Assembly (NCBI GenBank): GCA_035477215.1
Contig: DATIKU010000030.1
Location: 86,299-150,298 of the forward strand
Direction of reading: 5' to 3'
DNA length: 64,000 nucleotides
From: Spirochaetota bacterium
Lineage (GTDB): Bacteria; Spirochaetota; UBA4802; UBA5368
The translations under genes were made by a program, and so were the position numbers. This document shows positions 1 through 64,000 of this stretch, one piece after another. Each line of letters starts with the position of its first letter. Position 1 is the stretch's first letter. Under the pieces are notes generated by a model, which worked only from the letters and a program-made list of their open reading frames with translations, searched no databases and was not told the DNA's origin.

Positions 1-1418
1 ATCTCGATGCGCTTTTTCCCCATAAGTATGGCCGCCCACACTCCCGCCGGCACTTTTACCACGAGAATGGCGTCGCGCGGGATCGTTCCGCGCGTGAGGC
101 GCGCCTTCCCGTTATCAATCTCGAGGCCGAAGAGTTCTTCGGGAGAGCCGCCGTCAGCGAGCAGGCGCAGCCCGATCACGGCACTCCACCCTTCGGCGCG
201 ACGCTCGTCGAACCGGGCCATCAGCCCTTCGGTGAGCTCCACCGCTCGTTTGGCATACCCCGGGTAATCGCCGCCGGAAAAGAATGTAAACCGTTTTTTC
301 CGATAGGGGTTCGCGCGCACCTCGGCCATCCTCCTCCTGTATGAATAAAAAGCGGGAAACGCGGAGTCCATCTCATCGACGTATACCTCACGCCTGCGCG
401 TGGCCGATCGCTGTATCGCAAGGTCGAGTCGCAGTATCTCGCGCCCGCCTTCGCCCGAGAGGAGCGGCGCTTCCTCCCCCTTTATCGCCGCGATGAAGTT
501 TTTTGTCGCGCCGATAAATCCCTCACTATAGTCCGACTTCACGCCGGCAAAATGCTTCCATCGCTTCCCGTTGAAGAAACTGACCGGCGGCCCTCCAAGC
601 ACGTTTCCCGTGCAGCGGTGGACCATGATTATACCCCGGGTCCCGGTGATCTCGAACCATTCATCGTTCCCATAATATTTTGACGGGATGTGAAGGCCCG
701 ACGCGTTTGCGTAATCGCAGGTGCCGTACCGGGCGCCTCCCTCGCACTTCCACATGATGACCGCCGGCGAATCTATCACTCCGTCCGAAGAATCGATCCA
801 GCTCGTGACCCGTTCGACCTTTCCCTGCAGAAAGGAAGCCACGGACCACAGGTGATGGCCGTGGTCGAAGGTCTGCATGGGCCTTCCCTCCATGCTCTCC
901 TTCAAGCGCCACGCCCATGATGAGTCGGGTACAGCCCAGCCGCCGCTGCCGCCGCTGATGAACTTGATGCGCATATTGTTCGGATCGCCGATTTCCCCCG
1001 AATCGATCATTTTTTTCGCAAGGACGATCGGCGGATAAAAAAGATAGTTGTCGGTGACACGCAATATCTTTCCGGATTTTACCGATGCCTCTATCATGCG
1101 GTCAGCGCCCGGCAGGTCGATCGTCATTGGTTTCTGTATGGCGATGTGTTTGCCTGCGCGCGCCGCTTCGAGGACCATCTCCTCGTGAAGAAGCTGCGGG
1201 GTGAGGATCTCGACGGCGTCCACCTTGGGGTCGGCAAGCAGATCGCGGTAGTCCGCGTATGCCTTTTCGGCCTTCCACTCTTTTTTTCTCCGGGCTGTTG
1301 TCGGATCGTCGCAGTCAGATATGGCGTAGATTCTCGCGTCCCGGTTATTTTTATAGCCGGGATAGTGAAGATCCGCAATGCGACCGCAGCCTATTATTCC
1401 GACATTGATCGTGCTCAT
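1..1418 (-). CDS. Gfo/Idh/MocA-family oxidoreductase with SCP2-like C-terminal extension (partial, runs off left edge)
   Basis: The frame is open from an ATG at 1418 to the left edge (472 codons, no stop seen). The N-terminus reads MSTINVGIIGCGRIADLHY, a Rossmann dinucleotide motif. AIQKPM around residue 95 matches the EKP region that carries the catalytic lysine in this family (here QKP). These enzymes are NAD(P)-dependent sugar or cyclitol dehydrogenases; the substrate is not predictable. After about residue 355 the frame continues without a stop into roughly 110 residues (ending near LVVKVPAGVWAAILMGKK) that resemble a sterol-carrier/SCP2 fold, an unusual tail. An in-frame ATG at 329 directly abuts an AGGAGGAGG tract, but zero spacing makes it a poor start. 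A GGGGGG tract precedes the chosen start. Confidence 0.85.
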   Translation of the reverse strand, partial: MSTINVGIIGCGRIADLHYPGYKNNRDARIYAISDCDDPTTARRKKEWKAEKAYADYRDLLADPKVDAVEILTPQLLHEEMVLEAARAGKHIAIQKPMTIDLPGADRMIEASVKSGKILRVTDNYLFYPPIVLAKKMIDSGEIGDPNNMRIKFISGGSGGWAVPDSSWAWRLKESMEGRPMQTFDHGHHLWSVASFLQGKVERVTSWIDSSDGVIDSPAVIMWKCEGGARYGTCDYANASGLHIPSKYYGNDEWFEITGTRGIIMVHRCTGNVLGGPPVSFFNGKRWKHFAGVKSDYSEGFIGATKNFIAAIKGEEAPLLSGEGGREILRLDLAIQRSATRRREVYVDEMDSAFPAFYSYRRRMAEVRANPYRKKRFTFFSGGDYPGYAKRAVELTEGLMARFDERRAEGWSAVIGLRLLADGGSPEELFGLEIDNGKARLTRGTIPRDAILVVKVPAGVWAAILMGKKRIE

Positions 1419-1458
1419 ATCCCCCCGTGATAAAAGTGTATGTTTATTTTGCAATAAA

Positions 1459-1486
1459 ATTGTATAATACGTATACATTTTGTCAA
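1459..1486 (-). promoter_or_regulatory. Promoter with palindrome between -35 and -10
   Basis: On the minus strand there is a perfect TTGACA (1481-1486), a 16-bp spacer and TACAAT (1459-1464), 41 bp upstream of the oxidoreductase start. The spacer contains the palindrome TGTATA-N5-TATACA (1461-1477), a typical repressor position. The regulator is unknown. The divergent gene at 1703 has no comparable promoter visible. Confidence 0.6.
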
Positions 1487-1702
1487 TCATAAACGGCCAT
1501 AACAGGAAAATTTGTCCGACCGCTCCAGCTTGCCGGGACTTCACTGTTTAAACGAAGTAAAACCATAATTCCCCTATTCCATAGATTATTAACAACAAGC
1601 CCATCACCGGGCCGAAAAATCGCGTTTCGCGTTTTTTACTTTAAAATTCGCGCAACATCCCAACATCATGTCGAATGACCGGCAACATGCCGGGAGAGCA
1701 GA

Positions 1703-2875
1703 ATGGGAAAAACCAGGATCACACGAATCGATCTTACCGCGCTCCATGTCCCGTTTCACCGGCACGTCCGCGATCTTATGGCGCAGGGCGCCGGTGGACT
1801 GGGCATGGCCATCCCCGCGGAAGAGGAATGGCTGGGTGGCGATTTCGTCCTCTGCGCCCTGCACGACAACGAGGGACGTGTCGGCTGGGGCGAGGTGTTC
1901 GTCTGGCTCCCCGAAACCGGCGTTTCTCCGGGCCAGATCATCGACATCATACGGGCCTCGCTGTCAAGATACGTGATCGGAGAAAGTCCCTTCAACGTTG
2001 AGAAAATCATGCACCGGATGGAATCGAACGTCGCGCGCTGCGAAGCGGCCAAAGGGCTTCTTGACATGGCCTGTTACGACCTTGCGGCGAGGACGGCCGG
2101 TGTTGAGGCATGCGAGCTTATGGGAGGCGCGTGCACGCGGGAGTTGCCGCTCTGCGCGCTTGTCCCGCTTATGGATACGGCTTCTATGCTTGGCATCGGC
2201 CGCATGTTCTACGACGAGGGCTATCGCAGTTTCCGGCTCAAGCTCGGTATGAATATCAACGACGACATCGAGAAGGTCCGCTCGTTTCGCGAGACACTCG
2301 GAAACGACATACGCCTTCGGATCGATTACAACCAGGCCTACTCCGTGGCGGACGCGGTTCGGGCCATCCGGGCCATAGAGCCGTACCGGATCGATTTCGC
2401 CGAACAGCCCGTCCGCGCCGCGGATTATATCGGCATGGCCGAGGTCCAGCGGCAGGTCGCCGTTCCCGTCATGGCGCACGAGGGATGTTTTTCGCTGAGG
2501 GATTTTATAACGCTCGCCGAGCTTGGCGCGGTGCGCGTACTGGGCGTTAATTCCGAGCGTCCCGGCGGTGTTACGATGGCGCTACGCGCTATTGCGCTCG
2601 CCTGGTCGCGCGGAATGGGCGTGGTGATCCATAACCAGCCGCTCGGCATCGCGTCGGCCATGCATCTGCACCTTGCGGCCGCGCGATATCACTCGCTCGG
2701 CCATGCGGTGGAGCTCTTCGGCCATGCAATGCTCGAAAACGACCTTATCGTATCCCCGATCGATTACACCGGCGGTATCGCTAAACTGCCCGGCGGCCCC
2801 GGCTGGGGCGTCGAACCCGACCCGGCGGCGCTCGAAAAGTACAGGACCGCGGAAACCACTACAATAATGGAGTGA
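1703..2875 (+). CDS. Enolase-superfamily (mandelate racemase/muconate lactonizing-like) enzyme with atypical catalytic residues
   Basis: This 390-aa protein has the MR/MLE architecture: an N-terminal capping domain (about 1-125) and a TIM barrel. Three metal ligands are readable: D208 (RIDYNQ), E234 (AEQP) and E260 (HEG). The KxK motif on barrel strand 2 is RLK (R178, K180). The strand-6 position that is Lys in MLE-type or Asp in MR-type enzymes is N283 (VNSERPGG). H310 (VVIHNQ) may be the catalytic His of the MR-type dyad. Metal-dependent proton abstraction next to a carboxylate is therefore expected, but not by a textbook subgroup mechanism. GGGAGAGCAG precedes the ATG. The amidohydrolase starts 6 bp after the stop, so the two probably act in one catabolic step series. 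Confidence 0.85.
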   Translation: MGKTRITRIDLTALHVPFHRHVRDLMAQGAGGLGMAIPAEEEWLGGDFVLCALHDNEGRVGWGEVFVWLPETGVSPGQIIDIIRASLSRYVIGESPFNVEKIMHRMESNVARCEAAKGLLDMACYDLAARTAGVEACELMGGACTRELPLCALVPLMDTASMLGIGRMFYDEGYRSFRLKLGMNINDDIEKVRSFRETLGNDIRLRIDYNQAYSVADAVRAIRAIEPYRIDFAEQPVRAADYIGMAEVQRQVAVPVMAHEGCFSLRDFITLAELGAVRVLGVNSERPGGVTMALRAIALAWSRGMGVVIHNQPLGIASAMHLHLAAARYHSLGHAVELFGHAMLENDLIVSPIDYTGGIAKLPGGPGWGVEPDPAALEKYRTAETTTIME

Positions 2876-2881
2876 CACCGA

Positions 2882-4489
2882 ATGGCACACAATGACAGGC
2901 TCTACTTCAACGGCGACATCTACACTGTGGACGAGCGTACTTCCACGGTCGATGCGGTCGCGGTGCGCGACGGCGTCATCCTCGCTACGGGGATCCGCGC
3001 CGAGTGCGCTGCCCTCCTTGGCCCGGAACCGGAACTCGTCGATCTGGCGGGCGCGGCGATGCTTCCCGGTTTCATCGATTCCCATATGCACCCGGTCCTC
3101 ATGATCTATTTCGATATGAACGTCAACCTGTTTTCGATTCATTCCCTCCCCGAGCTCCAGCGGGTTTTGCGCGCGGCGGCCGCCGGAAAGGCGCCAGGCG
3201 CCTGGGTGATCGGCCTTAACTTCGACGAGCAGCATTTCGAGAACCCGGTACTCCCGACGCGCCTCGACCTCGATGCCGCATGCCCCGACATCCCGACCAT
3301 CGTCGTTAAGCACGATGGCCATATGCTCATCGCGAACACCAGGGCGATCGAGGCGGGAAGCGTTACGTCAGAGACGGCGGACCCTCCGGGCGGCGTGATC
3401 GACCGCGAGAATGACGGCTACCCGGCCGGCCCCTTTCGGGAGTACGCGGTCGCGCTCATCCTCGGGAAAATTCCTCTTCCCGGCGAAGACGATTTTTCCA
3501 AGGCATCCGCCGGCGCTTTCGGCAAACTCGCCTCGTACGGCATCACCTCGGCCGGAGTCATACTCCAGACCGGCAACGAGGGTCCCGGCGGCGATATCGG
3601 CGCATTCGACATACCGGTGCTGCAGGCGCTCGCGGAACGCATCCCAATCAGCATGTACGGAATCATGGCCTCTCCCGATCCGGGAAGCGTGCGCTTGATG
3701 ATGACGCCCCCGCTTCATCACAATGGTCCCGGCCCCGTGCGCCGAATCGGCGCGATCAAGCTCTTCTCCGACGGCACCTTCGCCTCCTGCACCGCCTTCA
3801 TGCGCGAGCCCTTCACAGATCAGCCCGACAAGTCAGGCTTCTTGGTTATCTCCCAGGACGAGCTCTATCGTCGGATGGAGGCGGCCCACCTGGCGGGCTT
3901 CCAACTCGCCATCCACGCAATCGGTGACGCCGCAAACCGCGCCTGCATCGACCTTTACGACCGCCTGCTGGCGGCCCACCCCCGTGCCGACCACAGGCAT
4001 CGGCTCGAACATGCCTCGATCCTCGATCAGGCCATGATCGCCGATGTCAGACGCCTGGGCCTTGTCATCTCGTCCCAGCCGATGTTCATCCATTCCGAAA
4101 AGCTCTGGCTCCGCAAACGCCTGGGCGCCGAACGGGCAAAATGGACATATCCCTTTAAATCCATCATGGAAGCGGGCGTGCCGCTCGCCGGGTCCTCGGA
4201 CACGCCGGTGGAGTCGGCGGACGTTCTTCACGCCATCCAGTGCTGCGTTACCCGCGAAGGATTCGAGACCCAGGAGTGCGTAAGCGCCGCGGAGGCCGTC
4301 CGCATGTATACTATAAACGCCGCATACGCACAGTTCGAGGAAAATATAAAGGGAAGCATTAGCCCGGGCAAACGGGCCGACTTCGTGGTGCTGGATAAAA
4401 ATCCCGTACGCGTCGATCCTGATAAAATATTGTCGATTAAGGTGCTCAAAACGATAGTCGGCGGCGAGGTGATTTATTCGCGCACGTGA
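2882..4489 (+). CDS. YtcJ-like metal-dependent amidohydrolase (Amidohydro_3)
   Basis: The protein is 535 aa, the usual size for the YtcJ/exoenzyme-regulatory-AepA-like branch of amidohydrolases. Metal-site motifs are present: GFIDSHMHP (H68 and H70), KHDGHM near 140, AIHAIGD near 340, RHRLEH near 365 and SSDTPVE near 440. There is no signal peptide, so it is cytoplasmic. Family members hydrolyse amides, carbamates or cyclic ureas with one or two divalent metals; the substrate here is unknown. It follows the enolase-superfamily gene by 6 bp, and that pairing suggests degradation of an N-substituted acid. The C-terminus carries the normal PGKRADFVVLDKNP beta-sandwich segment. Confidence 0.9.
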   Translation: MAHNDRLYFNGDIYTVDERTSTVDAVAVRDGVILATGIRAECAALLGPEPELVDLAGAAMLPGFIDSHMHPVLMIYFDMNVNLFSIHSLPELQRVLRAAAAGKAPGAWVIGLNFDEQHFENPVLPTRLDLDAACPDIPTIVVKHDGHMLIANTRAIEAGSVTSETADPPGGVIDRENDGYPAGPFREYAVALILGKIPLPGEDDFSKASAGAFGKLASYGITSAGVILQTGNEGPGGDIGAFDIPVLQALAERIPISMYGIMASPDPGSVRLMMTPPLHHNGPGPVRRIGAIKLFSDGTFASCTAFMREPFTDQPDKSGFLVISQDELYRRMEAAHLAGFQLAIHAIGDAANRACIDLYDRLLAAHPRADHRHRLEHASILDQAMIADVRRLGLVISSQPMFIHSEKLWLRKRLGAERAKWTYPFKSIMEAGVPLAGSSDTPVESADVLHAIQCCVTREGFETQECVSAAEAVRMYTINAAYAQFEENIKGSISPGKRADFVVLDKNPVRVDPDKILSIKVLKTIVGGEVIYSRT

Positions 4490-4607
4490 TTACAAAATTG
4501 ATTCGGAAAATAACCGAAAAGACAAGACGGGGGCCCCGCCGTGAGGCCGCCGAAACGAGCACGGCCCCATTCGTTTCGAACGGGAGCGGCGAGTGCGGAC
4601 TCCCGCG

Positions 4608-5771
4608 CTACCTGATTGACGGAATTATCGCCGACCCGATTGCGGTGATGATAAAGCCGATGATCACCCCGACCTGGAAGAACGTATTCCCAAAAAACCC
4701 AAGCGTCCATTCCGGATTTTTAACATCACCGTATTTTCGCGCGCCACGCATCGTCGGCACCACGAGTATCGCCACAAGAAGGGCGATCGCCGACCCCGCT
4801 ATCCCCATGAAGCCGATAAAATCGGTGAATTGGGCAAGCACGATGACAAGCGTGGGAAGCGTCGCGCACAGCCACGACACGCGGTCTCCAAGCTTCAGCC
4901 GTTCGTTAAACACTACTGCGAGCGCGAATGATATGGCCCAGTAGGAGGTGAGAAGCGCGAGCAGGATGAACAGGTTTCCGAAGATGAACGCCCAGTCCCC
5001 GATCGCCCTGCCCCACCCTATCATCGCCACGCGCGTCACCTCGGTCGAGATTCCCGTAACCATGACGGTTATTATCAGGGTGATAAAAAGGTTGATGCCC
5101 ATGCCGAGGATAACGGCCTTCGGCGCCAGTTTGCGGTTCCAGTGCAGCCCCTCGACGGCCTGGGGCACCGAAAAAAGCGCCGAGAATGCGAACATGATCA
5201 TCCCGAAAAGGGCGAGTCCCTCATTCATCGTCCCTTTCACGACGAAGTCGAGAGAGAATGGTTTCAGGAGGGTCGCAACCGATAGAACTCCCACGCAGAT
5301 GAGCATGGCGATGACGGCATATTTCTCGCTGATACCGACCGCCTTCAGGCCGAAAAAAACAACCCCCGCCGCGACCGCATAGGTGATGCAGTGTCCGATC
5401 CAGACGGGCGCGCCGGTTAGTTCGGCGATGATCTCGCCGCCCCCGGCGAGATAGGCCGACAGGTTCGCATAAAACGCGAGTATTATCAGAACAAAGAATA
5501 CCCAGGTAAAGATAAATCCGCCCTTGCCGCGGAAAAGATACCGGCTGAACAGCTCCACCAGCTGGCTTGACGACGACTCGTGCATCAGCGTCTCGGCGAT
5601 CATTAAATGGATCAGCATGCTCAGAAGGTAGGCCGAAACGAGGAGTACGAAAAATACCGAAAGGCCGGTGAGCGATGCCAGGTACGGTACCGCCATTATG
5701 CCGCCTCCGACGCCGAAACCGGTAACGATAGAAGAGGCCTCGAAAAAGGTGAGCGTTTTTTTCTGCTGCAT
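4608..5771 (-). CDS. Amino-acid permease, aromatic/hydroxy amino acid (HAAAP-like) family
   Basis: This 387-aa integral membrane protein has about 11 hydrophobic segments. It begins TFFEASSIVTGFGVGGGIMAVPYLA, the broken first helix with a GxGGG substrate-binding turn typical of Trp/Tyr/Ser-Thr permeases. Such proteins import an amino acid by proton or sodium symport across the inner membrane. It converges with the amidohydrolase (118 bp between stops) and appears monocistronic. Specificity cannot be read from the sequence. Confidence 0.85.
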   Translation of the reverse strand: MQQKKTLTFFEASSIVTGFGVGGGIMAVPYLASLTGLSVFFVLLVSAYLLSMLIHLMIAETLMHESSSSQLVELFSRYLFRGKGGFIFTWVFFVLIILAFYANLSAYLAGGGEIIAELTGAPVWIGHCITYAVAAGVVFFGLKAVGISEKYAVIAMLICVGVLSVATLLKPFSLDFVVKGTMNEGLALFGMIMFAFSALFSVPQAVEGLHWNRKLAPKAVILGMGINLFITLIITVMVTGISTEVTRVAMIGWGRAIGDWAFIFGNLFILLALLTSYWAISFALAVVFNERLKLGDRVSWLCATLPTLVIVLAQFTDFIGFMGIAGSAIALLVAILVVPTMRGARKYGDVKNPEWTLGFFGNTFFQVGVIIGFIITAIGSAIIPSIR

Positions 5772-5875
5772 GGGGTTCCTTCCCTGAGAGGATATTCACC
5801 GCAAGGGTGATGGAATGGACGCAGGATACGGTGTTCCGGAGAGCCGGTCAAGCAGAAAGCAGGGACGGTCCGCTC

Positions 5876-7084
5876 TTACTCGTTTTTCGAACGATGATGA
5901 AGGAGCGTCGCCCGCGTGACCTTCCCCCCGAAACGGTCCCTCATGCTGTCGAGAACGCGTTCGGCGTCTTTCCCGCGATGGTCACGGTCCCCGTTTTTTT
6001 CGGTAGCTTCGAAGAGGTCCAGCTGGCATTCTTCCCGCTCCCCATCGCGCTCGAGGTTCGACACCCTGATCCCCACCAGGCGTACGCGTTTTTCTTTTCG
6101 GTCGAACCCGCGGAAATGCCGAACGGCCGTATTCCGTATGGTCTCCATATCGTTGACGTGTTCTGGAAGCGTCAGGCTTTTCGTGTGCGTCTCGAAACCC
6201 TCAAGGCGTATTTTAAGTGTGACGGTTCTTCCCTTAACGCCTTCCGAACGAAGCTTGTACGACAGAGTGTCGGCGATCCCGAAGAGGACGTGTTCCACGA
6301 TCGCCGCGTCGTCGACGTCGCGTTCAAACGTCGTTTCCTCACTGTACGATTTACGTTCATACTCGTCGCAGACAGGCCTGTCGTCGATACCGTTGGCAAG
6401 CAGCCACAGGTGCTCACCCCATTTCCCAAGCAGTTTCTCCATGCGGGCCAGCGGAACGGAGGAAATGTCGCCGACCCTGTGATATCCCATCGACTCGAGA
6501 TCCCTTTCGGTTTTCCTGCCCGCCCCCCATAACCGTCCGACCGGCAATGGGGCCAGAAACTCTCGTTCGCGCCCCGGCTCGCATATGGTCAGACCGTCGG
6601 GCTTTTGCAAGTCCGAGGCAATCTTCGCAACTGACTTGTTCGAGGCGATACCGACGCTCGCAGTGAGACCGGTGTCACGGCGTATCGCCCGCTTTATGCG
6701 GTTTCCCAGTTCCATTGGTTTGCCGAACAACCCCTCCGTCCCCGTGCAATCAAGAAAGGCCTCATCGATGCTGATCGGTTCGACGAGCGGCGTGAAGGTC
6801 CCCAGCACGTTCATCACAATGTCCGATAATTCCTGGTATCGTTCGAATCGAGGTGGAAGAAATATCGCGCCCGGGCATCGTTGATATGCCCGGGATATGG
6901 GCAGTGCCGAGTGAATTCCGAATACGCGCGCCTCGTACGAGGCTGCGCTAACCACCCCCCTGCCGCGTCCGCCGCGCGGATCCGCGCCCACCACGACGGG
7001 CTTTCCCCGATATTCAGGATTATCAAGCTGTTCGATGGAAGTAAAAAACGCGTCCATGTCGACATGAAGAACCAGGCGCGACAT
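5876..7084 (-). CDS. dinB: DNA polymerase IV (Y-family translesion polymerase)
   Basis: The protein starts MSRLVLHVDMDAFFTSIEQ. Catalytic carboxylates are D8 of HVDMDAFF and the SIDEAFLD pair. The steric-gate region YEARVFGIHS, the thumb helix-hairpin-helix (LWGAGRKTERDLESMGYHRVGDI) and a little-finger domain follow. At 402 aa it is normal for DinB. I chose the ATG at 7084 because GAAGGAGG lies 8 nt upstream; an upstream TTG at 7102 lacks this. The C-terminus ends in a short basic tail without an obvious QL[SD]LF clamp motif, although QLDLFEA occurs near 350 and could serve as the clamp-binding peptide. Confidence 0.95.
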   Translation of the reverse strand: MSRLVLHVDMDAFFTSIEQLDNPEYRGKPVVVGADPRGGRGRGVVSAASYEARVFGIHSALPISRAYQRCPGAIFLPPRFERYQELSDIVMNVLGTFTPLVEPISIDEAFLDCTGTEGLFGKPMELGNRIKRAIRRDTGLTASVGIASNKSVAKIASDLQKPDGLTICEPGREREFLAPLPVGRLWGAGRKTERDLESMGYHRVGDISSVPLARMEKLLGKWGEHLWLLANGIDDRPVCDEYERKSYSEETTFERDVDDAAIVEHVLFGIADTLSYKLRSEGVKGRTVTLKIRLEGFETHTKSLTLPEHVNDMETIRNTAVRHFRGFDRKEKRVRLVGIRVSNLERDGEREECQLDLFEATEKNGDRDHRGKDAERVLDSMRDRFGGKVTRATLLHHRSKNE

Positions 7085-7240
7085 TGCCGCGGCCTCCTTC
7101 AATGTAATAGCAACAACTTAACATATATATAGCACACGTTTGGAATGTCAAAATAAAAACGACTCACCCGCACCACGCGGAACATATACCATCAGGGAAG
7201 CCGAGAGGGTGAAGATCCCGATCCGTTCCGGATACCTTTA

Positions 7241-7765
7241 TTACTTTTCCACCAGAATCCCGTTTAGAAAAGTTCCCTTTAGCTCGCTTCCGTCCGGATA
7301 CGACATGATACCCGTACCATGCATTGTGCCGTCCTTAAAATCGCCGGAATACTTTTTTCCGTCGGACCATACGATTGTTCCCTTCCCGTTGAATTCGCCT
7401 CGCCTGAAATCACCGGTGTATTTCGAACCGTCCGCCTGTATGAGCTCTCCTTTGCCATCCATGACGTTTTCCTTGAATGAGCCGCTGTACTTACGACCAT
7501 CCGGCCAGGTAAGCGTGCCCATGCCATCGATTCTGCCGTAACGGTATTCTCCCGTATATTTCATTCCGTCGGGCCAGCTGTAGTTTCCCCTGCCATGCTG
7601 AACGCTCTTGACAAAGTCGCCCTCATATCGCGCACCATCCGGGAAAATAAACGTGCCTTTCCCGTTGGCGCAATCGCCATTGACACAGCCGGTCTTTTTC
7701 TGCATGGACTCGCAGCCCGATAAAGCCATTGAAACCACCGCAAGTAAAATCAAAGCTTGTTTCAC
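7241..7765 (-). CDS. MORN-repeat lipoprotein
   Basis: This 174-aa protein has a type II signal peptide: MKQALILLAVVSMALSGC, lipobox LSGC with Cys18. The rest is about six MORN repeats of the form (F/W)xDGxxYxGxFKxGxxxGxGxx, for example WPDGMKYTGEYRYGRIDGMG. MORN repeats form an elongated beta sheet often used for membrane or protein contacts. It is expected to be an envelope-anchored scaffold or surface protein; no enzymatic residue is apparent. Divergent from the secreted protein at 7972. Confidence 0.85.
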   Translation of the reverse strand: MKQALILLAVVSMALSGCESMQKKTGCVNGDCANGKGTFIFPDGARYEGDFVKSVQHGRGNYSWPDGMKYTGEYRYGRIDGMGTLTWPDGRKYSGSFKENVMDGKGELIQADGSKYTGDFRRGEFNGKGTIVWSDGKKYSGDFKDGTMHGTGIMSYPDGSELKGTFLNGILVEK

Positions 7766-7923
7766 GAAAACCCTCCTTGAGTCTGATTAAATCCGGAATT
7801 AAGACTGCCACTCCCGTAGCATTGAATATTTTTTAACATAACGAATTCGATGTGGTGTTTCAACAACAAAACGTCGCGGCCATCCGTCAGTCTTTTAAAA
7901 TCTCCTTGACATGATTTTTTTAA

Positions 7924-7947
7924 AATGATGACCATCTGGTCATTATT
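7924..7947. promoter_or_regulatory. Palindromic operator upstream of the 7972-10070 unit
   Basis: ATGACCA-TC-TGGTCAT (7928-7943) is a perfect 7-2-7 dyad. It extends to 11-bp arms with one mismatch (7924-7934 and 7937-7947). It sits 25 bp before the start of the 7972 gene, just downstream of a TTGACA (7906-7911) and before AAAAGGAG. The geometry fits a TetR-type or similar dimeric repressor site. No cognate regulator is adjacent. Confidence 0.5.
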
Positions 7948-7971
7948 TAAAAAGGAGTCAACACTCAATCA

Positions 7972-9168
7972 ATGAAAATCGCCAATCGAACCATTGCGCC
8001 AGCCGTTTTCCTCCGCCTGCGCCCTTTTTTATTCACACTGACTGTCGCCGCCTCGTTTCTGCTCTGTTCCGTGCATGAGCCCGGCGACGCCAGTGATCGG
8101 TCCTCTTCAGTCCGGGTCCCGTTAAAAATCGACGCCCGTTTCGATGAAACCTCACTCTTCCTCGCCGGTAAAGAGATACCCACTACCTCCACGCTTCATA
8201 CATACAGCCAGGGAATGGAATACCAGGCGTACCGCCGTCGAATGGACGCGAGTTGGAACCGTCTTCAGACCGCCAATTTACAGAAGATTGAGGCATGGCG
8301 CGAAAAGCATCTCCCGAAAAAATACACCGATACCGTGTTCTATCCGTTCAGCGGCCCGGACGTCCTCAACGCCCTCGCCTTCTTTCCAAACGGCACCGAA
8401 TACGTCCTGTTCGGCCTGGAATCACCCGGCAGGGTTCCCGATCCTCATGCCCAGCCGCCCGCGCGACTGAACGCCGGACTCTCGGGCCTCAGTGTGGCGC
8501 TCGACAATGTGCTCAACGTCAATTACTTTAAGACCGTTCGCATGGAAAAGGAAGTCAGCACCGACTCCTTCAACAGCATCATCAGCGTAATACTCTTCTT
8601 TCTTTCGCGCAGCGATTACGAAGTGATAGAGGTCAAGAATGTATGGATTGCCGATAACGGCACGCTCACGGACATCGCACCTCTTAAAAAAACCGGAAAG
8701 ACCGTTGCCGGGAGTGAGATCCTTTTCAGGAAGAACTCCTCATCGCCGCTGAAGCGCGTGCGTTATTTCCAGCTCAACGTCATCGACAATTCGCTCAAGA
8801 TATACACCAATTTCATCCCGTATCTCGAAACCTATGGCCGGTATGCCACCATTCTCAAGTCGGCCTCATATCTGATGCACAATGAGGACAAGTTTACGAA
8901 GATTCGCTCGCTCGTGCTCGGCCACAGCGATTATGTTCTTCAAGATGATTCCGGGGCCGCACTCCGCTACTTCCCGACCGATACCTGGAAACTAACGTTC
9001 CATGGCACATACAGCAAACCGGTGCCGCTCTTCGCGAATCGCTACCAGACCGAGCTGGATAATATGATAAAGACGCACTCCACCGGACCGCTTCCATTCA
9101 GCTACGGTTACAATTTCAAGGAAAACGAATCGAACCTTATGTTCGCCGAGCGCATTAAAAAGGAGTAG
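7972..9168 (+). CDS. Exported protein of unknown function
   Basis: This 398-aa protein has a long basic then hydrophobic N-terminus (FLFTLTVAASFLLCSVHE) that could be a signal peptide or a lipobox variant (Cys about 42). The mature part has a helical region (YQAYRRRMDASWNRLQ) and a distinctive FYPFSGPDVLNALAFFP motif near 120, then mixed alpha/beta. I do not recognise a named domain; proteins with the PFSGPDxLNALAFFP motif are known to me only as uncharacterised secreted proteins. An AAAAGGAG tract lies 14 nt before the ATG, longer than ideal, and no better start was found. The esterase-like gene begins 2 bp after its stop, so the two are co-transcribed. Confidence 0.7.
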   Translation: MKIANRTIAPAVFLRLRPFLFTLTVAASFLLCSVHEPGDASDRSSSVRVPLKIDARFDETSLFLAGKEIPTTSTLHTYSQGMEYQAYRRRMDASWNRLQTANLQKIEAWREKHLPKKYTDTVFYPFSGPDVLNALAFFPNGTEYVLFGLESPGRVPDPHAQPPARLNAGLSGLSVALDNVLNVNYFKTVRMEKEVSTDSFNSIISVILFFLSRSDYEVIEVKNVWIADNGTLTDIAPLKKTGKTVAGSEILFRKNSSSPLKRVRYFQLNVIDNSLKIYTNFIPYLETYGRYATILKSASYLMHNEDKFTKIRSLVLGHSDYVLQDDSGAALRYFPTDTWKLTFHGTYSKPVPLFANRYQTELDNMIKTHSTGPLPFSYGYNFKENESNLMFAERIKKE

Positions 9169-9170
9169 CG

Positions 9171-10070
9171 GTGTCGTTACCCGAAAATGGCGATAACTTC
9201 ATTCGCGGCCGGCGCCTATGGACGCTCGTTCTCGCCGCGCTTCTGCTTTTGCCGGCCGCCGCGTGCGCCGAAAGGCCCGACCGGACATTCACCGCGCTGA
9301 ATGCCGGGCTTACGACCGTGGAGCTTCCGGCTTCGCTCGATGCGGCTCTTCCGGCGACTGTTCCTGTTGATATTTTCATACCGCCGCCGGGCGGGCGATG
9401 GGCGGGCGACGTACTGGTGCTTCCCGGATGGAATTTCTCGCGGAGGGAGTGGCATAGCAAAACCACCATCCTGCTCCTCGCGAGAGAACGCGGACTGCGC
9501 ATGGTTTTCCCCGATATGCTTAAAAGCCTCTACGAGTCCCGCTATTATCCTGAAACACTCATGAAATGGGGACCAAGCCCCGGCGGCAGGTGGATACGGG
9601 AGGTTCTCATCCCCGGGATGAGAAAATACGGCATCTTCCTCGAAGGCGGCAACAATTATCTGCTCGGCCTGTCAACCGGTGCCCGCGGCGTCGCCCTTGT
9701 CAGCCTGGAGAACCCGGGGCTCTTCAGGGCCGGAGCGGCGCTCTCGGGCGACTTTGACCAGGCCGCGATGAAGCGCGACAGGCTTATGGCCGCCATGTAC
9801 GGCCCGTATGATCGTTTCCCCGAACGCTGGACGACGGTCGACAATCCGTTGGCCCGTATTTCCGAATGGAAGATGCCGATCTACCTCGGCCACGGTAAAA
9901 AAGACGCCGTCGTGCCGTACGGGCAGACGCACATGTTCTATACCGTTCTAAGGGACGCACACCCGTCATTGCCCGTGGTTCTCAGCGCCCCCGAAAATGC
10001 GGCGCACGATTTCTCCTACTGGCAATCGGAGCTTGAACCCGCTTTCAGTTTTATGCTGTCACTTCGCTGA
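9171..10070 (+). CDS. Exported alpha/beta-hydrolase (putative esterase)
   Basis: The 299-aa protein starts at GTG 9171, immediately after the previous stop. It has a signal peptide (LVLAALLLLPAAACA; an AAAC context makes a lipoprotein possible). Catalytic elements: an oxyanion region VLPGWNF near 85, the nucleophile elbow GLSTGA near 165 (GxSxG), an acid in GHGKKDAVVP near 245 and a histidine in NAAHDFSYW near 280. Order and spacing fit the alpha/beta-hydrolase fold. It acts in the periplasm or envelope; the substrate is unknown. It pairs with the upstream unknown exported protein. Confidence 0.8.
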   Translation: MSLPENGDNFIRGRRLWTLVLAALLLLPAAACAERPDRTFTALNAGLTTVELPASLDAALPATVPVDIFIPPPGGRWAGDVLVLPGWNFSRREWHSKTTILLLARERGLRMVFPDMLKSLYESRYYPETLMKWGPSPGGRWIREVLIPGMRKYGIFLEGGNNYLLGLSTGARGVALVSLENPGLFRAGAALSGDFDQAAMKRDRLMAAMYGPYDRFPERWTTVDNPLARISEWKMPIYLGHGKKDAVVPYGQTHMFYTVLRDAHPSLPVVLSAPENAAHDFSYWQSELEPAFSFMLSLR

Positions 10071-11426
10071 CGCCTCGGCCCCGGAAAACCTTCTCCATAT
10101 GAAAAATACGGGAACTCCGAGGGCCAGCACAGCCATGGCAAAAAGGGATGTTGTCGTCCAGTTCATGAGCGCCGCGGCCATCATGCCGATTGAGAGCGTT
10201 ACATATATCAGCGGTACCACCGGATACAACGGTACGCGATACGGTCGAGACAGGCCCGGCTCCCTGCGGCGCATGATCATGAGGCCGATCACCGTCATCA
10301 CCGGAAACACATTCAGCGCGAAACCCATATATATGACCAGTGTCATTGCGCTACCGGTGAAAATATATAACACCGTAAATGCTATCTGTATGCAGATGGC
10401 CAGGGCCGGGGTCTCGAATCGCGGATGTACCTCTGACAGCGACTTGAATATCATGCCGTCGCGCGCCATCGCGTAATAAACCCTTGGCCCCACCATTATC
10501 TGCGCCGAAATCGCCGAGAGCAATACTACGGCGATACCCAGCGTGAAGAATCCGCTGATATTCGGACCGAAAAGCGCTTTCGCCGCGATTGCGCCAATCT
10601 CGTCCCTGCCGATTATGGCCTCGCCCGGCGCCGCCAGAATAAATACCATGTTAAGGAGAATGTAAAAAACCGTTGTAATCAGAGTCCCGTACAGCATAAT
10701 ACGCGGCAGGTTTTTTTCAGGATTTTTAACCTCGCCCGCAATATAAGCGGCCCCGTTCCACCCTGAATATGCGAACATGATAATGAGCAGGGCCAGCCCC
10801 GTGACGGGCAATCCAGGTCCTGACTCCGTCGTACCGTACCGCTGCGTGAGCCTGCCCGCGTTCTCCCAGTCAACCATCGCGAATCCGAAACCGATAAGCG
10901 CCATGACCAGTATTATTTTCAGAACCGTCAGGAAGTTCTGGAAATACCCTCCCCGCCTCACCCCGACAATATGAAGAACCCCGAAAAAAAGTACCAGCGC
11001 CGCCGCGATCCCCTTCTGCGTCCACAGCCCTGAAAGCAGGCCCGCTGCCTCGCTCTCTGTGCCTGTCACAGTCTGCGCAAAATTGTTTACATACTGTATG
11101 AGAAGCAGCGAACTCGCCGCTACCGGTGCCGAAAATCCGACCACGAGCGATACCCAGCCCGTAAGGAACGCCGGCAACTTGCCGAAAATCTTTTTAAGAT
11201 AAACATACTCCCCTCCCACGTCCGGCCAGGTTGTCGAGAGTTCTGCGTAGCAGAGCGATCCTGTAAGCGCCACAAGCCCCCCGAGTCCCCATAGAATCAG
11301 CACCAGCCGCGCGTCTCCGGTCATTCCGAGAACATTGCCGGTTGTCATGAAAATTCCCGTTCCTATCATGTCGGCGACAATGATCAGGATACCGGTGTAC
11401 AATCCAAGTTGTCTTTTTAATTCCAT
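10059..11426 (-). CDS. APC-family amino-acid permease
   Basis: This protein has 455 aa from the preferred ATG at 11426 and 12 predicted membrane segments. The first helix reads YTGILIIVADMIGTGIFMTTG, the GxGIF-type unwound helix of APC/LAT transporters. FAYSGWNGAAYIAGEVKNPEKNLP is the conserved segment after TM6. It imports or exchanges amino acids at the inner membrane. The upstream ATG at 11510 would add 28 polar residues atypical of the family. The last codons overlap the end of the convergent hydrolase gene by 12 bp. Confidence 0.9.
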   Translation of the reverse strand: MELKRQLGLYTGILIIVADMIGTGIFMTTGNVLGMTGDARLVLILWGLGGLVALTGSLCYAELSTTWPDVGGEYVYLKKIFGKLPAFLTGWVSLVVGFSAPVAASSLLLIQYVNNFAQTVTGTESEAAGLLSGLWTQKGIAAALVLFFGVLHIVGVRRGGYFQNFLTVLKIILVMALIGFGFAMVDWENAGRLTQRYGTTESGPGLPVTGLALLIIMFAYSGWNGAAYIAGEVKNPEKNLPRIMLYGTLITTVFYILLNMVFILAAPGEAIIGRDEIGAIAAKALFGPNISGFFTLGIAVVLLSAISAQIMVGPRVYYAMARDGMIFKSLSEVHPRFETPALAICIQIAFTVLYIFTGSAMTLVIYMGFALNVFPVMTVIGLMIMRRREPGLSRPYRVPLYPVVPLIYVTLSIGMMAAALMNWTTTSLFAMAVLALGVPVFFIWRRFSGAEASAK

Positions 11427-11672
11427 TATTTGATTCCCGTCCTGAATAATTGAACCGCGCGCCCCATCCGGCAGAATCCGGCAGACCCGAAAAGCCGGAG
11501 AGCAAACCATGGATATCGAGTCGTGTATACTGCATTTTTCGCGGTTTCTGTCAAGGCTTTGTTGTTGCGTCCCAAACGATAATATAACAAACCACGGTAC
11601 ATTTACGGGAATTATACCTAATTTTTAAACGACCATGCCATGTTTATTTTATGGTAAAGGCGGAGGGCCGTC

Positions 11673-11780
11673 ATGGGCATGTACAACCGGTTTCCAATCG
11701 AGTTCATGATGCACAAGGGGCGCAGGATGCAGGAAATATCGGCAGGTTTTATAACATCGATTGCTACGAGAATCTTCTAA
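11673..11780 (+). CDS. Possible 35-aa small protein
   Basis: A short frame, MGMYNRFPIEFMMHKGRRMQ and 15 further residues to TAA, is preceded by GGAGGG five nt before the ATG. It occupies the 283-bp gap between two minus-strand genes. It is basic with an amphipathic C-terminal part. Nothing identifies a function; support is the strong ribosome-binding site and the well-formed frame. Confidence 0.4.
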   Translation: MGMYNRFPIEFMMHKGRRMQEISAGFITSIATRIF

Positions 11781-11793
11781 ACCACTGAATCTT

Positions 11794-12864
11794 TCAATCG
11801 ATACGGCGCATGAACCAGTCGGATATTTCCGCGTGTGACCGTATCGAATTCGCGGATTCAGCCGAATCTATTTTACATCCGATAAATCCGACTTTCGGTG
11901 CGTAAAAATAATATGTCACCGCGATATAGGTAGAATCGCCCCCGGATGAGAGTTTCGATAATTCTTTTACTACGAGCAGGTCTCTGTACTCGACCTCGCC
12001 CGCCATCACGGTTTCGTTCGTGGAAATTATCTCCCTTTGCCGCTCTACACCGTCGGCCGCGGATATCCATCGGGTGCCATTTTTCAAAGGGCCCCTGATA
12101 AGCACATCACTCTTCAGCACCGGCCGCTCCATTCCATCGCGCGCCTCAACCGATACGGTTATCGAATTCGCGGAGTATTCCACGATGAACGGCGTCATCT
12201 TCTCCGAGTCGGGCCTGCCTGGAATGCTTTCCCTGCGAATTCCCCTGGCCTTCCCCTTCAGGATTTCCGAGACCTCATATTCCAGCAATCGTATATCTTT
12301 GCCGACGGCGATGGTCCATCGAGCATCTTTCGGCGCGGGAAAGTACTGTGCAATACCGGTCTTGAAAAAATCTGCCGAGATACTTCCCGCCGGATCATCA
12401 TCAGACTCTTCTATAAGCTTTATTAAAGGCAGACCTCCGTAAACCCCGACGGGAGTATACACAAGTGAAAGGACTTTCTTTTTCCGGGCCAGTTCTGAAA
12501 CTCGGATAGCGGCGTTCTTCGGGATGATGACATACAATGAGTGTTTTCTGTTTGCGATAGTCGCCCTGACCAGCCGCATGTCCGCACCCGCGGTTTTTCC
12601 AAGGCCTGCCGGCATCTTTAATATCTTTACCGGATAGATCGCCCCCTGGAATTTTTCGCCTTTCAGGAAATCGTGATCGTTTTGGAGCATCCTGTAGGTA
12701 AGACGTGGAAGTTCCGCATACTTCGACACCACCACGTTTCGGACACGATTCGCCGGGGCATCTTTTTCAGGCGCCTGTGCGAAAACCGACGCCGCCAGTA
12801 TTATTGAAATGACTGAAACAGCGCATCCGCCCGACCAGGCCGTTATTACATATTGTTTTTTCAT
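11794..12864 (-). CDS. Exported protein of unknown function
   Basis: This 356-aa protein has a hydrophobic N-terminal segment (CAVSVISIILAASVFAQA) ending in a signal-peptidase-I-like AxA. The mature part is predicted mixed alpha/beta, with a repeated theme of short strands and charged linkers. There are no metal, catalytic or repeat motifs that I recognise. It is transcribed alone; the spacing to both neighbours exceeds 200 bp. Confidence 0.65.
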   Translation of the reverse strand: MKKQYVITAWSGGCAVSVISIILAASVFAQAPEKDAPANRVRNVVVSKYAELPRLTYRMLQNDHDFLKGEKFQGAIYPVKILKMPAGLGKTAGADMRLVRATIANRKHSLYVIIPKNAAIRVSELARKKKVLSLVYTPVGVYGGLPLIKLIEESDDDPAGSISADFFKTGIAQYFPAPKDARWTIAVGKDIRLLEYEVSEILKGKARGIRRESIPGRPDSEKMTPFIVEYSANSITVSVEARDGMERPVLKSDVLIRGPLKNGTRWISAADGVERQREIISTNETVMAGEVEYRDLLVVKELSKLSSGGDSTYIAVTYYFYAPKVGFIGCKIDSAESANSIRSHAEISDWFMRRID

Positions 12865-12988
12865 ACAGTACCGTTAACGAAAATCCCGAAGATTCGGACT
12901 CTATTATATCATCGGAATTTTTTGTGCAAGTATTAAACAAACGGGATGGCCTTTCAGACCGGTGCTGCATCGTTAATTGAGTGAATAT

Positions 12989-13039
12989 AAAATCCCCTCC
13001 CTGGTCGTGCCCGCCTGACGGCGGAAGGAAGGGGATTTT
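12989..13039 (-). terminator. Rho-independent terminator of the CoA-transferase operon
   Basis: AAAATCCCCTCCC and GGAAGGGGATTTT form a long stem 30 bp past the stop of the beta subunit. Reading on the minus strand, the 3' arm ends in TTTTAT. Confidence 0.7.
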
Positions 13040-13068
13040 CAAGATGCTTTCCGCTTCGGGCGGTGTGA

Positions 13069-13857
13069 TCACGCGCCGGGCATCGTAATGAAGAAACCCT
13101 GCGGATCGACTTCGTGCCTGAGGATCTCGAGAATCTCCTTCGATGGGACTTCCGTCACCGGAATCTCACCGGCCGGACGCAGAAGCTCAAAACCAGTCGC
13201 GAGCTGTGCGAGGTCTGCGGAGACGCCGGGATGAAGGGTTTTAATCCGCATCCTTTTTGTCGCCGGATCGAAGTCGTACACTCCGGCGGTGGAGACTACC
13301 GCAACTGGACCGCCACCGAGTATTCCCAGGTCTTTTCTGCCCACACCGTCGACCATGTGCCCGGTGGTGGTGATAAAATCGCATTTCTGGACAAACTTTT
13401 GAGGGCTCTGTATCCCGACGAATACAATCTTCTCGCAGAGCGATCCCACGTCGTTATTGCCTCCGGAACCGGTCAGCCGGACCTTCGGATTGAGGAAATT
13501 GTCCCCGATCATCGTGGTATTTGCGTTCCCGTACATGTCGAGCTGTGCGAATCCCAGAAAGCCCGTATCGACCAGGCCACCGGCCGCCTGCCCGAACGAA
13601 TAAGCCATCTCCATGATCATTGGCGATTTCCTGTACGTCTCGGGTCCGCCGACCGACCATGGCATACCGCCGGCTATCGGGTCCTGCCCGCCCGATTCAT
13701 AAACGAAGGTAATATTGGGCGCGTGGGTTTTTTTAGCCAGGATTGCCGCAACCATCGGCAATCCGGTACCTATATAAACAACTTCCTGGTCCTTAACCTG
13801 CCTCGAAAGTACATAAGCAACCATTTCTAAAGGATTCATCGGCTTCGATTCTGCCAT
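13069..13857 (-). CDS. Glutaconate-type CoA-transferase, subunit B
   Basis: From the ATG at 13857 (GGAGGAGAACAAA upstream) the protein is 262 aa. An upstream ATG at 13884 exists but has a poorer site. With the chosen start, the Glu of VYESGGQDP is residue 54, the position of the covalent CoA-thioester glutamate reported for Acidaminococcus GctB. The glycine-rich GSGGNNDVGS segment near 130 is also typical. With subunit A it would transfer CoA between acids in the cytoplasm. IpdAB-type ring-opening hydrolases share this fold but lack the CoA-transferase glutamate, so a true transferase is favoured. The acid substrate is unknown. Confidence 0.85.
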   Translation of the reverse strand: MAESKPMNPLEMVAYVLSRQVKDQEVVYIGTGLPMVAAILAKKTHAPNITFVYESGGQDPIAGGMPWSVGGPETYRKSPMIMEMAYSFGQAAGGLVDTGFLGFAQLDMYGNANTTMIGDNFLNPKVRLTGSGGNNDVGSLCEKIVFVGIQSPQKFVQKCDFITTTGHMVDGVGRKDLGILGGGPVAVVSTAGVYDFDPATKRMRIKTLHPGVSADLAQLATGFELLRPAGEIPVTEVPSKEILEILRHEVDPQGFFITMPGA

Positions 13858-13907
13858 TTTGTTCTCCTCCTTCTTTGTATTCAATTGTGGTTATAGTTGG
13901 TTGACGA

Positions 13908-15002
13908 TCAATCAAACACGTTTGGCGGACTATTGGTAGTCCACGGCTCGTACTTGAAACTCACGCCGTCATCCTCGTTATCCGCTTCCGCCGCCTTCGC
14001 CAGCTTCTTGTTATTGATCATGAAATCAACCCCGCCGAGCTTCTTGATGACTTCATAGATGTCCCTGGTTCCGAGGATCCATTCTTTAATAAAGGCTTCC
14101 ATTGCCTCGTCGCCCTGACTCATCATATAGAAGCATTTTTCCCACCAGCGGCGCGCCCAGTAGTACGCGCCGGGCATGTACCCGGGAAGCGCACCGTATG
14201 GGAGCTCTACTACCGCATCAACGTTCTGGAAGGGGATGACTACGCCCTTGTTATTCCACCGTATATCGGCGTTGGAAACGATTTCCTCGGCGGTAATGAT
14301 CAGTTTGCGCGTGGCGGCTGCAGCCGCGATATCGTTGACAGCAGGTCCGGCGATACGCGCGTTGCCAAATTTATCGGCCGCATGGACATGTATGCATGCA
14401 ACATCCGGGAAAATAGCGGGAACGAACACGCAGGGATCGCTGCCGTCAACCATCGGGTTGTTCAGCACCTTGAGATATGGATTATATTTGACGAGATCTG
14501 AACCGAGGCCGGATTTGGAATAGAGCCCCGTTACGCCAAGCTGGGCCGCCTTGAAGCCGAGCGCCATCAGGCCGTGACTCCAGTCGGAAAGGATTTTAAC
14601 CTTCCCTTTCTTGATGTTCTCCGAGAAGTACTTGTCGTAACCGCGCATTTCCGCGCCTGCGTACGAGGCGTGCGTTAACGGCATATTGCCAAAAGTGACT
14701 CCATAGGACTGGTTGGTGTTCGGGGAGCCGATTGACTGAAGGTTCTTTTTCCCCTGCCGGATAACCTCCCAGTCGCTCTGGATCGACGTGCGCACGTAAC
14801 CGAAACCTCCGCAGTACCATATATCGCCGTTCTGGACAAACTCGGCGATCGCTTCCCTGTGGGACATGCGCTTGTCCCGCTGAGAGTGGTCTTTCTTCTG
14901 CCGCCAGTCACGTGCATGCCGATAGTCAACCAGCCGGTCAAGAATTGAGGTATCTTTAATCTTAAGGTTTTTAACTGCTTCCTGGTTATAACTGAACTTC
15001 AC
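13908..15002 (-). CDS. Glutaconate-type CoA-transferase, subunit A
   Basis: This 364-aa protein lies upstream of subunit B in one operon (50 bp between stop and the B start). It shows the CoA-transferase I features IWYCGGFGYVRTSIQSDWEVIRQGKKNL and DVACIHVHAADKFGNARIAGP, the second being the conserved HVxxAxxxGNxxxxG segment. It is somewhat longer than GctA (about 320 aa) because of the acidic C-terminal tail. It forms the hetero-oligomer with subunit B. The AGGTACAAGGTG region before the ATG gives a moderate ribosome site. Confidence 0.85.
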   Translation of the reverse strand: MKFSYNQEAVKNLKIKDTSILDRLVDYRHARDWRQKKDHSQRDKRMSHREAIAEFVQNGDIWYCGGFGYVRTSIQSDWEVIRQGKKNLQSIGSPNTNQSYGVTFGNMPLTHASYAGAEMRGYDKYFSENIKKGKVKILSDWSHGLMALGFKAAQLGVTGLYSKSGLGSDLVKYNPYLKVLNNPMVDGSDPCVFVPAIFPDVACIHVHAADKFGNARIAGPAVNDIAAAAATRKLIITAEEIVSNADIRWNNKGVVIPFQNVDAVVELPYGALPGYMPGAYYWARRWWEKCFYMMSQGDEAMEAFIKEWILGTRDIYEVIKKLGGVDFMINNKKLAKAAEADNEDDGVSFKYEPWTTNSPPNVFD

Positions 15003-15509
15003 CTTGTACCTCCAGCGATTTCGTTAGATTTTTCCTCTTAACAATATTTACACGGTACGCCATACCCACTGGATTGAATCCCCTTCGGAGCCGACTACCT
15101 GTTTGCAATGAATGTTTACCACCAGCCATTATGTCAAGTAATATTTATATATTTATAATGTCATACAATATGGCATGTAATTTTGTCTATGTCCTGGGCG
15201 TCCCCGCGCTTCTTTACGCATACCGGACTATCGCCCGGGCTATGATATCCCGCTATTGCCGGCGGAAATCCCGTGCAAAGCGCCCCATACCAGGCTTGAG
15301 AAAGCATAATGCATGCCCTGCCCGGTATGCATTATGAGCCTTATGCGAACGAAAACACAACACGGATGCCCCCCCAAAGCGGGCATTTTTACTTGCTTTT
15401 TAGGCACGCGGATAATATGATACCTTGATTTAACGATTGCTATTTTCGGCCGGCCTCTTGCCGCCCGGAACCAGGACAATCAACACGATTGTCTTTCCGA
15501 ATAGGCCCG
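15003..15509. other. Intergenic region, divergent spacer
   Basis: About 500 bp between the CoA-transferase operon (minus) and the PAP2 gene (plus). It is AT-rich around 15130-15190, where a minus-strand TTGACA occurs (in TTGACATAATGG) without a good -10. I see no convincing ORF, RNA gene or riboswitch. Confidence 0.5.
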
Positions 15510-16448
15510 ATGATCACGAATTTTAAAGCAGAATATGATCGGCGTTTCCATCTCGAGGAGATACTGACGCTTGGCATAATAACCATCATGAACACGATTA
15601 TGCTGGTCTATACCAGTCTGATTGATGTCGCGGGTATATTTATCTTTAATCTTTTTCTGGCCCTGCTCGTACTTTCAGTCCGTTACCTTAATCGTCGTAT
15701 CCGGAACCAGTGGTTCACCGATTTCAGGGACCTCAATATTATAATCGTCGGATGGTTCATCTATTTTGAACACCACCACCTCGTGCCGCTGGTAAATCCG
15801 TATGATATCGACGCGTATCTGATCCATATAGACCGCTTTCTCTTTCTCGGGATCGACCCCACCGTCCTTCTCGAAAGCATAACACTTCCCTATTTAACGG
15901 AATTTCTGCAGATCGCCTATGCCAGTTTTTATTTCCTTCCCTTTTCTCTTATGCTGCTTCTTTTCTTCAAGCGCAGAAGGATGGACTTTCATGTTGTCGT
16001 TTCCACGCTCATGCTGTCGTTCTATATATGCTATGTGGGCTATTACATCTTCCCGGCGATCGGCCCCCGTTTCACCCTGGACCACCTTCAGACTTTCCCC
16101 CTGAGCGGCGTACTGTTTTACGACTACGTGCGCAATTTCCTTGATGGATATTCTTTTATTACCAGGGATTGTTATCCGAGCGGCCATGCCCTGCTTTCCA
16201 TCATGACCGCCCTGCTGGCATACAAACATTACAGGCCTTATTTCCGGATCGCCGCCGTATGGGCCGGCATTATCCTGTTTTCAACCGTCTATCTCCGTTA
16301 TCATTACGTTATCGACGTCCTTACCAGCCTCATCATCGCCATGATCGTTTACCGGTTCAATCCACAGATGGTACAGCGCTATATCTTTTTATATAAAAAG
16401 GTCCCCGGCGAAAGGATTTTTTCCCAATCGCTCGACAGCAAGGTATAA
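15510..16448 (+). CDS. PAP2-family membrane phosphatase/phosphotransferase
   Basis: This protein has 312 aa from the ATG at 15510 (a TTG at 15489 is also possible). About six membrane segments surround the PAP2 motifs: GPRFTLDHL, YPSGHALLS near 235 (PSGH with the proton-donor His) and LRYHYVIDV near 270 (the nucleophile His, SRxxxxxHxxxD-like). The general layout with six helices and a long luminal loop resembles the inositol-phosphorylceramide-synthase-like PAP2 subgroup. It is expected to act on a lipid phosphate at the inner membrane; the substrate is not known. Confidence 0.8.
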   Translation: MITNFKAEYDRRFHLEEILTLGIITIMNTIMLVYTSLIDVAGIFIFNLFLALLVLSVRYLNRRIRNQWFTDFRDLNIIIVGWFIYFEHHHLVPLVNPYDIDAYLIHIDRFLFLGIDPTVLLESITLPYLTEFLQIAYASFYFLPFSLMLLLFFKRRRMDFHVVVSTLMLSFYICYVGYYIFPAIGPRFTLDHLQTFPLSGVLFYDYVRNFLDGYSFITRDCYPSGHALLSIMTALLAYKHYRPYFRIAAVWAGIILFSTVYLRYHYVIDVLTSLIIAMIVYRFNPQMVQRYIFLYKKVPGERIFSQSLDSKV

Positions 16449-16475
16449 AAAAAGCGGCGCTCTCGCGCCGCTTTT
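16449..16475. terminator. Bidirectional terminator
   Basis: AAAGCGGCGC-TCTC-GCGCCGCTTTT is a perfect stem flanked by A and T runs, between the convergent genes ending at 16448 and 16494. Confidence 0.85.
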
Positions 16476-16493
16476 ATCCGGTCCGTCTCGATT

Positions 16494-17624
16494 CTACTTT
16501 ATGGTTTTCTGGTAGATTCGATAGGTCTTGTAGTTTTCCGCTTTCAGTGGCTTGAGCGCACCGATCATTTTCTTGTTTGTCTCCACAATCAGCGAGCAAT
16601 CAGAAGAATCGAAACCGAGCCGTATACCGTCCTCAATAGTCCGCAGATAAAAAACATCATCAATTTTCTGGCCGCGATATTCCGGCAGAACACCCATTAT
16701 GATGGTGCGGACCTTTTTCGTCTTCCGTGCCGCGAGGAGAAACCTTATAATTCGCCACGGATATAGCCGGCCGTTCAGTAAACGGAGCGCCGGGTTGATG
16801 TCTGGTATTGAGATTATAAAGCCCACAGTCCTTCCGTCTTTTTCGGCGAATATGACCAGCTCGGGAACGACAACCTGAATCAGCTCGTGAATGATTGAAT
16901 CGAGCTGTTTCTGCGTCAGGGGCAGATGCCCCCAGTTGCCTTCCCAGGCCTTATTGAATACTTCATGGATATCCGCCTTCCTGTCATTGATCTCCTTTTT
17001 ATTAAAAATCTTGTACTCGACAGTCTGGCCCTTCATGTACTCTTCGCGCACTGCCTTCAGGTACGGTTTGTAGTCGTCGATTTTCTTAACAAGGAAGCAG
17101 GACCAGTCTATACACTTTTCGAATCCGCACGCTTCGATAAGGTCGCGATAATACGGAGCGAAGTGCAAAAGTCCGACCACCGGAATGACGTCCACCCCGT
17201 GAACTTCGAAGCCCACGGAATCGTAGACAGAGAAGCTCTGCGGACCGTTCATTACGGTTTTGCCCTTGGCCTTCAACCACGCTTCGGCCGCGCCATACAG
17301 GGCCCGCGCTACCTCGATGTCGTTAATTGATTCATAAAATCCAAAGAAGCCGGTATCGTTATCGTATTTTTCCTCGTACAGATGATTGATATGGGCGGTT
17401 ATCCTTCCCACTGTTTTCCCGTCACGGTAGGCCAGAAAAAACTCGACTTCGCCGATTTCAAAAAAATACCCTTTCCTAGGATCAAAAAATTTTTTTTGCT
17501 CGCCGATAAGCGGCGGTATCCAGCATGGATCATTTTCGTATATCTTGCATGTCCATGGCAACATGATGAACTCTTTCATCATTTTTTTGTTTTCGACCCG
17601 TTTTATCATCACCGGAGACGCCAT
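16494..17624 (-). CDS. GNAT-like acyltransferase-fold protein
   Basis: This protein has 376 aa from ATG 17624, with GGAGG 5 nt upstream; longer upstream ATGs lack a site. Two GNAT-like halves are suggested. The N-terminal half has FFLAYRDGKTVGRITAHIN and the C-terminal half LVIFAEKDGRTVGFIISIPD followed by IIMGVLPEYRGQKID, which resembles the acetyl-CoA-binding loop. Proteins of this type are widespread but poorly characterised, and some are misnamed dATP pyrophosphohydrolase. The acceptor is unknown. Monocistronic. Confidence 0.65.
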   Translation of the reverse strand: MASPVMIKRVENKKMMKEFIMLPWTCKIYENDPCWIPPLIGEQKKFFDPRKGYFFEIGEVEFFLAYRDGKTVGRITAHINHLYEEKYDNDTGFFGFYESINDIEVARALYGAAEAWLKAKGKTVMNGPQSFSVYDSVGFEVHGVDVIPVVGLLHFAPYYRDLIEACGFEKCIDWSCFLVKKIDDYKPYLKAVREEYMKGQTVEYKIFNKKEINDRKADIHEVFNKAWEGNWGHLPLTQKQLDSIIHELIQVVVPELVIFAEKDGRTVGFIISIPDINPALRLLNGRLYPWRIIRFLLAARKTKKVRTIIMGVLPEYRGQKIDDVFYLRTIEDGIRLGFDSSDCSLIVETNKKMIGALKPLKAENYKTYRIYQKTIK

Positions 17625-17856
17625 ACGACCTCCAATTAAACTGTGGAATTGTTGAATCATTACAACGGCAACCCGCATCCACTTTTGAACAACGCCGTGC
17701 GCCGGTACGCATTTACCGGACCGCACGGCCTGGCTGCAACCCCCAACGCCGATTTATTCAGAAACGGATACGGATACGGATAAAAAGCATCTTCTTACGA
17801 CGGCGAAAGTGTTCATCTACTTTCGCACGTTGTTTTTTTCAAGCCTTATTTGTGCC

Positions 17857-18567
17857 TCAGAAAAGCCGCCCCTGGACATCCTTATCGGGTTCTTGCACAT
17901 CCCGCAGACTCTCAAATCCGGACTTCTTCTGCACCTTAGTGTCAGACTCGGGTTCAGTCACACCACCCTGCAGTTTGGCGATGACTTTTTTCATATCTTC
18001 CCATACATCTTTTTTCAGCGAACTGCTGTCGCCGCCGTTACGCAGTATGTATGATGGATGATAGGTGGGCATGACCGCAATGCCCTTGTGATTAAACCAT
18101 TTCCCGCGTATAGTCGTTATTCCCTGTCGAATGCCCAGTAAAAATTGCGTTGAGGGGTTCCCCAGCGTCACGATCACGTCGGGCTTGATGATTTCCATCT
18201 GCTTCAAGAGGAATGGTCCGCAGGCGTCCCGCTCATCCTGTTCCGGTGGACGATCCCTCTCGAATTTCAAATCGATGGTCGGCCTGCACTTGACGATATT
18301 TGCTATATACGTATCAGGCCTGTTGAGATTCATGCCCTTTTCTATTATCGCCGTCAACAGTTGACCGGCCTTTCCGACAAACGGCCTGGCCTGAATATCC
18401 TCATCCCTGCCGGGCCCCTCGCCGATGAACATCACTTTTGCCTCAGGGCTGCCCTCTCCAAAAACGATATTGGTTCTCGTACCGCACAGCTTGCACCTCC
18501 GGCAGTCGCCGATCTGTTCCCGCAACTCCGCCAGGAGGCGGTCTTTGTTTGAATGTATACCGCTCAT
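17857..18567 (-). CDS. Uracil-DNA glycosylase, family 4/5 (Fe-S)
   Basis: The protein is 236 aa. CRRCKLCGTRTNIVFGEGSP supplies the N-terminal Fe-S cysteines, and GEGPGRDEDIQARPFVGKAG is the catalytic motif of family-4 enzymes (GEAPGxxED). NIVKCRPP with downstream DACGPF gives the further cysteines, and MPTYHPSYILR is the HPS motif. It removes uracil from DNA to start base-excision repair. It lies 4 bp after the patatin gene stop with its AGGA site inside that gene, so the two are translationally linked. A charged C-terminal tail of about 45 residues is extra. Confidence 0.92.
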   Translation of the reverse strand: MSGIHSNKDRLLAELREQIGDCRRCKLCGTRTNIVFGEGSPEAKVMFIGEGPGRDEDIQARPFVGKAGQLLTAIIEKGMNLNRPDTYIANIVKCRPTIDLKFERDRPPEQDERDACGPFLLKQMEIIKPDVIVTLGNPSTQFLLGIRQGITTIRGKWFNHKGIAVMPTYHPSYILRNGGDSSSLKKDVWEDMKKVIAKLQGGVTEPESDTKVQKKSGFESLRDVQEPDKDVQGRLF

Positions 18568-18571
18568 TATC

Positions 18572-19543
18572 TTATATCCTTCGTTTGATCCTGCGCAGAA
18601 TCGCGCGTTTCATTTTCCATGTTGCGGCATGCCCTTCTGTAAGTGCCCTCGATGCCTGCGAAAAATCCAGCGTTGAAAGATTCACCAGGTCCGGCTCAAT
18701 CAACACTGTAGGACGCGCGTATTTCAACATCATCATCGTATTGACATATCCCATGATATCGATCGACTGCATGATTACCTCAAGTATATTGGGGAGCGCA
18801 TCAAGCTTCTCATTACGACCGCGCCACAGCCACTTTTCCGCCGACTTCAGTAAAGACAACCCTATGTTCTTTTCTTCGTTACCGGGTACGACGGTATCGC
18901 TTAAGCTGTTCGGATCGAGTTCGAATGTGCTTCCCTTTTTAATTATCTTTTTCAATCTTTCGCTGTGGATCTTTGGATGAAGATTTACCGCGATTGACAG
19001 ATCCGCACCCATCGCCTGTACTATGTTGATCGGCAATGGATTGGCGACACCTCCGTCAACAAGAATCGAATCACCGTATTTTACCGGAACAAAAACACCG
19101 GGGATCGACACGCTCGCCCGCACAGCATCGATCACGCTGCCGCTTCGCAAAACGACCGCCTCACCGCTGAAGAGATCGGTGGCCACAACTGCGATGGGGA
19201 TCGGAAGGTCCTCAATTTTAGCTTCTGGCGAAATATATTTCGCCAGAAACGCCTTCAGCTTTTTACCCTCAATCAGGCCCGCTGATGGAAACACGGGATC
19301 AAAGTATGATCGAACCTGTTTCCTGTCCATTTTCAAAATGTCGTTTTTCAGTGATTTGAGCGAACCCGAAGCGTAAACGGCGGCTACCAGGGCCCCGATG
19401 CTCGATCCTGATATCATGGAAATCGGTATCTCAAGCGCCTCAAGGTATTCGATTACCGCAATATGCGCAATGCCTTTCGAGCCACCGCTTCCAAGGACCA
19501 GGCCGACTTTTTTCTTACGGAAAATATTTAAAAAACTGATCAT
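18572..19543 (-). CDS. Patatin-like phospholipase (RssA/NTE type)
   Basis: This protein has 323 aa from the ATG at 19543. GLVLGSGGSKGIAHI is the oxyanion glycine-rich loop, GSSIGALVA holds the nucleophile Ser (GxSxG), and VDGGVANPLP gives the catalytic Asp of the Ser-Asp dyad. This lipid acyl hydrolase is probably cytoplasmic or membrane-peripheral. An upstream TTG at 19618 would add 25 residues but is unlikely. The uracil-DNA glycosylase follows in the same operon. Confidence 0.88.
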   Translation of the reverse strand: MISFLNIFRKKKVGLVLGSGGSKGIAHIAVIEYLEALEIPISMISGSSIGALVAAVYASGSLKSLKNDILKMDRKQVRSYFDPVFPSAGLIEGKKLKAFLAKYISPEAKIEDLPIPIAVVATDLFSGEAVVLRSGSVIDAVRASVSIPGVFVPVKYGDSILVDGGVANPLPINIVQAMGADLSIAVNLHPKIHSERLKKIIKKGSTFELDPNSLSDTVVPGNEEKNIGLSLLKSAEKWLWRGRNEKLDALPNILEVIMQSIDIMGYVNTMMMLKYARPTVLIEPDLVNLSTLDFSQASRALTEGHAATWKMKRAILRRIKRRI

Positions 19544-19672
19544 GATATTTTCGGTCTTTCTTTTCCGCGGGCATATACCGGGCGCGGTGTGTTTCGAACC
19601 GTAATGTATCTTAGTCAATAATTTTATTTCGTCAACCTCATTTTATCAGATATCGTTTAAATTAAAATATTG

Positions 19673-19701
19673 TTGACAGTATATGAGTACTTCACTACCG
19701 T
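19673..19701 (+). promoter_or_regulatory. Promoter of the tRNA pair
   Basis: A perfect TTGACA (19673-19678), 17-bp spacer and TACCGT (19696-19701) end 12 nt before the mature 5' end of the first tRNA. Confidence 0.5.
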
Positions 19702-19713
19702 GTGTTTCATGAT

Positions 19714-19786
<73 letters not shown>

Positions 19787-19791
19787 AGAAT

Positions 19792-19865
19792 GGCGGAGTA
19801 GCCCAGCTGGTTAGAGCAGCGGAATCATAATCCGCGTGTCGGGGGTTCGAGTCCCTCCTCCGCTA
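19792..19865 (+). tRNA. tRNA with CAU anticodon (elongator Met or Ile2)
   Basis: The 74-nt cloverleaf has acceptor GGCGGAG/CTCCGCT with a G1-T72 wobble, anticodon stem GCGGA/TCCGC with loop ATCATAA, and T loop TTCGAGT. It is not an initiator because G1 pairs and the anticodon stem lacks the GGG/CCC run. Elongator Met and lysidine-modified Ile cannot be separated with confidence by eye. The D stem has one C-A mismatch. CCA is not encoded. Confidence 0.88.
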
Positions 19866-19883
19866 CGGGAAGCACTCAATTGG

Positions 19884-19910
19884 AACTCCGGAGAAACCCT
19901 CCGGAGTTCG
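19884..19910 (+). terminator. Terminator after the tRNA pair
   Basis: AACTCCGGAG and CTCCGGAGTT form a perfect 10-bp stem with a 5-nt loop, starting 18 nt after the second tRNA. The T-tract after it is weak. Confidence 0.6.
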
Positions 19911-20074
19911 TCGTTTAGGAGCAGAGCCAACAGGTCTAAAATAAACAGTTACAATTTATAATGCGGGATTTTAAAGTTCTGTCATTGATGAACCAGGGAT
20001 AGAGGATGTGATTTGTTATGGTTGAATCAGGAACCGTTTTATTAATTGTACGTAACAATGGTTGAACAAAATCC

Positions 20075-20102
20075 CCGCCGGGGAATGGTAACTCTCCGGC
20101 GG
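20075..20102 (-). terminator. Terminator of the receiver gene
   Basis: On the minus strand CCGCCGG and CCGGCGG pair around a 14-nt loop and are followed by GGATTTTG, 10 bp after the stop of the 20113 gene. Confidence 0.6.
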
Positions 20103-20112
20103 AAGATGGTAG

Positions 20113-20487
20113 TCAGATTTTCAAAGCTTTCTTGATGGTTGAGATGAGATAAGCGGGGGCTACCGGTTTTTGAAAAACGCCGTCGAAGCCGAGTTTGCCG
20201 ATTTCGATATTTGTGGCGGTTGCGGAACCGATACTGCTGATAAGGTATATGGGGGCGCCTTTATCCCGACGTTTGATCTCCTCGGCCACTTTGGTGCCGG
20301 CATCGATACGTTCCATCATCATGTCGCATAAAATCAGTGCGGGATTGATCCTCGATAGTTTCTCAATGCCTTCCTCACCACTCATTGCCGTTTCGACCGC
20401 GAAACCCTCGGCTGAAAGGATGGCGGAAATGGAATCGAGGATATCGGGATCGTCATCGATTATGAAAATGAGTTTTTTGTCGGCCAT
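20113..20487 (-). CDS. Stand-alone CheY-like response regulator receiver
   Basis: This 124-aa single REC domain has an acidic pocket DDDPD (11-15 region), a phospho-acceptor Asp in LILCDMMM near 55, a Ser/Thr switch in YLISSIGS and Lys in VFQKPV near 104. There is no output domain. It has its own CAGGAGACAC ribosome site and terminator. No partner kinase is adjacent, so it is an orphan that may act by protein contact or in a phosphorelay. Confidence 0.9.
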   Translation of the reverse strand: MADKKLIFIIDDDPDILDSISAILSAEGFAVETAMSGEEGIEKLSRINPALILCDMMMERIDAGTKVAEEIKRRDKGAPIYLISSIGSATATNIEIGKLGFDGVFQKPVAPAYLISTIKKALKI

Positions 20488-20899
20488 AGTGTGTCTCCTG
20501 GATTGTGTAAAATATCACGTTGTGCGGTCTGCCGGAGCTGCTTGAGCGCCTTTCATAACCGCCAAGCAAGATTGTCTTATAAAGCACGGCTGAAAGTCAA
20601 ACGCTTTTCAATAATATAAACGCATATCGACGTTTGGACTTTCTTGGAGTATGAATAAATACGCCTTGTTCCGTATTTCGCTCATTTAATCGGAGGATGG
20701 GATATTCCGTTTTCCGAAAAAAAAAGAACCGAGGCGGTGTGAAATTTTATAAACTATTCCGGTACGATGGGATAAACGCCCCGGTCGATAACAACCGGCA
20801 AAACCCGAAATTTTACAACATCGCTTCAGGAAAAGCATCATCCGCAGCATCCACCACTGAGGCGTCTTAACGGCCTGCTGAAATGTCAGCGAGACCACT
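20488..20899. other. Intergenic region without recognisable gene
   Basis: About 410 bp separate the receiver gene from the terminator of the transporter gene. No ORF with a credible start, RNA fold or repeat was identified. The first 100 bp should hold the receiver promoter (minus strand), but no consensus stands out. Confidence 0.4.
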
Positions 20900-20928
20900 A
20901 AAAGCGGTCCGTTGACCGGACCGCTTTT
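20900..20928. terminator. Terminator of the OFA transporter gene
   Basis: AAAAGCGGTCC-GTTGACC-GGACCGCTTTT is a strong stem with flanking A and T tracts, 35 bp beyond the stop at 20963. Confidence 0.85.
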
Positions 20929-20962
20929 CTCTGAAACACCGTCTGTTCAAAAGACGGGGAAA

Positions 20963-22198
20963 TTACTTCTTCACGGGCTTGATGAACAGGAGGGCGATTG
21001 CCAGTCCGACTATGGCCAGTCCGGCCGTCGGATAGAAGGCGTACTGGTAAGAGCCTAACACGTCTTTCGCCTGTCCGGAGATGATGCCGCCAAGGATGGC
21101 GCCGAGACCATAAGCGAGGAAAACCACTCCGTAATTCTGAGCGTAGTGTTTGATGCCAAAGAACGTCGCGGTCGCCGTCGGGGCGATGGCGAGCCATCCG
21201 CCGAGAGTGAGCCAGAATCCGCAGAAAGCCACGACGTAGATAATCACTGATCCTTCACCCGCCGCCAGCATCATAAGCGATACGACCAGCATCATCGAGA
21301 GGTTCAGTATCGCGGCCCATCTGGGCGTTATCTTGTCTGTCAGTGCGCCGAAAAGTGGACGGCCAAGCGCATTGAATATCGCGAATATCCCGACGAGTGT
21401 TGTCGCCACTTCGCCGGCGATCTTGATTACCTCATTGCCTACCGGCTTGGATATGCCGATCGCCATGAGGCCGGATAGACACCCAATGACATAGCAGAGG
21501 AAGAGGCCCCAGAAGGTGGAAGACTTTATCATCTGGCCTGTTTCGAGTTCGACGGCCGCGGCGGATCCCGCGGGAGGATTCCAGCCCGCCGGTTTCCAGT
21601 TGTTTTCGGGAAGGCGCAGCGGTAAGGCCAGCAGAAAAAGAATGATCGCGAAGGCGATTCCAAAATAGAGGAAAGCCATGGAGAGTCCGGCGGATGGAAT
21701 GAGAATGCCCGCGAGTTTTCCGGTAATCAGCGCCGAGCCGCCGAATCCTGCGAGCATGAGGCCGACCGCGAGCCCCTTCCTGTCGGGGAACCAGCGACCG
21801 GCGATTGCGATGGGAGCACCATACGCGAGACCGACGCCGCCGCCGGCGACAACACCGTAGGTCAGGCACAGCAGTGTGATACTTTTCGACTCGGTAGCCG
21901 CGTACGAAAGGGCCCATCCGAGACCGACGATGAGGCCACCGATGAGGGCGAGCTTTCGGGGGCCGAATTTTCCCATCATCTTTCCGCCAAAAAACATGAG
22001 GATGGAAAAGAAGAAAAGAAAAAGCATGAACGGAAGATTGCCCATGGAGGCCGAAATTCCGAACTGGCTTTTTATTTCCGGCAAAAAGATACTGTATGAG
22101 TAGACGCTTCCCAGACAGAGGTACATAATTAAACATAGGATAATATAGATCCACCGGCCTTTTTCGGCGGACATTCCAAATAGCTTTTGATCAGACAT
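20963..22198 (-). CDS. OFA-type major facilitator (oxalate/formate-antiporter-like)
   Basis: This 411-aa protein has 12 membrane segments. The N-terminus WIYIILCLIMYLCLGSVYSYSIF and the following SQFGIS are typical of the OFA subfamily. GGKMMGKFGPRKLALIGG is the MFS loop 2-3 motif, and FGALTDKITPRWAAI the equivalent in the second half. These proteins move monocarboxylates such as formate, oxalate or lactate, usually by exchange or symport. The substrate cannot be read here. Confidence 0.88.
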   Translation of the reverse strand: MSDQKLFGMSAEKGRWIYIILCLIMYLCLGSVYSYSIFLPEIKSQFGISASMGNLPFMLFLFFFSILMFFGGKMMGKFGPRKLALIGGLIVGLGWALSYAATESKSITLLCLTYGVVAGGGVGLAYGAPIAIAGRWFPDRKGLAVGLMLAGFGGSALITGKLAGILIPSAGLSMAFLYFGIAFAIILFLLALPLRLPENNWKPAGWNPPAGSAAAVELETGQMIKSSTFWGLFLCYVIGCLSGLMAIGISKPVGNEVIKIAGEVATTLVGIFAIFNALGRPLFGALTDKITPRWAAILNLSMMLVVSLMMLAAGEGSVIIYVVAFCGFWLTLGGWLAIAPTATATFFGIKHYAQNYGVVFLAYGLGAILGGIISGQAKDVLGSYQYAFYPTAGLAIVGLAIALLFIKPVKK

Positions 22199-22261
22199 GA
22201 TGTGTCACGTCCTCCTTCTTTAATCAGTACATTCCCCTTGCGAGATTCCACGAGAAGTGTA

Positions 22262-22290
22262 ATCGTACAAGTATTCATTTCATTTGTCAA
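22262..22290 (-). promoter_or_regulatory. Promoter of the OFA transporter
   Basis: On the minus strand there is TTGACA (22285-22290), a 17-bp spacer and TACGAT (22262-22267), 64 bp upstream of the ATG at 22198. Confidence 0.5.
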
Positions 22291-22457
22291 TTTTTTCACG
22301 GTTTCATCGGCAACATTTTATAATTCATCATGGTTAATACTCATTACGACAGATTTTATTGATTTTACGCCGCCTCGAAAAATCAGGACATCCATTATTC
22401 AAATAATCGTAATTCCTTATATCACCAGCAGTTGTACCCGCAGGTGAACTTTAAAAA

Positions 22458-23786
22458 CTAATTTATGGAGGTTCCCTTTATCAAATTACTCTCCCGAGCG
22501 CGGATAAATAGATGAATCAACTCATCGGTTGAACACATGTTCCATGGATAGAACGATGTTCCCTTGCATAGGTTCGGTGAAATTTTATCGAAGCGATTTT
22601 TTTCCTCGAAGCCGGAAATTCCGGGAACGGGATAAAACGGCGAAATCCCGATCAGTACAGGAAGACCGGCGAGGAAATCAATTCCTTCGTTAATGGACCG
22701 ATAATCCTCTCCGGGCAGTCCGGCGATAAGATAGGCGGTTACCGGTATGGAACAGGACAAAGCCGATCGGACAAACCCGGTAAAATCACGCGGGGAATAC
22801 CGTCGGCCGTTTTCGGCCAGTACCCTTTCGTTTGAAGAAACGAATGAGACATTGAGCCGCCTTATATTTCGCCGCTTCAGAAAAGCCAGCTTGCGCTCGT
22901 CCAGCGCATGGAAGTCAGTGCCGTTTTCCATTGAAAAACTGAAGTTTCCGCCCGTCCGGGACCCGAGGCGGTCGAGGATGCGCGAAAGATAGTCGAAATC
23001 CATGCCAAGGTTGTCATCCTCGAAATTGACGTGCGCCGTCTTATTAGAACAGGCTACCGTCGTGAAGAGATCGTCGACATCGTCCAGCGACGCCCTTTGG
23101 TACGAGGGGAACGTCAGTTTCACCGAGCAGAATGAGCAGTTGTTCGGACATCCCCTCGAGAGCATCGTCGAGTAATAGATCGTGTCACGGCTTTCGCGTA
23201 TCGGCACAATCACCGGAATCACCGGTTCGAACGATCTGCCTGAAACTTTCATTCCGGGGGCGTCCACAAGGCCTTCATCGACGGTGAAAGCGCCCGGATC
23301 GCGCACGATGGCGACAAGCGAATCACCGACCTCTCCCCGCACGGCGTAATCTACGGGCGCATTCCGCAAAAAATAATCGGGGTATGCGCTGACTCCGGCC
23401 CCTCCAACGATCAGCGTAGCGTGTGGCAGCGCCTTCTTTAATGCTCGTGAAAGCGATAACGCGTCGGTGGCATAGGCGAAGGCGAAGCACGATAGAAGGA
23501 TTATATCGGGACGATAGTCCGCCACGATACGTGCCATGCGATCGTCTTCTATTCCGTAGCGCCTGTACTCCGTGAAGAAATAACGCCTGCAGAGATACGG
23601 CGCGAGATAGCCAAGTTCGTCCGGAAGCGGAACGGGGCGCCCCCTTCCGCGTACGGCGTTAAAGATTGCATGCTCAACGCCGTGTTTCCCAAGAATGGAC
23701 GATAGCGTATGCGGGCCGAGAAAGGACGCTCGCTGCGGCGTGAAATACAGATCCCTTACCGGCGGTATAACGATCGCGACGCGCAT
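22458..23786 (-). CDS. Cobalamin-binding radical SAM protein
   Basis: This protein has 442 aa from ATG 23786. It begins MRVAIVIPPVRDLYFTP with a B12-binding-type Rossmann domain (about 1-165, IILLSCFAFAYATDALSL then LIVGGAGVSAYP). The radical SAM core has the cluster motif RGCPNNCSFC near 205 (CxxxCxxC), NFEDDNLGMD and YLIAGLPGED. DxHxxG is not obvious in the N-domain, so cobalamin binding is uncertain. The reaction is unknown; such enzymes methylate or otherwise modify inert carbons. It starts 7 bp after the DUF2889-like gene, so the two are one operon. Confidence 0.85.
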   Translation of the reverse strand: MRVAIVIPPVRDLYFTPQRASFLGPHTLSSILGKHGVEHAIFNAVRGRGRPVPLPDELGYLAPYLCRRYFFTEYRRYGIEDDRMARIVADYRPDIILLSCFAFAYATDALSLSRALKKALPHATLIVGGAGVSAYPDYFLRNAPVDYAVRGEVGDSLVAIVRDPGAFTVDEGLVDAPGMKVSGRSFEPVIPVIVPIRESRDTIYYSTMLSRGCPNNCSFCSVKLTFPSYQRASLDDVDDLFTTVACSNKTAHVNFEDDNLGMDFDYLSRILDRLGSRTGGNFSFSMENGTDFHALDERKLAFLKRRNIRRLNVSFVSSNERVLAENGRRYSPRDFTGFVRSALSCSIPVTAYLIAGLPGEDYRSINEGIDFLAGLPVLIGISPFYPVPGISGFEEKNRFDKISPNLCKGTSFYPWNMCSTDELIHLFIRARESNLIKGTSIN

Positions 23787-23793
23787 GGTATGC

Positions 23794-24354
23794 TCAGCGC
23801 GTGTGGAGCTCCTCGCGTATTTTCCGGACGAGGGGCCCGTCTTCGCGCCAGACACGGCAGCTGTTGATTGGCAGATACTTCGCGTGTTTCGCCCTGGCTT
23901 CCCTGTCGGTGGGAATGGGTCTGGAGGCCCGATGGGTCCAGTAGCCCTGCACCGCCGCCGGGGCCATCGCGAGAAGCAGGGTGAGGAGATGATGGCAGCC
24001 ATTTACGCCGCCGACAAGCGACTTGACCCTCTGGGTGAATCCGGAGCTTATGGAGAGCCCTATTACCGGATCGAGACTTCTGAGGAGTTCGCCGCATTCC
24101 TCGCGGGGGATGCCGGGCATTTCCACCTCCAATTCCCTGATGACAAGTTCGGGCCCCTCGAGCAGGAGACGGAGGATCATGTTGTGAAGCACACCGGCGG
24201 GTCTTTTCTCTCCCGAGAGCAGGTAGTAGTCGTTCAGGCGCTTTTCCATCAGCTCCCCTTCGATAATAATTTGATTGTCACCGGCAGCCCAGGTCGACAT
24301 GATGATGTCGCGTGAGTGAATTCGGTTTCCGGCTTTTTGCATTAAAGCGCTCAT
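23794..24354 (-). CDS. DUF2889-like protein
   Basis: This 186-aa protein has an N-terminal half (RIHSRDIIMSTWAAGDNQIIIEGELMEKRLNDY) matching the start of DUF2889 proteins. The segment GFTQRVKSLVGGVNGCHHLLTLLLAMAPAAVQGYW is the characteristic C-terminal helix with GCxH. Its function is unknown. Starting at TTG or ATG 24354, it lies immediately upstream of the radical SAM gene, and the spacing suggests a functional link. Confidence 0.75.
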   Translation of the reverse strand: MSALMQKAGNRIHSRDIIMSTWAAGDNQIIIEGELMEKRLNDYYLLSGEKRPAGVLHNMILRLLLEGPELVIRELEVEMPGIPREECGELLRSLDPVIGLSISSGFTQRVKSLVGGVNGCHHLLTLLLAMAPAAVQGYWTHRASRPIPTDREARAKHAKYLPINSCRVWREDGPLVRKIREELHTR

Positions 24355-24631
24355 TTGCGGTTCTCCGTCAGGGGCATACGGCGGACGATGGATCCCGCCG
24401 CCCGGCTCATCATCAAAAGCGCCGATATCCTCGCTGTCAAGAAGATAAGGTATGACATTGACTCAATAATTTTTATAATGATATTTAACTATACCAAACT
24501 AATATCCTAATAATGTTGTGATACTATATATTCTTGACTTTATGCATTTGATGATGCAGGATATCCCCGGTTCGCGAGTACGTGCGGATCAATGGAAAAG
24601 AAATACACCAATATTTCAGGAGGCCGGCATA

Positions 24632-26305
24632 ATGGAAAAGACCTGGTTCAAATCGTACGCAGGGGGCATACCAAAAAACCTCGACTACGAAAAGATTACC
24701 GTTTCAGACGTGCTCAGAAAAACGGCGGCGGAATTTCCGGATAGAACGGCGCTTGTTTTTCTCGATGCCAAAATCTCATACAAAAAGCTGAACGACATGG
24801 TGAACAGTTTCGCGACCGCCCTGATTGCCATGGGCGTAAAGCCGGGAGACAAGGTAGCGATGCTTTTACCGAACATGCCGCAGATCGTCGCCGCGTCGTA
24901 CGGCGCGTGGCGTGCAGGAGCGGTCGTGGTTATGAACAATCCGCTGTACACCGACCACGAACTGGAATATCAACTCAATAATTCGGAATCCACCGTGCTG
25001 GTCACCCTCGACCTTCTCGCCCCGCGGATGATAGCGCTTCGCCCAAAAACGAAAGTGAAAAAAATCATCGTAGCGCATATCCGCGACCATCTGGGATTCC
25101 CCAAAAAACAACTGCTTCCCATCGTGGCGAAAGACAAGCACAGGGACATCCCTGCGACTGCCGACGTCTACGAGTGGCTCGATGTTTTAAAAAAATATCC
25201 CGCCAACGATCCGAAAATCAGCGTAGATTTCAACAGTCTCGCCAATCTGCAGTATACCGGCGGCACCACGGGTGTGAGCAAGGGCGTTATGCTTACGCAC
25301 AGCAACCTCTCGTGCAACGTGCAGCAGATTCGCGCATGGTTCCCCGATTTCGGCAAGGGCGAACTCGTTATGGCCGGAATACTTCCTTTCTTTCATTCGT
25401 TCGGCCTGACGACCGTGATGAACTTTACCATCTGGATGGCCGGCACCGATATTCTCATTCCGCGTCCGGAGCCGCTCGCCATTCTGCAGGCGATCCAGAA
25501 ATACAAGATCAACTTCTACCCTGCGGTACCGACGATCTACGTTGGATTACTCAACCATCCAGATATCGCAAAATACGATATCTCTTCAATACAGGGCTGT
25601 TTTTCCGGGGCGGCCCCACTTCCCGTCGAAGTGATAAAGGAGTTCGAGGCCAAGACCGGCGCGCAGATCTGCGAAGGATACGGCCTGAGTGAAACGAGCC
25701 CGGTCGCGACGATCAATCCCTGGGGCGGGAAAACAAAGGCCGGATCGATCGGACTGCCCGTTTCGGACACCGAGCTCAAGATCGTCGATCTCGACGAGGG
25801 CACGAAAGAGATGCCCGCCGGCGAACCCGGGGAGATCCTCATTCGTGGTCCACAGGTAACCAGCGGCTATTACAATATGCCCGAAGAGAGCGCCAAAACC
25901 ATTCGCGACGGCTGGCTTTTCACCGGCGATATCGGCCAGATGGACGAGGACGGCTATTTCTACATAGTGGACAGGAAGAAGGATATGATCATCGCCGGTG
26001 GCTACAACATCTATCCGCGCGATATCGACGAGGTCCTCTTCGAGCACCCGAAAATCATGGAAGCATGCGCAATAGGCATTCCGGATACGTATCGGGGCGA
26101 GACTGTAAAGGCATTCGTCGTGCTGAAACCCGGCGAATCACTGACGGCCGAGGAAGTTATGGAATACTGCAAGCAGAAGCTCGCCAAGTACAAGGTGCCG
26201 ACCAAGGTGGAGTTCATCGAGAACCTTCCGAAGAGCGGTGTAGGCAAAATCCTCCGTAAAGAGCTTCGAGCGCTGGAACTTAAGAAAATGGACAAGACCG
26301 GCTGA
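24632..26305 (+). CDS. Long-chain acyl-CoA ligase (AMP-forming)
   Basis: This protein has 557 aa from ATG 24632, with AGGAGG 9 nt upstream; the longer frame starting at 24518 is not supported. ANL-superfamily motifs appear in order: YTGGTTGVSKGVMLTH near 210 (phosphate loop), EGYGLSETSPV near 350, TGDIGQMDEDGYFYIVDRKKDMIIAGGYNIYP near 430-460, and PKSGVGKILRKELR at the end with the catalytic Lys. It activates a fatty acid to acyl-AMP then acyl-CoA in the cytoplasm. It is monocistronic with its own terminator. Confidence 0.93.
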   Translation: MEKTWFKSYAGGIPKNLDYEKITVSDVLRKTAAEFPDRTALVFLDAKISYKKLNDMVNSFATALIAMGVKPGDKVAMLLPNMPQIVAASYGAWRAGAVVVMNNPLYTDHELEYQLNNSESTVLVTLDLLAPRMIALRPKTKVKKIIVAHIRDHLGFPKKQLLPIVAKDKHRDIPATADVYEWLDVLKKYPANDPKISVDFNSLANLQYTGGTTGVSKGVMLTHSNLSCNVQQIRAWFPDFGKGELVMAGILPFFHSFGLTTVMNFTIWMAGTDILIPRPEPLAILQAIQKYKINFYPAVPTIYVGLLNHPDIAKYDISSIQGCFSGAAPLPVEVIKEFEAKTGAQICEGYGLSETSPVATINPWGGKTKAGSIGLPVSDTELKIVDLDEGTKEMPAGEPGEILIRGPQVTSGYYNMPEESAKTIRDGWLFTGDIGQMDEDGYFYIVDRKKDMIIAGGYNIYPRDIDEVLFEHPKIMEACAIGIPDTYRGETVKAFVVLKPGESLTAEEVMEYCKQKLAKYKVPTKVEFIENLPKSGVGKILRKELRALELKKMDKTG

Positions 26306-26333
26306 GCCCGCCGACGTAGCGACAGTCACATAT

Positions 26334-26366
26334 CGGGGATGCGCGTTGAGTGCATCCCCGTTTTTA
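26334..26366 (+). terminator. Terminator of the acyl-CoA ligase
   Basis: CGGGGATGC and GCATCCCCG pair around a 9-nt loop and are followed by TTTTTATT. Confidence 0.85.
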
Positions 26367-26376
26367 TTGATGCCTG

Positions 26377-27333
26377 TTAATCAGGCAAAATTTCCCTGAG
26401 CGGCCTGTATTTTATCTCTCTTAGGTCATGATCGATGACTTTTCTGCCGCCCCGTTCGTCGATGTATGATGCCTCCAGGCGATCGTTAATCTCCGCACCG
26501 TCCTTAAGCTCGATTATGCCGTAATCGATGAGCTGTAATAGATAGGTGCGTATAATTCCAAAGGCCATTTTCTGGATAATTTCATCCCCGTGATGATCGT
26601 GATCGTAGAGTCCCAGGTTGACGTCGGCGACACGGTAGTCCCCGAAACATGCGTCGATATTGATGCCGGTCTCCACGCCATACATCTGCCAGAATGAAAC
26701 GGAACGGAAAAAATCGAAGGTACCGGCCACTTCACCGGACAGCGGATACGCCAGGGAACGCAGATCGCGCAAGGCCGGATGGTCTATCGAAGAAAAAAGC
26801 GGCTGGGCGACGAATTTCTTCACACGCCCCTGGCCCCGCCAGAAGCTCGCCTTCGCGAAATCACATCCTTCAAGAACCGCGCCTGCAAGCCCGTATACGA
26901 AATGGGCGTTGAAATTCCGGGTGAGCACATCGGCATCGAGAAATACAATGACGGTGTCCCGGGGATTTGTTATTCGATCCGGACCGGTACCGATGGCGTA
27001 AAGCGTGCGCCGCATGTCCGCCCCTTTCCCGCGCTCAAGACCCATATCCGGCACCGACAGTGAATTGCATGGTACGATTTCCACTCCCGACCAGGCCTCC
27101 TTTGCACGGCGTTCGGTTTTATCATCAGCGTCATTCTTTCTGCGATGCGACAGTATGATCCTGTCGATCAGGTCACCTGCCTCTTTTCGGAGAAGTGTGA
27201 TCTTGTGGTGGATTAGCTCGGCTTCGCGTTCGCCAAACGTTGAAAATACAACGCAGATTTCACTGCTTTTTTTCAAAGATGCGATTTTTTCCGGAGAATA
27301 ATCTGTGGATTCGAGTTTTATAATGTTTTTCAT
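26377..27333 (-). CDS. Glucosyl-3-phosphoglycerate synthase-like glycosyltransferase (GT81)
   Basis: The protein is 318 aa. GERGKGADMRR-like GLERGKGADMRRTLYAIGTG near 110, the metal-binding FLDADV near 135 (DxD) and YPLSGEVAGTFDFFRSVSFWQMYGVETGINID near 200-230 match the GpgS pattern, including the PLAGEYAG and YGVExGLLID segments. HDHHGDEIIQKMAFGIIRT near 255 fits the C-terminal His loop. GpgS transfers glucose from a nucleotide sugar to 3-phosphoglycerate, the first step toward glucosylglycerate, a compatible solute or glycolipid/polysaccharide precursor. No gpgP phosphatase is next to it. Confidence 0.75.
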   Translation of the reverse strand: MKNIIKLESTDYSPEKIASLKKSSEICVVFSTFGEREAELIHHKITLLRKEAGDLIDRIILSHRRKNDADDKTERRAKEAWSGVEIVPCNSLSVPDMGLERGKGADMRRTLYAIGTGPDRITNPRDTVIVFLDADVLTRNFNAHFVYGLAGAVLEGCDFAKASFWRGQGRVKKFVAQPLFSSIDHPALRDLRSLAYPLSGEVAGTFDFFRSVSFWQMYGVETGINIDACFGDYRVADVNLGLYDHDHHGDEIIQKMAFGIIRTYLLQLIDYGIIELKDGAEINDRLEASYIDERGGRKVIDHDLREIKYRPLREILPD

Positions 27334-27426
27334 CGATCCCCGCCCATGCGTGTCCTCAATACTATTTTGCTTGCCTTTTTCAGCAAGGACTTTTACAAAT
27401 TACCATCCAATCCGGGAGGCACATTG

Positions 27427-28761
27427 ATGGAAAACAAGTCCGTTTTCGGCGCCAAAGAGATGTACGCTGTCATACTGCTTGCTCTAATGAATTTCTTTTT
27501 ATTCGCAGACCAGAACCTGATGGCGCCCAACCTGACGCAGATCGCCCGCGAGTTCGGCTTCACCGATTTACAGCGCGATACCAAGCTCGGCGGCAACATC
27601 TCCTTCGTTTTCTGGGTGCTCGGCGGGCTTGTTACGCTCGGGATCGGCTATCTCACCGACCTGATCTCACGGCGGAACCTCTTTATATTGGTCATCCTCC
27701 TCGGGGAGGTCCCCTGCCTGCTTACAGGCTTTGCGCAAACCTATGACCAACTCTTCTGGCTGAGGGCCGCAACCGGAATCGGTATTGGCGGCGCGCTCCC
27801 CCTCACCTATTCAATGATCGGCGATTACTTCTCGGCACGGAACAGGGCCTCGGCGGCCGCCTGGCTCGGACTTGCCCAGGGAATGGGGATCGCCGCGGGA
27901 CAACTTCTGGCTGGTTTCATAGGCACGGAATACGGCTGGAGGCTGCCCTTCATCATCGTAGCCCTTCCCAATTTTCTTTTAATCTTTCTGTTCTGGCTGA
28001 CGGTCAAAGAGCCTGTTCGTGGAAACGCGGAGGAAAGCCTTCGCGAACTTATCGAGAGCGGCAAGGTGTATGCAGGACGCATTAACTGGAGACTTTACAA
28101 AGATATTTTCAAGATCAAGACAAACATTCTGGTCTTTTTACAGGGTATTCCCGGCACAGTCCCCTGGGGCGTGTTCTTTATATTTCTCAACGACTTTTAT
28201 TCGCAGGACAAAGGCTTCTCGGTGGAGGTCGCAACGCTAATCGTGATGACGGTCGGCGGCGCCGCGATAATCGGGGCTTTTGTGGGCGGTTTGTGGGGCA
28301 ACAAGCTGTACAATATCAATCCCCGCCTTCTGCCGCTGTTGTGCGGCTCAACGACCCTGCTCGGCATCATACCCATGGCCCTTCTGCTTAACTACCCTTC
28401 GCAGATCGGTGTTGAGAATCCCAGTATGATACTGCCGCTGGCCATCGGATTCATAACGGGCTTCACCATCACCATTACCGGGCCAAATGTTAAGGCGATT
28501 ATACTCAACGTCAATTCGCCCGAGACCAGGGGGTCCATCTTTTCTCTTTTCAACCTGGCCGATGACCTCGGGAAGGGTTTCGGTCCCGTAATTATCAGCC
28601 TGCTCATCGTCGCTTTCGGCAGGTTGTGGGCGTTCAATATCGCGAACCTCTTCTGGCTGGTGTGCGGGGTGCTGCTGCTCGTCATGATATGGACTTTCCC
28701 CAAAGACGAAGAGTCCCTCAACAATCTGTTAAAGCAACGAGCGCGCGAGATGAGGAATTGA
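27427..28761 (+). CDS. Major facilitator superfamily transporter (spinster-like)
   Basis: This protein has 444 aa from ATG 27427, with GGGAGG 7 nt upstream. The start is divergent from the GT81 gene. It has 12 membrane segments: NFFLFADQNLMAPNLTQIAREFG opens TM1, GYLTDLISRRNLFI is the loop 2-3 motif, and ATGIGIGGALPLTYSMIGDYF is TM4. It resembles the Spns/spinster branch. The substrate is unknown. Confidence 0.85.
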   Translation: MENKSVFGAKEMYAVILLALMNFFLFADQNLMAPNLTQIAREFGFTDLQRDTKLGGNISFVFWVLGGLVTLGIGYLTDLISRRNLFILVILLGEVPCLLTGFAQTYDQLFWLRAATGIGIGGALPLTYSMIGDYFSARNRASAAAWLGLAQGMGIAAGQLLAGFIGTEYGWRLPFIIVALPNFLLIFLFWLTVKEPVRGNAEESLRELIESGKVYAGRINWRLYKDIFKIKTNILVFLQGIPGTVPWGVFFIFLNDFYSQDKGFSVEVATLIVMTVGGAAIIGAFVGGLWGNKLYNINPRLLPLLCGSTTLLGIIPMALLLNYPSQIGVENPSMILPLAIGFITGFTITITGPNVKAIILNVNSPETRGSIFSLFNLADDLGKGFGPVIISLLIVAFGRLWAFNIANLFWLVCGVLLLVMIWTFPKDEESLNNLLKQRAREMRN

Positions 28762-28864
28762 CGCTTCTCGATTACATCATCTGGTTCCTGGTTCACATTC
28801 ACCGGCTCCAGGGAAACGAATACTCTTGCGTATTGTGATAATACGCTGATTACCTCAGCGATTC

Positions 28865-28901
28865 AAAAAAGGGGGCACCAAAGGGCACCCTCTTTTTTTT
28901 T
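28865..28901 (+). terminator. Terminator of the MFS gene
   Basis: AAAAAAGGGGG and CCCTCTTTTTTT form a stem with one G-T pair around a 12-nt loop, about 100 bp after the stop. Confidence 0.7.
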
Positions 28902-28974
28902 AATGATAGACGTGCAGTTTTAGTAAAAATCTTTATTAATGCGGGCGTAAAATAAAATTTTATTGACAGGAATA

Positions 28975-29013
28975 CATATAATGAACTAAGTTCATTATAT
29001 GAATAATATTCAT
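28975..29013. promoter_or_regulatory. Two tandem palindromic operators before the CoA-disulfide reductase
   Basis: The first site is a perfect 13-1-13 dyad (28975-29001) with core ATGAACTAAGTTCAT. The second, at 28999-29013, is a perfect 7-1-7 dyad, ATGAATAATATTCAT. Both share ATGAA-N5-TTCAT, with centres 18 bp apart. A TTGACA lies at 28963-28968. TGAA-N5-TTCA-type dyads are typical of ArsR/SmtB-family repressors, several of which sense sulfide or persulfide, but the regulator is not in the window. Confidence 0.65.
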
Positions 29014-29115
29014 TGCGTTTCCACTGGATGTCAGCCTGTATAGCCTTACGTCTGTTGGATGGCACCGTTTTCACAATTCGGCAAGTATCCAACCAACGGA
29101 ACGTACGAGGTTTAT

Positions 29116-30813
29116 ATGATTGAACGCACTTCATCAGACGTCGTGATAATAGGTGGTGTGGCGGCAGGGCCTAAAACTGGCGCGGTGCTTGCACGAAGGT
29201 CTCCCGCTCTTAACATCGTTCTTTTTCAGAGAGAAGACTATCTTTCATACGCTTCGTGCGGGCTGCCTTATTTCGCGTCGGGAGATGTTTCTTCTTTCGC
29301 CCAGCTCACCAGAACATCTTACGGCGTCGAGCGCAATCCAATGTTTTTCAAAAAGACCAAGGGGTTCGATGTCGTGACCGGCGCCGAGGTCATTTCAATC
29401 GATCGCGATAAAAAACTTGTGGCAGTCAAAGAAGCCAAAACCGGAACCGTACGCTCCCACGGATATTCCCGGCTTGTAATCGCCACGGGAGCGAGGCCTA
29501 AAACGCCGCCCTTCCATGTTCCCATGAGTCCGTTTATACGCTATTTTACCCGCCCGGATGATGCGATATCGTTTCGAAAACTCGCCGAGCGCGGTAAAAT
29601 CGGCAGTCTGGTCATTATCGGCGGTGGGTATATAGGCTGCGAGCTGGCGGAAGCGGCAACGGTATGGGGATTCGATACGACGCTTGTCGAGCGCGAGCCA
29701 CATCTTCTGCCGGGAGGATTTGACGGGGAGATGGCCGCGCACTCGAAGCGTGCGCTCGAGGCCGCTGGTATTGCGGTACGTACGAAATGCGAGGTGACCG
29801 GTATAACGCTTTCCGGCGAAAAACCCGTGGTCGCCCTGTCGGACGTCTCTATTACGACTGATTATGTCATCATATGCCTCGGCGTGACACCCGAAAGCGC
29901 CCTGGCGCGAGAATGCGGACTGGCTGTGGGTGAAAAGGGCGGAATCATCGTCAACGAGCACATGCGGACTTCGGACCCGTCGATTTACGCCGGAGGCGAC
30001 TGCGTTGAGGTGCGGCATCTATTGACAGGCGGACGCGCGTATTTCCCTCTGGGGTCGCTTGCGAACAGACACGGTAGAGTAATAGCGGAAAATATAGCCG
30101 GAAAACCAGCCGCGTTTCCCGGCGCGCTTGGGGCGGCGCTGGTAAAGGTATGCGGATTGAACATGGGATGTGTCGGCCTGAGCGAAACACAGGCGAGGGC
30201 CGAGGGAATTGCTTGCGACTGCATATGGGGAGGATTCGCCGATAAACCCGATTACTATCCCGACGCGAAAGAAATGATGCTTAAAATGGTGTATGATAAG
30301 GCCAACGGCAGGCTGCTCGGACTGCAGGCGGTCGGTACCGGCGATATATGCAGAAGAATTGACGTCTTCTCTTCCATGCTGCAACGTGCGGCGTCGGTCG
30401 GTGATCTCATCGATTTCGAGCACGGATATGCGCCGCCCTACTCCGAAGCTCTTGACCCCCTTCACCACCTGGCGTCGCTCGCCGAAGCGCGTGCGTCGGG
30501 CCTTGAAATGCTTCCGCCATGTGTGGCCTCCGATCGATACGAAGAGCTTATCGGCGGAAAGTTTAGCTGGCTTGACATTCGAGAGGATGAGCATTTTTCG
30601 GGGAATAAGCCCCCCCTGTACGACCACAGGACTGTCGTCCACATACCCTTAAACGAATTACGCGAAAGAATCGCGGAACTCGACAGGTCCGTGGCATACG
30701 TCATCATGTGCGGTCGCGGCGCCCGTTCGTATCAGGCGTGGTCCATTTTACACGCGGCCGGCTTTGCCAAAGCGTTCGTCGCCGGCGGCGGATTGGCGGG
30801 CGCTGCCGGGTAG
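29116..30813 (+). CDS. CoA-disulfide reductase / persulfide reductase with C-terminal rhodanese domain
   Basis: This protein has 565 aa from ATG 29116 (GAGG 6 nt upstream). The N-terminal FAD/NAD(P)H disulfide reductase domain has VIIGGVAAGPKTG, the single active Cys of SYASCGLPYF (C48, as in CoA-disulfide reductases), the second Rossmann motif LVIIGGGYIGCELAE and the FAD motif YAGGDCVEV. The dimerisation domain spans about 330-455. The C-terminal rhodanese domain (about 470-565) keeps its loop Cys in MCGRGARSYQAW. Cdr-Rhd fusions reduce CoA-polysulfide, CoA-disulfide or persulfide. It lies upstream of the dsr genes in the same direction, 135 bp before the next gene. Confidence 0.9.
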   Translation: MIERTSSDVVIIGGVAAGPKTGAVLARRSPALNIVLFQREDYLSYASCGLPYFASGDVSSFAQLTRTSYGVERNPMFFKKTKGFDVVTGAEVISIDRDKKLVAVKEAKTGTVRSHGYSRLVIATGARPKTPPFHVPMSPFIRYFTRPDDAISFRKLAERGKIGSLVIIGGGYIGCELAEAATVWGFDTTLVEREPHLLPGGFDGEMAAHSKRALEAAGIAVRTKCEVTGITLSGEKPVVALSDVSITTDYVIICLGVTPESALARECGLAVGEKGGIIVNEHMRTSDPSIYAGGDCVEVRHLLTGGRAYFPLGSLANRHGRVIAENIAGKPAAFPGALGAALVKVCGLNMGCVGLSETQARAEGIACDCIWGGFADKPDYYPDAKEMMLKMVYDKANGRLLGLQAVGTGDICRRIDVFSSMLQRAASVGDLIDFEHGYAPPYSEALDPLHHLASLAEARASGLEMLPPCVASDRYEELIGGKFSWLDIREDEHFSGNKPPLYDHRTVVHIPLNELRERIAELDRSVAYVIMCGRGARSYQAWSILHAAGFAKAFVAGGGLAGAAG

Positions 30814-30948
30814 TTTTTGAGTATCGACCGGAACAATAATCAGCCCTGCCATTGCGACAGGGTTATATGTCTGGCCTGAAGCAGGGATTTTTTCCCCGAC
30901 CTTGCGGGAAGAAAAACGGATAGATGCGATTCGCTGAACAATACTATA

Positions 30949-31461
30949 ATGATACAAAACTTTATAAAAGCCAACCGCGATGAAATACTCAGACGCTGGA
31001 GAAGGTCTGTACTGTCTTCCTATTCCAGCCAGGGCGCCTCGTTCATGGAGGGCGAACGCGATCGCTTCGCCAACCCCGTAGGCGCCTCCATCAATGATGT
31101 TACGTCTCACCTGCTCGAATGCCTGATAGAAGGAATCGATGAAAACGGTTATTCGGATACGCTTGAGCGTTTTATTAAGATCCGTGCGGTCCAGGAATAC
31201 ACGGCATCGCAGGCGGTGGGCTTCGTCTTTATGCTCAAGAACGCGATTATTGAGACCCCGGGTTACAACGCGGCGTTTAGGGACGCGTACGCCGGGGAAT
31301 TCACCGTATTCAACCGTATCGACAGAATGGCGCTTGCGGCGTTCGACCGTTACGCCGCCTGCCGAGAAAATCTGCACGATATCGCGATGAATGAATTTAA
31401 GCGCCACAATCGGAAAATTATGGAACGACCCGGCCCGTCCAAGACCGCGGGCGATATCTGA
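30949..31461 (+). CDS. RsbRD N-terminal-domain-like protein
   Basis: This 170-aa protein has the pattern ILRRWRRSVLSSY, then GERDRFANPVGASI, then IKIRAVQEYTASQAVGFVFMLKNAI. That is the conserved signature of the RsbRD_N (stressosome RsbR-type N-terminal globin-like) domain as found next to dsrMK genes in sulfate reducers. There is no STAS domain. The role is unknown; a sensor or assembly function for the membrane complex is inferred from position. It precedes dsrM by 16 bp. No ribosome site is visible at ATG 30949. Confidence 0.8.
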   Translation: MIQNFIKANRDEILRRWRRSVLSSYSSQGASFMEGERDRFANPVGASINDVTSHLLECLIEGIDENGYSDTLERFIKIRAVQEYTASQAVGFVFMLKNAIIETPGYNAAFRDAYAGEFTVFNRIDRMALAAFDRYAACRENLHDIAMNEFKRHNRKIMERPGPSKTAGDI

Positions 31462-31477
31462 CCTACGGAGCGGTCAT

Positions 31478-32464
31478 ATGGGTTTAACACTCTCCCTTCT
31501 TCTCGTTGGCGCGCTGGCGCTTGTCGCTTACGCGTTATCCGGAAACATGCCGGCCGTATTCGGTATCTGGGTGCCCTATGCGGCCTCGACACTGTTTCTC
31601 GTGGGGATGGTCTACCGCGTGATCGACTGGGCGCGCTCCCCGGTTCCGTTTCGCATCACGACCACCTGCGGACAGGCAAAATCCCTTCCCTGGATCAGGT
31701 CGGAGCCGCTGGAAAGCCCATCAGGGCTCATCAGCGTACTGGGCCGCATGTTTCTCGAGGTGCTGTTTTTCAGGTCCCTTTTTCGCAACAGCAAGGCGGA
31801 TGTCCATGGAGGCCCGAAACTCGTGTACGGGTCGAGTAAATGGCTTTGGATTTTCGCCATGCTGTTCCACTGGTCGTTTCTCGTCACCTTCATCCGTCAT
31901 CTGAGGTTTTTCACCGAACCGGTCCCGTTTCTCGTCACGCTCGCGCATTCGCTTGACGGGATATTCGAGATCGGCGTGCCGGCCCTCTACATCACCAACG
32001 CGCTGATTCTGCTCGCGCTCTCCTGCCTGCTTGTCAGGCGTATCATCGTGCCCCATCTGCGGTATATTTCGCTTCTTACCGATTATCTCCCGCTGATCAT
32101 GCTTTTCGGCATCGTACTGTCGGGGGTCATTATGCGCTACTTCGTCAAGACCGACGTCGTCGCGGCGAAGAAGCTCATCATGAGCCTTCTCGTGTTCTCG
32201 CCCGCGATACCCGATGGGCTCGGCGCGGCATTCTACATTCACCTCTTCCTGGTCTGCGTGTTTTTCGCGCTCTTCCCCGTAACAAAGCTCAGCCACATGG
32301 CCGGCGTGTTCCTTTCGCCTACCCGTAATCTGGCCAACACCAACCGCGTGAAGCGGCACATAAACCCGTGGAACGCGCCGGTAAAGGTCCATACCTACGA
32401 GGAGTGGGAGGATGAATTCAGTGACAGGCTGAAGGCCGCCGGATACCAACTGGAGAGGGACTGA
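31478..32464 (+). CDS. dsrM: DsrM: cytochrome b (NarI-like) subunit of the DsrMKJOP complex
   Basis: This protein has 328 aa from ATG 31478 (GGAG 8 nt upstream); the ATG at 31391 lies inside the previous gene. About six membrane segments carry NarI-like features, with histidines in FHWSFLVTFIRHLRFF and HIRL-type positions such as FPVTKLSHMAGVF that are likely heme b ligands. It would oxidise menaquinol (or reduce menaquinone) and pass electrons to DsrK. dsrK starts 1 bp after its stop. Confidence 0.88.
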   Translation: MGLTLSLLLVGALALVAYALSGNMPAVFGIWVPYAASTLFLVGMVYRVIDWARSPVPFRITTTCGQAKSLPWIRSEPLESPSGLISVLGRMFLEVLFFRSLFRNSKADVHGGPKLVYGSSKWLWIFAMLFHWSFLVTFIRHLRFFTEPVPFLVTLAHSLDGIFEIGVPALYITNALILLALSCLLVRRIIVPHLRYISLLTDYLPLIMLFGIVLSGVIMRYFVKTDVVAAKKLIMSLLVFSPAIPDGLGAAFYIHLFLVCVFFALFPVTKLSHMAGVFLSPTRNLANTNRVKRHINPWNAPVKVHTYEEWEDEFSDRLKAAGYQLERD

Positions 32465-32465
32465 C

Positions 32466-34079
32466 ATGGCACTCAAGTTACGCCACGATGAAGTGATGAA
32501 TTTCGACCTCCGGCCCTCCGGAAAGGGCTGGATGGACACCAAGCCGGAATTCAGCAAGGGGACGTACTGCTTCTCCGGTGTGCGGAAGCACGTCGAGTAC
32601 CTGGAGCAGCCGAATCCCCGCGAGTGGCAGCCCTACGACGACGACTGGAAGCTGCCGGAGAGATGGGAGGAGACAATTATCAAGGGCTTTGAGGACCGCC
32701 TTTCGCGTTTCCGCTCGTTCAAGCTCTTTATGGACATCTGCGTACGCTGCGGCGCATGCTCGGACAAGTGCCACTATTTCATAGGATCTGGGGACCCCAA
32801 GAACATGCCGGTGCTGCGGGCCGAGCTGATGCGTTCCGTATACAGAAAGCGCTTTACCGCGGCGGGTAAGATACTTGGGCGGCTCGTCGGCGCGCGCGAT
32901 ATCGACGAGGCGGTTCTCAAGGAATGGTTCTATTATTTTTATCAGTGCACCGAGTGCCGGCGGTGCTCGGTCTTCTGCCCGTACGGCATCGACACGGCCG
33001 AGATTACCATGATTGGCCGGGAGCTCCTCAACATGGTCGGCCTCAACATCAACTGGATCATCGAACCGGCTTCCAACTGTTTCCGTACCGGCAATCATCT
33101 CGGCATCCAGCCGCACACGTTCAAGGACAACATTGAGTTCGCCGTCGACGAGATCGAGAGCATCACCGGCATAAGGGTGAATCCCACCATCAACCGCAGG
33201 GGCGCCGAGGTTCTCTTCATAATCCCTTCGGCCGATATCTTCGCCGACCCGCACATCTTCACCTTCTACGGCTACCTGACGCTCTTCCACGAGATAGGGC
33301 TCGATTACACCTTCAGCGCATACGCGTCCGAGGGCGGCAATTTCGGCCTCTTTTTTTCACACGAGATGGTCAAACGCCTCAACGCCAAGATATATGCCGA
33401 GGCCAAACGTCTCGGCGTGAAGTACATCATCGGCGGCGAGTGCGGCCACATGTGGCGCGTGATGCACCAGTATATGGACACCATGAACGGACCGGCCGAA
33501 ACGAAAGGCGACCCGGTTTCCTCAATCACCGGGACGCGCTTCGATCACGCGCGAGCGACAAAGATGGTGCACATCTGCGAGTTTACATCGGACCTCATCC
33601 ATCATAAAAAACTGAACCTCGACCCCTCGCGCAACGACGCCTATCGCGTCACCTTCCACGACTCGTGCAATCCCGCGCGCGCGATGGGAATGCTCGAGGA
33701 GCCCAGGATTGTCATCAAATCCTCGTGCAACAATTTCTTCGAGATGCCCGAAAACACCATCCGCGAGCAGACATTCTGCTGCGGCAGCGGCTCGGGGCTG
33801 GGCACCGACGAGAACCTCGAGATGCGAATGCGCGGCGGTCTTCCCAGGGCAAATGCCGTTAAGCACGTGCACGACAGGCACGGCGTGAATATGCTCTCGT
33901 GCATCTGCGCGATCGACAAGGCCACGCTTCCCGCCCTCATGGACTACTGGGTCGGCGGCGTCGAGGTGTGCGGAGTGCACGAACTGCTCGGTAACGCCCT
34001 TATGATGAAGGGCGAGAAGGAGCGCACCGTAAACCTCCGCGGAGAGGAGCTTGCAGCGAAGGAGAAGTCCAATGCATGA
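32466..34079 (+). CDS. dsrK: DsrK: HdrD-like Fe-S subunit of the DsrMKJOP complex
   Basis: The protein is 537 aa. Two 4Fe-4S motifs are CVRCGACSDKC near 93 and CTECRRCSVFC near 160. A CCG-type catalytic cluster site follows: GGECGHMWR near 320, DSCNPARAMG near 400, FCCGSGSG near 440 (36 residues after the DSC cysteine), then SCICAIDKATLPALMDYW, which replaces the usual CxxC. The GVHELLGNALMM end is typical of DsrK. The subunit exchanges electrons with a cytoplasmic thiol/disulfide partner, DsrC trisulfide in known systems. The stop overlaps dsrJ by 8 bp. Confidence 0.9.
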   Translation: MALKLRHDEVMNFDLRPSGKGWMDTKPEFSKGTYCFSGVRKHVEYLEQPNPREWQPYDDDWKLPERWEETIIKGFEDRLSRFRSFKLFMDICVRCGACSDKCHYFIGSGDPKNMPVLRAELMRSVYRKRFTAAGKILGRLVGARDIDEAVLKEWFYYFYQCTECRRCSVFCPYGIDTAEITMIGRELLNMVGLNINWIIEPASNCFRTGNHLGIQPHTFKDNIEFAVDEIESITGIRVNPTINRRGAEVLFIIPSADIFADPHIFTFYGYLTLFHEIGLDYTFSAYASEGGNFGLFFSHEMVKRLNAKIYAEAKRLGVKYIIGGECGHMWRVMHQYMDTMNGPAETKGDPVSSITGTRFDHARATKMVHICEFTSDLIHHKKLNLDPSRNDAYRVTFHDSCNPARAMGMLEEPRIVIKSSCNNFFEMPENTIREQTFCCGSGSGLGTDENLEMRMRGGLPRANAVKHVHDRHGVNMLSCICAIDKATLPALMDYWVGGVEVCGVHELLGNALMMKGEKERTVNLRGEELAAKEKSNA

Positions 34080-34467
34080 CAGGATAAAGATATTCGGAGG
34101 GCTTGCGCTCTTCATCGCCCTCGCCACGTTTCCGGTCTGGTATGCGCGTGCGACCGGCAGGGCAAACGTCGCTCCCGAGCCGAAGCTCGTCAACGCGGGT
34201 AAGGAGTGCGTGAATACGAGGGCTTATATGCGCGAATATCACATGACCATGCTTAATGAATGGCGCGACGAGGTGATACGCGACGGGAAACGCGTTCCCA
34301 TTACGGTTGCCGGTGTGAAATACCAGAAAAGCCTGACGGGCTCCTGTATGAAATGCCACGCCAACAAGGCGGATTTCTGCGATACCTGCCACAACTATCT
34401 GGGCGTATCGCCCTCGTGCTGGGACTGCCATAACTATCCCGGGGAGCGGAAGCATGAAACGCGATAA
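34072..34467 (+). CDS. dsrJ: DsrJ: triheme cytochrome c
   Basis: This protein has 131 aa from ATG 34072, inside the end of dsrK, with AAGGAG 8 nt upstream. One uncleaved signal/anchor (IFGGLALFIALATFPVWYA) is followed by three CxxCH motifs packed near the C-terminus (CMKCH, CDTCH, CWDCH). Cys46 in NAGKECVNTRAYMREYHM is the candidate unusual Cys axial ligand described for Allochromatium DsrJ, and the EYHM His is nearby. It is periplasmic, anchored in the inner membrane. The stop region overlaps dsrO by 14 bp. Confidence 0.92.
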   Translation: MHDRIKIFGGLALFIALATFPVWYARATGRANVAPEPKLVNAGKECVNTRAYMREYHMTMLNEWRDEVIRDGKRVPITVAGVKYQKSLTGSCMKCHANKADFCDTCHNYLGVSPSCWDCHNYPGERKHETR

Positions 34468-35251
34468 CAACAACGAACTCAGCCGAAGGGGATTCCTGAA
34501 AAAAGCGGGACTGCTGGGGCTTTCCGTGGCGGGAGCGGGCGCTCTCATGGAAGTCGTTTTCGGCGACGACGTCCTGGCGGCTTCGGCGGCCGAATCGTCC
34601 GCGGCGGTACGATGGGCCATGGTCGTCGACATGACGAAATGCGCCGGAAGGGACGCCTGCACCGACTGCATGACCGCCTGCCATCGCGCGCACAACGTTC
34701 CTTCCATAAAAAGCAGGCGTCACGAGATAAAGTGGATTTGGAAGGAGCCCTTCGTAAACGCCTTTCCCGAATTGCGCGGCGGCCGTCTGCGCGCCGACCT
34801 GGCCAAAACCGATTTCATCGTGCTTTGCAACCATTGCGACAATCCGCCCTGCGTGCGCGTATGCCCCACAAAGGCCACCTGGAGGCGTCCGGACGGGATC
34901 GTGATGATGGATATGCACCGCTGTATTGGCTGCCGGTACTGCATGGCGGCGTGCCCGTACGGTTCGCGCAGCTTCAACTGGATGGATCCGCGCAAAGCGC
35001 TGGATGAAAAGGCGATAAATCAGGACTACCCGACACGAACGAAGGGCGTCGTCGAGAAGTGCGATTTCTGCGCGGAACGGGTCGATCACGGACGGCTTCC
35101 GGTATGCGTCGAGGCGTGCAAAGAGAAGGCACTCGCGTTCGGAAACCTGTCAGACGCAAAAAGTAATGTGAGCAAACTGTGCGCGGGGCGTTTCGCCATC
35201 CGGCGAAAGCCGGAACTCGGCACCAGGCCGGAAGTCTATTATATTGTATGA
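34454..35251 (+). CDS. dsrO: DsrO: periplasmic Tat-exported ferredoxin subunit
   Basis: This 265-aa protein has a twin-arginine signal SRRGFLKKAGLLGL then an AGAGALMEVV region. Cysteine clusters for about four 4Fe-4S clusters are CAGRDACTDCMTAC, CNHCDNPPCVRVC, CIGCRYCMAAC and CDFC with CVEAC. It would relay electrons between DsrJ and the NrfD-like DsrP on the periplasmic side. The downstream dsrP starts 7 bp after the stop. Confidence 0.92.
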   Translation: MKRDNNNELSRRGFLKKAGLLGLSVAGAGALMEVVFGDDVLAASAAESSAAVRWAMVVDMTKCAGRDACTDCMTACHRAHNVPSIKSRRHEIKWIWKEPFVNAFPELRGGRLRADLAKTDFIVLCNHCDNPPCVRVCPTKATWRRPDGIVMMDMHRCIGCRYCMAACPYGSRSFNWMDPRKALDEKAINQDYPTRTKGVVEKCDFCAERVDHGRLPVCVEACKEKALAFGNLSDAKSNVSKLCAGRFAIRRKPELGTRPEVYYIV

Positions 35252-35258
35252 GGTCGGT

Positions 35259-36416
35259 ATGTTTGAAAAAGCGCTTTCCGGAAGCAGAAAATACTGGACG
35301 CTCGTGTTCATTCTTCTCGCGCTCGCGGGGGCGGGGGTGTTCTTTTACCTGAGACAACTTTCCGAGGGACTGGTGGTTACCGGCATGGGAAGGGACGTCT
35401 CGTGGGGTTTCTATATCTCGCAGTTTACCTTTCTCGTCGGCGTTGCGGCCTCCGCGGTCATGGTGGTGCTCCCCTACTACCTTCACGATTTCAAGGCATT
35501 CGGGAAGATCACCATCCTTGGCGAGTTCCTCGCCATTTCGGCGGTGATCATGTGCATACTTTTCGTATTCGTGGATATGGGACAGCCGTTCAGAATATTC
35601 AATATGTTCCTCCATCCCACGCCGAATTCCATGATGTTCTGGGACACGGTTGCGCTCATAGGGTACCTGCTCCTTAACCTGTTCATAGGATGGGCGACGC
35701 TCGGCGCGGAGCGAAAAGGCGTCGCGCCGCCTGCATGGTCCAGGCCGCTTATATATATTTCAATCCCCTGGGCGGTGAGCATCCACACGGTAACCGCGTT
35801 TCTGTATGCCGGCATCCCCGGCCGGCACCTGTGGCTTACTGCGATCATGGCGGCGCGTTTTCTCGCCTCTGCGTTCGCGTCGGGGCCGGCGCTGCTCATT
35901 CTGCTTTGCATGGTGGTCCGCCGGTACACCAGTTTCGATCCGGGCCGCGAGCCGATCCAGGCGCTGGGCAAGATCGTCGCCTACGCCATGACGATTAACC
36001 TGTTCTTTATCGGCCTTGAGTTCTTCACCGCGTATTACAGCGGGATACCCGGGCACAGTCATTCCCTCGACTATCTTTTCTTCGGGCTCGATGGGCACGG
36101 GGCACTGGTTCCGTTTATGTGGACCTCGTTGGGACTTGCGGTGCTGGCACTGGCGCTCCTTATCAATCCGTCGACGCGTCGCAACGATCGCTGGCTTGCG
36201 ACAGGAGCCGCGGCGGTCTTTTTCTCCATCTGGCTGGACAAGGGGCTCGGACTGGTCGTAGGCGGTTTCATTCCGAATCCTTTTAATTCGATAACCGAAT
36301 ATTTCCCGACCGCTCCCGAGCTCATCATAAGCCTCGGCGTGTGGGCGCTGGGTTTTCTCATACTGACGCTGCTTTACCAGATAACGGTGGCGGTTCGGGA
36401 AGAAGCACGGCAATAA
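35259..36416 (+). CDS. dsrP: DsrP: NrfD/PsrC-like integral membrane subunit
   Basis: This protein has 385 aa from ATG 35259 (GAGG 5 nt upstream); a TTG at 35244 inside dsrO is less likely. About ten membrane segments include the NrfD start GMGRDVSWGFYISQFTF and IPWAVSIHTVTAFLYAGIPGRHLW, typical of quinone-interacting PsrC/HybB-type proteins. It completes the canonical order M-K-J-O-P. Confidence 0.92.
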   Translation: MFEKALSGSRKYWTLVFILLALAGAGVFFYLRQLSEGLVVTGMGRDVSWGFYISQFTFLVGVAASAVMVVLPYYLHDFKAFGKITILGEFLAISAVIMCILFVFVDMGQPFRIFNMFLHPTPNSMMFWDTVALIGYLLLNLFIGWATLGAERKGVAPPAWSRPLIYISIPWAVSIHTVTAFLYAGIPGRHLWLTAIMAARFLASAFASGPALLILLCMVVRRYTSFDPGREPIQALGKIVAYAMTINLFFIGLEFFTAYYSGIPGHSHSLDYLFFGLDGHGALVPFMWTSLGLAVLALALLINPSTRRNDRWLATGAAAVFFSIWLDKGLGLVVGGFIPNPFNSITEYFPTAPELIISLGVWALGFLILTLLYQITVAVREEARQ

Positions 36417-36436
36417 AAAAGCGACAGGAGTAAGGC

Positions 36437-36523
36437 GTGTCGACAAAAGAAATGCAGGATGAGAAAGTTGGAAAACTGGTGGAAGACCGGCTGATATCGA
36501 AAACCTTTGTGACGGTCGCGTAA
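36437..36523 (+). CDS. Possible 28-aa small protein between dsrP and the second dsrM
   Basis: A GTG-start frame begins MSTKEMQDEKVGKLVEDRL and ends FVTVA. It has GGAG about 9 nt upstream and starts 20 bp after the dsrP stop. It is charged and soluble. No homology is recognised; it could be a leader or a degraded gene. Confidence 0.3.
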   Translation: MSTKEMQDEKVGKLVEDRLISKTFVTVA

Positions 36524-36607
36524 TCGCTTATTAAGGCGGGGGTTTTATGGATTTTTACCGTTGCCAGAGGTATTTTTGTTGATACGATTATAATCAAGGA
36601 GGGACCT

Positions 36608-37534
36608 GTGTCTGCTCTTGTTTTGATGATATGCACATACGCGGCGGTCGTGATTTTTATCGGCGTTGTCGCTTACCGAACAATTAAAATAGCCAGAATG
36701 CCCGTCCATCTGCGGTGGGAACTCGCACCTGTCCCGCACGAAAAGGGAAAGAGTGCATATGGCGGTTCGTATCTCGAGGAATATGAATGGTGGACAAAGG
36801 AGCGCGAGAGCTCGATAATCAACGAAATGGTCTACATGGCGAAGGAGATATTCCTCCTGAAAGGAGTATGGGCGAACAACCGGGGATTATGGCCGTTCAC
36901 GTTTTTATTTCATAACGGGATATACCTGCTCGCGGCGGCCGTTGGATTCGTTTTCATCAGCGCGGTCCTTTTAACGTTTGCATCCGCCGTCGCCGTGCTC
37001 GATTTTACACTTGCTCTTGTATCGATCTTTGTTATCGGCGGTTACCTGACGGGAACCGTCGGATCGTCCGGACTGCTCGTCAAGAGATTTGTCGATCCCG
37101 ACCTCAAACCGTTCAACAGTACGTCGACCTATCTTAACCTTGTGTTGATGGGCCTCCTGTTCGGAAGCGGACTGTTTGCCTTCTTCGCGACCGGTGATTA
37201 TGCTCTCGAATTGAGCTATTTTGCGCGATCCGTCATTACTCTTTCGCCGCAGTCATACGTCGCCATTCCGGTAGGACTACATATAATCATCGCATTGATT
37301 TTTTTAACCTACCTTCCGTTTACCAGTATGATTCACTTTGTCGCCAAATACTTCACCTATCACGAGGTCCGATGGAACGACCGACCCCAGAGCGTGACGA
37401 TGACCCGGAAGCTGAACGCCCAGCTGCAGCAACCCATGAGCTGGTCTGCGCCCCACGTGAAGAGCGACGGAAAGAAGAACTGGGTGGACGCGGCAACCGA
37501 GGAGATGAAAGATGAAAAAAAGCCTGAAAATTAG
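36608..37534 (+). CDS. Second DsrM-like (NarI/TmcC-type) membrane subunit
   Basis: This 308-aa protein starts at GTG 36608 after AAGGAGGGACC. It has five to six membrane segments, with possible heme-ligating histidines in FHNGIYLLAA, GLHIIIALIF and SMIHFVAKYFTYHE. It differs clearly from dsrM at 31478, so it is an ancient paralog rather than a recent copy. Its last 23 bp overlap the DsrK-like gene. It probably forms a two-subunit quinol:disulfide module with that gene, comparable to DsrMK or TmcBC/HmcEF pairs. Confidence 0.8.
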   Translation: MSALVLMICTYAAVVIFIGVVAYRTIKIARMPVHLRWELAPVPHEKGKSAYGGSYLEEYEWWTKERESSIINEMVYMAKEIFLLKGVWANNRGLWPFTFLFHNGIYLLAAAVGFVFISAVLLTFASAVAVLDFTLALVSIFVIGGYLTGTVGSSGLLVKRFVDPDLKPFNSTSTYLNLVLMGLLFGSGLFAFFATGDYALELSYFARSVITLSPQSYVAIPVGLHIIIALIFLTYLPFTSMIHFVAKYFTYHEVRWNDRPQSVTMTRKLNAQLQQPMSWSAPHVKSDGKKNWVDAATEEMKDEKKPEN

Positions 37535-39119
37535 GGATATCTCCCTTAACGGGGATGTGCCTGTTACCGAGTTGAAAATAGACGAGATGCTTCCGCTTCC
37601 CCCCCCCTATGATAAAATAGAGGAGCAGCCGGGATGGAAGCAGGTTACCGAGGAGCAGAAAGGACGCATCGTTTGCAACCTCGACGGTGTTGTGGGCCTG
37701 AGTCTTCAGAAGCCCGGGAATACCGAGGAAGAGAAGAAATACGTGGACCTCTTCGTTATGGGGCTGCAGAAGCTCTTGAGCAGGGAAAACAACTGGACGT
37801 TTCTGCAGCCGCTCATACTGTCGCTCGAATACTGCGCGAAATGCCAGACCTGCAGCGATTCGTGCCCGGTTTACGAGGAAAGCGGCAAAAACGACCTGTA
37901 CCGTCCCACCTATCGTTCGGAGGTATTTCGACGCCTGGCGAACAAGTACCTGAAACCCGGGGGGAAACTCCTGGCAAAACTGAACAATGAGGACATCGAA
38001 CTTACCTGGACTACGATAAGTCGTCTGTACGAGCTGGCATACCGCTGCACCATGTGCCGCCGATGCGCACAGGCGTGCCCCATGGGCGTCGATAACGGCC
38101 TCATCACACACGAGCTTCGCAAGCTCTTCAGCCAGGAACTGGGCTGGGCGCCGCGCGAGCTCCACGAAAAGGGAACGATGCTTCAGCTCAAGGTGGGCTC
38201 TTCGACCGGGATGAGCCCTAAGGTTGTCAGGGACAATATCGAGTTCATCGACGAGGACATGACCGAACTTACCGGGTTCGACGTGGTCACGCCGTGGGAT
38301 CGGGAAGGCGCGGACGTGCTGCTTATGCACAACGCAGGCGAGATCCTCTCATGGCCGGAAAACCCCGCCGCATTTACGATTCTCCTCAATGCGGCCGGCA
38401 TAAGCTGGACGCTGGCGTCCAGCGACCCCGCCTACGACGGCGTCAATTACGGGCTCTTCTATGACGATATACAGCTGGCCCGCATAGCACTCAGGCACGC
38501 CGAGGTATCGAAAAAACTCAAAGTCAAAAAAATAGTCATGGGCGAATGCGGGCACCAGCACAAGGCCCTCATGACCATCGCGGACCGTATCCTCCTGGGG
38601 GACATGAACGTCCCGAGGGAAAGTTCCATGACTTTTCTGGAAGAGCTCGTCTTCAGCGGCAAAATCAAATTCGATCCGTCGAAGAACGATTTTCCGGTCA
38701 CCCTGCACGATCCATGCAATATCGTCCGCAACCTTGGCATCGTCGAGCCACAGAGGAGGATTCTGCGCTACCTCTGCCCGAAATTCAGGGAGATGACCCC
38801 GCACGGTGTCGACAATTACTGCTGCGGCGGCGGCAGCGGTTTTGCGGTAATGTCGCAGAACAATTTCAAGGACTGGAGAGTCGCCGTCAGCGGCAGGAAG
38901 AAGTTCAAGCAGATACTCGCCGCCTTCGCGGACGAGCCCGGCCCGGAAGTGAAAAAATATGTATGCGCCCCGTGTTCCAACTGCAAGGGTCAGATTCGGG
39001 ATATTCTCGATTATTATGACGCGCAACGGAAGTCCGGCATCATCTACGGAGGACTTGTCGAGCTCATCGTCAACGCAATGGCGGACCTGAAGGAGTCGTT
39101 TATAAAGTGGGAACATTAA
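37512..39119 (+). CDS. Second DsrK/HdrD-like Fe-S protein
   Basis: The protein is 535 aa. The 4Fe-4S motifs are CAKCQTCSDSC near 113 and CTMCRRCAQAC near 180. The CCG site is complete: GECGHQHKA near 340, HDPCNIVRNLG near 395, YCCGGGSG near 430 (34 residues after the DPC cysteine) and CAPCSNCKGQI near 480. Unlike dsrK above, the last motif keeps CxxC as in HdrD/HdrB. Its substrate disulfide may therefore differ from that of the first DsrK. GGAG lies 7 nt before the ATG, inside the overlapping membrane-subunit gene. Confidence 0.85.
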   Translation: MKKSLKIRDISLNGDVPVTELKIDEMLPLPPPYDKIEEQPGWKQVTEEQKGRIVCNLDGVVGLSLQKPGNTEEEKKYVDLFVMGLQKLLSRENNWTFLQPLILSLEYCAKCQTCSDSCPVYEESGKNDLYRPTYRSEVFRRLANKYLKPGGKLLAKLNNEDIELTWTTISRLYELAYRCTMCRRCAQACPMGVDNGLITHELRKLFSQELGWAPRELHEKGTMLQLKVGSSTGMSPKVVRDNIEFIDEDMTELTGFDVVTPWDREGADVLLMHNAGEILSWPENPAAFTILLNAAGISWTLASSDPAYDGVNYGLFYDDIQLARIALRHAEVSKKLKVKKIVMGECGHQHKALMTIADRILLGDMNVPRESSMTFLEELVFSGKIKFDPSKNDFPVTLHDPCNIVRNLGIVEPQRRILRYLCPKFREMTPHGVDNYCCGGGSGFAVMSQNNFKDWRVAVSGRKKFKQILAAFADEPGPEVKKYVCAPCSNCKGQIRDILDYYDAQRKSGIIYGGLVELIVNAMADLKESFIKWEH

Positions 39120-39130
39120 TGCGTTTAAAG

Positions 39131-39151
39131 AAGGCCCCTGTGGGTCCTTTT
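39131..39151 (+). terminator. Terminator of the dsr block
   Basis: AAGGCCC-CTGT-GGGTCCTTTT forms a stem with one mismatch and a short T run, 11 bp after the stop. Confidence 0.55.
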
Positions 39152-39369
39152 GATCAAAGATACTGCATCACGCATATACGGGGTATTTTTCTGTTGAAAT
39201 TATGGTGTCTCTATGAAATCAATCCGTACACATTCTTCAATAAGCTTGGTTTTTTCTCTTGGGTATAGATTTTCACTGAGAGACCGGGGGAAGAAAATGC
39301 CATACTTCCCGTGTAACGCAGCAATAATAAAATGACATCTTTAAAGCCATTAATGACGATTAATCAGTG

Positions 39370-42051
39370 ATGGCGAAATCGTCAAAAACCTCGCTGCAAA
39401 ACGGTGATATTTTCCGCCTTGTCGTCGAAAAGGCGCGCGACGTCATTGTCGTCATTCAGGATGGAATCATCCGGTTCGTGAATCCAGCCATCGGCGACCT
39501 CGCCGGTTACGGCGTTGATGAATGCCTTAAAAGGCCGTTCATCGAGTTTGTTCATCCCGAAGACAGGGATAAAGATTACGACGGCATACCCGAGGGGACT
39601 GCGGATAATGCCTCCTCGCGGCAGTACTCATTCAGGCTTATCGCTAAAAACGGTTCCATTCTCCACGTAGAGGCCCATATTGTCGATATCGAATGGGAGG
39701 GGCATCCGGCCACTTCAAGCTTTATCCGGGATATTACGGAGCGCCACAGGATGGAATCTACCCTGGTCGAGAGTGAACGGCGTTTCCGACTTTTCGCCAA
39801 AAACCTTCCGGAGGTCGTATTCGAGACCGATCCAAACGGAATTCTGACCTACGTTAACGAGCGTGCTTATAGACTTTTCGGTTACAGTGAGGATGATTTT
39901 AAGAAAGGATTCAACATATTAAGTGCTGTCGTTGTATGGGAACATCCGCAGTTGATTGCCAATATCCAAAAGATTATAAACGGCCTTAAATCGGAAGCTT
40001 CTGAATACACGCTTGTTTGCAGGGATGGAAGAACGTTCCCGGCGCTCGTCCACTCGAACAGAAAAATGAAGGATGGTATATTCGCAGGATTAAGAGGCAT
40101 AATCATCGATATTTCACAGAGAAAGGAAGCGGAGCAAAGGCTTGCTGAAAGAGAGAAGCTTCATCGGCTCATCACCGATACGGTCCGTGACGCGATACGT
40201 ATTCTCGACCTTGCGACGATGCGTTATATTTACGCCAATCCCTATGCCATTGAACTCTTCGGCTCGCCTGAAGATGACTATGTCGGGTCGGCCTTCGGCG
40301 TCCATCTTGATGATGAGTCCCGCGAGGGTTTGTTGAAAATGATTGAGGAAGAACTCCTCAATGACGCCCGGAGAGATCCAGCCCGTACCGTTACCTTTGA
40401 ACTGGTCGAAACTCTTTCGTCGTCGGATAAAACTATCTGGACCGAGAACAGGGCTACATTTGTCCGAGATTCAACCGGAAGGCCCTCTGCAATACTTACG
40501 ATAACAAGGGACATTACGGCCCGCAAGGAGGCCGAAATTGCGCTTCGGGAGAGTGAAGAGCTGTTCAGAATGATGACAGAAGAGGGCTCGGACCTGATTT
40601 TAATCCTCGAGAAGTCCGGAACGATCATCTATCAGAGTCCATCCGTCGAAAGAATACTTGGTTACGGTACCGAAGGCATGATCGGCAAAGATGTTAGCGA
40701 GTTTATTCATCCCGGGGACCTGAGGAAGTTTGTTGCGGCATATTCCGAGTTTCTACGAAATCCCTCGGGCATACCTTCCGTCGAAATGAGGGTCAAGCAT
40801 CGGGACGCGTCCTGGCGAACCCTTGAAATCAAGGCCAAAGAGATAACACGTCATCATACCCTAAAGGGACTTATCGTCAACTGCAGGGACATAACCGACC
40901 GCCGTCGCATCGAAGAAGAGCTTCACAGGGCGCAGAAGCTCGAATCGCTGGGACTGCTTGCCGGCGGTATCGCGCATGACTTCAATAACATACTCACTTC
41001 AATAATCGGGAATATCGCGCTTTCCAAGATGGATATCGACGCCGAATCGGAGATATTCGAATCCCTGTCGGATGCCGAAAAGGCCTCCTATAGAGCAAAA
41101 GACCTCACCCTTCAGCTCCTTACCTTTTCCCGCGGTGGCGCTCCGATTAAAAAGACCACTTCGCTGATCGAGCTTATCCGGGAGACCGTAACTTTTACGC
41201 TCAGGGGAGCCGCGGTACAATACGACCTCTCCATTGCGGACGACCTGTGGCTTGTCGATGTGGACGAGGGGCAGATCAGCCAAGTCATCAACAATCTCCT
41301 TATAAATGCATTGCAGGCCATGGGGGGTGACGGTAAAATTGAAATCACGGCCCAAAACAGGGTAATCGGCCCGATAGAGAAAAGGCGATATCCGTTTTCA
41401 ACGGGGTGCTATGTTGTCATCGCCATACGCGATTACGGCCCCGGTATACCCGAGGAACTGCTGCAGAAAATATTCGATCCATATTTTACCACGAAAAAAG
41501 ACGGCAGCGGCCTCGGTCTCTCGACCGTATATTCCATAATCAAAAATCATTCGGGCTACGTGGATGTGGGCTCTCAATTGGGACGGGGGGCGACGTTTAC
41601 CCTGTTTTTTCCCGCATCCGTCGGCAAATCCTGTGAAATCGAAAGCGTTCCCGTTGTGTCGGGTCTCGGCCAGAGGAAAATCCTCTTAATGGACGACGAT
41701 ACCCAGGTACTCAGGGTTACCGAAAAACTCCTGTCGCGACTGGGGTACCGGGTACACTGTTCGCGGGACGGCGCACAGGCATTTGAATATTTTACGCATG
41801 CCATGGACGTGGGCGACCCGTTTGACCTCGTGATACTCGACCTTACCATCCAGGGAGGATTGGGCGGCAAGGCGACAATGGAAGCGATTCGCCAGCTCGA
41901 CCAGAACGTCAGGGCGATTGTGTCCAGCGGCTACTCGGATAATCCGGTGATGGCTGAATATAAAAAATACGGCTTCAATGCCGTTGTTAAAAAACCGTTT
42001 CAAGTCGATGAACTGAGCCAGATCATTCATAACCTTGTGCAGAAACAGTAA
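39370..42051 (+). CDS. PAS-repeat hybrid histidine kinase
   Basis: The protein is about 893 aa. Four PAS domains occupy roughly 10-510, with PAC-like ends (SFIRDITERHRMESTL, GIIIDISQRKEAEQ, LTITRDITARKEAE, VNCRDITDRRRIEEEL). HisKA has GGIAHDFNNILTSIIGN, phospho-acceptor His about 536. HATPase has N box NNLLINALQAMGG, DYGPGIPEE and DGSGLGLSTV. A C-terminal receiver follows with Asp near 824 (LVILDLT) and Lys in VVKKPF. There are no membrane segments, so it is a cytoplasmic sensor. The start is GTG 39367 or ATG 39370, without a clear ribosome site. No partner regulator is adjacent. Confidence 0.93.
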   Translation: MAKSSKTSLQNGDIFRLVVEKARDVIVVIQDGIIRFVNPAIGDLAGYGVDECLKRPFIEFVHPEDRDKDYDGIPEGTADNASSRQYSFRLIAKNGSILHVEAHIVDIEWEGHPATSSFIRDITERHRMESTLVESERRFRLFAKNLPEVVFETDPNGILTYVNERAYRLFGYSEDDFKKGFNILSAVVVWEHPQLIANIQKIINGLKSEASEYTLVCRDGRTFPALVHSNRKMKDGIFAGLRGIIIDISQRKEAEQRLAEREKLHRLITDTVRDAIRILDLATMRYIYANPYAIELFGSPEDDYVGSAFGVHLDDESREGLLKMIEEELLNDARRDPARTVTFELVETLSSSDKTIWTENRATFVRDSTGRPSAILTITRDITARKEAEIALRESEELFRMMTEEGSDLILILEKSGTIIYQSPSVERILGYGTEGMIGKDVSEFIHPGDLRKFVAAYSEFLRNPSGIPSVEMRVKHRDASWRTLEIKAKEITRHHTLKGLIVNCRDITDRRRIEEELHRAQKLESLGLLAGGIAHDFNNILTSIIGNIALSKMDIDAESEIFESLSDAEKASYRAKDLTLQLLTFSRGGAPIKKTTSLIELIRETVTFTLRGAAVQYDLSIADDLWLVDVDEGQISQVINNLLINALQAMGGDGKIEITAQNRVIGPIEKRRYPFSTGCYVVIAIRDYGPGIPEELLQKIFDPYFTTKKDGSGLGLSTVYSIIKNHSGYVDVGSQLGRGATFTLFFPASVGKSCEIESVPVVSGLGQRKILLMDDDTQVLRVTEKLLSRLGYRVHCSRDGAQAFEYFTHAMDVGDPFDLVILDLTIQGGLGGKATMEAIRQLDQNVRAIVSSGYSDNPVMAEYKKYGFNAVVKKPFQVDELSQIIHNLVQKQ

Positions 42052-42303
42052 TCCCACTGCCCTTTCGGTATAAAAAGTAAAGCCCGGTCCGTTTGCTAAG
42101 AACATTGAATTTTAGAATTATATTAATTTAGCATTCTTTAAAAATTTATTGCTCTAATGGAATATTTCCGCTATATTATTAAGGTAACAATTGTTTTATG
42201 GATTTTTCACAATTGTATCTGAAAATACAATATGTTAATCGTCCGAAGGTGCAAGATTCTGCTTGGCGACAAATTAAACTACAAATGAAAAAATGAGGCT
42301 CAA
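42052..42303. other. AT-rich intergenic region
   Basis: About 250 bp, distinctly AT-rich, with two copies of the self-complementary ACAATTGT (near 42187 and 42210). No gene or clear promoter could be fixed. Confidence 0.4.
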
Positions 42304-42633
42304 ATGAAGAATATAGTAAAAACAAACAGTATCAGGGTAAGAAAGCCTGTTAAAGACGGCACCGTTCAGAAGATAGAATCGACGCTCGGAATGGTATTGG
42401 GAGTTGATCATGTGAAGGCCAGCGAGAAGGGCAACCGGGTAGTTATTAAATACAATTTAAAATTTATCAACTACCGTGGACTGGAGAAAAAACTGGAGGA
42501 CCTGGGCTGTAAACCGGTGACCGGTTTATTTTCGTCGATCCGGAGAGGATTTATCAATTTTACCGAGAAAACGGAAATCGAAAGTCTTGAAATAGATCTT
42601 CACAGGAATCATCTGGACCGCATCGGGCATTGA
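42304..42633 (+). CDS. Small HMA-like (heavy-metal-associated fold) protein without CxxC
   Basis: This 109-aa protein has the pattern VQKIESTLGMVLGVDHVKASEKGNRVVIKYNLKFINYRGLEKKLEDLGC, which follows the beta-alpha-beta-beta-alpha-beta layout of HMA domains (GVxxVxV, then VxIxY, then LxxxLEDLGY). The metal-binding GMxCxxC is missing. A role in metal binding is therefore doubtful. The gene is AT-richer than its neighbours. Confidence 0.55.
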   Translation: MKNIVKTNSIRVRKPVKDGTVQKIESTLGMVLGVDHVKASEKGNRVVIKYNLKFINYRGLEKKLEDLGCKPVTGLFSSIRRGFINFTEKTEIESLEIDLHRNHLDRIGH

Positions 42634-42713
42634 AGCGGAGCGTTGAATGCGATATGCCTGTTCGATGGAACCCGGCGGTGACTTGAATTTTTATCAGAAG
42701 ACTTTCTAAATAC

Positions 42714-42745
42714 GCACAAAACGGACCTTCCGGTCCGTTTTGTGC
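42714..42745. terminator. Strong bidirectional terminator
   Basis: GCACAAAACGGACC and GGTCCGTTTTGTGC form a perfect 14-bp stem with loop TTCC, serving the convergent genes ending at 42633 and 42768. Confidence 0.85.
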
Positions 42746-42767
42746 TGAAGTTATACCGCCCTCTTAA

Positions 42768-42950
42768 TCAGTGTTCTTCCATCTGACTCGCGGCCGGCGG
42801 ATAGATACCTTTTTTACGCCGGTAGACGGCGATTCCAAAGCGTATGCATCCCGTAATCATCACCCATACGCAAATGATGGAAGCTATGTAGAAGGTGTGA
42901 TGAACCGCGAGCGGGTACTCCCTGATAAGATCGAGTATGAACTTGTCCAT
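42768..42950 (-). CDS. Small single-pass membrane protein
   Basis: This protein has 60 aa from ATG 42950, with AAGGAG 6 nt upstream. One membrane segment (FYIASIICVWVMITGCIRFGIAV) is followed by RRKKG, giving an N-out/C-in orientation. Function unknown. Confidence 0.6.
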   Translation of the reverse strand: MDKFILDLIREYPLAVHHTFYIASIICVWVMITGCIRFGIAVYRRKKGIYPPAASQMEEH

Positions 42951-43215
42951 CCCGTGCTCCTTAATGTGTGTTGATCCCCTGATACGGCACCATAATGACT
43001 GCATGGCGCCGGTCGGCATAAAACCAATACATGATATCCAGTCCGTTTATTAATAATCACGCTCATTTCTGTCAACCGTAAAATTGCTGTTTTTATGGTG
43101 TACATTTCGCACTTTGTGTATGCTATTGCTTGAGGGAGACGGCAGTATACCTTCCTTGCCGCCCGACATTTATAAATTGAGAATTTTGCCCTAAATTAAT
43201 GACAGGGAAGGCATG

Positions 43216-44580
43216 TTACACCCTTCCCAACTCCTGCGCGAACCGTGGCAGGGAACCGTCTTTGCCGGAGTGGCAGATAAGGTGGAGTGATTCGCGCGCC
43301 CTGGTCAGCGCCACGTACAGCAGGCGCCTCTCTTCTTCAATTTCGGAACCGGGATCGGGAATAATCGCGTCGGCAATACCCGCCAGAATGACCGTGTCGA
43401 ACTCCAGTCCCTTGGATGAGTGAATGGTCATAAGTGCCAGGTTTTCGAGTACGGTTGATGGAAGCATTTTTTCAAGATGCATGGCAATATGCCTTCCCTG
43501 CCAGTTGTTACGGTACAGAATGACCGTGCTTTCGCTTCCGCCCTCTGAATTTGATAATATGGACGTTATTATACTGTTTTCCTGATCGCGGGTGTTAACA
43601 ACATGCCGGTAAACAGCCCCTCCGCGTCCTTTGAACGATCGTAACCGTTTGTTGGTCCTGTATTTATTTCTTTTTATAAATCTGTTGGAAAGTTCAACGA
43701 TCTCATGCCGCGATCTGTAGTTTACCGTCAATCTGTGTATTTCAGCCTCCGGAAAATAACGGCGCATAGATACTATATATTCTATCCTGCTGTCTCTAAA
43801 CCCGTAAATTGACTGCCAGTCGTCGCCGACAACGAAAAGATTTGCGTCTTTTTCCGGCAGCAGATGTCTGAGCAGTTTAAAATTTTCCGGTGAAGTGTCC
43901 TGAAATTCATCAACCAGTATATATCGGTATCGGTCGCGGACGGCCTGTACGAGCGATTCGTACTTATCGAGAAGCAAAATGGCGTGGCTAATCATGTCCT
44001 GGAAATCCATGCAGCCGCGACGTATCTTTGTACGACGAAACACGTTCCTCGCAGAGCGGATCTTCTCCAAAAGGCCGTGTTCTGCAAGTCTTGCGATACC
44101 TTTGCCGTCTATCCTGTCCAGATCATCAATCAGACGAGAGACCACTTCGGCCGGAATGCCGAGAAAATCATCTATATTCGAGAGCACAATATCTCTAATC
44201 ATTCCGCCCCTGTCCGATTCATCGAGTATCGACGGAAAAGTGTCATACCCGATCAGAGGCATAAAGATATCGGAATGTGATCTGAGCAATGAAAGACTGA
44301 AGGAATGGAAGGTTTCCGCCGGGAGTCCGAGCGCCGATGCACCTATTTCTTCCTGCACCCTGTTACGAATTTCTTCGGCGGCCTTCCTGCTGAAAGTGAG
44401 AACCAGAATGTTTTCGGGAGGGATTTTATCGCGTGAAATAATTGCCGTAAGCTTGGCGATGAGGGTTTTGGTTTTGCCCGTCCCCGCCCCGGCGATAACC
44501 AGCGTAACGCCTCCGTCGGAGCGCGAAGCTTTCATCTGTTCACGACTCAGTCTGGCCATAAATTTGTCGAACCCTGGCAT
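43216..44580 (-). CDS. Short UvrD/PcrA-type SF1 helicase lacking domain 2B
   Basis: The protein is 454 aa, against about 650-720 aa for UvrD/PcrA. SF1A motifs are intact: AGAGTGKT (I), LTFSRKAAEEIRNR (Ia), VDEFQDTS (II), GDDWQSIYGFR (III), VNYRSR (IV), IHSSKGLEFDTVILAG (V) and EERRLLYVALTRARESLHL (VI). Only about 30 residues separate the ILYRNNWQ segment from motif V, where 2B is normally inserted, so 2B is missing. A 3'-5' DNA translocase is expected; its cellular role is uncertain. Independent of the neighbouring genes. Confidence 0.88.
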   Translation of the reverse strand: MPGFDKFMARLSREQMKASRSDGGVTLVIAGAGTGKTKTLIAKLTAIISRDKIPPENILVLTFSRKAAEEIRNRVQEEIGASALGLPAETFHSFSLSLLRSHSDIFMPLIGYDTFPSILDESDRGGMIRDIVLSNIDDFLGIPAEVVSRLIDDLDRIDGKGIARLAEHGLLEKIRSARNVFRRTKIRRGCMDFQDMISHAILLLDKYESLVQAVRDRYRYILVDEFQDTSPENFKLLRHLLPEKDANLFVVGDDWQSIYGFRDSRIEYIVSMRRYFPEAEIHRLTVNYRSRHEIVELSNRFIKRNKYRTNKRLRSFKGRGGAVYRHVVNTRDQENSIITSILSNSEGGSESTVILYRNNWQGRHIAMHLEKMLPSTVLENLALMTIHSSKGLEFDTVILAGIADAIIPDPGSEIEEERRLLYVALTRARESLHLICHSGKDGSLPRFAQELGRV

Positions 44581-44646
44581 GAAAGAATCGGCGTTATGTG
44601 AGTGCCTGTAATTAATACGATTAAGAGTGGGGAAAAGTTAAAACTT

Positions 44647-45219
44647 TTAGGATGAAGTTTTCCGGAGAGAATTAATTTTTCTTTCCATGCTCGAATATAC
44701 GCATCCGCAGTAGTCCTGCCTGTAAAAGCCGTTTGTCCGGGAAATCTCCACGGACTTTCGGTATCCGTCGTTTTTCTTAAAGTCGGCTTCGAAAAATTCT
44801 ATACCGTACCGACGCTTCAGGCTTCTTCCCGTCTCGTTAAGCATCGCCGCGTCTTTGTGCGGACTCACGGACATGACCGTTGCAACGGCATCGAAGGAAT
44901 TGTCGCGTGCGTACCGAAAGCACTCCTCAAGCCTGTAACGAAAGCAAAACATACAGCGCACCGAGCGCTCGCCTTCAAATCGATGCACTTTAACCGCCGA
45001 AGTCCACTTGCGGGGGTCGTACAGGCCGACAACAAGCGGAAAGCCTCTTTTGACCGAATAGTCTTCAAGCTCGGACAGGCGTTTCGAGTATTCCTTGAAG
45101 GGCGATATGTTTGGATTGTAAAAATATGCGGTTATGTTAAAGTCCTTACCAAGAACCCCGATAACATGGGCCGCGCATGGGGCGCAACAGGCGTGGAGGA
45201 GCAGCGTATCTTTTTTCAC
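44647..45219 (-). CDS. queH: Epoxyqueuosine reductase QueH
   Basis: This 190-aa protein shows HACCAPCAAHV near 9-17, RSVRCMFCFRYRLEECF near 80, SVSPHKD near 113, and FYRQDYCGCVYS near 165. These are the conserved cysteine pairs and motif of QueH (formerly DUF208), which binds an Fe-S cluster and reduces epoxyqueuosine in the last step of queuosine tRNA modification. It follows the 45240 gene by about 20 bp. Confidence 0.93.
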   Translation of the reverse strand: MKKDTLLLHACCAPCAAHVIGVLGKDFNITAYFYNPNISPFKEYSKRLSELEDYSVKRGFPLVVGLYDPRKWTSAVKVHRFEGERSVRCMFCFRYRLEECFRYARDNSFDAVATVMSVSPHKDAAMLNETGRSLKRRYGIEFFEADFKKNDGYRKSVEISRTNGFYRQDYCGCVYSSMERKINSLRKTSS

Positions 45220-45239
45220 GGCGTTGCCGCGCGGGGACT

Positions 45240-45602
45240 TTATTTAAGGTATTTTTTTATAAACTTGTTAAGCTTCTTTGCGTTTTGAGGATTAACCCTG
45301 CCGTCCAGCCATAACAACAGGTTGGTACTGACGCCGTTGACCGAGTCGTACTCATGATGCACAATATAATTGGCCGTGTCATATTTTATCTTTTCAAAAA
45401 TTTCCTCGGCAAGATTGAGATTTTCGGCGTATGGACCGAGCATCTCGCATATTTTGATTATTATCTCATGCTTGTTGATTTCCCTTAATTCGTTTCTACA
45501 AGATTCCGTAAAATAACCCTTGCAGAGGCTTACGTTATCAATAAAGCTTTCCGCCACCGCATATCCACGATTGTCAGCTATTGCCTTGTCTTTGGTGTTC
45601 AT
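45240..45602 (-). CDS. Hypothetical protein upstream of queH
   Basis: This protein has 120 aa from ATG 45602 (GAGGA 7 nt upstream). It is mostly helical, with a conserved-looking region ITDNVSLCKGYF-like (ESFIDNVSLCKGYFTESCRNELREINKHEII) and a basic C-terminus NAKKLNKFIKKYLK. No domain is recognised. It is likely co-transcribed with queH. Confidence 0.55.
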   Translation of the reverse strand: MNTKDKAIADNRGYAVAESFIDNVSLCKGYFTESCRNELREINKHEIIIKICEMLGPYAENLNLAEEIFEKIKYDTANYIVHHEYDSVNGVSTNLLLWLDGRVNPQNAKKLNKFIKKYLK

Positions 45603-45787
45603 CCGCGTTCCTCGCCCATTTTCCAGGTTTAAGCCGGTAAGCACGACAAATTAACTTCATTAATATATCCCCCGCGTGCCGAATTGTCAACAAATTTGAG
45701 TTATTATTAACCCGATCAGACAACATTAATCGCTTTGCATATCGGGCGGTATGGTATATGCTCCTTGCAACAAAACGGAGGTTCCAC

Positions 45788-46270
45788 ATGGAGAGCATAC
45801 ATAAGAGATATATTTCTTTCGATCAGGGCGTGGTGAGCGCGATAATCAATTTTGCGATCAATTTCGCTATCGGATATTTCGTGGCCTTATCGGTCATGCC
45901 GCTTTGGGGCTGGCCGGGCATCGTCGCCGATTCGATGATCATGATTTTTCTGCTGACTTTCCTGACCTGTCTTGTCATCACCTGGACGACGTACCAGAAA
46001 ATCAAACAGAAAAAAATCACCGCACTAACACGACGCAGTGTATCACACCCCGTTCTTAGGCATTTACCCGCAAATTTATGGATAAGGTCGCTTGTCCTGG
46101 GTGTTATCTATCTGTTAGTCCTGACACCGGTTCTCATTCTCGTACTGACCGCGCTCAACGTGGATTCGATGACGTTCTGGCAATTCGTAATTTTCAAGGG
46201 CTCGTTCGCCGGGATTAACGCCCTGCTCGTCGGCCCGCTTTCCGCGTTCATCGCGCTTGGGGACGGTTAA
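45788..46270 (+). CDS. Four-helix membrane protein (DUF2798-like)
   Basis: This protein has 160 aa from ATG 45788, with GGAGG 6 nt upstream. Four membrane segments form two similar pairs. ISFDQGVVSAIINFAINFAIGYF and FVIFKGSFAGINALLVGPLSAFIAL resemble the repeated DUF2798-type helix pair. Function unknown. Confidence 0.65.
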   Translation: MESIHKRYISFDQGVVSAIINFAINFAIGYFVALSVMPLWGWPGIVADSMIMIFLLTFLTCLVITWTTYQKIKQKKITALTRRSVSHPVLRHLPANLWIRSLVLGVIYLLVLTPVLILVLTALNVDSMTFWQFVIFKGSFAGINALLVGPLSAFIALGDG

Positions 46271-46381
46271 ACCTTTCATACAAGCCCGCCCCGTATCACA
46301 GTGTATCACTCCCAGGTCTGCCGGGCTGTCCCTCCGATCGTCCTTCCATCTCCGTCCGCCGCCCCTTGATTCAAAATACTA

Positions 46382-46448
46382 TTGACAAATTTCTACCCAA
46401 TTACTTATATTACACTATGTGGTATATCATTACATTATAGTGTAATAT
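46382..46448 (+). promoter_or_regulatory. Glutamate dehydrogenase promoter with inverted-repeat operator
   Basis: TTGACA (46382-46387), an 18-bp spacer and TATATT (46406-46411) form a good sigma-70 promoter. A perfect 12-bp inverted repeat, ATATTACACTAT (46407-46418) and ATAGTGTAATAT (46437-46448), overlaps the -10 and start site. The 18-mer ATTACATTATAGTGTAAT (46429-46446) matches the aminotransferase-promoter site at all but one position. Confidence 0.65.
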
Positions 46449-46521
46449 TAAAGCCTCTGGTTCTCTTACAATGGATTTCAGGGCGGCGCGCGCCACACCG
46501 ACCACAGGAGGGATGAAAGCC

Positions 46522-49434
46522 ATGCCAAACGATCGGACCACCGACAGGACGCTTCCCCGAGGCATTACGAGTTCCGTATTCACCGGAGAGGATCTCAACC
46601 GGCTCTACGGCATCCTAAGAGGCAATTCCGAGCTGTCCAAATCCACCATCGAGCGCGAGCTGGGGACGGCGCTCCGGCGCCTGGATCAAGGCAGCCATTT
46701 CCTCTCGGGCGACATCCGCGACCTCGGCCTGGGGGTCGAGGAGCTGGCCTTTATCATCGAACACAACCGCTACCAGGAGAAAAGCGCCTGCGCGGACGGG
46801 CAGGCGCCGCGCATCGACGTGCGCGGCGTATTCGAAAACCGGCACCTGTTTTTCATCTCGGAGGATATAGGGCTTTCCACTCGCGTTCTCGAGGACATCG
46901 TGAGCATCCTGAGGCGCGAGCGCGACGCGTCGGCACGGCTTTTCGCCTACCGCATCGGGGGGCCTGGCGGCGAGTGCGATACCCGGGTGCTCTACCTTCT
47001 CTCGGTACAGGAGCGCGCCGTCGGCCGCCGGCCCGGCGCCGTGGCGCGGGACGCTGTGCGCAGCTGCGCCGCCGACCTCGACCTTGCGCTTACGGACGCG
47101 CAGATCGATGAATTCCTAACCTCCGGACTTCCCTCCTCCGTCGCCGAACGGCTCGACCGGGGCGAAGAAAGGGCCGCCGTGCGGCATCTGCGCTCGTGGA
47201 TTGCGATGCGCCTGACGCTTGCCGGCGGCGAGGATATCTCGATCATGGTTGAGGACGCGGGCGCTCCCACCGGCGTCGGGACTTCGGAGCGCCGCGTGCG
47301 CGTCTGCGTTTCGCGCGAGCGCCTCCTCGAGCACCTGAGCACACTGCATCGGGTTTTCGAGCGTCAGGGGCTCCGCTTCATCCGGGAGTACGCGGAATTC
47401 CTTACCGTGGGCGGCCTGGAGTGCGCGTCGGTTTGCGTCTACCTGCCAGCCAGTCTTCTCGAGCCGGGGCTGGTATCGTTCATCCAGGCCGAGCTCTTCA
47501 ACCGGCTCTCGCCGCTTCGGCCCGCGCCCATCTCGGCCTTCGAGGTGCGCGATCTGCTTCGCCGCATGGCCTCCATGGACGACTACCTGAAAATCTCGTT
47601 CATCGACGAGCTCCAGAAAGATCGCCGCAAGGAGTACCTAATGCCGCTGGTGGCGTTGCTCGCCGAGCCGAGCGCCGAGATCCGCGCCAGGGCCTTCGCC
47701 CTGGTGAAGAACTACCTGCTCAACCCCACCCCCGACATGAAGGACGACTACTACTGGTGCACGCTCAAGGACATCTTCTCGGCGGCGTCCGTGCCCTTCG
47801 CGCGCGAGAGGGACCGCGAGAGCAGGCCGCTCACCGACGAGGAGATCGTACAGCTCATCCGCTTCAGCGGCGTGTACTTCGACGACTACGTGGAGCCACT
47901 TACGGGGAAGGGCTTTCTCTTTATAAGGATGGCCGGGCACGGCATCGGCAAGGGCGGCATCCGCGCGCACGAGTCGCACGTCTCGTTCTCGGGCGAGGGC
48001 GCGCTCTCGACCAATATGCTCTTCAAAACCATGGGGATCGGCGTTCCCTTCTACTCCGCGGGCAAGGGCGGCATTCTGGGCGACACCTCATTCCGCGGCG
48101 AGGACGAACAGAAGCGCGCCGCCGCGCGGACAAACGTTTTCCGCGCCTACGCGGACTTTCTGTACTATCGCGCCGGGATCGGCCCGCTTACCGATGTGCC
48201 CGCCGGCGATGTGGGGGTGGGCGGTCCCGAGATCGGCATTATGTTCGATCGCCTCACGCTGAACGTGGGCGCCGACGCCGCGGCGATCGTCAAGAACACC
48301 GACAGCCCCGAGCCGGCGCGCCGCTTGAAGCGGCACTTCGGCGTTCCCGTTTCCGACACCGACCTAATGGCGCGCATCGCCACCGACTTCCCCGCCGCGG
48401 CCGAGTACGCCGCTCCGGCCATCACCGGTAAGCCCGGCGGCCACGGGCTGGCCCTGCGCGCCGGCGCCACCGGGCGCGGCATGGTCGAGGTGCTCGCCGC
48501 GCAGCTCAACTACCGCGACTACCCCGACGCCGCGCTCTGGCTGGACCCCGGCCGCGTGGACGAGGCGCTGGAGCTCGACGCCGAGTACACGCGCCGCTCG
48601 CGCGAGCGCATGTCGCGCCTCACCTTCGCCATCCAGGGCTTCGGCAAGGTGGGCGCCTCCTTCGCCCGCTTCGTCGACGAGATCGGCGCGGCCGTCACCA
48701 TGGTGTCGGACGTGAGCGGCACGGTGCTGCACGGCCGCCGCATACCGAACATCGCAGCCCTGACCGATTTCTGCGCCGGCGGCCGCGCGCTTGGCGACGC
48801 CCCGCCGGACGTGCTGGAGGGCTGTGAGTTCGCGGCCGGAAACACGCTCCTTCCGCTCACCGCGGTGGTGAACGTGGTGGTGCCCTCGGCGCTCGAGAAC
48901 GTCATCGTGTCGTTCGAGCGGCCGCACGCAGGCGCCGTCGGCGCCGGGCGCCTGGCCTGCGAGTACGTGCTCCAGGGCGCGAACGGACCGGTTACCTGCG
49001 ACGCCGAGGACACCCTGGCGGAGCGCGGCATCGTTTCGTTTCCGGACATTCTGGCGAACTCCGGCGGGGTGCTGGCCTCGTACTGCGAGTGGCTTAACGG
49101 GCTCATCCGGCTTAACGGGTACGCGGCATTGCACGGGTACGGTTTCGTTCATCCCATCGTCCACAACATGGTGATGAAGCTCCACCCCGACGCGATGTCC
49201 TCCGACATCCGCACCGTCGACGAGGAAGCGTACCGGAGGGCCTTCAGGTTCATCCTCAGGCACGCGACCGTGGCCACCATAGAGCTCTCGCGCGCGTGCC
49301 GAATATCCATGAAGAGCGCGTACCTCTCGCTCGGCATCCGCGCGGCGGCCGGGGAGGGAAGGCTTACGGAGCGCTTCTCGTTCGTCATGGCGAAGATACG
49401 CGACGGTTTCGCCGGGGGCGCGCGGGCGGTCTGA
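46522..49434 (+). CDS. NAD-type glutamate dehydrogenase, large (about 115 kDa class)
   Basis: This protein has 970 aa from ATG 46522, with AGGAGG 10 nt upstream. The N-terminal half is an ACT-like/regulatory region found only in large GDHs (with DDYLKISFIDELQKDRRKEYL). The catalytic core holds RMAGHGIGKGGIRAHESHVSFSGEG, then VPFYSAGKGGILG with the catalytic Lys, and GDVGVGGPEIG near 590. The NAD domain begins FAIQGFGKVGASFA near 725, and LQGANGPVT and ILANSGGVLASYCEW follow. It deaminates glutamate to 2-oxoglutarate plus ammonia (catabolic). GC content is very high compared with the preceding 4 kb. Confidence 0.9.
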   Translation: MPNDRTTDRTLPRGITSSVFTGEDLNRLYGILRGNSELSKSTIERELGTALRRLDQGSHFLSGDIRDLGLGVEELAFIIEHNRYQEKSACADGQAPRIDVRGVFENRHLFFISEDIGLSTRVLEDIVSILRRERDASARLFAYRIGGPGGECDTRVLYLLSVQERAVGRRPGAVARDAVRSCAADLDLALTDAQIDEFLTSGLPSSVAERLDRGEERAAVRHLRSWIAMRLTLAGGEDISIMVEDAGAPTGVGTSERRVRVCVSRERLLEHLSTLHRVFERQGLRFIREYAEFLTVGGLECASVCVYLPASLLEPGLVSFIQAELFNRLSPLRPAPISAFEVRDLLRRMASMDDYLKISFIDELQKDRRKEYLMPLVALLAEPSAEIRARAFALVKNYLLNPTPDMKDDYYWCTLKDIFSAASVPFARERDRESRPLTDEEIVQLIRFSGVYFDDYVEPLTGKGFLFIRMAGHGIGKGGIRAHESHVSFSGEGALSTNMLFKTMGIGVPFYSAGKGGILGDTSFRGEDEQKRAAARTNVFRAYADFLYYRAGIGPLTDVPAGDVGVGGPEIGIMFDRLTLNVGADAAAIVKNTDSPEPARRLKRHFGVPVSDTDLMARIATDFPAAAEYAAPAITGKPGGHGLALRAGATGRGMVEVLAAQLNYRDYPDAALWLDPGRVDEALELDAEYTRRSRERMSRLTFAIQGFGKVGASFARFVDEIGAAVTMVSDVSGTVLHGRRIPNIAALTDFCAGGRALGDAPPDVLEGCEFAAGNTLLPLTAVVNVVVPSALENVIVSFERPHAGAVGAGRLACEYVLQGANGPVTCDAEDTLAERGIVSFPDILANSGGVLASYCEWLNGLIRLNGYAALHGYGFVHPIVHNMVMKLHPDAMSSDIRTVDEEAYRRAFRFILRHATVATIELSRACRISMKSAYLSLGIRAAAGEGRLTERFSFVMAKIRDGFAGGARAV

Positions 49435-49479
49435 GGCGGCGTGTGCCGGTCCCCGGCGGGCCGGCACATCACGTACGAA

Positions 49480-49513
49480 AAAACGGCGTATCCCTTTCGG
49501 GGTACGCCGTTTT
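49480..49513. terminator. Bidirectional terminator
   Basis: AAAACGGCGTATCCC and GGGGTACGCCGTTTT form a 15-bp stem with one mismatch and loop TTTC. It lies between the convergent glutamate dehydrogenase and aminotransferase genes. Confidence 0.8.
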
Positions 49514-49551
49514 CGTTATGCGTTCGCGGGACCCTGCGCCCGAAGCGGGGG

Positions 49552-50784
49552 CTAATACTTTGCGGCGGTCAGCTTGAAGCACTCGGCCGCGACGTCGACC
49601 GTTTTCTTGATGTCGGCCTCTTCCATGGCCGCGCAGACGAACCAGTTGTGGTGCGGGTGCAGGAAGATGCCGCGGCGCGAGGCCTCGCCGCAGAAGTAGC
49701 GGTTCTTCTCGAACATGGGGTCGTCGGCGAAATTCATGTACGGCATGGCCGGCGGACCGGACATGGTCACCTTTACGCCCGCGGCGGCGGCCGCGTCGGC
49801 GAGGCCCTTCATGAGCTTGGCGCCGAGCTTCTCGATCTTCTCGATCGCGCCGCTCGCCTTGATCTCATCGATCGTTGCCATGGCGGCGGCGAAGGGCACG
49901 CCCGAGAAGAAGTGCGTTCCGGAGAAAAAGACGCTTCCCGCGGCCTGCTTGAGCTCGTCCCTGCCCATGGCGATGGCGATCGGGTAGCCGTTGGCCATGG
50001 CCTTGCCGAAGCACTGGAGGTCGGCGTTGTAGCCGTAGTGGTCGGCGCTTCCCGACAGCTTCAGCCTGAAGCCGCAGCGGATGTCGTCGACGATGATGAG
50101 AAAGCTTTCGCTTTTCGCCAGCGCGTTTACCGTGTCGACGAACTCCTTCGTGGGGAGTTCCTGGTCTTTCATGGAGTCATGGCGGTGCGGGGTCAGGATG
50201 ATCGCGGCGACCTTCCCCTTGTTGGCCTCGACCGCGCGCTTGAGGCCGGCCGGGTCGTTGTACTCGATGTAGTGGATGTGGCTTTTCCACTCGTCGGGCA
50301 CGCCCGCGCCATGGGGCTGGCACCATGGGTGCGCGCCGTGGTAGGAGCCCTTTGCCAGCAGAATCTCCCATTTGCCGGTGAACGCGCGCGCCACCGCGAG
50401 CGAATACGAGGTGACGTCCGAGCCGTTCTTCGCGAAGACGCACCAGTCGCCGCCCTTTATCGTCGAGGTCATCTTCTTCGCCAGCGGGATCCACAGGTCG
50501 CTGGGCAGGGTGAAGCAGTCGGCTTTTTCCATCTGCGCCTTCGCGGCCGCGTCGATCTTCGGGTGTTTGAGGCCCAGCAGGTTGGTGCCGAACGAGCACA
50601 TGTAGTCGATGTATTCGTTGCCGTCGACGTCCCATATGCGGCAGCCCTCGCCGCGCGCGATGAAGGCCGGGTGCGAGCCGAAGGTCAGGAAGTTCGGCGT
50701 GCGCGCCCCATAGATGCCGTTGGGCACGTACTTCTTCGCCTCCTCGAAAAGCGTGTAGGATTTTGTGAGATCATAGAGTTCCAT
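49552..50784 (-). CDS. Class III (GSA-like) PLP aminotransferase
   Basis: This protein has 410 aa from ATG 50784 (AGGGGG upstream); the longer frame starting at 51063 is not supported. It shows WDVDGNEYIDYMCSFGTNLLG near 55, KNGSDVTSYSLAVAR near 120, GSYHGAHPWCQP near 145, the PLP aspartate region IIVDDIRCGFR near 235, and the Schiff-base Lys in QCFGKAMANGYPIAI near 265. It resembles glutamate-1-semialdehyde aminomutase but lacks heme-gene context, so a catabolic omega- or beta-amino-acid aminotransferase is more likely. It shares an operator with the glutamate dehydrogenase gene. Confidence 0.85.
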   Translation of the reverse strand: MELYDLTKSYTLFEEAKKYVPNGIYGARTPNFLTFGSHPAFIARGEGCRIWDVDGNEYIDYMCSFGTNLLGLKHPKIDAAAKAQMEKADCFTLPSDLWIPLAKKMTSTIKGGDWCVFAKNGSDVTSYSLAVARAFTGKWEILLAKGSYHGAHPWCQPHGAGVPDEWKSHIHYIEYNDPAGLKRAVEANKGKVAAIILTPHRHDSMKDQELPTKEFVDTVNALAKSESFLIIVDDIRCGFRLKLSGSADHYGYNADLQCFGKAMANGYPIAIAMGRDELKQAAGSVFFSGTHFFSGVPFAAAMATIDEIKASGAIEKIEKLGAKLMKGLADAAAAAGVKVTMSGPPAMPYMNFADDPMFEKNRYFCGEASRRGIFLHPHHNWFVCAAMEEADIKKTVDVAAECFKLTAAKY

Positions 50785-51216
50785 GCGTTTTCCCCCTAAA
50801 GTGATTATCGTGACAGCCGCTCGTTGGAACGGCACAGTGCGCGTGATGTGTACGCCCGGCGAGGCCCGTGTGCCGGGCATGGTGTCGTGCCGCGCGGCGC
50901 TGCGTGACGGTTCGGCCCGCCGGGGCCGGAAAAAGCGTGCGGCGTGGCGCGTCCGCCTCCGCGAATAAATACGGAGCGCCCGCGCACAAAATGTTGACAG
51001 GCGCGGCGGCGTGACGCACGCTGAAGCACCGGGGCGGCTTCGTCCGGACCGGCACGCCGGCAAACGCGGCCGGGCGCGCGCGGAAGGCGCCGTACGGGCC
51101 GGGGCATGGTGCTTCCGCTCGGCCGGCGGATGGATCGGCCGGAAGTTTCATAGCGCGCGGGTGGATGTCGTTCGCGACGCTCGGTTGCATTTCGTTTTGT
51201 GCTTGCATTTTTATTA
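50785..51216. other. Long GC-rich leader of the aminotransferase gene
   Basis: About 430 bp between the aminotransferase start and its likely promoter (51274). Several open frames occur because of the GC bias, but none has a ribosome site plus plausible protein. I found no recognised riboswitch. Confidence 0.4.
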
Positions 51217-51279
51217 ATTACACAATAATGTAATTAATTATACATTGCTGCAATGTATAGCAGCGTAATGATTTGTCAA
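51217..51279 (-). promoter_or_regulatory. Aminotransferase promoter with two palindromic operators
   Basis: On the minus strand TTGACA (51274-51279) is followed by a perfect 10-1-10 dyad, TATACATTGC-T-GCAATGTATA (51239-51259), and by the 18-mer at 51217-51234, whose minus strand reads ATTACATTATTGTGTAAT. The latter equals the glutamate dehydrogenase site except for one base, in the same orientation and about 40 bp from the -35 in both cases. The exact -10 is masked by the dyad (TACATT with a 16-bp spacer is possible). Confidence 0.65.
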
Positions 51280-51340
51280 TAGAAAAAGTGGCCGGGTGTA
51301 TGAAAATCGGGCTCGGCGATACTGCATAGCACCAGGCGCT

Positions 51341-51453
51341 CATCGCGAGGCGCGCAGCAACATGGCGATCTCAAAAGGCAACGGCTTGATTCATGGAACC
51401 TTGCGGATAGAGAGATTGCCACGCCCCGATACGGCCGGGGCTCGCAATGACAG
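51341..51453. repeat. MITE-like intergenic repeat, copy 1
   Basis: It begins CATCGCGAGG and ends CTCGCAATGACAG, imperfect terminal inverted repeats. Its last 36 bp (51418-51453) are identical to copy 2 (51585-51620) except for one base. Non-coding; a small non-autonomous palindromic element. Confidence 0.7.
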
Positions 51454-51500
51454 TATAAAGCCGGGGACAACGCCTCGATGGCATACGGCATATCTTCTCT

Positions 51501-51620
51501 GTCATCGCGAGGAGGCCGCAGGCCGACGTGGCGATCTCAACAGGCAACAAGCCACTGGCATAAAGCCGGTTGCTGTATGCGAGTGCCACGCCCCGATATG
51601 GCCGGGGCTCGCAATGACAG
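51501..51620. repeat. MITE-like intergenic repeat, copy 2
   Basis: About 120 bp, starting GTCATCGCGAG and ending CTCGCAATGAC. The ends are inverted repeats with one mismatch. Inner GACGTGGCGATCTC near the left mirrors GAGTGCCACGCC near the right. It lies in tandem with copy 1, 55 bp before tetR. Confidence 0.7.
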
Positions 51621-51674
51621 GATATATCCGATACTAATTTCACAACTGAAAGGAGCCGTACCACGGACAGTTCA

Positions 51675-52349
51675 ATGCAAAAGAAACAACGCACCATAAA
51701 AAGCGACGAACGCAAGGCCTGGGAGCGCGAGCAGCGCATGAACAGGATCATCGACATCGTCGAGAAGCTTTTCTTCACCCGCGGGTACGAGGGGACCACG
51801 GTCGACGACATCGCGCGCGCGGCGGGTTACACCAAGCGCAGCATCTATATTTACTTTAAAGACAGGGAAGATCTCTTCCTTGCGGTTGTGAAGCGGGGGC
51901 AGGTGCTCTTCAAGGCCGCGCTGGAGGAGGCGGTCGCGGGGCCCGTTCCGGACGACCAGCCCCTTTCCATCGGACTGGGCCGGGCGTTCTACCAGTTCTC
52001 GCTTGACCATCCCGGGCACCTTGCGCTTCTCATGACCTACGAGTCGAAGCTGTACCGTTACGTCTCCGACCCGCCCGTCTCCGAGGACGGCGACTTACGC
52101 TCGCAGTGCCAGGCGCTTTCGCGCGAGTACGGCGCCATCGTTACCCGCGCCATCGAGCGGGATATCGAGCGGGGCCTCATCCGAACCGGCCGCACCGCGC
52201 GCCAGCTCATGCTGATTCTCTGGGGACAGGTGATCGGAGTGATGCAGGTGATCCTCATGCGGAAGGAGTCGTTTCGCGAGGTCTACGGCATCACCCCCGA
52301 GATGCTCTTCGAGGATTATCTTTCTATGACGCGAAAGTCGCTGCGCTGA
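51675..52349 (+). CDS. TetR-family transcriptional regulator
   Basis: The protein is 224 aa. The N-terminal helix-turn-helix has IIDIVEKLFFTRGYEGTTVDDIARAAGYTKRSIYIYFKDREDL, a full TetR signature. The C-terminal ligand domain (about 75-224) is of the TetR_C type with YxxFSLDHPGHLALL. It probably represses nearby promoters; the shared palindromes at the glutamate dehydrogenase and aminotransferase promoters are candidate targets. A GAAAGGAG lies 20 nt before the ATG. Confidence 0.92.
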   Translation: MQKKQRTIKSDERKAWEREQRMNRIIDIVEKLFFTRGYEGTTVDDIARAAGYTKRSIYIYFKDREDLFLAVVKRGQVLFKAALEEAVAGPVPDDQPLSIGLGRAFYQFSLDHPGHLALLMTYESKLYRYVSDPPVSEDGDLRSQCQALSREYGAIVTRAIERDIERGLIRTGRTARQLMLILWGQVIGVMQVILMRKESFREVYGITPEMLFEDYLSMTRKSLR

Positions 52350-52524
52350 GGTGCCGGACAGTACAACAATCGTAGATGCAAGCGTCACAACCCGTAAGTA
52401 AAACACCCGGACCCCGGTCATACGCGCCGCCCGTGCCGAACGCTCCACACCCGCCAGACTGATCTAATGAATTGACAAAAACCATATAATGCGCAAGATG
52501 TATTGTACCTACCAGGAGGTACCA

Positions 52525-53910
52525 ATGAAACCCACCCAGCCATCCTCGCACGCCGCCGCATTAAAAAAGGTCGCCACGTCCATCAAGCTCGCCTACGGCT
52601 TCGGCGACATCGGCAGCAACATCTTCATCGTAACCTCGGGATTTTTCCTTCTATTCTTCCTTACAAATGTCGTCGGCATCAATCCCGCGCTTGCGGGGCT
52701 CGTGCTTCTCTTCCCCAAGCTGTGGGACGTGGTGTCCGACCCCATTATGGGCGCGATCTCCGACCGAACGCGCTCGCGCTGGGGCCGGCGCAGACCCTAT
52801 CTCCTCTTCGGGGCCCTGCCCTTCGGCCTTTCCTTCCTCGTCATGTTCATCGCGCCCGGCTACGAGTCCGAGTCGGCGCGCGCCCTGCACGTGGCGCTCA
52901 TGTTCGCGCTGGGCTGTACGGCCTTCACCGTGGTCAACGTGCCCTATTCGAGCATGGTGGCCGAGATGTCCGACGACTACAACGAGCGCATGTCGATCAC
53001 CTCGTTCCGGATGATCGGCTCGTCGATCGGGGTTCTCGCGGCCGGGGGACTGGCCATGCCGCTGGTCGGGATGGGAGGCGGCGGCGCGGACGGCTTCCGT
53101 TTCATGGGTATCGTCTTCGGCGCCGCCATCGCGCTCATCACGCTGGTGTGTTTCATGGGTACAGGCCGGGCAAGGACGCTTCCGGTAAAGGACATCACGC
53201 CCCCGGCGCGGGAGCAGATCCGCATCGCGCTGAAAAACCGCCCGTTCATCATGCTCATGGCGAGCTACATGCTGCAGTCGACCGGCATCGGCGTGCTGAT
53301 GGCGGGGCTCATCTATTACATAAAGCACGTCATGATGCTTCCCGAGACAGCCATGGGGGTGGTGTTTCCCATACTGTTCGGCACCGCGATCGTGTTCATA
53401 CCGGTGTGGGTAAAAATTGGTAAAAAACTCGGAAAGATCCGCGCCTACCGGATCGGGCTGGCGATCATCTGCGTAATGCTGGTGTCGACGTTCTTCACGC
53501 AGGCGTCGCAATTAATGCTGTTTTATGTACAGGTGTTTTTGCTGGGCATCGGTTTTTCGAGCTTCCAGCTCTTTCCGTTCTCGATGCTTCCCGACACCAT
53601 CGAATACGACGAGATGAAGTCGGGCATGCGGCGCGAGGGGATTTTCTCCGGCGTGTGGGCCTCGGGGCAGAAGATGGCCTATTCGGTCGGCCCGGGCATA
53701 ATGGGCTTCGCGCTGGCGCTCTCGGGCTTCGACGCCTCCGGGCCGCAGGGCGCGAACGTGGCCACCGGCATTCGTATCGCCTTCTGCCTGCTTCCTGCGG
53801 CGGCACTTTTACTGAGCTACATTCCGTTCGGCGCGTACGACCTCACGGAAGAGAGGTTCGAGGAGATCAAGAGGACGATCGCCGGGAAGGGGCCGGGGGG
53901 TATGCGATGA
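52525..53910 (+). CDS. GPH-family (glycoside-pentoside-hexuronide type) cation symporter
   Basis: This protein has 461 aa from ATG 52525, with AGGAGG 6 nt upstream. It has 12 membrane segments. KLAYGFGDIGSNIFI opens TM1, DPIMGAISDRTRSRWGRRRPYLLFGA is the diagnostic GPH loop, and LFPFSMLPDTIEYDEMKSGMRREGIFSG is the equivalent of the second-half motif. These are sodium- or proton-coupled symporters of sugars, and in some cases other solutes. It follows tetR by 175 bp. Confidence 0.88.
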   Translation: MKPTQPSSHAAALKKVATSIKLAYGFGDIGSNIFIVTSGFFLLFFLTNVVGINPALAGLVLLFPKLWDVVSDPIMGAISDRTRSRWGRRRPYLLFGALPFGLSFLVMFIAPGYESESARALHVALMFALGCTAFTVVNVPYSSMVAEMSDDYNERMSITSFRMIGSSIGVLAAGGLAMPLVGMGGGGADGFRFMGIVFGAAIALITLVCFMGTGRARTLPVKDITPPAREQIRIALKNRPFIMLMASYMLQSTGIGVLMAGLIYYIKHVMMLPETAMGVVFPILFGTAIVFIPVWVKIGKKLGKIRAYRIGLAIICVMLVSTFFTQASQLMLFYVQVFLLGIGFSSFQLFPFSMLPDTIEYDEMKSGMRREGIFSGVWASGQKMAYSVGPGIMGFALALSGFDASGPQGANVATGIRIAFCLLPAAALLLSYIPFGAYDLTEERFEEIKRTIAGKGPGGMR

Positions 53911-54059
53911 GCGTTCCGGCGGGATTGTTCCTCGTCGTTCCCACCTGTGTTCTTTCGCTCTCGTGCGGATCGACCGGCGACTTCCAGGCCGGCGAGGCCG
54001 CGGAGGGTGACGCGGACCCATCACTCTATTTCTCGCGGAAGGGCGGCACGTCCCGCTGA
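53907..54059 (+). CDS. Possible small lipoprotein
   Basis: This 50-aa frame starts MSVPAGLFLVVPTCVLSLSC with a lipobox-like LSLSC, then a short acidic tail. Its ATGA overlaps the transporter stop, and GGGGGG lies 6 nt upstream. The short length and GC bias mean it could be spurious. Confidence 0.35.
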   Translation: MSVPAGLFLVVPTCVLSLSCGSTGDFQAGEAAEGDADPSLYFSRKGGTSR

Positions 54060-54267
54060 ACCATGACCACATGCTCTGGTGCGGTTTAGGAGCGAGATGC
54101 ACGGCCGCCACGTGAAGGAAGACGCGGCCGAGCTGAGGGCCCTGTCACTGGAGCTGTCTCCGTGGTTCTGTCACGCCGTAACGCGGGCGCGGACGGAGTG
54201 CCGTCCGAAGTCGGCGATCGGCGTTTTACGGAAATACGATATTAAATGAGGGCCGTGAGAGAATGAT

Positions 54268-55200
54268 CTATGGCGTATACACCACCACCCGGTTCTTCCC
54301 TTCTTTCTTCGCCATGTATAGCGCGTAATCGGCGCGTTTTATCATTTCGTCGAAAACGGCCTCTACGTCTTCCGCCCGCTTCCTGGATTTCTCGAAGGTA
54401 TAGGCGCAGATGCCCAGGCTCGCGCCGAGTTCCACTTTATGATCGCCGAAGACCATCGGTTTTTCCCGTAATGAGCTCCGAATGCGCTCGGCGACCCGTA
54501 TGGCGCCCTCGCGGTCGGTGCGCGGCAGGAATACGAGGAACTCCTCGCCGCCGTAGCGCCCCAGCAGGTCGTATTCCCTGCACGAATCCTGGAGCCTGCG
54601 CGAGAACTCCGCGAGCGCCACGTCGCCGGCCAGGTGGCCGTGCGTGTCGTTGATGGCCTTGAAGTTGTCGGCGTCGACGAGGATGGTCGCCACGCTCGCT
54701 CCCTCGCGCGATGACCGGTTGATCTCTTTCAGTATACCGTCGAAGAGCGCGCGCCGGTTGAGGATGCCGGTGAGCGGGTCCTCCTTGGCGAGCTTCATGA
54801 GGCGCTTCTGGTTGTTGATGAGCTTGTTTTCGAGCTGGATGATGCGCATCCCCACCCGGGCGCGCGCCGCAAGTTCGCTCTCGTCGAAGGGCTTGGCTAT
54901 GTAATCGTCGGCCCCGGAGTCGAGGGCCTGCACCAGGTCCTCCTTGCGGTTGCGCGAGGTGAGCACGATCATATATATGTAGCGCGACAGCTTGAGCTTG
55001 CGCACCCTGCGGCAGAGCGTGAGGCCGTCCATTTCGGGCAGAATCCAGTCGATCACGGCGAACTGTATGCGGTCGTTCTTTATGAAGTCGAGGGCCGTGG
55101 CCCCGTCGCCGCAGGTGAGCACCTCGAAGCCCATCCCGGCGAACACCTTTTTCACCACCTTCTGTACGAAGGGATCGTCTTCAACAATCAGCATTTTCAT
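54268..55200 (-). CDS. Response regulator with GGDEF output (diguanylate cyclase)
   Basis: This 310-aa protein has an N-terminal receiver: EDDPFVQK, phospho-acceptor in FAVIDWILPEMDG near 53, and Lys in YIAKPFDE. The C-terminal GGDEF domain (about 145-310) has RYGGEEFLVFLPR, the active-site GGEEF. There is no clear RxxD inhibitory site in front of it. It should make c-di-GMP from GTP on phosphorylation. No kinase is adjacent. Confidence 0.92.
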   Translation of the reverse strand: MKMLIVEDDPFVQKVVKKVFAGMGFEVLTCGDGATALDFIKNDRIQFAVIDWILPEMDGLTLCRRVRKLKLSRYIYMIVLTSRNRKEDLVQALDSGADDYIAKPFDESELAARARVGMRIIQLENKLINNQKRLMKLAKEDPLTGILNRRALFDGILKEINRSSREGASVATILVDADNFKAINDTHGHLAGDVALAEFSRRLQDSCREYDLLGRYGGEEFLVFLPRTDREGAIRVAERIRSSLREKPMVFGDHKVELGASLGICAYTFEKSRKRAEDVEAVFDEMIKRADYALYMAKKEGKNRVVVYTP

Positions 55201-55674
55201 GTCTTACCATCGTTTCACCAATAGATTTTTCGCGCAACCGCGGATACGCGCCGCCGGCGGTCAGAACACACGGTACAATGCTATTCAACACGGTCGCGCC
55301 GTCAAAGGCAAATACATTTTTGGCCGCCGCTGCCGGTTAATAGTTGTACTTGGCGCGTGAAAAATCCCCTCGGCCTCCGGCAGCGCCCCTTTGGCAAAGG
55401 GAGGCCGTATTCATATAGCCGGTCGGTTTTTCAGGCGACAATCATGATCGTCGTCTGGAACCAGTTGTTGTTTACATAATAAAGATATGAATTCTTTGTC
55501 AGAAAGTACGCTTCGCAGGAGCCCACTTTGGCAAAGGGGGCGCGTGACGCACAGGATATGCCAATGCCGGCCTTGCGACGGGAGGTTGCGTCTTCAGCCG
55601 GCCCGGAGGCGGAGGGATTCAATCGGCTTCCCGCCAAATTATGCTTGCTGAATGCGCGCCCGGAAGCGACCATA
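55201..55674. other. Intergenic region with CTTTGGCAAAGG-type repeats
   Basis: This non-coding stretch includes two copies of a palindromic motif: CCCCTTTGGCAAAGGGAGGC near 55387 and CCCACTTTGGCAAAGGGGGC near 55521. The first is nested in an outer CGGCCTCC/GGAGGCCG stem. Otherwise nothing is recognised. Confidence 0.5.
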
Positions 55675-57060
55675 ATGCCCATGCGTTTCCGTATTCTTCA
55701 CCTCCCGGTCGTGCTCCTCGCGCTTTGCGCAGCGGGAGCCTTCGCGCCACGCGCCGTCTACCCGGTTGCCTACGAGGCATCCACGCTCCACAACGCCGTC
55801 TCGCGGAGCGAGACGGTCCAGGGCCTTTTCGCCGAACGCTGGAAGGTCATCCTGGACCGCCACCCGTACGTCGACATCTACGGCCGCATCAACTGGATAC
55901 CGGCCTTCAAGGTCAACACGGTCACCATGACCGGCGGGGAGCGTACCGTGCCCATGACACTGGTACGCACCTACGGCAGCCTCAGCATCATCCTGCCCGT
56001 CGGACCGCGTAAACCGGCCGGTGACGGGGCCACACCCGCGGACGACGCCGCGCGCGTACCGGAGGTCCCGGCCGCCCCTTCGCACAAAGAAGGCCCCGCG
56101 CTCGGCTTCACCGCAACGGGCTTTCACTACGGATTGACCCGGCAGACGACCATCGACCGCGGCGACGCCGGCTCCGAGACCGTCACCGACTACAAGTACA
56201 CGCAGTTCTTCGACGATATCTTCGCGCTCTCCCTGCTCTACCGGCCGTACTTCCACGTGCACGGAGGCGTGATCATAAACAACCAGATCGAGCCGAACGA
56301 CGACGGCACCATGGATTATGCGAACAAATCCGAGCTCACAACACGCTGGTTCGTGTCGTCCGAGCTCTTCGATTTTCTCTCCACGACCGCGACACTTCTC
56401 GGTGAGGAAATGGAATCCGTTGCGGTGGAACTGGCCGTCACCGAGCTTGCCGGGCTGTTTACCGGACCGCTTAATCCCTCGACGCCGCGCTTCACGCTGA
56501 TCTTTAAAAGAACGGCCTTCTACAACGACGAGCCCTATGACGCGGTATGGGTGCGAAGCGCCACGGCACGAGACGGGACGACGCCAAAGGACCCGGACCT
56601 GGCCAACAATCTTAAAGAACGTGCCGCGCTCTATACGCTGGGCCTCCTGATCGCAAAGAACTATAAAAACCGGATATTCTTCGACGTGTACGCGGAGGGG
56701 CAGAAGCCCAGCGAGTACCTTGTTTCGAAAATGACCGACGAACGCATCGAGGTTCCGCCTCTGCGCGAGCTGCGCGCCTCGCTGGGATACAATTTCTTCG
56801 CCGGCGCCGCCGCGCCGCTGTCAACATTCAGGCTATTGCTTTCCGGCGGCGCGAGCCGCTATTGGGACGCGGCCGCTCCGCTGCATCGCGAGCGCGGCCA
56901 AAAGTATATACTCTATGGCGGCTTCGCCTCGCTGAAGCTCGAGGCCCCCTGGATCGGCATCGAGCTTCGCGCCTCTTACAGCCACTCGGTGGAGCTTCGG
57001 CGACTCGTGGAGTGCGCCGAAAAGGCCGTGCTTGAGGGAAGCTTTTACGCGCGCGTTTAG
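55675..57060 (+). CDS. Exported, probably envelope beta-rich protein of unknown function
   Basis: This protein has 461 aa from ATG 55675 or 55681. The signal peptide FRILHLPVVLLALCAAGAFA precedes a mature region with many alternating hydrophobic strands (FHYGLTRQT, DVYAEGQ, ELRASLGYNFFAG) and an aromatic-containing end. That pattern suggests an outer-membrane beta-barrel, but no named family is recognised and a longer frame begins at 55528. Downstream is a lipoprotein gene 71 bp away in the same direction. Confidence 0.6.
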   Translation: MPMRFRILHLPVVLLALCAAGAFAPRAVYPVAYEASTLHNAVSRSETVQGLFAERWKVILDRHPYVDIYGRINWIPAFKVNTVTMTGGERTVPMTLVRTYGSLSIILPVGPRKPAGDGATPADDAARVPEVPAAPSHKEGPALGFTATGFHYGLTRQTTIDRGDAGSETVTDYKYTQFFDDIFALSLLYRPYFHVHGGVIINNQIEPNDDGTMDYANKSELTTRWFVSSELFDFLSTTATLLGEEMESVAVELAVTELAGLFTGPLNPSTPRFTLIFKRTAFYNDEPYDAVWVRSATARDGTTPKDPDLANNLKERAALYTLGLLIAKNYKNRIFFDVYAEGQKPSEYLVSKMTDERIEVPPLRELRASLGYNFFAGAAAPLSTFRLLLSGGASRYWDAAAPLHRERGQKYILYGGFASLKLEAPWIGIELRASYSHSVELRRLVECAEKAVLEGSFYARV

Positions 57061-57131
57061 CTATATTGAAGCTGCAATGAAACGGGGAAGCCCGATACTT
57101 CCGGTTATGGATGATTCAGGTCGGTAAAGTA

Positions 57132-57650
57132 ATGCGGATGAAAGGCAAAGGATTATACGGGATGCTGCCGCGTTTCGCGCCGGGGGCGGCGGTGCTGCTC
57201 CTGGCGGGATGTTCGTACACCATGGATTATATAGAGGGCGCCATCACCGCTCGCTCGTCGTTCTCGATCGAGGCGGAGTATTCGGGTGGAGTGGTGACCA
57301 TACGCTGGGACGAGGGCCCGGGTGTCAGCTCGTTCGCGGGTTTCGAGATATACATGACCCGCGATGAATACGACGATTACGACCTGCTTGCCAGCCGGTT
57401 CGAAAATGAAAGCGGCTTTGGCGAAGACGGCACCTACAAGAACCTTGACAGCTCCTCGACCAGGGATTACTCGTACACCCCCCCGGCTCCCGGCATCTAT
57501 TTTTATCGCGTGGGAATAATAGAATGGGATGATGATGATGATAAAATGGTCGATCGATACGGTTCAGACTACTTCGATGACCCGGTAGCGTACAACGCGG
57601 AAACATCCATCAAAAAAATCAGCGGCTACCGGATGGTGACCGCGTACTGA
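57132..57650 (+). CDS. Lipoprotein with FnIII-like segment
   Basis: This protein has 172 aa from ATG 57132 (57111 and 57138 are alternatives). The signal ends AAVLLLAGC, a good lipobox. The region IRWDEGPGVSSFAGFEIYMTRDEYDDYDLLAS to APGIYFYRVGIIEW has the strand pattern of a fibronectin-III-like domain. An acidic DDDDDK stretch follows. Function unknown. Confidence 0.65.
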   Translation: MRMKGKGLYGMLPRFAPGAAVLLLAGCSYTMDYIEGAITARSSFSIEAEYSGGVVTIRWDEGPGVSSFAGFEIYMTRDEYDDYDLLASRFENESGFGEDGTYKNLDSSSTRDYSYTPPAPGIYFYRVGIIEWDDDDDKMVDRYGSDYFDDPVAYNAETSIKKISGYRMVTAY

Positions 57651-57694
57651 GTCCCTGCGGGTTCACCATTTCGAAAATCCGAGCATCCACGGCC

Positions 57695-58057
57695 TTATCG
57701 CTCAACCATCACCGAGTCTATGAACGCGTCGGTGGCGTCAAGCGTGGCGAACTCGGTCGCCGCCGCGTCCGGCTTCCGGCTTGCGGCGAATACATCGTCG
57801 TAGGCCCCGTCCACCTGTGCGTTCACGAACAGGTACAGAGTGCCGTTACCGCTATCGACGGCACCGGGCAGGATAGCGAAGAACGCGAGCGCTGCGGCGA
57901 GCGCCGCGCCCGAGAAAGCGCCCGCGAATGCACGGAAGCGCACGGTCTTTCTCCTGCGGGCGAGCACCCTGCCCGCGATCTCGTAATTCCAGCCGTCGTC
58001 GTTCAACCTGCGCCGTATTTCCGCGCCCATGATCGCGTCCGCCTTCGTGTCATTCAT
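57695..58057 (-). CDS. Putative anti-sigma factor (single-pass membrane)
   Basis: This 120-aa protein has a cytoplasmic N-terminal region (about 45 aa), one membrane helix (GAFSGAALAAALAFFAILPG) and a periplasmic tail. Its ATGA start overlaps the stop of the ECF sigma gene by 4 bp, the usual sigma/anti-sigma arrangement. There is no zinc-binding HxxxCxxC motif, so it is not a ZAS-type factor. Confidence 0.65.
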   Translation of the reverse strand: MNDTKADAIMGAEIRRRLNDDGWNYEIAGRVLARRRKTVRFRAFAGAFSGAALAAALAFFAILPGAVDSGNGTLYLFVNAQVDGAYDDVFAASRKPDAAATEFATLDATDAFIDSVMVER

Positions 58058-58572
58058 GTCAACTCACCTCCCTTCATGGATCTCGCAAGCATCTCGCGCC
58101 CCCGCGATAGCCTGGATTTCACCGTTCCGCGGCGAATCGAGAGCTGCGTTGCAATTTCGGCCTCACCGTGGCCGGAAGCCGAAAGCTCGAGCACCGCGCG
58201 GAGCTTCTCCGGCAGGGCCCGTATGGAATCCTTCATCCTGCCGATCTCGTCCTGCTCCAGGATTCCCCGCGTAAAATCATCCGGCTCGCGATGGTCGACC
58301 GCGGCGCGGACGCGTTCACGCTTTTGCTCTTCGCGCGAGAGGCGCTCGCTCATGCGCAGCGATTCGTTTCGCGCTATCGTATAGAGCCAGGTGGAGAGCC
58401 TGGAATCGTGCCTGAACGAATCCTTGCTCAGGGCACGATAGGCGCGAAGGTAGGTCTCCTGCGCCACATCGTCGATGGCACCGTAAAAGCGCGCGGAGAG
58501 GTGCTTTTCGATCGCCGAAAGCACCACTCCCTTTGTCTCGCGTACCATCTCACCGAACTCCCGTTCAGTCAT
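58054..58572 (-). CDS. ECF-type RNA polymerase sigma factor
   Basis: This 172-aa protein has region 2 in YGAIDDVAQETYLRAYRAL and STWLYTIARNESL, and region 4 in LPEKLRAVLELSASGHGEAEIATQLSIRRGTVKSRLSRGREML. It directs transcription of an extracytoplasmic stress regulon. It is coupled to the anti-sigma gene, and a Spy-like gene lies just upstream. Confidence 0.92.
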   Translation of the reverse strand: MTEREFGEMVRETKGVVLSAIEKHLSARFYGAIDDVAQETYLRAYRALSKDSFRHDSRLSTWLYTIARNESLRMSERLSREEQKRERVRAAVDHREPDDFTRGILEQDEIGRMKDSIRALPEKLRAVLELSASGHGEAEIATQLSIRRGTVKSRLSRGREMLARSMKGGELT

Positions 58573-58645
58573 TACCAGATTCTCCGCCGCGTCCCGTCAG
58601 TCTTGATTCACAGTATAGCATTCATCAATGAGAATGGCAAGCCAC

Positions 58646-58674
58646 CGCCGCGGGAATAGACCCCTCCCGCGGCG
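58646..58674. promoter_or_regulatory. Strong hairpin between the Spy-like gene and the sigma factor gene
   Basis: CGCCGCGGGA and TCCCGCGGCG form a perfect 10-bp stem with a 9-nt loop, 17-45 bp after the Spy-like stop. There is no T-tract on the minus strand, so it may modulate readthrough or mRNA stability rather than terminate fully. Confidence 0.45.
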
Positions 58675-58690
58675 ACGAAGGCCGTGTCCC

Positions 58691-59203
58691 TTACCTCATC
58701 TTGCTTTCACAAGGGCAGTCCGCTTTCGAACCCATGCCCCGCTTCTCGGACCGCAGCCTGGTCTTCTGCTCCTTCGTCAGGAGCTTCTCTATGTCAAGAC
58801 GGTGCTGAATGCGCAGAACGCGCGTTTCCACCTGCAGATCGGCGAGTTCCTTGAGCACCTTGCGCGCCGCGCCGATATCAACCGCGTCCTCCAGGAGCAG
58901 CTTTTTGAGCTCGATGTGTTTCGGCGATATCTTTTCCCGGTAGTCGAGGAAGCGCTTCTTGTACTCCAGGTTGATCGCGGCGATCTTGTTCACCTGGTCG
59001 TCGCTGAGTCCCAGCGTGGTCTTCATTTGCGCGGGGTCCCCGTAGAAGGGTCCGCATCCATCGACCATACAGCCGTGGCCCTTCATATCCTTGTGATGCA
59101 TTCCGCCATGACCGCCGCGATCGCCTTTCTGCGCATAGAGGGACTGTCCCCCCGCCAGAAACAGCGCGAGAGCCACCGCCGTTACGAGTTTACTTTTTGT
59201 CAT
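58691..59203 (-). CDS. Spy/CpxP/ZraP-like periplasmic protein
   Basis: This 170-aa protein has a signal peptide (LVTAVALALFLAGGQSLYA). A metal-binding His/Met-rich region (GGHGGMHHKDMKGHGCM) is followed by helices with LGLSDDQVNKIAAI and LTKEQKTRLRSEK, the LTxxQ-type repeats of the Spy/CpxP family. It is a likely periplasmic chaperone or metal-stress protein. It lies upstream of the ECF sigma and anti-sigma genes, so it may belong to their regulon. Confidence 0.78.
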   Translation of the reverse strand: MTKSKLVTAVALALFLAGGQSLYAQKGDRGGHGGMHHKDMKGHGCMVDGCGPFYGDPAQMKTTLGLSDDQVNKIAAINLEYKKRFLDYREKISPKHIELKKLLLEDAVDIGAARKVLKELADLQVETRVLRIQHRLDIEKLLTKEQKTRLRSEKRGMGSKADCPCESKMR

Positions 59204-59367
59204 TTTGAACGTCCTCCCTGCTTAGTATACCGCTTTGACCCGCGTTTTCGCGTGTTGGTTCCATTCTCTCCATTTTTCCTTGACTTTTGCACCGCCGTCG
59301 GTAAACCGTGGTATCCCGAACGGCGCGCAATGCCTGCCGGGAAACCCTCGCATATAACGGTTGCCCT

Positions 59368-60399
59368 ATGGAACAAAAACTCGAAGCAATCCGCGCCGCC
59401 GCGACACAACAGATATCCGCGGCCCCATCAATCGACGAACTGGAAGCGATTCGCGTAAGGGTACTCGGCCGCAAGGGCGAGCTCACCGCCATCCTGCGCA
59501 CCCTTGGCGAGCTCTCGCCCGAGGAACGCTCGCGTGTGGGCCAGACATCCAACCGGATCAAGGCCGCCCTCGAGGCCCTTATCGAGAGCAGGAAGGCCGA
59601 ACTCCTCGACTCGCGAATCAACGAGCTTTTGAAAGAGGAATGGCTCGATGTCACCCTGGCCTCGGCCGGCGCGTCGCGCGTGTTCGAACCCGGCCGGTTG
59701 CATCCGCTATCGCAGATCCAGTACGAAATAGAGGACATCTTCACCTCCATGGGCTTTATCGTACTCGACGGCCCCGAGGCCGAGACCGACTACTACAATT
59801 TCGAGGCGCTCAACATCCCGGCGCACCATCCAGCGCGCGACATGCAGGACACCTTCTGGACCGAGGACGGCAACCTCCTGCGCACGCACACCTCGGCGAT
59901 ACAGGTGCGCGGCATGGAGCGTCTCCAGCCGCCGTTTCGCGTAATCGGCCCCGGACGCGTCTTCCGCTACGAGGCCACGGACGCATCGCACGAAAACACC
60001 TTTTACCAGGTCGAGGGAATGATGGTCGACCGCGACATCTCGGTGGCCGATCTGATCTATTTCATGAAGGTGCTTTTAAAAGAGATATTCGCACGCGAGG
60101 TCACCATCCGGCTGCGGCCGGGTTACTTCCCGTTCGTCGAGCCCGGCTTCGAACTCGACATCCACTGCCTCATCTGCGACGGAAAGGGCTGCAGCGTCTG
60201 CAAACAGAGCGGCTGGGTGGAGCTTTTACCCTGCGGCCTGGTGCATCCGAACGTGCTGCGCCACGGCAGGATCGATCCCGACAGGTGGTCGGGCTTCGCG
60301 TTCGGCCTGGGCATGAACCGGCTCGTCATGATGCGCTATGGCATCAACGACATCCGCCACTTCCTGAGCGGCGACATCAGATTCCTAAGGCAATTTTAG
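59368..60399 (+). CDS. pheS: Phenylalanyl-tRNA synthetase alpha subunit
   Basis: This protein has 343 aa from ATG 59368; the longer frame starting at 59308 is not supported. A coiled-coil N-terminus precedes the class II core, with FEALNIPAHHPARDMQDTFW near 150, EATDASHENTFYQVEGM near 205 (motif 2), FPFVEPGFELDI near 255 and GLGMNRLVMMRYGINDIR near 310 (motif 3). pheT follows 12 bp after the stop. Confidence 0.96.
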   Translation: MEQKLEAIRAAATQQISAAPSIDELEAIRVRVLGRKGELTAILRTLGELSPEERSRVGQTSNRIKAALEALIESRKAELLDSRINELLKEEWLDVTLASAGASRVFEPGRLHPLSQIQYEIEDIFTSMGFIVLDGPEAETDYYNFEALNIPAHHPARDMQDTFWTEDGNLLRTHTSAIQVRGMERLQPPFRVIGPGRVFRYEATDASHENTFYQVEGMMVDRDISVADLIYFMKVLLKEIFAREVTIRLRPGYFPFVEPGFELDIHCLICDGKGCSVCKQSGWVELLPCGLVHPNVLRHGRIDPDRWSGFAFGLGMNRLVMMRYGINDIRHFLSGDIRFLRQF

Positions 60400-60411
60400 C
60401 GAGGTCCACCC

Positions 60412-62808
60412 ATGTGGCTGTCATTCAATATACTCTCCCGTATGCTTGATCTTTCCGGGCTCGATCCCGACGAGGTGGCGCTCCGGCTCACCATGTCCAC
60501 GGCCGAGACCGAGGGCGTGGAGCGCATTAACGCGCACCTTGATACCATCATCGCCGCAAAGCTCATCGAGGTACGGCCGCATCCCGACGCCGACAAGCTC
60601 ACCCTCTGCGACGTGGACACAGGAAGCGGGACGCTTCGCGTGGTCTGCGGCGCTCCCAACCACAAAAAGGGCGATATCGTGGCGCTGGCCACGGTGGGCA
60701 CGAAGTTCGGCGGGGAATTCACCGTAAAGAAGACGAAGATCCGCGGCGAGGACTCGTCGGGCATGCTCTGTTCGGAGAAGGAGATGGGCCTCTCGGACGA
60801 CCATTCCGGCATCATGATACTCCCGCCCGGCACCAGGCTCGGCGCGACGATGAGCGAGCTCTTTCCCGCGTGGCGCGACACCCGCATCGAGATAGACAAC
60901 AAGTCGATCACCCACCGTCCGGACCTGTGGAGTCACGCCGGCTTCGCGCGCGAGATCGCCTCGCTCTATGGACGCGCCTACAGGGGGCCGGTGGACATGT
61001 CGATCGCCAAGGGCTTCCCCGCCGGCGCGTCCTTCGACGTTCGGATCGACTCACCCGAAGGCGCGCCGCGGTACTGCGGGCTGTCCATAAAGAACATAAA
61101 GATCGGCGAGTCGCCCGACTGGCTGAAGGCCGCCGTCACCTCGATCGGAATGCGCCCCATCAACAACATCGTCGACGTCACCAACTACGTAATGGTGGAG
61201 ATCGGTCAGCCCATGCACGCCTTCGACCTCAAGAAGCTCCGCGGCGACACCATCATCGTGCGTATGGCGGCGAAGGGCGAAAAGCTCACCACTCTCGATG
61301 GCGAGGAGCATGAGCTCATCCCCGAGGACGTGGTAATCGCCGACCGCGACGGCGCGGTGGCCCTTGCCGGGGTCATGGGCGGCGGCAACAGCGAGATCGA
61401 CGACACCACGACCGAGATCGTTCTGGAGGCCGCGAACTTCAATCCCGTATATATCCGCAAGACCGCCGCGCGCTATGCACTGCGCACCGAGGCGGCCATC
61501 CGCTTCGAGAAGTCGCTGGCCCCCGAGCTCTGCGAGGCGGCGATCATCCGCTCGTTCGATCTCATCAAACAGATCATTCCGGAGGCCGAGGCCTCGAGCC
61601 GTATCGTGGATGCGTATCCCGTCAAGGCGAAGCCGGTGCGGGTGGCGACGAGCATGGAGTTTATCCGTAAAAAACTCGGGCATCCGGTCGATGACGGGCA
61701 CATACGGAAAATCCTCGCCAGCCTCGATTTCGAGTTGAAGGGTGACGCGGGCTCACTCGATATCGGCGTTCCCGGCTACCGGGCGACGCGCGACGTCTCG
61801 ATCCCCGACGATATCGTTGAAGAGGTCGGCCGCATCTACGGCTACGACAACATCCCGCCGAAGGCGCCAATGGTGCCCTGCGCACCGCCGCCTGCCAACG
61901 AAAAACGGGCCATGGAGCGGCGCGTAAAGCAAATCCTTTCCCGCAACCATAATCTTATCGAGGTGAGCAACTACTCCTTCGTTGGCGACGACCTGCTCAA
62001 CCGCCTGAAGGTGAACGAGGACCGCGAGCTCCGCCTCAGGAACCCGCTCTCGCAGGAACAGGACCGCCTGCGCCGCAGCCTGGTGCCGAATCTCGTTAAA
62101 AACATCGAACTCAACCAGCGCTATAACGACGCGTTCAGAATTTATGAACTGGGACGCGTATATTTGAAGGAAAAACGCACGGAAACCGCGCTTGCACTGG
62201 AGAACACCCGCGTTACCGGGGCCGTGTACCGGAGGAAGGCGGACACTTCCCTCTTCTATGAGGCGCGCACCATCGCCGTCGACCTGCTCGGTCAGATCGG
62301 CGTAAGCGGTGTGCGCCTGCTCCCCGCGGACAAGGACCTCCCGCCCTATGCGCATCCAGGGCGCTCGCTCGAGATACTTATTGGAAAAGACCGTTCCGGC
62401 CTCGTCTTCGAGCTGCACCCCGCCTCGCGCGAGGCCTTCGACATCCGCGGTTCGGCCGCACTTTTCGACCTGGACCTCGACGCACTCCTCGCAGCGAAGA
62501 AGACCGGGCGCGCCTTTACTGAGCTTCCGCGCTTCCCCGAGGTCCCGTTCGAGCTTTCGGTGCTCGCGGACCGGTTCACCTACGCAGCGGACATCATCGA
62601 GACCATCCGTAAATCCAGCCGTGAATTGGTGCGCACCGCCGATGTGGTATCCGTCTACGAGGGCGATCCCGTGCCCGCCGGTAAAAAGTCAGTTTCAATC
62701 AAAGTAGTGTTCGCCGCCGCCGACCACACGCTTGGCCCCGAGGAGATCGAGAAGGTGCAGAAAAAGGTGCTCGGCGACCTCGACGCGAAGGGGTTCAAGT
62801 TGAGATAG
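60412..62808 (+). CDS. pheT: Phenylalanyl-tRNA synthetase beta subunit
   Basis: This 798-aa protein of the normal bacterial size begins with SFNILSRMLDLSGLDPDEVA. The EMAP/tRNA-binding-like domain is near 45-150, B3/B4 editing near 200-400 (NNIVDVTNYVMVEIGQPMHAFD), B5 near 405-475, and an anticodon-binding FDX-ACB domain at the end. GAGG lies 7 nt before the ATG. It forms the alpha2-beta2 enzyme with PheS. Confidence 0.97.
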   Translation: MWLSFNILSRMLDLSGLDPDEVALRLTMSTAETEGVERINAHLDTIIAAKLIEVRPHPDADKLTLCDVDTGSGTLRVVCGAPNHKKGDIVALATVGTKFGGEFTVKKTKIRGEDSSGMLCSEKEMGLSDDHSGIMILPPGTRLGATMSELFPAWRDTRIEIDNKSITHRPDLWSHAGFAREIASLYGRAYRGPVDMSIAKGFPAGASFDVRIDSPEGAPRYCGLSIKNIKIGESPDWLKAAVTSIGMRPINNIVDVTNYVMVEIGQPMHAFDLKKLRGDTIIVRMAAKGEKLTTLDGEEHELIPEDVVIADRDGAVALAGVMGGGNSEIDDTTTEIVLEAANFNPVYIRKTAARYALRTEAAIRFEKSLAPELCEAAIIRSFDLIKQIIPEAEASSRIVDAYPVKAKPVRVATSMEFIRKKLGHPVDDGHIRKILASLDFELKGDAGSLDIGVPGYRATRDVSIPDDIVEEVGRIYGYDNIPPKAPMVPCAPPPANEKRAMERRVKQILSRNHNLIEVSNYSFVGDDLLNRLKVNEDRELRLRNPLSQEQDRLRRSLVPNLVKNIELNQRYNDAFRIYELGRVYLKEKRTETALALENTRVTGAVYRRKADTSLFYEARTIAVDLLGQIGVSGVRLLPADKDLPPYAHPGRSLEILIGKDRSGLVFELHPASREAFDIRGSAALFDLDLDALLAAKKTGRAFTELPRFPEVPFELSVLADRFTYAADIIETIRKSSRELVRTADVVSVYEGDPVPAGKKSVSIKVVFAAADHTLGPEEIEKVQKKVLGDLDAKGFKLR

Positions 62809-62893
62809 GGGGAATCCCCGAGCTTGTCTAAATCTTCTCAGCCGCCGGCGGCTCCCCTTTGATAAAATCGTCGCGTTTTAATTATCGCGCACA

Positions 62894-63421
62894 TCAACGG
62901 GCCGCGTTTTTTTCCAGCAGCAGCTCCAAATACGACCTCCGCTCAAAGCGCGAGAGACCCAGTTTTTCGGCGAGACCGAACAGCTTCTTTTCCGCCCCCT
63001 CGCGGTCTTCGCTCAGTATCTCGATCTCTGCGAAGTCGCCCAGGCCCTCCACGCTGTCCAGGCACACGTGCGCGCCCTCCAGCGCGTAGAGCTCGCGCCG
63101 CTTCTTCACCGTGCGCACTGGCCTGAAGCCCAGGCGCGCGAGGACCTCGGCGAAGGCGTCGGCGTCTCCTATTGAGACCTCGTTCTCATAGCGCGTCTTG
63201 GAGATTGTGCCGATCTTCGGGCCCTTGTAGGTGACGACCGAGCCCTCCGGCGTGCGTCGTATGCGGAAGGCCTCGTCGGTCTCCGCGAAGTCGCGCGATG
63301 GATGGTTAAAGTAGGAATCCTCCTCGATGAGCGGGCCTTCGAGCGCCCCTCCGAGCGATTTGATCCGCGCGCGGAGGGCGTCCGGATCGGCGCAGTATGC
63401 CTTTATCTCGACCTCGAGCAT
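62894..63421 (-). CDS. CYTH-domain protein (class IV adenylyl cyclase / thiamine-triphosphatase-like)
   Basis: This protein has 175 aa from ATG 63421 (GGAG 6 nt upstream). It begins MLEVEIKAY, the ExEx(K) motif that names the family. FRIRR, YKGPK, RYENEV, KKRRELY and DSVEGLGDFAEIE follow as the acidic/basic tunnel residues. It binds a triphosphate and divalent metal and may act as an adenylyl cyclase or triphosphatase. It starts 10 bp after the GerMN gene stop. Confidence 0.82.
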   Translation of the reverse strand: MLEVEIKAYCADPDALRARIKSLGGALEGPLIEEDSYFNHPSRDFAETDEAFRIRRTPEGSVVTYKGPKIGTISKTRYENEVSIGDADAFAEVLARLGFRPVRTVKKRRELYALEGAHVCLDSVEGLGDFAEIEILSEDREGAEKKLFGLAEKLGLSRFERRSYLELLLEKNAAR

Positions 63422-63431
63422 GGATGTCTCC

Positions 63432-64000
63432 TCAGTGCTGAGCGCGCGTGAGCGGGCTGGCAAGGGCCAGGCCGTCGGGCCCGATGGTTTTGCGTTCGGC
63501 GCCGTTTATCCGGATCACGACGCCGTCCACGCCCTCGAATTGCGTGGCGGTGAACACGATCTGGTCGATTCGGTTCATGAGTATGCTCCCCACGGCGTTA
63601 CGCTCGAGCGCCTCGTTGAAATCGATATGGGCAACCCGGTTCCTGATCACCACGCTCCGTACCATAAGCCCTCCCGGGAGCGCCGAGAGCATTCCGGCCT
63701 GCTCCTCTTTGCGGCTCGGTCCCTTCGCGAGTTCCTGCATGGCGCCGAGGAGCGGAACGTCCGACCGGATCGTACGGCGCGCGTACGCGAGGCCCACCTT
63801 CTCTGTCTTTTCGTTGAAACGAAGGAAGTAGAGCCGAACCTCACGCGTGGGCGCGAGCGTTTCGCCCGGTGAGTGCTTTTTATCCTCGCGCACTGTCTCC
63901 TTTTTGTCCTTCTTTTCGTCCGCTTCTTTCTCCACATCAGCGGTTTTCGACGCTTCTTTCTTGTCGGCATCCGCGATTTCTTGCCGGGGGGTGGGGCGGT
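63432..64000 (-). CDS. GerMN-domain protein (partial, runs off right edge)
   Basis: The frame is open through the right edge; a GTG at 63935 is in frame but the upstream part (Lys/Glu/Asp-rich, ADKKEASKTADVEKEADEKK) also belongs to the same frame. So the true start lies outside the window. The C-terminal part (EVRLYFLRFNEKTEKVGLAYARR to VVIRINGAER) is a GerMN domain: MQELAKGPSRKEEQAGMLSALP and HIDFNEALERN are the family motifs. It is expected to be membrane-anchored and exported through an N-terminus not seen here. It forms an operon with the CYTH gene. Confidence 0.75.
   Translation of the reverse strand, partial: RPTPRQEIADADKKEASKTADVEKEADEKKDKKETVREDKKHSPGETLAPTREVRLYFLRFNEKTEKVGLAYARRTIRSDVPLLGAMQELAKGPSRKEEQAGMLSALPGGLMVRSVVIRNRVAHIDFNEALERNAVGSILMNRIDQIVFTATQFEGVDGVVIRINGAERKTIGPDGLALASPLTRAQH

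Follow-up and report, generated by a model that had tools for sequence, protein, structure and literature searches.

Among the described systems, AmtR of Corynebacterium glutamicum is functionally the closest to the locus presented here. AmtR is a TetR-family regulator which controls gdh, with the inverted repeat CTAT-N6-ATAG as its binding site (PMC8864220). The likeness lies in the TetR-family control of gdh together with nitrogen-source genes via an inverted repeat with a 6-bp spacer. AmtR is, however, a global regulator of about 30 genes and is released by GlnK, while the TetR protein of our locus was connected to two promoters only (two sites in 3.57 Mb). The operator is also different: the half-sites are ATTACA/TGTAAT instead of CTAT-N6-ATAG, and the sites stand in tandem with 20-bp spacing. 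AmtR was not among the structures matched by the TetR sequence. With the local TetR repressors of the FadR and AibR type the locus has in common the gene arrangement seen in relatives, the placing of the operator over the promoter, and the fold, whereas operator sequence, target enzymes and the constant pairing of sites set it apart. The third system of relevance is FumI from the fumonisin-degrading Sphingopyxis, which acts on a long-chain amine and moves the amino group to pyruvate (PMC2933618). FumI (PDB 6hbs) is the closest solved relative of the aminotransferase described below, over nearly the full length (E 1e-96), but comes from this fumonisin degrader and uses pyruvate. Literature searches on the motif, on DUF819 together with TetR, and on TetR/glutamate dehydrogenase/aminotransferase regulons in Spirochaetes returned nothing on the present system, and an earlier sequence-only reading had likewise called the regulon undescribed. 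It is a new regulon of an ordinary kind.

The window, i.e., the whole 64-kb stretch of DNA analysed, belongs to a spirochaete metagenome-assembled genome (G000). The sequence-only reading had proposed that one operator, present as two 18-mers which differ in one base and each lie about 40 bp from a TTGACA, links a glutamate dehydrogenase (GDH) to a class III aminotransferase (AT). The features of the region are given below, with the basis of each in parentheses; G003 and G004 are genomes of relatives.

46382..46387, + strand: −35 box TTGACA of GDH (sequence; same box in G004)
46405..46410, + strand: −10 box TTATAT of GDH, 17-bp spacer, overlapping the first operator (sequence; CTATAT at the equivalent place in G004)
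46409..46426, + strand: GDH operator O1, weak, ATTACACTATGTGGTATA, 20 bp upstream of O2 (fifth in the window by matrix)
46429..46446, + strand: GDH operator O2, ATTACATTATAGTGTAAT (genome scan; first in the window with an independent matrix)
46522..49434, + strand: large GDH of 970 aa, ELFV family, ATG at 46522 after AGGAGG (domains; G004 orthologue 84% identical)
49552..50784, − strand: class III aminotransferase, GSA-aminomutase/FumI-like, convergent with GDH (domains; 92% identical in G003 and G004)
51217..51234, − strand: AT operator O2, ATTACATTATTGTGTAAT (genome scan; second in the window with the independent matrix)
51237..51254, − strand: AT operator O1, weak, ATTGCAGCAATGTATAAT, 20 bp from O2 (stronger G003 counterpart ATTGCATAATAGTATAAT)
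51252..51257, − strand: −10 box TACATT of AT, 16-bp spacer (sequence; TATATT in G003)
51274..51279, − strand: −35 box TTGACA of AT (sequence; same in G003)
51340..51625, + strand: dispersed repeat in two copies, between the AT operator and TetR (about 40 genome matches; absent from the 200-bp G003 interval)
51675..52349, + strand: TetR-family regulator, proposed repressor of AT and GDH (domain, orthologues, predicted structure)
52472..52477, + strand: TTGACA upstream of the GPH gene; in G003 an operator comes next, of which the window has a degraded form (sequence, G003 comparison)
52525..53910, + strand: GPH (MFS_2) cation symporter, possible regulon member (domains; 87% identical beside TetR in G003)

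Both 18-mers were found where they had been reported, each behind its TTGACA box and, when read in the sense of the downstream gene, different from the other in one base. The gap between TTGACA and 18-mer is 41 bp at GDH (box starting at 46382) and 39 bp at AT (box starting at 51279 on the minus strand). That the two share an orientation, as had also been said, is true, but carries little information for a palindromic site, and both 18-mers are palindromic. At up to three mismatches the 3.57-Mb genome has no site other than these two, so the scan suggested earlier hit no unrelated promoters; 100 dinucleotide shuffles of the 64-kb window gave no match at the same threshold. A looser search with ATTRCA-N6-TGYAAT at one mismatch returned mostly noise, near the level of the reversed-pattern control, and among the G000 matches listed none stood out apart from the known sites and the partner site at AT. 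What the sequence-only reading had overlooked is that both promoters carry, at exactly 20 bp from the main site, an additional and weaker copy (O1, with scores of 8.0 and 2.1 bits in the two promoters). An Rfam search of 45000-54000 gave no match.

The TetR gene and the GPH transporter gene, both noted earlier as neighbours, are present as open reading frames. The TetR protein has an N-terminal helix-turn-helix (TetR_N, PF00440, 57.4 bits against a cut-off of 24), and its AlphaFold2 model (pLDDT 89.6) is predicted to be all-helical, with ten helices and a TetR-like core; the best PDB matches of the model were TetR-family regulators. As usual in this family, a palindromic operator is found at the own or neighbouring promoter in G003, G001 and the distant relatives. 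In the window the operator is found only at the promoter of the neighbour, AT, 400 bp away, none being found at the start of TetR itself, so that autoregulation may have been lost. The wide distance is due to the two copies of the dispersed repeat, with a unit of about 110 bp, which intervene between the AT operator and TetR. As for the transporter, its inclusion in the regulon was only partly borne out: in G003 the GPH gene has the operator TTTACACAATAGTGTACA right behind TTGACA, whereas the matching stretch of the window is degraded.

Within the family the operator is conserved in G003, G001 and G004, with TTGACA and the register of the sites retained. In G003 the TetR orthologue (81%) begins about 30 bp from the −35 box of the divergent AT (92%), and the interval between the two genes contains the palindrome together with its partner at 20 bp. 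The TetR (72%) and AT (78%) genes of G001, another genus, are likewise divergent and flank ATTACACTCTAGTGAAAT. The GDH orthologue of G004 (84%) has ATTGCATTAGAGTGTAAT in front of it, with the partner 20 bp further upstream; next after GDH comes AT (92%), convergent as in the window, and the contig ends inside this gene. A TetR orthologue was not detected in G004, an assembly which is 80% complete. GDH orthologues from other families, those of G049, G166 and G144 (46-49% identity), had no convincing upstream site; control of GDH is therefore seen only in G000 and G004. One further motif match, in G002 (C465) near neuB-like and transposase genes, was read as chance.

Outside the family, TetR orthologues at 40-49% identity were found in nine further genomes of two classes. 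Most of them are divergent from, or located beside, genes for a DUF819 transporter and a PLP-dependent decarboxylase of the MfnA/GAD kind, and the intervals carry tandem TTTCACTATAGTGAAA palindromes, e.g., TTGACAATTTCACTATAGTGAAATATTATTCACTATAGTGAAATATATGGAGG in G122; in G144 the pair is degenerate. From 16 sites of these distant orthologues, none of them from the window's own family, we built a matrix and ran it over the 64 kb. The main sites of the window came first (26.8 bits) and second (22.6 bits), the next best match reaching 13.5 bits; the upstream GDH copy O1 was fifth. Of 393 genomes in the phylum, 12 have a TetR orthologue, and 8 of these carry the exact motif, versus 16 of the 381 without the orthologue (Fisher p = 2e-8, kinship ignored). 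In seven of the eight genomes the exact site lies beside TetR or, in G000, at the proposed target, and in the eighth, G144, it lies elsewhere, inside a gene. Sites, pairing, promoter position, conservation and association with TetR orthologues are all read from DNA sequence. Since the same palindrome follows the TetR orthologues across the phylum, the TetR protein encoded at 51675-52349 is very probably the regulator, as the sequence-only reading had suggested, and would act as local repressor of AT and GDH. The shared operator linking the two enzyme genes is supported by its uniqueness in the genome and its conservation in relatives. Other genome-wide matches to the distant motif that we examined were mostly intragenic or beside genes unrelated to TetR. 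An exception is G014:C58 (L200 3663), where a tandem operator precedes a secreted protein of 1261 aa with Big_5 and clostripain domains; this clostripain-like protein is a possible extra target.

The rather regular operator geometry is the most distinctive trait of the regulon. Best and second-best site are exactly 20 bp apart in 12 of the 14 promoters that are TetR-linked or belong to GDH, and, counted from the first base of TTGACA, sites occur near +7, +26 and +46. The first site occupies the −35/−10 spacer in G122, G014 and G136, while in the GDH promoter of the window it overlaps the −10 box and the second site lies beyond. Judged from these positions, placement over or just past the −10 box is what would be expected of a repressor. 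Since a shift of 20 bp corresponds to roughly two helical turns, two dimers would share nearly one face, and they may bind cooperatively. We lean towards the view that the proteins constitute a new TetR subfamily whose dimers bind in pairs along a 20-bp lattice, at a fixed register relative to the −35 box. Such a module would have been reused in Spirochaetota for different PLP enzymes, i.e., the decarboxylase with DUF819 in most lineages and the FumI-like aminotransferase in the family of the window, with the large GDH newly added in G000 and G004.

Both enzymes were assigned by their domains. GDH has the ELFV N and C domains (PF02812 and PF00208, both above cut-off), and it is an additional enzyme, since a second, ordinary GDH is encoded elsewhere in the genome (G000:C49:79621). 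AT has the Aminotran_3 domain (PF00202, 143.8 bits); assignment as HemL, the glutamate-1-semialdehyde aminomutase, was rejected at 215.5 bits, far under the equivalog cut-off of 527.3. In the AT tree, where close groupings were read from rows other than the G004 fragment, AT of G001 grouped with the AT2 paralogues, so the pairing of regulator and enzyme is not strictly orthologous.

For the regulation as a whole we infer repression, an inducer and a pathway, and consider the following scheme highly likely. Two TetR dimers would sit side by side on the tandem 18-bp palindromes, 20 bp centre to centre, which overlap or follow the −10 box at the AT and GDH promoters, and would block RNA polymerase. 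The repressor would come off upon binding of a small molecule, probably the substrate of AT or its product, and AT and the large GDH would then be made together. AT would then transfer the amino group to an oxo-acid, and GDH would free it as ammonia, with regeneration of 2-oxoglutarate either directly or, if the acceptor is pyruvate, via alanine-glutamate exchange. The proposed 2-oxoglutarate cycle between the two enzymes is plausible, and together they are very probably a repressor-controlled pair for degradation of an amine or amino acid.

The alternatives differ widely in probability. Pairs of 18-mers at up to one mismatch are not rare in themselves, with about a dozen other clusters in the 64-kb window, and one could take the GDH and AT sites for a chance pair in AT-rich promoters. 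The chance of this is negligible, as the pair is exceptional in that its members are both palindromic, located in promoters and conserved in relatives; uniqueness in the whole genome, the sites in G003, G001 and G004, and the recovery of both sites by the independent matrix contradict chance. It is also improbable that the palindromes belong to a regulator encoded elsewhere, with the adjoining TetR as a bystander. Unrelated regulators can share sites, and in the window some 400 bp lie between TetR and the AT operator, with no site at TetR itself, but the motif goes with the TetR orthologues, in the interval next to them, in different families and classes, while G002, G005, G006 and G007, which have no close orthologue, showed no paired site at the AT promoters examined.

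Other alternatives accept the TetR protein and concern its mode of action or its signal. Some TetR proteins activate, and the main sites of the window lie downstream of −10, so TetR could be an activator, or the sites could be roadblocks independent of any inducer. We regard this too as improbable, and slightly more so than the bystander, since the sites overlap −10, fill the −35/−10 spacer or lie just downstream, which is typical of repression. A further alternative concerns the signal only and is compatible with the preferred repressor model, namely an acyl-CoA, another downstream catabolite or a long-chain amine in place of an amino acid. For such a signal speaks that the predicted TetR fold is closest to several acyl-CoA-binding regulators, e.g., FadR and AibR, and that AT is closest to the amine transaminase FumI. 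The fold similarity is, however, too broad (TM 0.5-0.7, about 20% identity) to define the ligand, and amino acids are suggested by the PLP decarboxylases found under this regulator in other genomes; we hold a signal other than an amino acid for a real but less probable option.

With the repressor model, a DNA motif and a target set are assigned to a TetR subfamily without known function in uncultured spirochaetes, and the DUF819 transporter family and the FumI-like aminotransferase family are tied to one regulator. The substrate becomes findable through a ligand screen on one small soluble protein.

Several observations were made beside the main locus. The genome encodes a paralogue of AT with 76% identity, AT2 (L120 about 7050-9654, G000:C53:190308 region), whose promoter has another palindrome, ATGAA(C/T)GGTATTCAT, behind TTGACA, and which has another TetR gene downstream. 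AT2 with its TetR is a parallel local regulon. AT2 paralogues were considered as members of the present regulon and rejected, as their palindrome differs (ATGAA..TTCAT) and some have another TetR; close TetR orthologues share the recognition-helix stretch Y(T/N)KR, while the TetR beside AT2 is without KR. In Smithella-like genomes and one spirochaete (L009, L010, L011, L014, L015, L016, L017, L007), AT comes directly after a DUF819 gene, of the same transporter family that adjoins TetR orthologues elsewhere. In a genome titled Deltaproteobacteria (L030, 6227-9248), the genes for an AT (52%) and a PLP decarboxylase are divergent, the latter sharing 60% identity with its spirochaete counterpart, and this links both enzymes. 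Two open reading frames upstream of GDH, 45240-45644 and 45758-46270, had no Pfam match, and the latter is kept (81%) beside GDH in G004.
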